Assembly: GCA_010028905.1 (NCBI GenBank)
Contig: RGZZ01000011.1
Coordinates: 1 to 33,630, forward strand
Origin: Pseudomonadota bacterium
GTDB lineage: Bacteria; Vulcanimicrobiota; Xenobia; RGZZ01
Direction: 5' to 3'
DNA length: 33,630 nt
Shown: piece after piece, positions 1-33,630 of the stretch
How positions within the stretch are numbered: the first letter of the stretch is position 1
Layout: every line of letters starts with the position of its first letter
Program-made: the position numbers and the translations under genes
Notes under the pieces: generated by a model
Seen by the model: only the letters and a program-made list of their open reading frames with translations
The model's database searches: none
What the model was told of the DNA's origin: nothing

Positions 1-527
1 GACCAGACGCCCTGAAGGCGATGCGCACCTTCGACCTTGCGAAGGTCGAGCTCAGCCCCGCCGTGCTTGCCCGCACGTGTGTCGAGGAAGCCTCGACCCG
101 GCAGGACGTGCTCCCCACCATGTCCGCCATCGATACCGCCGCCATGCCCGCCGTGGCGGAGGCGTTCAGCGCGCTGGGAACCGCTTTGAAAGCCCACCCC
201 GAGACCTCGGCCGCAGTGGCGGCCCACGCCGACGCCTCAACCCCGTTCGACGCGTTCCGCGACGCCACAGACTTCCTTCGACGCGTGTCTTCTGACGACC
301 ACGTCGCTGAACCGGTTCGCAGCGCGGCCCTGCAGGCAGAGACTGCAGTGACGGGTGCCATCCTCGCTGAGCAGCATGCTCCGCAGAACCCGGGGGCGCA
401 TGGTCTCACCATCGAGGCCAGCTCCAAGGGGTTGCCAGAGGGGTACGCAGAGACGCGATTCGCCAGAGAGACCGGATGGGGCGACGCTCTGGTGGCCTTG
501 CAGCAAGCCCCTCCCACCAGCAGCTGA
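1..527 (+). CDS. C-terminal part of a clostripain-like (peptidase C11) protein, 5' end outside window
   Basis: The reading frame is open from the left edge and ends at a stop at 525-527, so only the C-terminal ~174 residues are seen. The visible part has the pattern of the C-terminal region of clostripain-family (C11) proteins: a segment reading T-M-S-A-I-D followed by an alanine-rich helix (in the family usually SAIDLSKL, then a helix), and a final F-A-R-E-T-G-W-G-D-A-L block like the family's FAKxTxWDEFL ending. The catalytic His and Cys would lie upstream, so activity cannot be judged. The internal ATG at 21 should not be taken as the true start, because the homologous pattern already runs through it. 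The gene converges on the methyltransferase with only 9 bases between stops. Family assignment rests on pattern memory and is moderate. Confidence 0.55.
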   Translation, partial: PDALKAMRTFDLAKVELSPAVLARTCVEEASTRQDVLPTMSAIDTAAMPAVAEAFSALGTALKAHPETSAAVAAHADASTPFDAFRDATDFLRRVSSDDHVAEPVRSAALQAETAVTGAILAEQHAPQNPGAHGLTIEASSKGLPEGYAETRFARETGWGDALVALQQAPPTSS

Positions 528-536
528 TCTGAGGCG

Positions 537-1430
537 TCAGGCTTCCTGCGTGCGCGCCTGACTCTCCGTGGCGGGTCTCCGCGCGGTGACCAGAAGGCTG
601 GTCTTGAAGACCCCCACGGGCCAGTGACGGGTTGCCCTATCGAGGACCTCCATCGCTGAAACAAACCCGGAAAGGCGTCGCGCCAGCCAGTTGAAGGTGC
701 GATTGGGCATGATCTTCAGCGCCAGCAGACTGGTCTCGACCACACGCAGCCCCTTGCGCCGCAGCAGATCGTGCAGCTCGTCGGTGCTCACCTCGTGGAA
801 GTGGGTCTTCACCTGGAACGCCGCAAGATCGACGTCGGCGTCCTCGAGCTCGTCGATGCCGCGATGCTCCAGGCGATCCTCGAGATAGAGCGCGATCGCT
901 CTGGGGAGGATTCGGCGTAGCATCGGCGCGACACGCCGACCGTTCGGCGTGGTGATGACCAGCAGCCCTCCCGGGCGCAGCAGGCGCGAGAGGCGACCCA
1001 CGGTCGCGTCGAGATCGTAGACGTGCTCGAGCACCTCGATGCACGTGATGCAATCGAAAGTCCCCTCGTCAGCTTGATCGAGGAACCCATCGTCAAGCGT
1101 GTGGAACTCGGTTCGGCTCTCGCCATCGAAGCGCCCCCGGTTCTCGGCGATGATGGCCGAGGAGATGTCCATCCCCACCCGCCAGGCGCCGCGGGTCTCC
1201 ACGAGATCCTTGAAGAGATGGGCGGGTCCGCACCCGTAATCGAGCCATCGCGCGTCAGCAGAGCGAAGCCGCGGCGTGATGATCTCGGCAAGCAGGCGAT
1301 TCTTGACGGCGTCGTTGTAGCGATCGGAAGGGGAATATCCCACACGCTGCGCGCGATCGCGCACCTTCTCGAACCACAGGTCGTAATAGGCGCCGAGAAC
1401 GCCTTGATCGGGACGAATCGGTTGATGCAC
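537..1430 (-). CDS. Class I SAM-dependent methyltransferase (UbiG-like fold)
   Basis: 297 residues. The product should be a soluble methyltransferase using S-adenosylmethionine; the substrate cannot be read from the sequence. Motif I is D-Y-G-C-G-P-A-H near residue 64, the acidic end of beta 2 is in G-M-D-I-S near 87, the post-II motif is C-I-E-V-L-E-H near 130, and motif III is L-R-P-G-G-L-L-V-I-T-T-P-N near 150. A C-terminal extension of about 140 residues, with H-F-H-E-V-S followed by a helical tail, resembles methyltransferases acting on lipids, quinones or glycans (H-x-x-x-x-T/S with 'F' motif). The start codon is GTG with a GAGAGG-like purine run about 9 bases upstream. It lies 111 bases downstream of the tricorn gene on the same strand and may be transcribed with it, though no functional link is evident. 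Confidence 0.85.
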   Translation of the reverse strand: MHQPIRPDQGVLGAYYDLWFEKVRDRAQRVGYSPSDRYNDAVKNRLLAEIITPRLRSADARWLDYGCGPAHLFKDLVETRGAWRVGMDISSAIIAENRGRFDGESRTEFHTLDDGFLDQADEGTFDCITCIEVLEHVYDLDATVGRLSRLLRPGGLLVITTPNGRRVAPMLRRILPRAIALYLEDRLEHRGIDELEDADVDLAAFQVKTHFHEVSTDELHDLLRRKGLRVVETSLLALKIMPNRTFNWLARRLSGFVSAMEVLDRATRHWPVGVFKTSLLVTARRPATESQARTQEA

Positions 1431-1541
1431 GGGTCGCGGCCTCTCGTGGGGTCGAGATTCGACCCCAGGCAGAGGGCCGTGACAGTGAGGTACCCGTGGC
1501 CGCGCGCGACGAAACCGGTCGAGACGACCTGCATACCTCGT

Positions 1542-4500
1542 TCAGCGCGGCTTGAGGCGCGGCTGGGCAAACCGTGGGTGCAGCTTCGGCGAAGGGGTGT
1601 GCGGCGGCGTCTCGTCGAGCAGGCGAATCACCTCATCGATGGCACGCTCGAGCTGCGCGTCGTGCGAGCGGGCGTAGTCTTGAGGCGCGTTCTCGATCTC
1701 GATGTCCGGATCGGTGCCGTAGTTCTCGATCTGCCACCCCACGTCGTCGAAGAAAAACGAGAACTCCGGCTGTGTCGTCACGGTACCGTCGGCCAAGGTG
1801 TGGCGAGGCCAGATGCCGATGACCCCACCCCACGTGCGCACGCCGAGCAGCGGCCCCAGCTTGAGCATCTTGAACGCGTGGCTGAACATGTCGCCATCAG
1901 ACCCCGCGTGCTCGTTGGTCAGGGCCGCCATGGGGCCGCGGGGAGATTCCTGGGGATAGGGAACGGGCGCGCCCCAGCGCGGGAAATCGTAGCCCAGGCG
2001 ACGCCGTGCGAGCTTCTCGAGCAACAGGCCGGAGACATTTCCCCCGCCATTGAAGCGCACGTCGATCAAGAGCCCTTCGCGATCGTACTCGACCAGATAG
2101 GCGCGGTGGAACTCCGCGAAGCCCTCGGCGCTCATGTCGGGGATGTGGATGTATCCCACCCGCCCGGACGTTCGCTCGTGAACGCGCCGGCGCTTCTCGT
2201 TGACCCAATCGCGATAGCGGGCCGAGCGCTCGTTCGTGAGCGCCTTCACGGTGACCGTGCGCACCTCCTGACCCCGCTGCACCAGGAGCTCCACCTCGCT
2301 TCCTCCCAGGTTCACGAGCCGTGCTCCCGGAGGGGTTCGGTGCCCCACCGACTGACCGTTGATGGCGAGCACCACGTCACCCGACCTCAGGTTGGCGGCG
2401 GGCGCCGCCAGCGATGACGTGGAACGTGCGTCCCACGGATCCCCTTCGATGATCCGGTGGATGACGCATCGACCTTCCTCATCAACCGCCCAGTCCACCC
2501 CTAAGAAGCCCTGGCGATAATCCGGTGCGGGTCGATACTCCCCACCGTATTCGTAGGCGTGGGAGGTTCCCAGCTCTCCTTGGAGCTCCCACAGCAGATC
2601 GGAGAACTCTGACCGCGTGGCCACGCGATCGACAAGCGGGCGATACCGATCGTACACCGCGTCCCAATCGATGCCACACATGTCGGCCACCCAGAAGTGC
2701 TCTCTCTGCAGGCGCCACGCTTCACGAAACATCTGGCGCCACTCCGTGCTGGGTCGTGTCGACACCTTGACGCGGTCGAGATCGATCCAGCCGCTCTGCC
2801 GACTCGGCTTGCTGCCATCCTTGGCACCGCTCTTGCTCTCTGGAGGCTTGTCTCCCGCCTTCAAGACACGCAGGCGCGAACCCGATCGATAGACCAGGGT
2901 CTTTCGATCCATCGAGAGACCGAAGCTGCTGATGCCGTCGACCAGGCGCTCCTGTTTCTGGTTCTCGAAGTCATAGCACTCGAGGATGCCTCTGGGTCCG
3001 CCCCCTTCGGTGTCGGTCAGCCTGCGCGCACCCTCGACAGGAAACCAGGAGAAGACAGCTTTCTTGTCGAGCCCGACAATCGCGCTGTAACGCGCTTCAG
3101 CAACAGGAAACGCCACCACGCGGCGAGACAGTCCGTCGAGGTCGATGCGCATCCGGTCTTCGCTCTCTGCGAGCACATCTTCATCGAGACGCGCATCGCC
3201 CGCACCGATGACATCGCCCGCCGGCTCAGGCAGATCAGAAGGCTTCTTCTTCGCACCCTCGTCCTTCTTCTTGTCCGGGCTGAGCGGCCTGGGAAGCGGA
3301 ACGAAGGGTGATGGAACATCTTCGCGCAAGGTCACGAGAAACGGTCGCGCGCCACGCGGAAATCCCAGATCGAACTGCATCTGATCGTGGACCGGATCGA
3401 AGTCGCGCTGACCGATGAAGTACAGGTAGCGCCCCTTCGGATCGAACGCGGGATTGAAATCGTGCAGCACGGGCGAGGTGGCGTCGTATGTCTCTCCGGT
3501 CTCCACGCGACACAGCTTTATCTTCGTGGTCTGCAGGCTGTCGGGAAACCCGTAGGCTACCCAGGCGCCATCCGGCGACCAGGCGACGCCCGCGATGCGC
3601 CCGTGGCCACTCGTGTCAAGAACCCGGGCCGTGGGAGGCGCTGCCTCGAGATCAACCAGCATCAGCTCATTCCGGTGGTTGGTGACGATCACGCGATCAT
3701 GCGCAGGAGAGGCCTCGATCAGGAGCATGCGACCCAGATCGAGGTCGTCGAGGCGCTGCGATTCCAGCGGAGCGCCATCCTGGGGCGCGGCGAAACGCAC
3801 CAACCGCTCGTGCGGGCTCTCGTCTGAGGCGGCGGCCACCAGCCGCTGACCATCTCGAAGCCAGGTCAGCAGGCGATAGCGAACGCCCTCCGGATCTCCG
3901 AGCTGGCGCACTGCGCCCTCCCAGTTCGAGAGCACGAAGGCCTTGCCACGAGAGGTCAGTGCGAGTCCGCTGCCATCCGGCTCGAGATCGACGCTGTGCA
4001 GATAACGCCCAGGAGAGACGAATCGTCGGTTGCGCTGCGTACGCGAGGTCGACAAGACGAGATCGACGCGTCGAGCCTGATCTTGCGCGGGATCGAGTAC
4101 GTAGATGTCTGCGCCCGCGTGGTAGACGAGACGCTTCCCATCGGTGGAGAGCGCGCGTGCGTAGAACTCTTCGTGATCGGTGTGGCGTCTCACGTCGCTG
4201 CCGTCAGCCTGACACGAGTACACGTTACCGACGCCTTCGTGATCAGCGATGAAGAAGATGCGGTCATCGACCCAGCACGGGCTGGCCAGGTTCCCCTCGA
4301 GCGATCGCAGACGCACGTAGGCGCCGTCTCCGTGTGCATCGACCCAGATCTGTCCGATGGTGCCTCCGCGATATCGCTTCCAACGGGCAGGTTCCGCGGT
4401 GTTGCGCCCGATCAGCGACATCCCCTGCGGACCGAACGACAGCGCACTTGCAGGGCCCAGGGGGAGCCGTTGGGGGAGAAGATCTCCCGGACCGACGGTG

Positions 4501-4853
4501 TAGAGCCATTCATCTCGTCGAAACGCGCGTTCAGCCGCCGACGCATAGACGATGGACGCCCCGTCACGCGTCCATCCGCAGACCCGACAAGGGGTTCCCT
4601 GATAGGTGAGCCGCTCTGCCTCTCCCCCGTGAACAGGCATGCAATAGACCTCTGCCGGGCCTTCTTCTCTCCCGACAAATGCCAGCTTCGTGCCATCCGG
4701 CGAGAAGCATGGGGTAGAGACCTCGCCAACCCCTGCGGTGATTCTCCAGGCGCGTCCTCCATCTGCGGAAACCGTCCAGAGATCGTCTTCCGCCACGAAC
4801 ACGATGTCGTTGCCCCAGATCGCGGGGTGACGCAGATATCCGGCAGTGGTCAC
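1542..4853 (-). CDS. Tricorn-type protease (S41 family), complete
   Basis: 1,103 residues starting at GTG 4851-4853. This start was chosen because GGAGG lies at 4861-4865 and the conserved sequence begins right after it; the upstream ATG at 4913 would add 20 unlike residues. Tricorn is a large cytosolic, self-compartmentalising protease that cuts peptides released by the proteasome or other ATP-dependent proteases. Residues ~1-300 and ~310-660 are two beta-propellers with repeated S-P-D-G/D-G blades. A charged, low-complexity lysine-rich linker lies near 515-545. A PDZ domain (G-F-L-G-V-D-W to D-V-V-L-A-I-N-G) is at ~775-840, followed by the S41 protease core. The catalytic tetrad is intact: S764-H765 in G-T-S-H-A-Y-E, S985 in A-G-S-D-G-D and E1043 in I-E-N-Y-G, an almost constant +19/20 offset from Thermoplasma S745, H746, S965 and E1023. 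There is no signal peptide. Confidence 0.95.
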   Translation of the reverse strand: MTTAGYLRHPAIWGNDIVFVAEDDLWTVSADGGRAWRITAGVGEVSTPCFSPDGTKLAFVGREEGPAEVYCMPVHGGEAERLTYQGTPCRVCGWTRDGASIVYASAAERAFRRDEWLYTVGPGDLLPQRLPLGPASALSFGPQGMSLIGRNTAEPARWKRYRGGTIGQIWVDAHGDGAYVRLRSLEGNLASPCWVDDRIFFIADHEGVGNVYSCQADGSDVRRHTDHEEFYARALSTDGKRLVYHAGADIYVLDPAQDQARRVDLVLSTSRTQRNRRFVSPGRYLHSVDLEPDGSGLALTSRGKAFVLSNWEGAVRQLGDPEGVRYRLLTWLRDGQRLVAAASDESPHERLVRFAAPQDGAPLESQRLDDLDLGRMLLIEASPAHDRVIVTNHRNELMLVDLEAAPPTARVLDTSGHGRIAGVAWSPDGAWVAYGFPDSLQTTKIKLCRVETGETYDATSPVLHDFNPAFDPKGRYLYFIGQRDFDPVHDQMQFDLGFPRGARPFLVTLREDVPSPFVPLPRPLSPDKKKDEGAKKKPSDLPEPAGDVIGAGDARLDEDVLAESEDRMRIDLDGLSRRVVAFPVAEARYSAIVGLDKKAVFSWFPVEGARRLTDTEGGGPRGILECYDFENQKQERLVDGISSFGLSMDRKTLVYRSGSRLRVLKAGDKPPESKSGAKDGSKPSRQSGWIDLDRVKVSTRPSTEWRQMFREAWRLQREHFWVADMCGIDWDAVYDRYRPLVDRVATRSEFSDLLWELQGELGTSHAYEYGGEYRPAPDYRQGFLGVDWAVDEEGRCVIHRIIEGDPWDARSTSSLAAPAANLRSGDVVLAINGQSVGHRTPPGARLVNLGGSEVELLVQRGQEVRTVTVKALTNERSARYRDWVNEKRRRVHERTSGRVGYIHIPDMSAEGFAEFHRAYLVEYDREGLLIDVRFNGGGNVSGLLLEKLARRRLGYDFPRWGAPVPYPQESPRGPMAALTNEHAGSDGDMFSHAFKMLKLGPLLGVRTWGGVIGIWPRHTLADGTVTTQPEFSFFFDDVGWQIENYGTDPDIEIENAPQDYARSHDAQLERAIDEVIRLLDETPPHTPSPKLHPRFAQPRLKPR

Positions 4854-4860
4854 GGCCAGG

Positions 4861-4865
4861 CCTCC
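4861..4865 (-). promoter_or_regulatory. Shine-Dalgarno site deciding the tricorn start
   Basis: GGAGG on the minus strand sits 7 bases before GTG 4851-4853. It lies 18-22 bases inside the end of the preceding DUF4870-like gene's spacer, so the tricorn gene is probably translated from a transcript shared with that gene. Confidence 0.7.
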
Positions 4866-4882
4866 ATTCTCGAGCACATCAA

Positions 4883-5314
4883 TCAATCTGTGTCTGCGCT
4901 GGCGAGCACCCACTGCTCTACCGCTGCTCCGATCACGGGCACGCGAAACACGTCACCGCGTCCCGCGCGCCACGCAAACGCGAGGAACAGGCAGAAGCAG
5001 AAGAGCAGCGCGATGAGCCACGCGACGAAGATACCCGTCAGAAACGCACCGAACCAGAGCGATTCAGGTGTGATGCGACGAAACACGAACCCGAGCATCA
5101 AGGTGAAAACAAGGAAAGCTGTACTGGTGACCGCTCCGAACGCAAAGGCCTGCACGAGATGAAAGCGCAGCCAGGTCTCGTGTCGCTCAGCTCGCAAGAG
5201 CATGAGAGGGGGGTGCACCGGCCAGAAGATGTACCCCGCGGCGGCGGTCATGAGCGCGCCGTTGTCAACAGGTGGAACGAGTGCGGGGGCATCGTATTCG
5301 AAGTGGGTAGGCAT
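4883..5314 (-). CDS. DUF4870-like small integral membrane protein
   Basis: 143 residues from ATG 5312-5314. The open frame continues upstream to 5419, but that part overlaps the SRP RNA, so the later ATG is preferred; GTG at 5324-5326 is an alternative. The protein has an N-terminal hydrophobic segment (A-A-A-G-Y-I-F-W-P), a conserved loop with R-F-H-L-V-Q-A-F, two strongly hydrophobic helices (~60-80 and ~88-115), and a C-terminal cytosolic tail with R-G-D-V-F-R-V-P. This order matches the DUF4870 / Tic20-like family ('VRFHAKQA... A..G..YRYP'), whose function is not established. It lies 29 bases upstream of the tricorn gene on the same strand, so the two are likely cotranscribed. Confidence 0.7.
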   Translation of the reverse strand: MPTHFEYDAPALVPPVDNGALMTAAAGYIFWPVHPPLMLLRAERHETWLRFHLVQAFAFGAVTSTAFLVFTLMLGFVFRRITPESLWFGAFLTGIFVAWLIALLFCFCLFLAFAWRAGRGDVFRVPVIGAAVEQWVLASADTD

Positions 5315-5369
5315 CTCGACGATCACATTCACAGGTCGTGACCGCGGCCCCTTCTCACGGGAGAGGCGC

Positions 5370-5384
5370 AAAAAAAGCTGGCCC
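5370..5384 (-). terminator. Intrinsic terminator at the 3' end of the SRP RNA
   Basis: The 3' arm of the terminal SRP helix (GGGCCAGC) runs directly into TTTTTTT (AAAAAAA at 5370-5376 on +). The closing stem and T run together have the form of a rho-independent terminator and would end the tRNA-tadA-SRP transcript. Confidence 0.75.
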
Positions 5385-5517
5385 GGGTGGGTGACACGAA
5401 CCGGGAACCCCCACGGCACACAGAGAGAGCTGCTTACCGCTGCTACCTTCCGGTCCTGACGGGGTTCACAGACTGCTGTTGCGTGGGACCCGATTCATGC
5501 CACTTACCTGGGCCAGC
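5377..5517 (-). ncRNA. ffs: Signal recognition particle RNA (4.5S-like)
   Basis: The minus strand carries GGACCGGAAGGTAGCAGC (5439-5456), the near-invariant domain IV loop with the GGAA tetraloop and the A-rich asymmetric loop that binds Ffh. The ends pair perfectly: GCTGGCCC at the 5' end (5510-5517) with GGGCCAGC at the 3' end (5377-5384), giving one long hairpin of about 141 nt. This is longer than the 114-nt E. coli 4.5S RNA but clearly shorter than the Alu-bearing ~270-nt Bacillus type. The 5' end lies 2 bases after the encoded CCA of tRNA-Ser(GGA), so the RNA is probably released from a common transcript by tRNA 3' processing. Exact ends are inferred from pairing. Confidence 0.93.
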
Positions 5518-5519
5518 TC

Positions 5520-5613
5520 TGGCGGAGAGAGAGGGATTCGAACCCTCGAGACGGGGATAAGCCGCCTACTCGATTTCCAATCGAGCGCCTTCGACCAGCT
5601 CAGCCATCTCTCC
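5520..5613 (-). tRNA. tRNA-Ser (anticodon GGA)
   Basis: 94 nt including encoded CCA. The acceptor arms GGAGAGA/TCTCTCC pair. The anticodon stem is CTCGA/TCGAG with loop TTGGAAA giving GGA. A long variable arm follows, as in serine tRNAs, and the T arm reads GAGGGTTCGAATCCCTC. It reads UCC and UCU. It lies last of the four tRNAs, just before the SRP RNA. Confidence 0.96.
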
Positions 5614-5702
5614 AAGGAGCCGAGAGGATCTCGCCTCTCGTCACGACCGCAGCAGGCGGCTGTCGACGCCTGTTGCGAAACGTGATTCGTATTCAGTTGG
5701 AT

Positions 5703-5797
5703 TGGCGGAGAGAGAGGGATTTGAACCCCCGAGACGGGTGTTTATGCCGCCTACTCGATTTCGAGTCGAGCGCTTTCAACCACTCAGCCATCTCTCC
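5703..5797 (-). tRNA. tRNA-Ser (anticodon CGA)
   Basis: 95 nt including encoded CCA. It is nearly identical to the next serine tRNA in its acceptor stem and anticodon stem (CTCGA/TCGAG), but the loop CTCGAAA gives anticodon CGA, reading UCG. It has a long class II variable arm. It follows tadA by 19 bases. Its similarity to the GGA tRNA suggests local duplication followed by anticodon change. Confidence 0.96.
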
Positions 5798-5816
5798 GAG
5801 GCCGTATAAATCCGGG

Positions 5817-6251
5817 TCAGTGCACGCGGCGTCGCGCGAAGAATATGCGCATCAGCTGTGCACATTCGTCAGCGCGGATGCCGCTCACCACGTCGAGGTG
5901 ATGTGGCAGCCCCGGGTAGTCAGCCAGGTTCAGCACGGTTCCTGCAGCGCCCGCGCGCGGATCTGCAGCCCCGTACACCAGACGCTTGACCCTGACCGAT
6001 AGCATGGCACCCACGCACATCGGACACGGTTCGAGCGTCACATAGACCGTCGCCCCGTCGAACCGCCAGTCTCTGCGAGAGCGCGCAGCCCTTCTCAGAG
6101 CCACGATCTCTGCGTGACCTGCGACGTCGTTGCATGCTTCGCGCACGTTTCGACCTCGACTGATCACCTGGCCGCCGATGACGACCACCGCGCCGACCGG
6201 CACCTCACCTGCGCGCTCTGCTCGGCGAGCCTGCTCGAGCGCCAGCTTCAT
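5817..6251 (-). CDS. tadA: tRNA-specific adenosine deaminase TadA
   Basis: 144 residues. TadA converts adenosine 34 to inosine in tRNA-Arg(ACG), which lets it read CGU, CGC and CGA. The zinc site is complete: H46-A-E48 in A-G-H-A-E-I-V, with E48 as proton shuttle, and P75-C76-P-M-C79. The N-terminal E-V-P-V-G-A-V-V strand is typical, and so is the length (family about 150-165). ATG 6249-6251 is the only usable start after the end of tRNA-Arg at 6292; codons between the two have no ATG, GTG or TTG in frame. No clear Shine-Dalgarno sequence precedes it. The gene lies between tRNA-Arg(CCG) and tRNA-Ser(CGA) on the same strand, so it is probably part of the same precursor RNA. Confidence 0.95.
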   Translation of the reverse strand: MKLALEQARRAERAGEVPVGAVVVIGGQVISRGRNVREACNDVAGHAEIVALRRAARSRRDWRFDGATVYVTLEPCPMCVGAMLSVRVKRLVYGAADPRAGAAGTVLNLADYPGLPHHLDVVSGIRADECAQLMRIFFARRRVH

Positions 6252-6291
6252 GAACCCGTCGTCGTGGGGAAGGGGCCTTCCGTCAAGGAAC

Positions 6292-6368
6292 TGGCGCGCC
6301 CGAGTGGGCTCGAACCACCAACCTTCGCCTTCGGAGGGCGACACTCTATCCATTGAGCTACGGGCGCC
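6292..6368 (-). tRNA. tRNA-Arg (anticodon CCG)
   Basis: 77 nt with encoded CCA. The acceptor arms are GGCGCCC/GGGCGCG (last pair mismatched or G-G adjacent to the discriminator), the D arm is AGCTCAATGGATAGAGT, the anticodon stem is TCGCC/GGCGA with loop CTCCGAA giving CCG, and the T arm contains GGTTCGAGCC. It reads CGG, a common codon in GC-rich genomes. It is separated by 10 bases from tRNA-Ser(GCT). Confidence 0.95.
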
Positions 6369-6378
6369 TGAACCTTTG

Positions 6379-6472
6379 TGGCGGAGAGACTGGGATTCGA
6401 ACCCAGGGTAGGGATTTAGGCCCCTACAAACGCTTAGCAGGCGTTCGCCTTCGACCTCTCGGCCATCTCTCC
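6379..6472 (-). tRNA. tRNA-Ser (anticodon GCT)
   Basis: 94 nt with encoded CCA. The anticodon stem is AACGC/GCGTT with loop CTGCTAA giving GCT, reading AGC and AGU. The variable arm is long, and the T arm is CTGGGTTCGAATCCCAG. It is the first gene of the stable-RNA operon, about 35 bases after the predicted transcription start. Confidence 0.96.
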
Positions 6473-6513
6473 ACATGGGCAGCTTTGCAGGTCGCCCTGC
6501 CGAACCGCCGCTT

Positions 6514-6543
6514 ATTCTACCATGACCCTGCCTGGCATGGCAA
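6514..6543 (-). promoter_or_regulatory. Sigma70-type promoter of the tRNA-tadA-SRP operon
   Basis: On the minus strand TTGCCA (6538-6543), an 18-base spacer and TAGAAT (6514-6519) match the housekeeping consensus at 5 of 6 and 5 of 6 positions. Transcription would start near 6507, some 35 bases before tRNA-Ser(GCT). The position is what a stable-RNA operon needs. It is predicted by eye only. Confidence 0.6.
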
Positions 6544-6564
6544 GTGCCTCACACAGGCAGGGTC
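6524..6564 (-). terminator. Inverted repeat after dnaN, terminator-like but without T tract
   Basis: GACCCTGCCTG (6524-6534) and CAGGCAGGGTC (6554-6564) pair perfectly over 11 bp across a 19-base loop, 30 bases after the dnaN stop. On the minus strand it is followed by ATGGTAGAATAAG, not a T run, so intrinsic termination is uncertain. The -35 box of the tRNA promoter lies in its loop. Confidence 0.4.
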
Positions 6565-6593
6565 TCAATGCGCATCACGACGCAGATCGAACC

Positions 6594-7739
6594 CTATACC
6601 CCAGCCCCCACTGCCGCCGTCTCCTTGATTCGAACCGGCATGATCAGGTAGAGAAGGTCGTCGGCGTTGACCGGCTTCATCATCGCCATGCTCAGGGGAT
6701 CATTGAGAAGGAAGCGTATCTCCTCGCCCGTGGCGTTGCTCACGCAATCGAGCAGATATCGACCGTTGAAGGCGATGGTGATGGGTTCGCCATCAAGACG
6801 AACCGGAAGCTCTTCGCAGGCCTGACCCACGTCTGGCGTGTTCGAGCGAATCGACATGCTGTCGCCCGTGATCTCGAGACGAAGCAGCCGCGGAGAGTCT
6901 TTTTCCTGCGCCATGATGAGAGCGCGACGCACCGCTCCCAGCAGCTGCTCTCGATGCACGTAGACCGTGCGCGAGAAAGACTTCGGGATGATGGCCTCAC
7001 AGTCGGGAAAGCGACCCTCTTCGAGCAGGCGCGCCACGAGCTGGATGTTGCCAAAGCGGAAGAAGACCTGGCCGGGCGATGGCGTGATCTCGAGCGAGGT
7101 GTTGTCATCTCCCAGCAACCGCTGCAGCTCGCCCATGGCGCGTCCGGGAATGATGGACTTGTAGGACGTGGTCACCTGCGACCCGTCAAAGGTGCGCTGC
7201 ACACGCGCCAGGCGACGGCCATCGGTGGTGACCAGCATGGCCTTGTCGGGCTCGATCTGCGTGAGAATGCCCGTGAGCACCACCCGGGTCTCTTCTGGCG
7301 GTGCAACGGCGAACTGCACGCTGCGCACCATGTCGCGAAACGCGTCGCCCGAGACCACGAGGGTGGAATCTCCCTCGGGCTGGGGCAGCACGGGAAACTC
7401 GTCGGCAGAGAAGGTGTTGATGCGAAAGTTCGAGCCCTTCGCCTTCAGCTCGAGCTGATTGCCCTTGATCATCTCGAGCGAGATCTCGGTCTGGGGCAGC
7501 TGGGTGATGATCTCTCCGAGCAGGCGTGCGGGTGCGGTGAAGGCGCCGGCCGTGATGACCTCCGCCTTGACCTGGCACTCGATGACCATCTCGAGATCTG
7601 TTGCAGAGAAGTGCAGCGCACCATTCTCCGCGCGCACCAGCAGATGGCTGAGAATGGGCAGGGGACTCTTCGGGTTGACCGCCTTGGAGGCGGTGAGAAT
7701 GCCGCTCTCGAGGGCTTTTCGATCGCAGACCACTTTCAT
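6594..7739 (-). CDS. dnaN: DNA polymerase III beta subunit (sliding clamp)
   Basis: 381 residues. DnaN forms the ring that holds the replicative polymerase on DNA. The N-terminal M-K-V-V-C-D-R-K-A-L-E and the following L-P-I-L-S-H-L-L are typical, as are the three clamp domains of ~120 residues and the C-terminal L-M-P-V-R-I, the usual M-P-M/V-R-L/I ending that lines the partner-binding pocket. A short extra tail of 11 residues follows it. ATG 7737-7739 was chosen because AAGGAG lies at 7750-7755 and the conserved sequence begins here. The gene follows dnaA in the same direction, the classic order, but with an unusually long spacer of 569 bases, so it may have its own promoter. Confidence 0.98.
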   Translation of the reverse strand: MKVVCDRKALESGILTASKAVNPKSPLPILSHLLVRAENGALHFSATDLEMVIECQVKAEVITAGAFTAPARLLGEIITQLPQTEISLEMIKGNQLELKAKGSNFRINTFSADEFPVLPQPEGDSTLVVSGDAFRDMVRSVQFAVAPPEETRVVLTGILTQIEPDKAMLVTTDGRRLARVQRTFDGSQVTTSYKSIIPGRAMGELQRLLGDDNTSLEITPSPGQVFFRFGNIQLVARLLEEGRFPDCEAIIPKSFSRTVYVHREQLLGAVRRALIMAQEKDSPRLLRLEITGDSMSIRSNTPDVGQACEELPVRLDGEPITIAFNGRYLLDCVSNATGEEIRFLLNDPLSMAMMKPVNADDLLYLIMPVRIKETAAVGAGV

Positions 7740-7837
7740 GGGTGAGGCGCTCCTTCTTCCTGGATGTTTGAGGATCTTGATGCTGTGGAAAGATGAGGAT
7801 GACATGGGGGTGGGAAGATGGTCAGGTCATGGTTCTC

Positions 7838-7852
7838 CATGATGAGATCATG
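7838..7852. repeat. Inverted repeat CATGAT-GAG-ATCATG
   Basis: Perfect 6-bp arms around a 3-base centre, about 100 bases upstream of dnaN. It could be a protein-binding site in the dnaN leader. GATC occurs inside it. No known operator was recognised. Confidence 0.4.
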
Positions 7853-7963
7853 ATGTTCATGGTAGATCTAGTAGGGGCTGTGGACGGTGTGAAGAACTCA
7901 TTTCATCGCTTGTTCTACGCCATTTTTTGATGATTTTGCTGGTGGGTATCCTTGGGATTCGGC

Positions 7964-8138
7964 TCCGGTTCCGGTTCACAGTTCCGGAGCCGGAGAGATA
8001 TCCGGACGCCTGGTTCCGGATGCGGTGTGACTTGTTCACCTCGTTTCACACGCGAACCGGATTTGTTCCTCACATCTCTCCGGAGAGACTTCCGGACCCA
8101 CCCACACCCATTCACAGCGGTCATGCACGGTTTCCGGA
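7964..8138. repeat. Cluster of TTCCGGA / TCCGGA palindromic motifs
   Basis: CCGG occurs ten times in 175 bases, mostly as TTCCGGA or TCCGGA: 7964-7968, 7969-7974, 7982-7988, 7990-7994, 8001-8006, 8014-8020, 8057-8061, 8079-8084, 8090-8096 and 8132-8138. The copy at 8079 is the centre of a perfect 14-base palindrome (8075-8088, TCTCTCCGGAGAGA). TTCACA or its complement TGTGA is interspersed near 7975, 8027, 8045, 8111 and 8145. The copies are irregularly spaced, so this is not a simple tandem repeat. It looks like a multi-site protein-binding region. Confidence 0.75.
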
Positions 8139-8308
8139 TTTCAATGTGACCTGAAAACCCCTTGGTAGCGATCTTCGCACGTGTATGTCTGGCCACCGCT
8201 GGAGCCACGCGCCATGAAAAAGACCAGAGACGAGTGGATGGCTCGCCTCTGGCTGTTTTGCAGATGGGAGATCAGGGCGGACGCTGCGGAAGCGCGAGGC
8301 GTATCACG

Positions 8309-9688
8309 TCAAGAGGGTTCTTTCAGGTTCTCGGTCAGGATCTCGATGTTGTCGCGTGTCGACGGGTCCTTGCTGTATCGTTCCTCGATCTGACGGCACG
8401 CGTGCATGACGGTGGTGTGATGCTTGCCACCGAACTCGTCGGCGATCTGCTTGAGCGAGCTCGAGGTATGCTCACGCGCGAGGTACATGGCGATCTGACG
8501 CGGGAACGCGAAGCGATGATCGCGACGCTCCCCCACCAGCTCATCGATCTTGATGCGGAAGTGCTCACACACGCGCTGCTGGATCATGCGTATCGTGATG
8601 GCGGTAGGCTTGATGTGCGGCAGTATCTGTGCGAGCGCCTGTGTGGCGGTCTGCATGTCGATGGGAAGGGCGTGGGTCGAGGCATAGGCGATGACACGGA
8701 TCATGGCCCCTTCGAGGTCGCGGATGCTGCTGGGAAAGCGCTCGGCGATGAAAGCGATGACGTCGAGCGGTACGTTGATGTGATACTGCTCTGCCACCTT
8801 CTTTCGCAGGATGGCCTCGCGCGTCTCGAGATCGGGGGACTGGATGTCTGCGATGAGTCCTTGTGTGAAGCGAGAGCGCAATCGATCTTCCAGCGGACTG
8901 AGCTCGTGTGGCGGGCGATCGCTGGTGATCACGATCTGGCGGTTGCTGCTGTGGAGCTCGTTGAAGGTATGGAAGAACTCTTCCTGGGTGCGCTCCTTGT
9001 TGATGAGGAACTGGATGTCATCGACGAGCAGCACGTCGACATTGCGGTACTTCTCGCGAAACGATGCCGTGCGCTTGTTGCCGAGCGATTCGATGAGGTC
9101 GTTCATGAACTGCTCGGTCGATACGTACACGATGCGCGCCTTGCGCTTGCGCTGCAGGATGCCGTGCCCGATGGCCTGCATGAGGTGGGTCTTGCCCAGA
9201 CCCACCCCTCCGTACAGGAAGAGCGGGTTGTAGGCCCTGGCTGGGTTCTCGGAAACCGATCGGGCTGCCGCGTAGGCCAGCTGGTTGCTCGAGCCCTCAA
9301 CGAAGGTGTCGAAGGTGTACTTGGGGTTCAGATAGATGTGCTGTGCTGTGCTCTCGCGCTGCAGCTCCAGGCGATCATCGCGCGATATTGTCGTGTCGCC
9401 TCGGGTCTCGCCATCGATCCACTCGACGCGAACCTGAACGCCAACGAGGCGCTCGAGTGAGACGCGAAGCTCACGTGCCAGGGTGGAGAGCATGGCGGGC
9501 TCTTCGTTCAACAGGTCAGAGAACTGACCCAGTCGCACGCGCACTGTGCTTCCATCGACCGAGACGAGCTGCATCTCTCTGAGGCAGGCCTGCCAGACCG
9601 GGCTTTCGAGTCGCTTTTCGATCTGCTCCTGGCACTTCTGCCAGACGCTGGCAATCTCCGACGGGGAAACGTACGTGTCTTCCCTCAT
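8309..9688 (-). CDS. dnaA: Chromosomal replication initiator DnaA
   Basis: 459 residues. DnaA binds DnaA boxes in oriC, forms an ATP-dependent filament and opens the DNA. Domain I is residues ~1-90 (S-V-W-Q-K-C onwards), followed by a short linker. Walker A is G-G-V-G-L-G-K-T-H at 160-168 and Walker B is L-L-V-D-D-I-Q near 220-226. Sensor motifs I-T-S-D-R-P-P and R-L-R-S-R-F follow. The C-terminal helix-turn-helix ends with the signature G-G-K-H-H-T-T-V-M-H-A, where the usual R-D-H-T-T reads K-H-H-T-T. ATG 9686-9688 is preferred over the upstream open frame (to 9928), since domain I begins here and AAGGGAG lies about 9 bases upstream. It is transcribed away from oriC. Confidence 0.98.
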   Translation of the reverse strand: MREDTYVSPSEIASVWQKCQEQIEKRLESPVWQACLREMQLVSVDGSTVRVRLGQFSDLLNEEPAMLSTLARELRVSLERLVGVQVRVEWIDGETRGDTTISRDDRLELQRESTAQHIYLNPKYTFDTFVEGSSNQLAYAAARSVSENPARAYNPLFLYGGVGLGKTHLMQAIGHGILQRKRKARIVYVSTEQFMNDLIESLGNKRTASFREKYRNVDVLLVDDIQFLINKERTQEEFFHTFNELHSSNRQIVITSDRPPHELSPLEDRLRSRFTQGLIADIQSPDLETREAILRKKVAEQYHINVPLDVIAFIAERFPSSIRDLEGAMIRVIAYASTHALPIDMQTATQALAQILPHIKPTAITIRMIQQRVCEHFRIKIDELVGERRDHRFAFPRQIAMYLAREHTSSSLKQIADEFGGKHHTTVMHACRQIEERYSKDPSTRDNIEILTENLKEPS

Positions 9689-9986
9689 GTGTGTAGGCTC
9701 CCTTGAAAATCGAACCAGAATGCGGATGGGTTTCTGAGGAGAGGCTTCGGGGGTGCGTACGACCACCGCCGACGCCTGGGGCTGCCATCGTGCTTCACAC
9801 TGTGCGTCTCGGTCGGATGTGACGAAGTCCGCGCTGTCCTGCGACCCGTTGTAGCCATTGCCCACCGTGGGAACAAACGAGCGGATCCAGGATCTGACCT
9901 GTGCTCCGCCTGCTGTCTCCCCCCTCACGACGTGGGTCGAGCATCTTCTGCTGGATCTGGCGCTCTCCTCTCACACGTTCATCCAC

Positions 9987-9995
9987 TTATCCACA
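9987..9995 (+). promoter_or_regulatory. DnaA box 1 (TTATCCACA)
   Basis: Perfect consensus 9-mer on +, facing box 2. The flanking TTCATCCAC just upstream is a weaker partial copy. Confidence 0.9.
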
Positions 9996-10011
9996 GTGCC
10001 CGTGAGGATGC

Positions 10012-10020
10012 TGTGGATAA
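10012..10020 (-). promoter_or_regulatory. DnaA box 2 (TTATCCACA on -)
   Basis: TGTGGATAA on +, a perfect consensus in inverted orientation to box 1, with 16 bases between them. It directly abuts the A-rich candidate unwinding stretch. Confidence 0.9.
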
Positions 10021-10225
10021 CTTTACCGGATGCGCATGAAATCGAGCAAAGAAAATTTCGTCAGATGCCGGATCACATTCAATTCCGGCCGGGTCTCGTC
10101 GACAGTCAAGTGCCCAGGCACCCATCGCTCTGGGGCATCTGGCCAGTGATTCGCGATCAGCTCGTAGAAGGAACCCTGTTTCAGGGAGGCGAACCCCGCC
10201 GCGCCGGAAGAACCGTTCAGAAGAG

Positions 10226-10234
10226 TTACCCACA
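10226..10234 (+). promoter_or_regulatory. DnaA box 3 (TTACCCACA)
   Basis: One mismatch from TTATCCACA. It faces box 4, with 13 bases between that include the palindrome GCATATGC (10235-10242). Confidence 0.7.
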
Positions 10235-10247
10235 GCATATGCACACC

Positions 10248-10256
10248 TGTGGATAA
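10248..10256 (-). promoter_or_regulatory. DnaA box 4 (TTATCCACA on -)
   Basis: TGTGGATAA on +, a perfect consensus. It is followed by AT-rich GTTAACAAA (10257-10265). Confidence 0.9.
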
Positions 10257-10404
10257 GTTAACAAACCGGCAACCTGCCTGACGGTGTGCCTGCGCCCCAG
10301 ACAAGACCTCCGATTCACCGTCGGTGCGCGCGGGTCGGTCTGACGCAGCGCCAGGCGACAAGCCCGAGGCCACGTCTCTCCGCTGCGTGACCGGTGTCCC
10401 CGGC

Positions 10405-10434
10405 TTGACAGCCCGTTCTGCAACGGGATATAAT
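10405..10434 (+). promoter_or_regulatory. Consensus sigma70 promoter of the rpmH operon
   Basis: TTGACA (10405-10410), an 18-base spacer and TATAAT (10429-10434) are perfect matches to both hexamers. The spacer is itself a perfect inverted repeat, CCCGTT-CTGC-AACGGG (10412-10427). The start site would be near 10441, leaving a leader of about 164 bases before rpmH. Confidence 0.88.
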
Positions 10435-10577
10435 CTAGTCCGCTCAAAACGGCATCTGTCTGCCTTCTGAACCCAGCCAGCGGGTCACCGTCCCAAGTGT
10501 TCGTAGCAGTCGCGCAGTGACTGACCTTGCGAAGGGGCGCTCCCAGACGACGAGACGCCGAGCGACGCGAGTATTCT

Positions 10578-10592
10578 GATGCGTATCGCATC
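10578..10592 (+). promoter_or_regulatory. Small hairpin next to the rpmH ribosome site
   Basis: GATGCG-TAT-CGCATC can form a 6-bp stem with a 3-base loop, ending two bases before GGAGGA (10595-10600). It could influence ribosome access or mRNA stability. No known regulatory RNA family was recognised. Confidence 0.4.
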
Positions 10593-10604
10593 CTGGAGGA
10601 CCAC

Positions 10605-10739
10605 ATGAAAAGGACGTTCCAGCCCAAGAAGAAGGTGCGCAAGCGCGAGCATGGCTTCCTGGCGCGCATGGCCAGCTCTGGTGGCCGCAACGTGTTGCGC
10701 CGTCGGCGCGCGAAGGGACGCAAAAGGCTCACCGTCTAG
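10605..10739 (+). CDS. rpmH: Ribosomal protein bL34
   Basis: 44 residues, the usual length. The sequence M-K-R-T-F-Q-P to G-R-K-R-L-T-V shows all typical bL34 features: the K-R-T-F/Y-Q-P start, H-G-F-L-A-R-M and the [10 protein letters not shown] end. It is a basic protein of the large ribosomal subunit. GGAGGA lies 4 bases before the ATG. The stop TAG overlaps the GTG start of rnpA (TAGTG), so translation of the two is probably coupled. Confidence 0.98.
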
Positions 10740-11107
10740 TGCCCAGGGTCCCCAAGATCAAGCGAAACGCTGAGTTTCAGGCGATCTTTCGCAACGGGAA
10801 GATCTGGTCGAATGAGCTGGCTGTGCTCTATCTCACACGAGGAGCGCCTGACGCGTCTGCGCGGCTGGGCATCTGCGTGAGCAAGAAGCTTGGCAAGGCA
10901 ACGGTTCGCAACCGCATCAAGCGCTTGATCCACGAGGTCTGCAGAGTGCGGTGGTCAAACCTGAAGCCTGGCGTCAACGTGATCTTCCTGGCGCGTCGAG
11001 GCGCACTCGAGAAGCCATTTGCGGCGGTGGAGCGGTCTATCGATGACCTCTTGCGCCGCTCTCGCGTTCTTGCGAACACGCCTGTGCCTGTCACCGCTCC
11101 AGCTTGA
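10739..11107 (+). CDS. rnpA: Ribonuclease P protein component
   Basis: 122 residues starting at GTG 10739-10741, which overlaps the rpmH stop. RnpA binds RNase P RNA and helps cleave the 5' leaders of tRNA precursors. The family signature [14 protein letters not shown] is at ~56-69, preceded by the R-L-G-I-C-V-S-K-K strand. N-terminal basic residues K-I-K-R-N-A-E-F match the usual K-x-x-x-F start. The last 15 residues are a proline/alanine-rich tail without clear homology. The stop TGA overlaps the ATG of yidD. Confidence 0.95.
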
Positions 11108-11313
11108 TGCGGGGTCTCGTCATCGGCCTGATTCGGGCCTATCAGCGCGTCTCGCGCTTCACCCCACCGGTCTGCCGTTTCACTCCGACGTGCTCTGAAT
11201 ACGCCTGCCAGGCCATCACGCGTCACGGTTGTCTTCGCGGGGGCGGCTACGCGATCACGAGAATCCTCCGCTGCCATCCCTGGAATCCCGGGGGTTCCGA
11301 TCCGGTCCCGTAG
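11107..11313 (+). CDS. yidD: Membrane protein insertion efficiency factor YidD
   Basis: 68 residues. YidD is a small amphipathic membrane-associated protein that helps YidC- and Sec-dependent insertion. The diagnostic block [11 protein letters not shown] is at ~22-32, followed by A-I-x-x-H-G and [14 protein letters not shown] at the end, as in the family. ATG 11107-11109 overlaps the rnpA stop; TTG 11104 would add one residue. The position between rnpA and yidC is the classical one. Confidence 0.96.
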
Positions 11314-11334
11314 TCGGGACCGTTGGAGGCACAG

Positions 11335-12078
11335 GTGTCAGCATTCCTGTCCGAAATCTTCATGAGAACGCTCAACGGGCTGCAGGAGCATACCGGCAGC
11401 TACGCTTGGGCGATCGTCTTCTTCTCGGTCATCATCAAGGTGATGCTCTATCCGCTCACCCAGAAGCAGTACTCGTCGATGAAGGCGATGCAGGCGTTGC
11501 AGCCGGAGATCAAGCGTCTGCAGGCCAGGTACAAGGATGATCCCAAGAAGTTCAACGAGGCCCAGGCCGAGCTGTTCATGAAAGCGGGGGTCAACCCGCT
11601 CGGTGGGTGCCTGCCTCTTTTCATACAGATGCCTATCCTCTATGGCATCTATACGACCATCATGAACTTTCGTCACGTGTTCGAGGGTGAGCACGTCCGC
11701 TTTCTGTGGATCGGCGGCTGGCTGCCTGATCACTATCCGCAGTACTTTGCCAAGAACCTGGCCGGATCTGACGTCGCCCTGCTCTTCATGTACGGGCTCA
11801 GCATGTACCTGTCGCAGAAGCTCACGGTCACCGATCCAGCCACCGCGAAGCAGCAGGGAACCATGAACACGGTGATGCCGGTGATGCTCACCTGGATGCT
11901 CTGGTCGATGAAGCTCCCCTGCGCCATGGTGCTCTACTGGCTCATGTTCAACCTGCTCGGTCTCATCCAGCAGGCCCACATCATTCGGATGCCCGCACCG
12001 GTCATTGCGTCGTCAGGCGCGGCATCGAACCCATCCCGGACGACGACGCGCAAGAACCTGGGAGAGAAGAACGCATGA
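11335..12078 (+). CDS. yidC: Membrane protein insertase YidC (short Oxa1 type)
   Basis: 247 residues from GTG 11335, preceded by GGAGG (11325-11329). An upstream TTG at 11323 overlaps that site and is unlikely. The protein inserts and folds inner-membrane proteins with or without the Sec translocon. It is the short form without the large periplasmic domain of proteobacterial YidC. A first hydrophobic helix (Y-A-W-A-I-V-F-F-S-V) is followed by the cytoplasmic hairpin (M-K-A-M-Q-A-L-Q-P-E-I-K-R-L-Q), then the N-P-L-G-G-C-L-P-L-F-I-Q-M-P segment and three further hydrophobic helices. The tail is short and basic. The cysteine in G-G-C-L-P corresponds to the lipid-facing motif of the family. The stop overlaps the start of khpB (ATGA). 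Confidence 0.96.
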   Translation: MSAFLSEIFMRTLNGLQEHTGSYAWAIVFFSVIIKVMLYPLTQKQYSSMKAMQALQPEIKRLQARYKDDPKKFNEAQAELFMKAGVNPLGGCLPLFIQMPILYGIYTTIMNFRHVFEGEHVRFLWIGGWLPDHYPQYFAKNLAGSDVALLFMYGLSMYLSQKLTVTDPATAKQQGTMNTVMPVMLTWMLWSMKLPCAMVLYWLMFNLLGLIQQAHIIRMPAPVIASSGAASNPSRTTTRKNLGEKNA

Positions 12079-12956
12079 GAACGGTTGAAGAGTTCGGACG
12101 TACGGTCGAAGAGGCCCGGGAGAAGGCCTTCAAGTCCCTGGGAATCGGTGTGGCAGACGAAGCAGATGTCGACGTCGAGGTTCTCGACGAGGGCAGCCCT
12201 GGAAACGATCTCGGCTGGGGACGAAAGTTCGCGCGGGTGAAGGTCACTTGCCGCGATTCGTCCGCGCGCTTCGAGACTGATGTGGCACCGCCGGAGATCG
12301 ATGACGAAGAGACCGAAGAGGCAGCTCCCGCCCCGGAGGTTCGCAAGAGCACGGGGCGCGCGGCTGCCCCGGCCGAGGCTCCGCGCAAACGAGGGAAGGG
12401 TGGCGCGCGCACGGGCGACGAAGCCCCGCCAGAGCGTTCGTCCGAGAAGGCACCTGCGGCTCGTCAGCGCACTGAGCGCAAGGGTCGTCGCGAAGCCCCC
12501 GTCTCTGAGATCGACGATGCGGCGCGTGATCTCGTCGAGAAGATCGTCGATCTCATGCAGCTTCACGTGAACATCGAGGAAGAAGAGTCGATGGATGGCC
12601 AGACGGTGCTGAACCTGGTCGGGCCAGACCAGAGCATCCTCATCGGCAAGCGCGGCCAGACCCTCGAGGCCCTGCAGTTCATCTGCAACCTCATCATCAA
12701 CAAGGAGTCCACCGAGCGCCGTCGCATCCCGCTCGACGCCGGCAGCTATCGGCTGCGTCGTGAGAAGACCCTCAGCGACATGGCGCAGCGCCTGGCCCGT
12801 CGTTCACTCGAGGAGCGGGTGCAGATCGCGCTCGATCCCATGAACCCAGCCGAGCGACGCATCATTCACATGGCGCTCGCCGACGATCCGGATGTCGAGA
12901 CCTTCTCTGAGGGCGAAGAGCCGGATCGGAAGGTCATCATCTCGCCGCGTCACTGA
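12075..12956 (+). CDS. khpB: RNA-binding protein KhpB (Jag/SpoIIIJ-associated)
   Basis: 293 residues. The Jag-N domain is at ~1-60 (T-V-E-E-A-x-x-K-A-F-x-x-L-G-I pattern and a glycine-rich G-W-G-R-K-F strand). A charged Pro/Ala/Lys/Arg-rich disordered linker spans ~75-150. A KH domain contains I-L-I-G-K-R-G-Q-T-L-E-A-L-Q (~190-203), and a C-terminal R3H domain has R-R-I-I-H-M-A-L near 262-269 and the V-x-T-x-S-E-G-E-E-P ending. KhpB usually pairs with KhpA and binds many mRNAs and small RNAs in cell envelope and division control. The linker is longer than in Bacillus Jag. The gene is coupled to yidC and followed by mnmE after 2 bases. Confidence 0.95.
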   Translation: MRTVEEFGRTVEEAREKAFKSLGIGVADEADVDVEVLDEGSPGNDLGWGRKFARVKVTCRDSSARFETDVAPPEIDDEETEEAAPAPEVRKSTGRAAAPAEAPRKRGKGGARTGDEAPPERSSEKAPAARQRTERKGRREAPVSEIDDAARDLVEKIVDLMQLHVNIEEEESMDGQTVLNLVGPDQSILIGKRGQTLEALQFICNLIINKESTERRRIPLDAGSYRLRREKTLSDMAQRLARRSLEERVQIALDPMNPAERRIIHMALADDPDVETFSEGEEPDRKVIISPRH

Positions 12957-12958
12957 AC

Positions 12959-14335
12959 GTGCATCGAGACGACACGATCTGCGCCATTGCAACGGCGCCA
13001 GGGGAAGGGGGCGTGGGCATCGTCCGCATCAGCGGGCCCGCGTCCCTTTCGATTCTCTGCGCGCTCTATCGTGGAGCCCGTGGAGGTCGCCGCACCGACT
13101 GGCCCTCACATCGGCTGCTGCTGGGCCACGTGGTCGATCCCGACAGCGGGGAGGCCATCGATCAGGTGCTGGCCGTCTACATGCCTGCCCCTCGTTCGTA
13201 CACGGGAGAAGACGTGGCCGAGCTGCACGGGCACGGCGGCGCCGCCTCGCTGCGACGCATCGTCGACGTCGCGCTTCGGCTCGGCGCGCGTGTTCCCGAT
13301 CCGGGCGAGTTCACGCAACGCGCATTCTTGAACGGTCGCATCGATCTCGCTCAGGCGGAGGCGGTCATCGATGTCATTCGCGCACGCACCGATGTATCGC
13401 TGCGCGCCGCCATGGGGCAGTTCGGCGGCAAGCTGTCTGCCCGGGTGCGGGCGCTGACCGATCAGCTGCTCGACTGGATCGCCCAGCTCGAGGCCACCCT
13501 CGATTTCCCGGAAGACGATATCCCCTCAGTCTCCACAGATCGGCTGCTGCGTGGCGCAGACGAGGTCCTGGAGGGGCTCGAGGCGCTGCTGGCGCGCGCT
13601 GAGCAGGGACGCGTCCTGCGTGACGGGGTGCGCGTGGCCATCGTGGGAACTCCCAACGTGGGGAAGTCGTCGCTGCTGAATGCGCTGCTGGGCGAGCAGC
13701 GGGCCATCGTCACCGAGGTTGCGGGTACGACGCGCGACAGCATCGAGGAGTGGCTCGACATCGACGGGGTGCCCATGCGGATCGTCGACACCGCGGGCAT
13801 ACGTGAGTCGACCGATCGCATCGAGGTGGAGGGCATCGATCGGGCCAGACGTCACCTCGAGAGCGCTGACCTCGTGCTGTTTGTGGTCGACGGGTCGCGG
13901 GCGCTCGGCGACGACGACCGATCGATTGCTGATCTGTCTGCCCAGCGCCCCCGAATCGTCGTGGTGAACAAGAGCGATCTCGATCTGGCTGCCGATGTGC
14001 AGGCGGTCGCGGAGCCCTGCGAGGTTGTGCGCATCAGTGCGCGCAGCGGTCACAACCTGACGTTGCTGCGCGCAGCGATGGTGACCAAGGTCGCTGGCGG
14101 CGTGGTGACGATCAGCGACGAGACGGTTGGGGGAAACCTCCGCCATCGCGATGCGCTCTACCGTGCACGCGAGCATGTTCGCAAGGCGCGCGAGACCGCG
14201 GCAGCCGGGCTTGCCGCTGATTTTGTCACCATCGACCTCAAAGCGGCGGTTGACGCCCTGGGTGAGATCACGGGCGCCAATATCACCGAAGAGGTGATCA
14301 CGCGAATCTTCAGCCAGTTTTGTCTGGGGAAATAG
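12959..14335 (+). CDS. mnmE: tRNA modification GTPase MnmE
   Basis: 458 residues from GTG 12959. With MnmG it installs the 5-carboxymethylaminomethyl or related group on wobble U34. The N-terminal folate-binding domain begins D-T-I-C-A-I-A-T-A-P-G-E-G-G-V-G-I-V-R-I-S-G. The GTPase domain has G1 G-T-P-N-V-G-K-S at 230-237, a G2 region T-T-R-D near 257-260, G3 D-T-A-G at 277-280 and G4 N-K-S-D near 340. The C-terminal C-L-G-K at 455-458 contains the conserved cysteine of the family. Domain order and length are normal. It is the last gene of the rpmH operon and converges on the lipoprotein gene. Confidence 0.98.
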   Translation: MHRDDTICAIATAPGEGGVGIVRISGPASLSILCALYRGARGGRRTDWPSHRLLLGHVVDPDSGEAIDQVLAVYMPAPRSYTGEDVAELHGHGGAASLRRIVDVALRLGARVPDPGEFTQRAFLNGRIDLAQAEAVIDVIRARTDVSLRAAMGQFGGKLSARVRALTDQLLDWIAQLEATLDFPEDDIPSVSTDRLLRGADEVLEGLEALLARAEQGRVLRDGVRVAIVGTPNVGKSSLLNALLGEQRAIVTEVAGTTRDSIEEWLDIDGVPMRIVDTAGIRESTDRIEVEGIDRARRHLESADLVLFVVDGSRALGDDDRSIADLSAQRPRIVVVNKSDLDLAADVQAVAEPCEVVRISARSGHNLTLLRAAMVTKVAGGVVTISDETVGGNLRHRDALYRAREHVRKARETAAAGLAADFVTIDLKAAVDALGEITGANITEEVITRIFSQFCLGK

Positions 14336-14369
14336 GACGTCTCCCTGGGCGAGAGACGCATCGCTCTCG

Positions 14370-15086
14370 TCAAGGGGTTGCCGGCGTGCTCGACGGGGGC
14401 AGAGAGGTCGCAGCGGAGGGGCTCGCGGGGGGCGCCATCGGTGTGCCGGATGCGCTGACCGCGGGTACGGGGAGATGTGGCTGGTCAGATCCGAGATCGC
14501 TCTCTCGCACCAGATCGTGGGCTGCAAAAGCACCGCGCAGGGTGGCGCGCGGTGTCTCGAACCGCAGATCGACCGACCCGTCCAACGAGAGGTGGGTGAC
14601 CCCGTCTCTCGATTTTCGCTCGGTGATGTGATCGACCCGCAGGGTCACGTTCCAGCGTGTCTCGATGACGTCAATCCTTCCGCTCGCTGCATCGATGCGC
14701 TGCAGCAGGGCGTATCGTATGGCGCAGTCCTTGGGGATGTTCCCATCGCGGGCCTGAAAGGTTCCTGGCTTAAGGCTAGCGGCGTCGATGAAGATCGCGA
14801 ACATGCGCTCCGGAGCGCGTGGTGCAAACGGATCGAAGGTTCCATCGTGAACCGGAACATCTTGCTCGAATCCGAGCCACATGGCGTCCGGGTCCTGCCA
14901 GAGGAGCACTGTTCTCGCCTCGAAGGGGAGCCCGTCGATCTCCCCCTGGGGCACGCTTGAGCGTGTCGCCGTTGCGGCCGCCGACGGCGCAGGCCTCGCC
15001 GGCGAAGGAAGTGGCGGTGCTGCGCTGCACCCGTTCAGAACGGCTGTGAGCAGGGCTGCTGCGCTGAGAAGTGAGGGACATCGCAC
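14370..15086 (-). CDS. Predicted lipoprotein of unknown function
   Basis: 238 residues from GTG 15084-15086, chosen because a short signal peptide with a lipobox begins here (hydrophobic A-A-A-L-L-T-A-V, then L-N-G-C with Cys20); the open frame upstream to 15371 is basic and unlike a protein. Asparagine at the -2 position of the lipobox is unusual but tolerated. After a Pro/Ala-rich linker (~22-40) comes a soluble domain of ~130 residues that may form beta strands (E-A-R-T-V-L-L-W, M-F-A-I-F-I-D, then V-T-L-R-V-D and V-D-L-R-F-E-T-P), and finally a Pro/Ser/Ala-rich tail. I do not recognise the domain. It is divergent from the beta-CASP gene and converges with mnmE. Confidence 0.65.
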   Translation of the reverse strand: MRCPSLLSAAALLTAVLNGCSAAPPLPSPARPAPSAAATATRSSVPQGEIDGLPFEARTVLLWQDPDAMWLGFEQDVPVHDGTFDPFAPRAPERMFAIFIDAASLKPGTFQARDGNIPKDCAIRYALLQRIDAASGRIDVIETRWNVTLRVDHITERKSRDGVTHLSLDGSVDLRFETPRATLRGAFAAHDLVRESDLGSDQPHLPVPAVSASGTPMAPPASPSAATSLPPSSTPATP

Positions 15087-15149
15087 GGGTGAGCACTTCC
15101 ACCTCAGGGCGTGGCTTCCTATGCGCGCTCCGGGCACGCTCACGAATCG

Positions 15150-15183
15150 CGCTCGGCTGGAAAGGGGTCGCGGCTGCCGAGCG
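15150..15183. repeat. Inverted repeat between the divergent lipoprotein and beta-CASP genes
   Basis: CGCTCGGC (15150-15157) and GCCGAGCG (15176-15183) are perfect 8-bp arms across 18 bases, inside the 172-base divergent spacer. This could be an operator or an incidental GC-rich repeat. Confidence 0.3.
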
Positions 15184-15258
15184 TTGAGCGCGCATGGCCA
15201 GATGGGGGAGATTTGTCTGATATGGGGAAGTAGTCGGGTGCACGGAGGGGTTTGGGAC

Positions 15259-16860
15259 ATGCGCAACCACATTCGCCTGATGACGCTCTTTCTGCTCGTC
15301 GTGGCGCTCGATCTCAGCGGGGCAGCGCGCACCGCGTGGGGGCAGGAGAGGGTTCGGCATCTCTCGCTCACCTTTCATGGAGCCGCCGGCAAGGTGGGGG
15401 GGTCGTGCTTCCTGCTCGACGCCGATGGTGAGAAGGTGCTGCTCGACTGCGGCCTGGCCTTCGACGAGGAGGGCGATGACGGCGGTGTCAAGGGCGACAC
15501 GACGAGCTTTCCCTTCGATCCGAAGTCGATCTCGGCGGTGGTGGTGAGTCACATCCACCTCGATCACGCGGGGGCTCTCCCCTTACTGGTCAAGCGCGGC
15601 TTTCGCGGGCGCATCCACGCCACACGGGTCACGCGCGAGCTGGCCGCCATCGCCCTGCAGAGCTGCTACCGATATGGTGATTTCGGTGTGGAGCCCTTCT
15701 ACACGTCGGCGAGCAGCGGCAGGCGCTCATCTGCCGTACACTCGCGAGACGACTGCGACGCAGGTGCAAGAATGAAGGCGCGCACGACATTCCAGGCCCA
15801 CCGCTCCGCGCTTGCTGCGCAGCATCAGCACATGTGCCGCACCTGCCTGCGTCTCGAGCTCGATGACGTGATGCGACTGTTCGTCGAGCATCCCTACCAC
15901 GTGTCGTTCTCGATCACGTCTCATCTCACTGCCGTGTTGCAGCCGACGGGGCATCTTCCCGGATCGGCCATGACCACGGTGATCATGCAACGCGCCTCCG
16001 GAAAGTATCGTGTCATCTGGTCGGGCGATTACGGCGGCGGTACCCATCCCTTTCTCCCCGCTCCCGAGACGGTGGGCGAAGGTCAGGTGCTGCTGGTGGA
16101 ATCGACCTACGGCGGCAACACCGACCCGGAGAGAGACCCGGCGCCGGCGTTCATCGCCGCTGTGGCTTCGGCGCTGAAGCAGGGCCGCCGCGTGCTCGTT
16201 CCCGCGTTCACCCTCGATCGCAGCCAGCGCGTTCTGGCGGCGCTCGCGCGAGGGCGGCGTGAAGGGGGGCTGCCCGAGGTGCCGGTCTACATCACGAGTC
16301 GCACCATCGACGCGTTCACGCGCGCCTACCAGGGCTTCTCCCGCGACCGCGCAACCTATGGCGAGTCGTTCAACGCGGCGTTCTTCGACGATCCGTTTCG
16401 TGGTCTGTCGTGGCGCATGCTGCGTTCGAAATCGATTCCACAGGGGCCGTCGGTGGTGGTGGCATCGTCGGCCGACGGCAGGTACGGGGCCTGCGCGGCG
16501 CTCCTGGAGCCCTACGTCACCGACCCTCGCGCGGCCATCATCAAGGTGGGATGGGCATCGCCGTCATCGCCCATGGGACGCCTCTACGCCGCGTCGCAGA
16601 AAGGGGCGCGCGAGGTCGAGCTTACATCGACGCAGCGCGTCAGCCTGCAGGCAAGCCTAGCTGCTGTGAGTCTGAGCGGGCATGGGCATGCATCGACGGT
16701 GGCCCGTCTCGCAACGGGCTGTCGCGGCCTGCAACGGCTCTTTCTGGTTCACGGCGAGCCGGATGGGCTGGCGAGGTTTGCGGCTTATCTGCGCACCCTG
16801 CTGCCGCGTTCAGTGCAGGTGCGCATCCCAGCGATGGGTGAGCGGGTCGAGCTCTTCTGA
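15259..16860 (+). CDS. Metallo-beta-lactamase / beta-CASP nuclease-like protein with signal peptide
   Basis: 533 residues from ATG 15259, preceded by GGAGGGG (15244-15250). All core motifs of the beta-CASP RNase family are present: H98-x-H100-x-D102-H103 in S-H-I-H-L-D-H-A-G, a third histidine in T-G-H-L-P-G-S-A, aspartate in W-S-G-D-Y-G, motif A in V-E-S-T-Y-G, motif B in L-S-G-H-G-H-A and motif C in L-V-H-G-E-P. Known members are zinc-dependent endo- or exonucleases acting on RNA in the cytoplasm. Here the N-terminus (residues 1-28: basic start, long hydrophobic stretch, A-W-G-Q) looks like a cleavable signal peptide, which implies export. Residues ~152-200 are an insertion relative to the usual fold, with H189-x-H-x-C193-x-x-C196, a possible metal site. 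The substrate is therefore uncertain. Confidence 0.85.
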   Translation: MRNHIRLMTLFLLVVALDLSGAARTAWGQERVRHLSLTFHGAAGKVGGSCFLLDADGEKVLLDCGLAFDEEGDDGGVKGDTTSFPFDPKSISAVVVSHIHLDHAGALPLLVKRGFRGRIHATRVTRELAAIALQSCYRYGDFGVEPFYTSASSGRRSSAVHSRDDCDAGARMKARTTFQAHRSALAAQHQHMCRTCLRLELDDVMRLFVEHPYHVSFSITSHLTAVLQPTGHLPGSAMTTVIMQRASGKYRVIWSGDYGGGTHPFLPAPETVGEGQVLLVESTYGGNTDPERDPAPAFIAAVASALKQGRRVLVPAFTLDRSQRVLAALARGRREGGLPEVPVYITSRTIDAFTRAYQGFSRDRATYGESFNAAFFDDPFRGLSWRMLRSKSIPQGPSVVVASSADGRYGACAALLEPYVTDPRAAIIKVGWASPSSPMGRLYAASQKGAREVELTSTQRVSLQASLAAVSLSGHGHASTVARLATGCRGLQRLFLVHGEPDGLARFAAYLRTLLPRSVQVRIPAMGERVELF

Positions 16861-16967
16861 GCGATGGCGCTCGCCTTTGGCGCGAGAAGGTTCTCGTGTT
16901 CAAGCGGTCGAGAAGGCAGACGCGACCAGACAGGCGTGGCGTCGAGAGATCGCGAACTCCTGCGCGT

Positions 16968-17243
16968 ATGCCGCTGATGTTCATCGAACGGTTGGACGGG
17001 CCTATAGATGAAGCAGCGTGGCGCGAGGCTGTCGAGCACGTGGGTGGCGTTCTTCTCGATGAGTCGCTCGATGTCGCGCTGCGTGATGAGGGCGGAGCCT
17101 GGACGCGGGCTCTGATCTGGAACGCGAGCAGCGCCGAGTTCTCGGTGATGCGCTACTGCGCGCCTTTCCGAGAGGGCATCGAAGCGATTGCGCGTGCGCT
17201 CTCAGCGGTGGTGGTCGATAATGACGGGGCTCGGTACCTCTAG
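16968..17243 (+). CDS. Small hypothetical protein upstream of glsA
   Basis: 91 residues from ATG 16968, with ATG 16977 or the earlier codon 16896 as alternative starts; none has a clear Shine-Dalgarno site. The sequence is mixed and protein-like (helix P-I-D-E-A-A-W-R-E-A-V, strands G-V-L-L-D-E-S and A-V-V-V-D-N-D), with no signal peptide or membrane segment. I recognise no family. The stop TAG overlaps the GTG of the glutaminase gene (TAGTG), which supports real translation and coupling. Confidence 0.5.
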   Translation: MPLMFIERLDGPIDEAAWREAVEHVGGVLLDESLDVALRDEGGAWTRALIWNASSAEFSVMRYCAPFREGIEAIARALSAVVVDNDGARYL

Positions 17244-18322
17244 TGCCGCAGGGGCAGCGCACGTCTGTGTCCCGTTCAGCAGCCGGTCGTGACGCGGCAG
17301 GGGTGCGCGTCTCCGTGACCTGGGGGCGTGCCCGTGTGACGTTGCTGCTGCTCGTGGCATTGCTCCTCATCACAGCCACGCCGACGCGGGCACAGGCACC
17401 GGCCGAGATGCAGGCGGCGCTGCGCGACGCCTACGAGCGGTACAAAGATCTGCGCGAGGGCTCCAATGCCGACTACATCCCCGCGCTGGCGAAGGTGAAT
17501 CCCAACATCTTCGGCATCGTGCTCGTCACCGTTGACGGTCGCGTGTTCACAGAGGGAGATGTGAGCTCCGAGGTCTCCATCCAGTCGGTCTCCAAGGTCC
17601 TCACGCTGGCACGTGTGCTGCAGGAGCGTGGCGCAGCACGGGTCGACAAGACCATCGGGGTGGATGCGACCGGCCTGGCATTCAACTCCATCGTCGCGGT
17701 AGAGCGCCACGCGGGCGCGCGGCTGAATCCCCTCGTCAATCCTGGTGCCATCACGGCCACGAGCATGCTGGCAGGTGCCTCCTACGACCAGATCTGGAAT
17801 GATCTGCTCGCCTACTACAGCGAGTTCGCGGGTCACGCACTCGCCGTGATCGACGCGGTCTATGAATCAGAGGCGGCAAACAATCAGCGAAACCGCGCCA
17901 TTGCAATGCTCATGCACGCCTATGGTCACATCAAGGACGATCCGATGCGCGCGTGTGATCTCTACACGCGGCAGTGCTCGGTGGGTGTCAATGCCAGAGA
18001 TCTCGCGGTGATGGCCGCAACCCTGGCCAACGGCGGGGTCAATCCGATCACGGGCAAAGTGTCAGAGGAAATGTCAGGGGAAACTTGGGGTCTGTATGAA
18101 TCTTCCGGGCAGTGGCTCTACGACACGGGTCTTCCCGCCAAGAGCGGCGTGGGCGGCGGGCTCATCGCAGTTTGCCCCGGCCGGTTCGGCATTGCCGTTG
18201 TCTCACCGCTTCTCGACAAGGCGGGCAACAGCGTGCGTGGGCAGCGCGCCATCACAGACATCGCGAGAGCGCTGGGGGCGAATCCCTACCTCTGTCGCCC
18301 GATCGAGCCCAAGCCGCGGTAG
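17243..18322 (+). CDS. glsA: Glutaminase (serine-dependent beta-lactamase fold), probably exported
   Basis: 359 residues from GTG 17243, which overlaps the preceding stop. The enzyme hydrolyses glutamine to glutamate and ammonia. The family pattern is plain: N-A-D-Y-I-P-A-L-A near 75-83, the catalytic S115-V-S-K118 (S-x-x-K) in I-Q-S-V-S-K-V, N-P-L-V-N-P-G-A-I, a Glu/Asn pair in E-S-E-A-A-N-N-Q-R-N-R, Y-x-R-Q-C-S, and L-P-A-K-S-G-V-G-G-G. GlsA is about 310 residues and normally cytoplasmic. The extra ~50 N-terminal residues include V-T-L-L-L-L-V-A-L-L-L-I then T-R-A-Q, which looks like a signal peptide. Later GTG codons (near 17303-17336) would give a more usual short signal, so the start is uncertain. 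Confidence 0.93.
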   Translation: MPQGQRTSVSRSAAGRDAAGVRVSVTWGRARVTLLLLVALLLITATPTRAQAPAEMQAALRDAYERYKDLREGSNADYIPALAKVNPNIFGIVLVTVDGRVFTEGDVSSEVSIQSVSKVLTLARVLQERGAARVDKTIGVDATGLAFNSIVAVERHAGARLNPLVNPGAITATSMLAGASYDQIWNDLLAYYSEFAGHALAVIDAVYESEAANNQRNRAIAMLMHAYGHIKDDPMRACDLYTRQCSVGVNARDLAVMAATLANGGVNPITGKVSEEMSGETWGLYESSGQWLYDTGLPAKSGVGGGLIAVCPGRFGIAVVSPLLDKAGNSVRGQRAITDIARALGANPYLCRPIEPKPR

Positions 18323-18418
18323 CGTTCTCTCGACGCCTTCGATGAGACGCGACGCGGCGTCTGCTCGCCAGGCGGCTCGGCGTTTGACGGGGGGCATGGG
18401 CGGAACGTCACGTGGGCT

Positions 18419-19609
18419 TCACTCCGCTGGTGCGAGGGCGAGGTCGGAGCACCGGGCTGCGGGAACCTCGAACCAGAAGGTGCATCCATGCCCCATCTCG
18501 CTCTCGAGGCCGATGCGGCCACCGTGGGCTTCGACAGCGAGCTTGCAGAACGTGAGCCCGAGGCCCGTGGCATATTTCTTGCCGGCCCCCTTGTTGGTGG
18601 CTTGACCGAACTTCTCGAAGATCTTCTCTCGCCATTCCGGCTCGACCCCCGGACCGTCGTCGATGATCTCGACCCGAAGAAGGTCTTCCCGCTGGGACAG
18701 GGCGACCGTGATGTGTCCGCTGTCTTCGGTGAACTTCACCGCGTTCCCGATGATGTTGACGAGCACCCTGCGAAGCAGGCCGCCATCGCCCCAGGCTTCG
18801 GGCGCATCGACCTGCGCGGTCACGGTCATGGTGCGGTTGCCCCGCAGGGCCTGCATGCGACCCATCACCTCCCCGGCGATCTCGGCCACGTTGCAGCGCT
18901 CTCGCTCGAGCTTCATGGCGCCAGCCTCGAGCTTGCTGATGTCGAGCAGCGAGGTCACCATCTCGATGAGGTCGTCGGTCGACTCCAGCGAGCTCTCGAT
19001 GCACTCGTTGAGATAGGGAGGGAGGAGGTCACGTCCTCGCTGCTCCACGATTCTCAGGAAGCCGTAGATGCAGGTCAGCGGGTTGCGGAGGTCGTGCACC
19101 ACCATGTGCGTGAGATCGTCGCGCATCTTCTCGAGCGCCCGCAGCTGGTCGTTCTGCGCGAGCAGGCGAGCGTTCTGCGCGGCCATCTCGAGGTGCAGGC
19201 GGCGAAGCTCCACGTGGGTGCGAATGCGGGCCTGCACCTCGTCGACATCGAATGGCTTGGTCACGTAGTCGGCCGCCCCTGCTCCGAAGGCCCGCACCTT
19301 GTCGAGGCTGTTGCCGTGGGCGCTGATGAAGATCACCGGGATCTCGGCGAGCGCGGGGCACCCCTTGATCGCCTGGCAGAGCTCAAAGCCGTCCATGTCT
19401 GGCATCTCGACGTCTACCAGGAAGATGTCGGGTGGCGTCTCTTGCGCTCGGGCGAGGGCGACAGCCCCGGATGCTTCGAGCGCGACCGCATACCCTGCGG
19501 CTTCGAGCAGGGAGCCGAGAATGCGACGCATGGTGCTGGAGTCATCGATCACCATGACCCGGCCCTGCTCGCTCAGGGGCTGGACGTCATCTTGCGCATG
19601 CTCGCTCAT
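18419..19609 (-). CDS. Receiver-histidine kinase protein (REC-HisKA-HATPase)
   Basis: 396 residues from ATG 19607. The N-terminal receiver has the acidic pair D22-D23, phosphoacceptor D66 in L-V-D-V-E-M-P and K118 in T-K-P-F. A coiled coil (~130-165) leads to a HisKA domain with H172 in V-V-H-D-L-R-N-P-L. The ATPase domain has the N box N-I-I-G-N-A-V-K-F, G1 D-D-G-P-G, the F box K-I-F-E-K-F-G-Q and G2 G-L-G-L-T-F. It is cytosolic, with no membrane segment or sensory domain other than REC, so its input is probably phosphorylation by another kinase (such as CheA). It is divergent from the STAS-che operon across 86 bases, which suggests shared regulation or a role as signal branch. Upstream in-frame codons to 19804 lack conserved sequence. 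Confidence 0.93.
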   Translation of the reverse strand: MSEHAQDDVQPLSEQGRVMVIDDSSTMRRILGSLLEAAGYAVALEASGAVALARAQETPPDIFLVDVEMPDMDGFELCQAIKGCPALAEIPVIFISAHGNSLDKVRAFGAGAADYVTKPFDVDEVQARIRTHVELRRLHLEMAAQNARLLAQNDQLRALEKMRDDLTHMVVHDLRNPLTCIYGFLRIVEQRGRDLLPPYLNECIESSLESTDDLIEMVTSLLDISKLEAGAMKLERERCNVAEIAGEVMGRMQALRGNRTMTVTAQVDAPEAWGDGGLLRRVLVNIIGNAVKFTEDSGHITVALSQREDLLRVEIIDDGPGVEPEWREKIFEKFGQATNKGAGKKYATGLGLTFCKLAVEAHGGRIGLESEMGHGCTFWFEVPAARCSDLALAPAE

Positions 19610-19674
19610 TCGGCGGGACTTCGTCTGCGCAGGCGCTGACCCTCCCTCTCCTGGCACAGTAGGAGTTTCGCGAA

Positions 19675-19689
19675 GGGTTCGTCGAACCC
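19675..19689. promoter_or_regulatory. Palindrome in the kinase/STAS divergent spacer
   Basis: GGGTTCG-T-CGAACCC is a perfect palindrome with 7-bp arms, ending 6 bases before the STAS start. It may be a dimeric regulator site. On RNA it would form a small stem that masks the weak ribosome site. Confidence 0.4.
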
Positions 19690-19695
19690 CGCAAG

Positions 19696-19989
19696 GTGAA
19701 CCGCGTTGAACTGCCGTCCAGACTTGACATCGCAAGCGCCGGTGATCTGCGTGAGACGTTTCTTGCCGCGTTGCGCAACGGCGCCGCTGTCGAGGTTCGC
19801 GCAACCGATGTCAAACGGGCTGACGCGGCGGGGCTGCAGGTTCTTGCTGCATTCTGCCGCGATGCGCGTGCCCGAGGAATCGGCGTGCGGTTCATCACGC
19901 CCAGCCTCGAGCTCACCGAGGCCAGCCGGTTGTTCGGCCTCGACTCTCTGCTCGCAGACATCCCGACCGCGGCTGGGGGAGTGACATGA
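19696..19989 (+). CDS. STAS-domain protein of the chemosensory operon
   Basis: 97 residues from GTG 19696, a single STAS (anti-sigma antagonist-like) domain: beta strands, the R-L-D-I-A-S-A-G-D-L segment, then V-K-R-A-D-A-A-G-L-Q-V-L near 39-50. In SpoIIAA-type proteins the loop reads D-S-S-G with a phosphorylated serine; here it is D43-A44-A45-G46, so regulation by serine phosphorylation is not expected. The gene overlaps cheY (ATGA). STAS proteins of this type are often found in chemosensory clusters, where their role is poorly known; it may act as a scaffold or partner. No serine kinase (RsbW-like) lies nearby. Confidence 0.85.
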   Translation: MNRVELPSRLDIASAGDLRETFLAALRNGAAVEVRATDVKRADAAGLQVLAAFCRDARARGIGVRFITPSLELTEASRLFGLDSLLADIPTAAGGVT

Positions 19990-20348
19990 TCCGGGTTCTT
20001 GCCGCTGACGATTCGGCCACCATTCGCCAGATGCTCTCCGCAACCTTGAGCGAGGCCGGGTTTGAGGTCACGCTGGCCCAGGATGGCCATGAGGCCCTCG
20101 AGCGCGCAACGTCTGAGTCGTTCGGTCTGGTGCTCACCGACGTGAACATGCCAGGCCTCGACGGCATCTCGCTGGTGCGGGCTCTGCGCGAACGTGACGC
20201 GTATCGGTACGTTCCCATCATCGTCATCACCACCGAGTCTTCGGCTGAGTTCAGGTCTCGGGGTCGAGAGGCGGGTGCCACCGCCTGGATCGTCAAGCCG
20301 TTCAACTCGGCGCGACTCGTCGAGACGGTGCGGCGGGTTCTGGCGTGA
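19986..20348 (+). CDS. cheY: Chemotaxis response regulator CheY
   Basis: 120 residues, a stand-alone receiver. The acidic pair is D8-D9, the phosphoacceptor D52 in L-T-D-V-N-M-P-G, threonines T82-T83 follow strand 4, and K104 is in V-K-P-F. It receives phosphate from CheA and would act on a motor or other output. There is no DNA-binding or enzymatic output domain. It is coupled to the STAS gene by a 4-base overlap and followed by cheA after 16 bases. Confidence 0.95.
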   Translation: MIRVLAADDSATIRQMLSATLSEAGFEVTLAQDGHEALERATSESFGLVLTDVNMPGLDGISLVRALRERDAYRYVPIIVITTESSAEFRSRGREAGATAWIVKPFNSARLVETVRRVLA

Positions 20349-20364
20349 CGCAGGGCGGGCAAGG

Positions 20365-22485
20365 GTGAACCTCAACCTCGAGGCTTTTCTCGAAGCATTC
20401 TTCGAGGAGAGCGCTGAGCTTCTCGCCACGCTCGAGAGTGGGCTGCTGCGCGTCGAGAAAGGCCACAGCAGCGCCGATCTCGTCGATGAGCTCTTCCGCG
20501 CGGCGCACACGCTGAAGGGAAATGCCGCCACCTTCGGCTTTCGTGACGTGGTGAGCGTGACCCATCGCCTCGAGACCCTTCTCGCTCAGGCGCGCGAGAG
20601 CGGCGGGCGACTCGATCAACGGGCGGTGGGGGTGATGATCTCCACGGTCGATGGGGTGGGCGCCATGATGGCGTGTCTGCGAGAGAACCGAGCGGTGCCC
20701 CCCGACGACGTGAGGCGCCTCATCGATGACCTGCAGCAGCTGGGTGACCGTGCCTCGGGGTCACCGCCCGAAGACGCGAACCCTGCCTCCATCGTCCTGC
20801 ATCCGGGCTGGCGCATCACCCTTGTGCCGCGTGAGGCATTGATGCGCAGGGGCAATGACCCGATTCTCATCTTCAGGGCGCTCGAGAGCCTGGGCACCCT
20901 GAACGTCGAAGTCGACCTGTCGAACCTTCCCGGCCTCGACGACCTGCAACCCGCGTCGCTGCACGTTGCCTGGACCCTGGTTCTCGAGGGAGATGTTCCT
21001 CGAGATCTGGTTGAGGAGATGTTCGACTGGGTTCTCGACGATTGTGATCTCACCATCGAGCCGCTCACCCCTGCCGCCACCTCGGCCAGAGGCGTGCAGG
21101 CCCCATCCGCCTCAGCGCACCGCGAGGGAGAGGGCCACGCGTCGACCGCTGTGGTCCGATCGGTGCAAGACGGTGATCCTGAACCCTTTCCCCCCGCTGG
21201 CCGCGGGCCTGCCGCTGCCGACGAAGAGGTCCGGCCCGTGGCTCAAGATGCCAACGCGGTGCGCATCGCGGTCGACAAGGTCGATCGGCTCATCAATCTG
21301 GTGGGGCAGCTGTCTGTCACTCGATCTGTGCTCGATCGGCTGGTGGACGAGCTGCCCGATCACGTGCGCGCGCAGCTCTCCGAAGGGCTTCACGACCTGG
21401 CCCGACACACGCGTGACCTTCAAGACAGCGTTCTCGAGATCCGCATGCTGCCTCTCTCGTTTGTGACGCGTCGCCTTCCGCGCGTGGTGCGCGACATCTC
21501 GCGCACCCTTGGGAAGGAGGTCGATCTCAAGGTCATCGGCGAGGACACCGAGCTCGACAAGAGCGTTCTCGAGCGCATCAGCGACCCCCTCATGCACATC
21601 GTTCGCAACTGCCTCGATCACGGCATGGAGACGCCGGCTGAACGCGTGGCGAAGGGCAAGCCTCCTCGCGGCCGGGTCGAGATCCGGGCCGGTCATCAGC
21701 AGGGACGCGTGGTGGTGGAGATTGCCGACGACGGTCCTGGAATCGATACTCGAAAGGTGCTCGACGTCGCCCGTCGCAGAGGGATTGTCGGGCAGAATGA
21801 AGATCTGTCTCGCGACCGCGCGCTCGACCTCGTCTTCTCGCCTGGGCTCAGCACGGCGAATGCCGTGAGCGAGGTGAGCGGCCGGGGCGTGGGGCTCGAT
21901 GTGGTGCGCCAGAACGTCTATGCGCTCGGGGGATCGCTCGAGGTCGAGAGCACGCCAGGCACGGGCACCTGCTTCACCATGCGTCTCCCGCTGACCCTCG
22001 CCATCATCGACGGGCAGTTCGTGCGCGCGGGTCGCGAGGTTCTCGTGCTGCCCCTCGTCTCCATCGTCGAGTGCCTCCCTGTCGATCCTGCGGGGTTCCG
22101 TTCGATGGGGGGAAGGCGCGGGCTCTACCGCTTTCGGGACACCTACATCCCCGTGGCACGTCTCGATCATCTCCTCGATATGGGTAACCCTGATCTCCAA
22201 GATGGGCGCGTGCTCGTTGTGGTGGAGTGGGGCAGTGAGCGTCGCGGCCTCATCATCGATGCGCTGCTCGAGCAGCAGCAGGTGGTGGTGAAGAGCCTCG
22301 AGCGGAACTTCCGCGACATCGATGGGATCATCGGGGGGGCTCTGCTGGGTGACGGTTCCATCGGTCTCATCGTCGACGTGGCGGGACTGGTGCGCCGCCG
22401 GTTTGTCACCATGGAGGGGCCAGGCCCCGCGCGAAACGGGCGCCGCGAGGGGATGTTGATGACGACAGGGAATGCTGAGCTGTGA
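20365..22485 (+). CDS. cheA: Chemotaxis histidine kinase CheA
   Basis: 706 residues from GTG 20365 (the open frame further upstream overlaps cheY out of frame). Domains in order: P1 Hpt with H48 in A-A-H-T-L-K-G; an intermediate region (~140-240) of H-P-x-W-R-I-T-L and N-D-P-I-L-I-F-R-A-L type, as in CheA P2-like domains; a disordered Pro/Ala linker (~245-285); P3 dimerisation (V-D-K-V-D-R-L-I-N-L-V-G-Q-L); P4 ATPase with N-C-L-D-H-G, D-D-G-P-G-I-D and G-R-G-V-G-L-D-V; and a CheW-like P5. It autophosphorylates on the receptor complex and passes phosphate to CheY and CheB. All key residues are present. The stop overlaps the cheW start. Confidence 0.97.
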   Translation: MNLNLEAFLEAFFEESAELLATLESGLLRVEKGHSSADLVDELFRAAHTLKGNAATFGFRDVVSVTHRLETLLAQARESGGRLDQRAVGVMISTVDGVGAMMACLRENRAVPPDDVRRLIDDLQQLGDRASGSPPEDANPASIVLHPGWRITLVPREALMRRGNDPILIFRALESLGTLNVEVDLSNLPGLDDLQPASLHVAWTLVLEGDVPRDLVEEMFDWVLDDCDLTIEPLTPAATSARGVQAPSASAHREGEGHASTAVVRSVQDGDPEPFPPAGRGPAAADEEVRPVAQDANAVRIAVDKVDRLINLVGQLSVTRSVLDRLVDELPDHVRAQLSEGLHDLARHTRDLQDSVLEIRMLPLSFVTRRLPRVVRDISRTLGKEVDLKVIGEDTELDKSVLERISDPLMHIVRNCLDHGMETPAERVAKGKPPRGRVEIRAGHQQGRVVVEIADDGPGIDTRKVLDVARRRGIVGQNEDLSRDRALDLVFSPGLSTANAVSEVSGRGVGLDVVRQNVYALGGSLEVESTPGTGTCFTMRLPLTLAIIDGQFVRAGREVLVLPLVSIVECLPVDPAGFRSMGGRRGLYRFRDTYIPVARLDHLLDMGNPDLQDGRVLVVVEWGSERRGLIIDALLEQQQVVVKSLERNFRDIDGIIGGALLGDGSIGLIVDVAGLVRRRFVTMEGPGPARNGRREGMLMTTGNAEL

Positions 22486-23036
22486 GCGCTGCGCCTGATC
22501 TTCCCGTATCGAGGCCTGCCGGTGATTTGCCGGTGAGCGACAGCGTGCAGCTGCTGAGCTTCTTCCTGGGCGGCGAGGAGTATGCGGTTGACATCCTGCG
22601 CGTGCAGGAGATACGCGTGTGGGAACGCCCCACGCGTCTCCCCTCCGTTCCCCCGTTCGTCAAGGGCGTGCTCAACCTGCGCGGGGAGATCGTTCCCGTG
22701 GTCGATCTGCGCGAGCGCTTCGGTCTGCCGGCAGCGCCCTACGGAAAGCAGACCGTGGTTGTCGTTCTCCAGATCGAGGAAGCGGGGCGTCGGCGCGCCA
22801 TGGGCGCGGTGGTCGATGGGGTGTCTGACGTCTACACCCTTGAGCGTGGAAACCTGCTCGAGGCGCCTCACGTGGGAGGCCCCATCGAGGCCGATTGCGT
22901 TCTCGGTCTCGGAACGGTAGGGGAAGCCATGCTCATCGTGCTCGACGTCGATCGTCTCTTTGCATTGAACCGACTGCTCGATGGCGCGCTTGTTGCAACG
23001 CGCCCTGAATCTATATCGCCTGGAGAGATGGCATGA
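22482..23036 (+). CDS. cheW: Chemotaxis coupling protein CheW
   Basis: 184 residues from GTG 22482, overlapping cheA by 4 bases. It links the receptor to CheA in the signalling array. An N-terminal ~20-residue extension precedes the CheW fold: [42 protein letters not shown], then the second barrel V-D-G-V-S-D-V and the final [10 protein letters not shown]. The R-G-x-I-x-P-V-x-D-L signature is intact. It overlaps the receptor gene by 4 bases. Confidence 0.97.
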
Positions 23037-25303
23037 CACTCACCCAACGCCCCGGTGCAGGCAATCAAGATCTCGACCTCGGGGAGTGGGAGCGCCGCAA
23101 GGCCTTCGTGGCCTTCACCGAAGACGATGCCCGTCTCCTCGCGGGCTTTCATGAGCGTGCAAAGGCCTATGCCGACGAGATCATCGAAGCGCTCTACGAA
23201 CGTCTTCTTGCCTTCGAGGAGACGCGCGCGTTCTTCAAAGACCCGCAGGTTCTCGAGCGTGCGAAGCGGAGCCAGCGTGACTACTTCGTTCGTCTGACTG
23301 GCGGCGAGTACGGCGAGACCTACTTCCGGAACCGAATTCAGGTAGGTCTCACGCATCATCGCATCGGCCTGACGCCGCGCTGGTACATGGGCATGTATGC
23401 CCACTACACTGAGCTCGTCACGTTGCGCATCCGCGCGGCCTACGCCAGCGACCCGGATACCGGCGATCGTGTTCTGTCGGCGCTGCTCAAGCTCATCTCT
23501 CTTGACAACGAGCTGGCTGTGAGCACGTATTTCATCGAGCGCGAGAAGGTCATCGCGCAGCAGTCCGCCACGTTTGCCGAGATGGCCGCAGACGCGAGGG
23601 CCGTGGCGGGCCTGGCCGACGATCTCTCTCGGTCCCGCAACACGGAGGAGATCGCGGCGACTGCGCTGTCGGTGCTGCGCAGCTCGTTCGGGTGGTCTTA
23701 TGGCGCCTACTGGGAGATGGATGCGCAGGCATCCCTGCTTCGCTTCACGCTCGACTCCGGAAACATCGATGAGGCGTTCAGACGCGTCTCTCGCGAGACG
23801 ACCTTTCGCCTGGGCGAGGGGCTCAACGGTCGCGCCTGGAAGAGCGGTGAGCTCATCCATGTCGAAGATCTCGCGTCGATGCACGATTGCCCTCGCTCTT
23901 CGGCAGCCGTGCGAAGCGGCGTTCGGTCGGGGCTCAGCATTCCCGTGGTCATCGATGGTGAGGTGACGGGGTGCCTCGACTTCTGTTCCACCGAGGTTGT
24001 CTTGCTCTCTGAGAGCCGCACGCAGGCATTGCGCAACGCGGTTCGCGTCATCTCTTTGGCCGTCTCGTCTGTATCGCAGCTGCGCGACGCGCGCCTCAAG
24101 GACGCACAGTTCCAGGCGTTCGCCGTCGAGGAGGCCTCCCGAGTGCTCAGCGCCATGGCCAACGGCGACCTGACCTGCGGCATGGAGGGGAGCTTCGATG
24201 GCGATCTGGCCACGCTTCAGCGTGATCTCTCGCGCACCCAGGAGCGCTTGCGCGAGACGGTGTCACAGATCCGCGAGGCATCGCTGAGCGTGGCGCGGGC
24301 CGCCGGAGAGATCAATTCGGCCAGCGCTGATCTCAGCCACCGCACCGAGATGCAGGCATCGTCGCTCGAGCGGACCGCCGCCACCATGGAAGAGCTCACC
24401 TCCACCGTTCGTCAGAACGCAGACAACGCCACCCGCGCCTCCGAGCGGGCGGCGGTGGCGCGCTCAGAAGCCGAGAAGGGTGGAAACGTGGTGTCTCGCA
24501 CCATCGACGCGATGAGCGCCATAAAAGGCAGCAGCGCGCGCATCGGCGACATCATCTCGACGGTCGACGAGATTGCCTTCCAGACCAACATCCTTGCGCT
24601 GAACGCCGCCGTGGAGGCGGCGCGGGCGGGTGATCAGGGTCGCGGGTTTGCTGTGGTGGCTTCTGAGATTCGCAGCCTGGCGCAGCGCAGCGCGGCTGCC
24701 GCCAAGGAGATCAAGGTGCTCATCCGCACCAGCGTCGAGCGGGTCGAGGAGGGGTCTGTGGCGGTCACAGAGTCCGGGAAGGCCCTCGAAGTCATCGTGT
24801 CCGAAGCGGCTCGGGTGAGCGAGCTGGTCTCAGAGATCGCATCCGCCACTCGTGAGCAGTCGGTTGGGGTCGAGCAGGTTGGGCAGGCCCTGGCTGGGCT
24901 TGAGCAGGTGACGCAGCAGAACGCCGCCATGGTCGAGGAATCTGTGGCATCGGCAGATTCTCTCGAGAACCAGGCCCAGAAGCTTCGTGGCCTCACCGAT
25001 TTCTTTCACGTGGGCTCAGAGCGGGTCGATGAAGAAGAGCGATACCCCACGCGTGTCATGCCTGCGTTCCGAGAAGACGTGGGTGAGAGCCGCGCGGGTC
25101 GGGCGGTGGGGCGCGATCGCGGTGTACGACGCGCAGACAGCTGGCCCGAGAGCGACACGCAGCGATCAGGGGTGCGAGAGCCGCGCCGCGCCGACTCCTT
25201 CTCTGACTCCGGGGTTCGAAGCTCGCGCAGCATCACGCCGCGTCCTCGCGGCTTTCGCGCCGATCGCCCCGCGACGGGCAGCGATGCGTGGGAAGACTTC
25301 TGA
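23033..25303 (+). CDS. Soluble chemoreceptor with protoglobin and GAF sensors (HemAT-like)
   Basis: 756 residues, with no membrane segments. Residues ~20-175 form a globin-coupled sensor; the proximal haem histidine is H108 in [13 protein letters not shown], matching the H-x-R-I-G-L-x-P-x-W-Y motif of HemAT. A GAF domain follows (~195-350), with G-E-G-L-N-G-R-A-W and S-G-L-S-I-P-V. A HAMP-like turn (A-M-A-N-G-D-L-T, ~380) leads to the MCP signalling domain (~400-655), with tip [22 protein letters not shown] tail of ~95 charged, Arg/Ser-rich residues ends with A-W-E-D-F, which resembles the CheR-binding pentapeptide N-W-E-T-F. Known relatives sense oxygen; the GAF ligand is unknown. Confidence 0.94.
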
Positions 25304-25336
25304 GTTGAGTGTTCCCACGGGTCATCTGCTCGCTCC

Positions 25337-26170
25337 ATGAGCGACGCGTGCACGTTCCGCGCGGAAGACTTCGAGCTGCTCCGGCGTCGCGTCTTCGAAT
25401 GGTCGGGCATCGAGCTGCGTGACGGCAAGGAGATGATGGTCTACCGTCGTCTCGCGGGGCGCGTCGAATCGCTGGGGCTGCGTGGCTTCACCGACTATCT
25501 CGATCGCGTGGAGGTCGATGTGGCCGAGAGAGCGGTGTGCGTGAACCTGCTCACCACCAATCTCACATCGTTCTTTCGTGAGCCTCAGCATTTCGAGACC
25601 CTCGCACACGAGGTCTTGCCTGCGCGGCTGGCCGCGAATGCCGCTTCGAGACGCTTGCGCATCTGGTCTGCGGGGTGCGCCACCGGGGAGGAGCCCTGGT
25701 CGCTGGCCATGGTGGTGGCGGAGACCCTGCCTGATCTCGAGCACTGGGATGCCCGCATACTCGCCACAGACATCAACATCGACGCGCTCGACGTCGCGCG
25801 TGACGGGGTGTATTCGATGAGCGCGGCTGAACGCGTCTCGCCGGAGCGGTTGCAGCGCTGGTTTCGACGCGGGCGGGGCGTGCACGAGGGCCAGGTGTGC
25901 GTCAAGCCGGAGCTTCGCGGGCTCGTCGCCTTCAAGCAACTGAACCTCATCGAGTCGTGGCCCATGCGGGGGCCTTTCGATGTGATCTTCTTTCGCAATG
26001 TATCGATCTACTTCGATCGCGGAACGGCCCGTCGCATTCAGGAGAAGATGGTCGAGCTGCTGGCGCCGGGCGGGTACCTCATGGTGGGGCATTCAGAAGC
26101 GCTGCTCGATCTCTCGGGGGCCACTGAGTGGCTGGGCAGCACGACCTATCGAAAGGTTGCGCGCCCGTGA
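25337..26170 (+). CDS. cheR: Chemoreceptor methyltransferase CheR
   Basis: 277 residues. It methylates glutamates of the receptor with SAM. The N-terminal helical domain has basic residues for receptor binding (Y-R-R-L-A-G-R-V near 36-43), then T-S-F-F-R-E-P-Q-H-F (77-86), the SAM motif W-S-A-G-C-A-T-G-E-E-P (110-120) and F-F-R-N-V-S-I-Y-F-D. In E. coli that last motif is F-C-R-N-V-M-I-Y-F; here Cys is Phe. The beta-subdomain reads R-R-G-R-G-V-H-E-G, closely matching E. coli R-G-T-G-P-H-E-G, the loop type seen in pentapeptide-binding CheR, consistent with the receptor tail. The start ATG lies 33 bases after the receptor stop. Confidence 0.96.
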   Translation: MSDACTFRAEDFELLRRRVFEWSGIELRDGKEMMVYRRLAGRVESLGLRGFTDYLDRVEVDVAERAVCVNLLTTNLTSFFREPQHFETLAHEVLPARLAANAASRRLRIWSAGCATGEEPWSLAMVVAETLPDLEHWDARILATDINIDALDVARDGVYSMSAAERVSPERLQRWFRRGRGVHEGQVCVKPELRGLVAFKQLNLIESWPMRGPFDVIFFRNVSIYFDRGTARRIQEKMVELLAPGGYLMVGHSEALLDLSGATEWLGSTTYRKVARP

Positions 26171-26772
26171 TGCCTCCGCGAATCTTTCAGGTGGGCGCCT
26201 GCGAGCGGTACTACAACAATCGGCGCCGTCGCTGGTGCGTCACGCTCGGCACGGGAGCCTGCTATGTGACTGACGAGGACGATGTGCTCACCACCGTCCT
26301 CGGATCGTGCATCGCGGCCTGTGTGCGCGATCCCCTGCGGGGGGTGGGGGGCATGAACCACTTCCTGCTGCCCTTCGTGGAGCGGGCCCTGCCCGATCAG
26401 GCAGAGCTGGCCACGCGATACGGCGTGCACGCCATGGAGCTTCTGGTGAACGAGGTCATGAAAGCGGGAGGACGCCGCAGCGATCTCGAGGTGAAGCTCT
26501 TCGGCGGTGCGTCGCTCACCGCGCGGCGCGGGGACAGTGGCCGTCGCAACATCGAGTTCGCCTACGATTACCTCAAGACCGAGGGGCTTCGCCTCGTCTC
26601 CTCTGATGTGGGAGACGTGACCCCGCGCCGCCTTGAGTTTCATCCGCGCAGCGGCAGGGCGCGCGTGCTGCGTCTCGAGGCGGTTCGCGTTCCTTCTCTG
26701 ACAGAGCAGGAGCTGCGCTTCCGGCGCGACCTCGAGCGCGCACCCATCGACGGTGACGTTGAGCTGTTCTGA
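26170..26772 (+). CDS. cheD: Chemoreceptor glutamine deamidase CheD
   Basis: 200 residues from ATG 26170, overlapping the cheR stop by one base (TGATG). CheD deamidates receptor glutamines and, where CheC exists, assists CheY-P dephosphorylation. The catalytic Cys47 is in L-G-S-C-I-A-A and the histidine H64 in G-M-N-H-F, with the same 17-residue spacing as C27/H44 of Thermotoga CheD. The G-G-A-S-L motif follows near 130. There is a longer N-terminus (~20 residues, rich in Arg) and a C-terminal extension of ~30 residues. No cheC gene is present in the window. Confidence 0.94.
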   Translation: MPPRIFQVGACERYYNNRRRRWCVTLGTGACYVTDEDDVLTTVLGSCIAACVRDPLRGVGGMNHFLLPFVERALPDQAELATRYGVHAMELLVNEVMKAGGRRSDLEVKLFGGASLTARRGDSGRRNIEFAYDYLKTEGLRLVSSDVGDVTPRRLEFHPRSGRARVLRLEAVRVPSLTEQELRFRRDLERAPIDGDVELF

Positions 26773-26774
26773 GC

Positions 26775-27836
26775 ATGGGCGTGCGCGTGATGATCATCGA
26801 TGCATCGGGGGTAGCCCAGGCCGTGGTGCGGGCAGCCCTCGAGCTCGAGCGCGATATCGAGGTGGTGGGCGTCGCGTCTGACGGGGCGGAGGTCGATCAT
26901 CGCATCGATGTGCTGTATCCGGACGTCATTGTTCTCGATGCGGGTCTGCCCGAGCGCGCTTCTCTGTCTCTGCTGAGCGATCTGACGGCGCGACGATCGG
27001 CGCCGGTGGTGATGGTTCGTGCCGTCGGCAGAGAGCTTGATGAGATCGACGCCGAGGCGCATCGACGAGGGGCTTCAGCCTGCGTCATCAAGCCGATGTC
27101 GACGAGCGGCGGCGATGTCGTCGGTGCCGCGGTGCGCTTGCGCGCGGCGGTTCGTGAGGCCGCCAGCGCGGTTCGTCAGCGATTGCGCGAGGCCGCTCGC
27201 CAGGGAGGCCTCAAGCCGCGTGAGCCCTTGATTCGCGATTCGCTTCAGAGCTGCGCGCTGGTGGCGTTCGGCGCTTCCACGGGGGGGGTCGAGGCGTTGC
27301 AGCAGGTGCTCAGGGGACTTCCCAGGCAGTTTCCTCCCGTTGTGCTGGTGCAGCACATGAGCATCTCGTTTCTTCCCGCCTTCACCCGCCGTCTTGGCGA
27401 GGTCACCGGTCGACCCTGCCTCGAGGCGGTCGATGGCGCAGTTCTGCAACGTGATCACGTCTACGTGGGCACCGGCCATCTGCATGTCATCGTGCAGCGG
27501 TGCGAGCCCCTGCTTCGGATCCGTTTGGTGGACGACGATCCGGTGGGGGGGCATCGTCCCTCCGTCGATGTGCTGTTCACCTCGGTTGCCGGTGCCGTGG
27601 GCCGACAAGCAGTGGGTGTGCTGCTCACGGGCATGGGCTCTGATGGCGCGGCGGGTCTCGAGGCCATCAGCCGCGCACACGGCTATACCATCGCACAGGA
27701 CGAGGCGACCAGCGTGGTCTGGGGCATGCCGGGGGCTGCGGTTCGCCGCGGTGCCGCCCAGATGCTGGTGCCTCTCGGAGCCATTGCCGAGGTCGTGACA
27801 CGCTGCGTGCAGCAGCTCGAGCGCCGCGTCGTCTGA
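26775..27836 (+). CDS. cheB: Chemoreceptor methylesterase CheB with degenerate receiver
   Basis: 353 residues. The C-terminal esterase domain has the full triad: serine in G-A-S-T-G-G (near 169), histidine in L-V-Q-H-M-S (near 195) and aspartate in G-M-G-S-D-G-A-A-G (near 291). The N-terminal receiver fold is recognisable, but the acidic pair is D9-A10 instead of D-D, and the Thr/Ser after strand 4 is replaced (V-V-M-V-R-A). The acceptor D55 (V-L-D-A-G-L-P) and lysine (V-I-K-P-M) remain. Loss of the second acidic residue would weaken Mg2+ binding and phosphorylation. It lies 2 bases after cheD and ends the operon. Confidence 0.95.
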   Translation: MGVRVMIIDASGVAQAVVRAALELERDIEVVGVASDGAEVDHRIDVLYPDVIVLDAGLPERASLSLLSDLTARRSAPVVMVRAVGRELDEIDAEAHRRGASACVIKPMSTSGGDVVGAAVRLRAAVREAASAVRQRLREAARQGGLKPREPLIRDSLQSCALVAFGASTGGVEALQQVLRGLPRQFPPVVLVQHMSISFLPAFTRRLGEVTGRPCLEAVDGAVLQRDHVYVGTGHLHVIVQRCEPLLRIRLVDDDPVGGHRPSVDVLFTSVAGAVGRQAVGVLLTGMGSDGAAGLEAISRAHGYTIAQDEATSVVWGMPGAAVRRGAAQMLVPLGAIAEVVTRCVQQLERRVV

Positions 27837-27884
27837 TCGGCCGGCTCGTTGCGCTTTCTCGCGTCTACCGCTGACGTGGAAGGC

Positions 27885-28997
27885 TCAGGGAATCGGCTTG
27901 ATGGCCAGGCCGTCCTTGTTGAAGAACGCCAGCAACCCCCCCTTGCGCGAGAACCTGATCACGCCGGGCCAGACGTCGCTCAGCCCAGGCATGGGGTGCA
28001 GCCCCCACGCGTCTGTGTCGTGAGCATACCAGGTGGTCATCTTGCGGCCGGCGAGATCGATGGTGCTCACCAGCAGGGTGGCGCCGTCTCGTGACATGTA
28101 GGGGTACAGATAGACCTTCTTCGGTTCCCCGATGGTCCATTTCTTGTTCGCGGCCACGTCGAACACCACGGTGCGTCCCACGTCGCGTGATTCGCGCATG
28201 CAGGCCACGGCACGGCCCGCACCGGCGGCGACGAGGTCGACGCGGTACGCGGCGCGGTCGAGCAGCTTCAGGCTCTTCTGGTCACCGGTGAAGGCGTAGA
28301 GCCGCTTGTCGTTCTTGGCGCCGAGAACGTAGTAGGCCTGATCGGTGGCATACCACACCTCCATCGCCCAGCCCAGGGTCGTGCGGAACAGGGTGCTGAT
28401 GTCGAGCACGTTCTCGAAGGCGTCGAGACCGCTCTTCGAGGGGTCGATGGCCGCAACGGCCTGACTCGTGGTCATCTGCTCCTTGTCGTAGAAGTAGCCG
28501 GGGGCGTGGATGCGACCCTTCTCGAGGAAGAACACCATCGATGTGGCGCGAAACCCGGGCTGGCCCTTCGCGTGGGCGAAGACGGTTCGCACCTGGCGTG
28601 TGGCGATGTCGACGGCGACGAAGCGGGTTCCAAAGCCTCCCATGCAGACCACGGTCTTGCTGTCGGCTGTCCAGGCGTAGTTCTCGAGCGAAGGCAGGGG
28701 CAGGAACACCGCATCGGCGGTGACCTTCTTCGATGCCAGGTCGAGCTTGAAGATGAACAGCTTGTAGACGTGCCCCTTCGCGATCTCCTTGGCGTCGGTG
28801 ATCTTCTGGTGGCCGATCATCATGGTCTCATCGTTGGAGACTGCCCCTGGGGCGAACTCGCGCAGGTCGACCCCCATCTTCACGAGCTCCTCGGACGAGA
28901 CGAAGATGCCCGAATCCTTGGGGCTTGGGGCGGCCCAGCCGCAGCGAGCCATCAGGTTCAGAAGAAGGATTGCCGTCAGTACAACGCGTGCGCGCAT
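27885..28997 (-). CDS. Secreted propeller-like protein of unknown function
   Basis: 370 residues from ATG 28995-28997, chosen because a signal peptide begins here (M-R-A-R-V-V-L-T-A-I-L-L-L, then G-W-A-A) and GAAGAG lies about 10 bases upstream; the frame upstream lacks protein character. The mature part is a series of blade-like repeats (Y-A-W-T-A-D-S-K-T-V-V-C-M-G, F-V-A-V-D-I-A-T, Y-M-S-R-D-G-A-T-L-L-V-S-T, V-I-R-F-S-R-K-G-G-L-L-A-F-F), typical of TolB- or YVTN-like beta-propellers. It has no recognised enzymatic motif. It may bind envelope partners. It follows the FrpC-like gene in the same direction but behind a strong hairpin. Confidence 0.75.
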   Translation of the reverse strand: MRARVVLTAILLLNLMARCGWAAPSPKDSGIFVSSEELVKMGVDLREFAPGAVSNDETMMIGHQKITDAKEIAKGHVYKLFIFKLDLASKKVTADAVFLPLPSLENYAWTADSKTVVCMGGFGTRFVAVDIATRQVRTVFAHAKGQPGFRATSMVFFLEKGRIHAPGYFYDKEQMTTSQAVAAIDPSKSGLDAFENVLDISTLFRTTLGWAMEVWYATDQAYYVLGAKNDKRLYAFTGDQKSLKLLDRAAYRVDLVAAGAGRAVACMRESRDVGRTVVFDVAANKKWTIGEPKKVYLYPYMSRDGATLLVSTIDLAGRKMTTWYAHDTDAWGLHPMPGLSDVWPGVIRFSRKGGLLAFFNKDGLAIKPIP

Positions 28998-29076
28998 GAA
29001 ATGTGCTCTTCTCTTTGATATCGGACAAGGCTTCGAGGCGATGTTCGGCTCGCCCTGCGACCCAGCGACAGCAAAC

Positions 29077-29100
29077 GGGGGCGCCATCTCTGGCGCCCCC
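29077..29100 (-). terminator. Strong hairpin after the FrpC-like gene
   Basis: GGGGGCGCCA-TCTC-TGGCGCCCCC is a perfect 10-bp stem with a 4-base loop, 24 bases past the stop at 29125. On the minus strand it is followed by GTTTGCTG, a short and weak T stretch. Terminator or attenuator between the two secreted-protein genes. Confidence 0.75.
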
Positions 29101-29124
29101 GTGATGCTGCGAACGTCGCGCTGA

Positions 29125-30345
29125 TCAGCGCTTGGTGACGCGGGTGGCCTTCTGCAGGTCGAACGCGGTGGGGAACCAGTCCCACATCGCCTCGCGCTTG
29201 CCGTTCATCACGAAGGTGCTCTTGAAGGCCTGGTGCTTGCAGCCGATCTCGGTGATCTTGAGGTCTTGAACCGTGGCGACCTCGTCCTTGTCGACCTTGG
29301 CGTTGCTGTTGCGGTCGACCCACACGTAGAGGCCCTTCAGCTCGGACCCCGTGAGGCGACCGTCATTGTTCTTGTCGCGCAGGCTCAGCTTCTGGAAGCC
29401 GTCGTCATAGCCGTTGGCCTGCCCGAAGAGGCATCCACCGTCGACCGTGCCGTCAGCGCGGGGCTCGAACAGCAGGCCCTGCGATGGGCCGAGCCATTCC
29501 ACGGCCATCTCGAAGCCGTTGCCGCGGATGTCGAACAGGGCGAGGCGATTGCCCTTCACTCCTGAGTGGGGGAGCCACTGACCGCCTGAGGCATCGAGCT
29601 TGCCCGAGCCCTTGAGATCGAGCACGATGGGGCTCACGTACTGCGCCTGGGTGATCCAGTAGGTGGTGTACGTGGTGTTGGCGGTGAGGTTCTGGTAGAA
29701 GTTGTTCGTCACCGTGTCGACGTTGGTGTTGGTGTTGGTGTTGGAGTTGGTGTTTACGTTGATGTTGGTGTTGGTGTTGATGGCCAGCACGACATCGCCC
29801 GAGCCGATGGTGCTCGTGGTCACGTCCGTGGTGGTCTGGTACGAGGTCTGATACGAGGTCTGGTACGAGGTGTTGTATGACGTCGTCGTGGTGTGCTGCA
29901 CGGCAGAGACGGTGCCATAGCTCGTCGACTGGTCGATCGAGGTGCTTGTTCCCGCGTTGCGATCGGGCAGGTACACGTGCGGGTTCCACGCGTTGGCGTC
30001 GCCCGAGTTGGTGTAGGCGGGACCCTGGGTGAGCAGCTCGAGGCCGGTGCGATAGTTGTTGTGGCTGTACGTGATCCAGCCGACCTCGGCGGAGCCGTGC
30101 CCATATTCGTACGCGTAGCCGTACGCGGTGTATCCGAGGTCGAAGGTGCCCACAAATTTGTCGGCCAGCGTCGTCGAGGTCGATGAGCTCGACGTGCTGT
30201 TCGAGGTCGAGCTCGAGGTCGACGTCGTGGTGCTGCTGCTGCTGGTGCTGGTCTGCTGAACGCTGCTGCCCGCGGCACCGGCGTGCGCGCTCAGCGGACT
30301 TGCCAAGGCCAGGGCCAGCGCGATGGATGCAACCTTCTTGTTCAT
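29125..30345 (-). CDS. Secreted low-complexity protein with FrpC-like and EF-hand-like calcium region
   Basis: 406 residues from ATG 30343-30345, with GGGGAGG about 6 bases upstream. A signal peptide (M-N-K-K-V-A-S-I-A-L-A-L..., cut near A-H-A) is followed by a Ser/Thr stretch (~28-58), a Tyr/Gly-rich segment, a T-S-Y-Q-tandem (157-171), then an Asn/Thr repeat (190-208). From residue ~237 the sequence changes to V-L-D-L-K-G-S-G, F-D-I-R-G-N-G-F, W-L-G-P-S-Q-G-L-L and two EF-hand-like loops, D324-K-N-N-D-G...E335 and D344-R-N-S-N-A...E355. This order is that of the FrpC/RTX-associated domain ('LDLDGDG... FDxDGDG... NGDGxI'). Calcium binding at the surface or outside the cell is likely; the function is unknown. 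Confidence 0.8.
   Translation of the reverse strand: MNKKVASIALALALASPLSAHAGAAGSSVQQTSTSSSSTTTSTSSSTSNSTSSSSTSTTLADKFVGTFDLGYTAYGYAYEYGHGSAEVGWITYSHNNYRTGLELLTQGPAYTNSGDANAWNPHVYLPDRNAGTSTSIDQSTSYGTVSAVQHTTTTSYNTSYQTSYQTSYQTTTDVTTSTIGSGDVVLAINTNTNINVNTNSNTNTNTNVDTVTNNFYQNLTANTTYTTYWITQAQYVSPIVLDLKGSGKLDASGGQWLPHSGVKGNRLALFDIRGNGFEMAVEWLGPSQGLLFEPRADGTVDGGCLFGQANGYDDGFQKLSLRDKNNDGRLTGSELKGLYVWVDRNSNAKVDKDEVATVQDLKITEIGCKHQAFKSTFVMNGKREAMWDWFPTAFDLQKATRVTKR
29717..29786 (-). repeat. Hexanucleotide repeat coding for Asn-Thr/Asn-x
   Basis: Near-tandem AACACC units (GGTGTT on +) with variants code for the Asn/Thr stretch of the secreted protein. Slippage here would change length in steps of two residues without a frameshift. 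Confidence 0.6.
29828..29876 (-). repeat. 12-base imperfect tandem repeat coding for T-S-Y-Q
   Basis: Three to four units of ACCTCGTACCAG or close variants encode the T-S-Y-Q repeat of the same gene. Imperfect third positions suggest an old, drifting repeat. Confidence 0.55.
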
Positions 30346-30559
30346 GTGAACCTCCCCGTTCGTCGCCCTTCGCTCGGGCGCTTTCTTCTCTCTCAGCATA
30401 GCAGGGAGATGACGGCTTGAACAGCACGGAAACGTTAGGCTTCTTTAAGAAACTGGCGATTGTGACGACTTCTTAATCGATGTCCGACGCGAGAAGGTGG
30501 GTTTGGCAGCGATGTGCAGGCCAGGCTCGAGGCCTGGGGTGGCCCTCTCGAGACGGGCG

Positions 30560-30994
30560 CTATGATTGCGTCTTCTTGCGCTGCTCGCGCGACCAGGCTC
30601 CTGTTCGGGGCTGCAGCTCGGGAGGCAGATCGAACTGGCGGAACACCTTGCGCATCCACAGCGACGGCACGTAGAGAATGATGAGGCCGAGCAGCGAAAG
30701 TCCGACCATCGACAGCAGGCTGGGATGCCAGGACTCGCGGTGAACGGGCTTGCGCGGTCGAGGGGTGGGGGTGGCCGCAGGGCGGCCGCCATCACGCTTT
30801 TCACCGAGGCTCGGGTCGGGCGTGGGAGATGTCTCCACGGGAGGGAGCTCGGGAACGGTCACCTCCTGACCGGGGGTCTGCGGCGCGAACGGGCACCAGC
30901 CGGGTCGCGCGTCGACGACAAGGAGGGCGAGGAACAGTGCCAGCGCCAGGGCTGCACTTCTCAGATGTCTTGCCACGCCCTTACGGTGGTCCAT
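30560..30994 (-). CDS. Small membrane protein with proline-rich linker, unknown function
   Basis: 144 residues from ATG 30992-30994; GTG 30974-30976 is an alternative and would give a tighter signal-like start. There is no clear ribosome site for either. An N-terminal hydrophobic stretch (A-A-L-A-L-A-L-F-L-A-L-L-V-V) looks like a signal anchor or peptide, followed by a Pro/Thr-rich region (~35-80) with basic patches, a second membrane helix (M-V-G-L-S-L-L-G-L-I-I-L-Y-V, ~98-113) and a basic cytosolic tail rich in Arg/Gln. It overlaps the end of the prepilin gene by 34 bases on the same strand, so it may work with the pilin-like proteins. No family recognised. Confidence 0.55.
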   Translation of the reverse strand: MDHRKGVARHLRSAALALALFLALLVVDARPGWCPFAPQTPGQEVTVPELPPVETSPTPDPSLGEKRDGGRPAATPTPRPRKPVHRESWHPSLLSMVGLSLLGLIILYVPSLWMRKVFRQFDLPPELQPRTGAWSREQRKKTQS

Positions 30995-33189
30995 CCGGAT
31001 ACGGTGGGTGGGGCCGTCTGCTGGTAGGGCGGCTGCCACGTCTGATTCACAGGGAAGTTCGCCGGCGCCGTGGTCTGCGTCAGTCGGGGATCTTGATAGA
31101 GCAGCTGCTTCTTCGAGCCGATATTGACGATCATGCATTCCTGGCGCCCCACCTGCGAGCCGTAGCTGACCACGTTGCGCGAGCCCCCGTCGCCGAGAAG
31201 ACCCGCGATGGCGTAGTTCGATACCACGTAACCGTCGATCCTGGTCACAGGTGTGCAGTAGTTGGTGTACGACGACGCGCTGCTCGGGAACTGGTCGAAG
31301 AAGCTGCTGGTGAACGTCTGGGTGCTGTAGTTGCCGCTCGAATCCTGGCGCGACGCGAACTGGAAGTCTCGGGTGTAGTTGTAGGCCTGGGTGTAGCGCC
31401 CGTTGCCGTCGGTATCCTCACCTGTTCCCGGAACCACCGAGTAGCCGTTCGGAACCACGGCCTGACCGTTGCTTATGGTGAGGTCAGACCACTGCACGTT
31501 CCCGTTCGAGTCTTGTATCTGAACGGTCCACTTGGCATCGTTCTCCTTGGAGTCGTTGGGGTTCGACTGCTTGGAGTTCACGACGCTGTCGAGACCGGCG
31601 TCTTCGTGGTTGTCGTTCACCTTCTGGCCGGTGACGGGGTCGGTGTAGTTCAGCCACGCCATGACCTGCGAGTTCCAGTTTGAAGAGGTCACGTCGCCAT
31701 AGACCACCGACCCGCCTGCCACGTACGACACGAGGCTGGCGCTGGTGTAGTCTGAGGCCGTCGGGGTGGGCGCCGCCACGGGCGTGGTGGACGAGCCGTT
31801 CCCTGTCTGACCGTTTGTGGGGTAGTCGTACGGTGGGGCCGACGTGGGGCCGTCGCCCCCCTTGTACTGCACGTTGCCCGCGACGTACATGTTGCGACCC
31901 GCGTAGAGGCTGCCGCGCCCCTCGATGAGCCCTTGCATCACGATGTTGCCCTTCACCACCACGGGCCCGTTGATGGCGATGACGTCGACGGTGGGCTTGC
32001 CGTTGACGCTCAGGTTCTGGTTGTAGCCGGCCACCATCTGCGAGATGGGCGTGCCTGCGAGCACCACGTTCTCCTTCTGCCCGCTCCCGGTCGTGCCGTA
32101 GGTGCCCGTGGTTGTGATGTTGCGTGAGCTGATGGGAACCGAGGCCAGGGTGAACGGGTTGGTCGACGTCACCTCATAGGTGTTCATCTTCAGGGAGGGG
32201 GGCTGGTTGGTGACGGGGTCCCTCCAGTTCGCCACGGTCTGTGACATGAGCGATCCGCTCTCGTTGGCGATGTCATTCAGGTTCATGGGAACCTGCATCT
32301 TCCCCACGTTCGACACCGGTGAGGGCTGAGGGGCGGCGCTGCCGCCGGCCGATGCCAGGGTGCCGTAGTTCGGATTGGGGTTGCTCTGGCCGGGTGTATT
32401 GGTGTGTACGCTCAAGGAGGCGAAGGGGCTGCTGTAGGTGCTCGACGCATTCGGATCGTTGTACATGGTGCCGTTCACGTTCACCGGCGCCATGTTGGTG
32501 GGATTCACCCCGAGGTACGTGCCGCTGCCGAGGATGTCGAAGTTGCCGTTGGCTCCCGTGTTGCCGAAGATGAGGGCCTGACCCTGTGAGAAGCCGGACC
32601 ACCAGGCCCAGTGGTTCATGAAGTAGGCGTAGTTGAACACGGGGGAAGGTCCGGAGGGGGGGGCCACGGTGGTGGCGGTGGAGACGGTTCCACTGAGGGT
32701 GTAGACCAGCTTCACCGTGCGCGTCAAGCCTGGAACGTTGAGCGTCCAGCCCGTCGAGGAGATGATGACGCTGCCCGCCACAGACTGCGTGTTGTTGGCC
32801 GTGTTCGTGCTCATGACCTGAGTGCTCGACTGTATGGTGACCGTGGCGTAGCCGATCACCGAGCCGGCGGCGTTGTATATGGTCTGGTTCGAGAGTGCGC
32901 CGCTGCCCTGGGCGGCTTGCCCCGCGTTCACCGGCATCTGGGGGTCGTTCTTGGCGGTGGCGTTCTGGGTCAGGTCGAGCTTGCGCAGGTAGTCCTCGAG
33001 CAGCTCGGCATGCCGCATGGCGGCAGCCTCGGCTACGTAGCGCGCCTGGGTCGAGATCATCTGGTGATTGACCATGAAGATGGTGTTGTTCGACCGAATC
33101 AGCACCGCCGTGACAAAGAACAGGCAGAGCGACAGGATGATGAGGACCGTGATGAGGGCGACGCCGCGTTTTCTTGTTCGCATGTTCAT
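30961..33189 (-). CDS. PilX/GspK-like prepilin-type protein with bactofilin-like midsection
   Basis: 742 residues from ATG 33187-33189; GAGGA lies 5 bases upstream, and ATG overlaps the stop of the preceding gene (ATGA). The N-terminus K-R-G-V-A-L-I-T-V-L-I-I-L is the prepilin pattern with a cut after G9; the usual Glu5 is absent (Thr), as in GspK/PilX-type minor pilins. A helical region (~35-75) leads to a long Ser/Thr/Asn/Gly-rich body. Near 400-447 short repeats of V-x-G-N-I-x-x-x-G, with I-N-G-P-V-V-V-K-G-N-I-V-M-Q-G and Y-A-G-R-N-M-Y-V-A-G-N-V, resemble bactofilin-like beta-helix rungs. It is several times longer than usual minor pilins. It may cap or modify a type IV pilus or type II secretion pseudopilus. 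Confidence 0.75.
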   Translation of the reverse strand: MNMRTRKRGVALITVLIILSLCLFFVTAVLIRSNNTIFMVNHQMISTQARYVAEAAAMRHAELLEDYLRKLDLTQNATAKNDPQMPVNAGQAAQGSGALSNQTIYNAAGSVIGYATVTIQSSTQVMSTNTANNTQSVAGSVIISSTGWTLNVPGLTRTVKLVYTLSGTVSTATTVAPPSGPSPVFNYAYFMNHWAWWSGFSQGQALIFGNTGANGNFDILGSGTYLGVNPTNMAPVNVNGTMYNDPNASSTYSSPFASLSVHTNTPGQSNPNPNYGTLASAGGSAAPQPSPVSNVGKMQVPMNLNDIANESGSLMSQTVANWRDPVTNQPPSLKMNTYEVTSTNPFTLASVPISSRNITTTGTYGTTGSGQKENVVLAGTPISQMVAGYNQNLSVNGKPTVDVIAINGPVVVKGNIVMQGLIEGRGSLYAGRNMYVAGNVQYKGGDGPTSAPPYDYPTNGQTGNGSSTTPVAAPTPTASDYTSASLVSYVAGGSVVYGDVTSSNWNSQVMAWLNYTDPVTGQKVNDNHEDAGLDSVVNSKQSNPNDSKENDAKWTVQIQDSNGNVQWSDLTISNGQAVVPNGYSVVPGTGEDTDGNGRYTQAYNYTRDFQFASRQDSSGNYSTQTFTSSFFDQFPSSASSYTNYCTPVTRIDGYVVSNYAIAGLLGDGGSRNVVSYGSQVGRQECMIVNIGSKKQLLYQDPRLTQTTAPANFPVNQTWQPPYQQTAPPTVSGWTTVRAWQDI

Positions 33190-33630
33190 GGATTCCTCAG
33201 CAAGACTTGGGTGCCGTACTCGATGTACGATTCGGGAAGCTTGCCCGTCTCGTGGGTTAAGGTCGAGTCTTCTCGCCAGCCGTTCAGACCTGTTTCGTCG
33301 GGCTTGGCCTTTACCTTGGCGTAGATCTGCAGCAGCCCGCACGCGAAGGGGCTGGTGGAATAGCCCGTGTTCACCTTGTAGCCGCTGGGCAGCATCGGAT
33401 CGGCGAGCTGGGGGCCGAGCCAGAACGCCACCTCACCCGTGGGAATGACGATCTCGTAGGCCTGCCCGTTGCTGGGGGTCTCCTGGCGGATGAGTGCCAG
33501 ACCCGTGGGGCTCTGAGCGTTGTACTGGAACGACTTCAGGGAGTACTCCACCGTCTTCGCGCCCAGGGTGTAGGTGATGTCGTTGAACCAGCCAGGAGGC
33601 TGCTGGTTGTTGATGGTCGGCGGTTTCGAG
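33186..33630 (-). CDS. C-terminal part of a pilin-like (PilW/GspJ-type) protein, 5' end outside window
   Basis: The frame is open to the right edge; the visible ~147 codons end at TGA 33186-33188, overlapping the start of the PilX-like gene. The portion P-P-G-W-F-N-D-I-T-Y-T-L-G followed by V-E-Y-S-L-K and a Q-S-P-T-G-L-A-L-I-R strand resembles the C-terminal globular part of PilW/GspJ-like pseudopilins. The diagnostic hydrophobic N-terminal helix lies outside the window. The overlap with the PilX-like gene indicates one operon. Assignment is by context and pattern, not firm. Confidence 0.5.
   Translation of the reverse strand, partial: SKPPTINNQQPPGWFNDITYTLGAKTVEYSLKSFQYNAQSPTGLALIRQETPSNGQAYEIVIPTGEVAFWLGPQLADPMLPSGYKVNTGYSTSPFACGLLQIYAKVKAKPDETGLNGWREDSTLTHETGKLPESYIEYGTQVLLRNP

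Follow-up and report, generated by a model that had tools for sequence, protein, structure and literature searches.

A conserved array of TCCGGA sites in DnaA-box register in the dnaA-dnaN spacer of a bacterial family, and a DnaA paralog as its predicted reader

Introduction

Bacterial origins are generally described as one DnaA reading one box word. E. coli DnaA favours pairs of boxes 2 or 3 bp apart, and the double DnaA box, tandem 9-mers at this spacing, is found at nucleotide-synthesis and replication genes (PMC11317965). The bipartite oriC of B. subtilis and C. difficile has the gene order rpmH-dnaA-dnaN, with DnaA boxes on the rpmH side and a DnaA-box/GC/trio element on the dnaN side (PMC7561715, PMC8287927). 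DnaA is also a cell-cycle transcription factor, acting on nrdAB in E. coli and on ftsZ and gcrA in Caulobacter, where DnaA boxes are predicted at dnaQ as well (PMC8203912). In Thermotoga, with its 12-mer, and in the Epsilonproteobacteria, a divergent box goes together with divergent recognition-helix residues (PMC7561715, PMC5043019).

The family described here resembles each of these systems in part. It has the spacing and the kinds of target gene of the E. coli double DnaA box but differs in that one of its two words is RTCCGGA, which is uniform and two bases off consensus. It shares with B. subtilis and C. difficile the gene order, the rpmH-side DnaA boxes and a DnaA-box/GC/trio element in the dnaN-side spacer, and differs from them in that the dnaN-side boxes beyond this element are mostly TCCGGA and in that the trio element is short (two trios). 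Its apparent targets, nrd, ftsZ, dnaN and a dnaQ-like gene, recall the DnaA regulons of E. coli and Caulobacter, to which the family would contribute another type of box and probably another DnaA. Finally, whereas in Thermotoga and the Epsilonproteobacteria it is a single DnaA that diverged, here it is a paralog that has changed, and canonical boxes remain in the genome.

Results

A dense TCCGGA cluster between dnaA and dnaN

The window, that is, the whole stretch of 33,630 nt analysed here, is one contig (G000:C11) of a draft genome of 5.69 Mb. A spacer of 569 nt separates its dnaA and dnaN genes and contains the TCCGGA cluster at 7964-8138. The features of the region are these:

6594-7739, minus strand: dnaN (DNA polymerase III beta clamp), from the open reading frame and homologs
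7861-7897, minus strand: degenerate unwinding element GTTCTTCACACCGTCCACAGCCCCTACTAGATCTACC, with two weak DnaA boxes, a GC stretch and two CTA trios, from alignment with the two family relatives and class comparison
7961-7980, plus strand: GG-type half box GGCTCCGGT, 2 bp, then weak DnaA box CGGTTCACA (lag 11)
7980-8020, plus strand: GG-type boxes AGTTCCGGA, GGAGCCGGA, ATATCCGGA and GGTTCCGGA
8042-8096, plus strand: in-register array CGTTTCACA-cg-CGAACCGGA-tt-TGTTCCTCA-cat-CTCTCCGGA-gag-ACTTCCGGA
8075-8088, no strand assigned: 14-base palindrome TCTCTCCGGAGAGA, inside the 8042-8096 array, read from the sequence
8108-8138, plus strand: weak DnaA box CCATTCACA, then GG-type box GTTTCCGGA at a core-to-core distance of 22 bp
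8309-9688, minus strand: dnaA, the canonical initiator, 459 aa, recognition helix KHHTTV
9987-10256, no strand assigned: rpmH-side DnaA-box cluster, with TTATCCACA at 9987 (plus), TGTGGATAA at 10012, TTACCCACA at 10226 (plus) and TGTGGATAA at 10248

The original prediction had described a dense cluster of CCGG palindromes with one perfect 14-base palindrome, and both are borne out: TCTCTCCGGAGAGA can be read directly, and the 175 nt hold ten CCGG (at 7965, 7971, 7984, 7990, 8002, 8016, 8057, 8080, 8092 and 8134), six TCCGGA and four TTCCGGA, the last all on the plus strand. Out of 2000 dinucleotide shuffles, not one matched the CCGG and TCCGGA counts of the stretch (CCGG mean 1.8, maximum 6; TCCGGA mean 0.19, maximum 3). 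The next-best 175-nt stretch in the window has 4 CCGG, and the densest across 400 kb of the genome has 6 CCGG or 3 TCCGGA. Over 400 kb TCCGGA is neither avoided nor preferred (115 observed, 106 expected). The proposed enrichment of TTCCGGA at the origin fails for the word itself, which occurs 227 + 229 times in the 5.69 Mb genome and is therefore not limited to the origin, but holds for its dense grouping: the origin spacer is, in all three genomes of the family, the sole locus with TCCGGA-N0-30-TCCGGA-N0-30-TCCGGA.

The flanks of TCCGGA are asymmetric, mostly A on the 5' side and mostly C or A on the 3' side, and the 5' TT of the DnaA box is present in few of the GG-type sites. Two further patterns were considered and dropped: the CCGG sites of the origin arrays showed no significant helical phasing with a 10.5-bp period (p about 0.1), and a composite TCCGG-N3-12-TGTGRNACG proved, in a genome-wide scan, to have no origin specificity. 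Downstream of dnaA on the minus strand, at 8209-8260, a hairpin followed by a T-run looks by eye like a terminator, and dnaN therefore probably has its own promoter.

Conservation and origin architecture

The family sample comprises three genera, all represented by drafts: the window genome, BP5.bin25 (G001) and the M_DeepCast MAG (G002, with Armatimonadetes in its title), the latter two with DnaN 66-67% identical to that of the window. The TCCGGA cluster is present in the dnaA-dnaN spacer of all three, and the spacers of the two relatives align poorly with that of the window apart from it. Outside the family, dnaA was located next to dnaN in 26 phylum genomes, including 8 from the class, and none of these has more than one TCCGGA in the spacer, so the comparison with relatives that the original prediction had put forward as a check came out in its favour.

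The class relatives whose spacers were read out have ordinary DnaA boxes there, behind which come GC and CTA-type trios, as in TTGTCCACAGTATCAACACCCCCTATTACTACGACG. This unwinding element, well formed there, is degenerate in the family, where it sits 3' of the TCCGGA array in the dnaN sense. A DnaA box with no more than two mismatches lies near the trios in each family genome (TTCTTCACA in the window genome, TTCCCCACA in BP5.bin25, TTATCCCCA in the M_DeepCast MAG). The strict rule for a basal unwinding system (BUS; PMC8287927) asks for at least three consecutive 3'-NAN-5' trios, which several class relatives have; the window genome and the M_DeepCast MAG have two consecutive CTA trios. Because the degenerate element is kept 3' of the array, the spacer most plausibly forms the dnaN-side part of a bipartite origin whose canonical boxes lie on the rpmH side, and unwinding would take place at the dnaN-side element. 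The CCGGA likeness originally noted on the rpmH side (10026, 10069, 10203) turned out to be weak, with CCGG modestly above background and not one TCCGGA there. The suggestion that the spacer is half of a bipartite origin, or a multi-site regulator of initiation or of dnaN, fared better, and both readings are reasonable since the spacer holds a DnaA-box/GC/DnaA-trio unwinding element, but neither the DnaA-box spacing nor the sites at nrdJ, ftsZ and a dnaQ-like gene had been foreseen.

The sites are spaced like double DnaA boxes

When TCCACA and TCCGGA cores were compared on the same strand, with one mismatch allowed and in regions not picked by spacing, cores 11-12 bp apart were in excess in the origins and the nrdJ regions taken together (18 pairs against 5.6 expected, 0 of 5000) and in the origins alone (10 against 3.2, p 0.0012). 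A lag of 11-12 bp corresponds to a 9-mer plus 2 or 3 bp, which is the spacing of the double DnaA box; it is also close to one helical turn and would suit many protein arrays bound on the same face. In class relatives the lag of the spacer boxes peaks at 9 rather than at 11-12. An equivalent geometry, TGTGGA-N5-TCCGGA, whose spacing was noticed before its test, accounts in the family for 9 of 32 such pairs; the figure for class controls is 1 of 49. Since TCCGGA and TCCACA cores share this spacing, TCCGGA appears to be a DnaA box of a second type, RTCCGGA beside RTCCACA. It is not a near-consensus box: the GG-type core deviates from TTWTNCACA at positions 7 and 8, and the 200 nt holding the six TCCGGA contain no match to that consensus at one mismatch or fewer.

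The first pair of the 8042-8096 array, CGTTTCACA-cg-CGAACCGGA, corresponds to an equally spaced pair in each of the other two genera, CGTTCCACA-aa-GAGTCCGGA in BP5.bin25 and CGTCCCACA-aa-TTGTCCGGA in the M_DeepCast MAG. The interspersed TTCACA/TGTGA motifs of the original prediction are indeed there as TTCACA (7975, 8045, 8111), but in view of these in-register counterparts they most likely represent weak DnaA boxes belonging to the same array.

Mixed boxes upstream of other genes

A search for TCCGGA pairs outside the origin led to the region upstream of nrdJ (class II ribonucleotide reductase), where, in the window genome and the M_DeepCast MAG, TCCGGA is mixed with DnaA boxes and both are enriched; in the window genome nadA lies on the opposite side of this intergenic region. 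Most other genomic TCCGGA pairs fall inside long open frames and were set aside. In 1.21 Mb (21%) of the window genome, the origin spacer ranks first and the nrdJ region second in the density of TCCGGA plus DnaA boxes. NrdR-box-like sequences, ACACTACATATTGTGT and GCACTAGATGTAGTGT, were also seen at the nrdJ promoter (L143 about 2250-2270, L144 about 1940-1960).

Two more examples were found once the pattern was already suspected. Upstream of ftsZ, the window genome and BP5.bin25 have in common ATGTGGATT(G/C)AATCCGGAC, i.e. TTGTCCGGA-tt-SAATCCACA, with a local score of 27 against a null maximum of 15; the M_DeepCast MAG keeps the DnaA box there and has no TCCGGA. Near the start of a dnaQ-like exonuclease gene of the window genome stands GGGTCCACA-ag-ATGTCCGGA-aa-ACGTCCACA, where the mechanical open frame begins within the box region and the true start is unsure. 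The composite TCCGGA-NN-TTGTCCACA followed by TTCACAG recurs in three further places, one in the window genome and two in the M_DeepCast MAG, and at two of the three it falls within a mechanical open frame with an uncertain true start. All three family genomes also have a second FtsZ-like gene (G000:C372, G002:C4, G001:C139), and in none of them does it have TCCGGA/DnaA-box pairs such as the first ftsZ has.

A family-specific DnaA paralog with an altered recognition helix

Besides its canonical DnaA the family encodes two paralogs, DnaA2 and DnaA3. DnaA2 co-occurs with the array in all three genera (L065:2356-3900; L067:767-2317; L070:1-420), known in BP5.bin25 from its last 139 residues, and a second full DnaA was not found in the other class genomes searched. 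It belongs to the DnaA family by its domains (window genome: Bac_DnaA ATPase, E 4.9e-60; Bac_DnaA_C, E 5e-24), and its domain IV aligns with E. coli DnaA chain 1J1V. In its recognition helix RDYST or KDYSS replaces DHTT, so that in all three genera DYST or DYSS stands in place of the canonical DHT/DHS and Y-S occupies the positions of H434-T435, which are among the reported base-reading residues (PMC5043019, PMC7561715). In the canonical DnaAs read here, these positions are taken by H and then T or S. At the neighbouring D433 the canonical DnaA of the window genome has H (KHHTTV), and that of the M_DeepCast MAG is KDHTTV.

DnaA2 forms a clade of its own with long branches, and its gene adjoins fhs in the window genome and the M_DeepCast MAG; the separate clade and the shared neighbourhood in two genera rule out contamination and mark it as an old, inherited paralog. 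Just 5' of dnaA2 an inverted DnaA-box-like pair, TTATCCAC ... GATAAGTGCATG, was seen in two genera (L065 about 3900-4020, L067 about 2317-2400), which suggests that dnaA2 may itself be under DnaA control. In DnaA3 (L066:661-1881, G000:C233; L068:7049-8359, G002:C13) PNQV replaces DHTT and glycine replaces the second Walker B aspartate. Its helix is shorter as well as changed, it shares a contig with ftsZ in both of these genomes, and it is a second candidate reader of TCCGGA. Sporadic DnaA paralogs elsewhere in the phylum (G115, G142) were also considered as altered readers and rejected, as they keep DHTT where the helix is visible.

Discussion

We regard it as very probable that the array works as part of DnaA-centred control of the cell cycle in this family. 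Who reads it is a more delicate question, and on balance we lean towards an array of second-type DnaA boxes in the dnaN-side half of the origin, with DnaA2 as the predicted reader. The choice of DnaA2, somewhat favoured in our judgement, is the most economical step from the helix residues and the distribution of the paralog. DnaA2, with its altered base-contacting residues, would read RTCCGGA boxes that share a register among themselves and with the weak canonical DnaA boxes. Oligomerising with or against DnaA, it would assemble on the array next to the unwinding element and so either help or restrain origin opening. At the nrdJ, ftsZ and dnaQ-like promoters, the mixed boxes would tie initiation to dNTP supply, division and proofreading.

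The ordinary DnaA of the family might instead read both words, TCCGGA being its low-affinity or ATP-specific sites, so that no paralog would be needed. The shared DnaA-box register, the mixing of the two words and the unusual KHHTTV helix in the window all fit this, yet the M_DeepCast MAG has the array together with a normal helix and the rpmH side retains canonical boxes. The low-affinity DnaA sites of E. coli deviate in many ways, whereas TCCGGA is uniform, and we consider such a double reading by one DnaA unlikely. We give about the same low weight to an unrelated, family-specific dimeric transcription factor that would bind TCCGGA and regulate replication genes together with DnaA. The word is a perfect palindrome, and dnaN, nrdJ, ftsZ and the dnaQ-like gene resemble one regulon; against this stand the asymmetric flanks and the 2-3 bp spacing in a register shared with DnaA boxes, and no candidate factor was found, whereas the family does possess a DnaA paralog whose helix has changed.

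Two other explanations seem to us very improbable. The oriC of E. coli holds a cluster of GATC sites acted on by Dam and SeqA, and a dense palindromic word at an origin invites comparison with sequestration of this kind, in which a CCGG or TCCGGA methyltransferase would mark the array. A search for PF00145, which covers methyltransferases of the C5 type only, returned none in the window genome or the M_DeepCast MAG and found them in 10 of 14 control genomes, so that C5 methylation of CCGG is disfavoured; nor does the frequency of TCCGGA show a genome-wide effect. Least probable of all is that the repeats act in RNA, as hairpins in a dnaN leader, or are neutral: CGGCTCCGG and CCGGAGCCG within 7962-7994 could pair, but no Rfam family was detected at cut-off, the word is conserved in surroundings that are little conserved, and it lies upstream of other genes too.

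Returning to DnaA2 as the predicted reader, it is tempting to extend the proposal to two initiators and two box words, an ACA-type and a GGA-type, interleaved at the origin and at the nrdJ, ftsZ and dnaQ-like promoters; DnaA2 would then be a co-initiator of shifted specificity or else a brake. This wider scheme, drawn from sequence comparison, we hold as a serious possibility while rating it just short of an even chance. In the literature searched, with partial coverage, a paralog with its own second box word was not encountered. Should it prove true that such a paralog and word operate at the origin and at dNTP-supply and division genes, the family would represent a natural case of initiator duplication with co-evolution of the box, and the residue code by which DnaA boxes are recognized would become directly testable in vitro.
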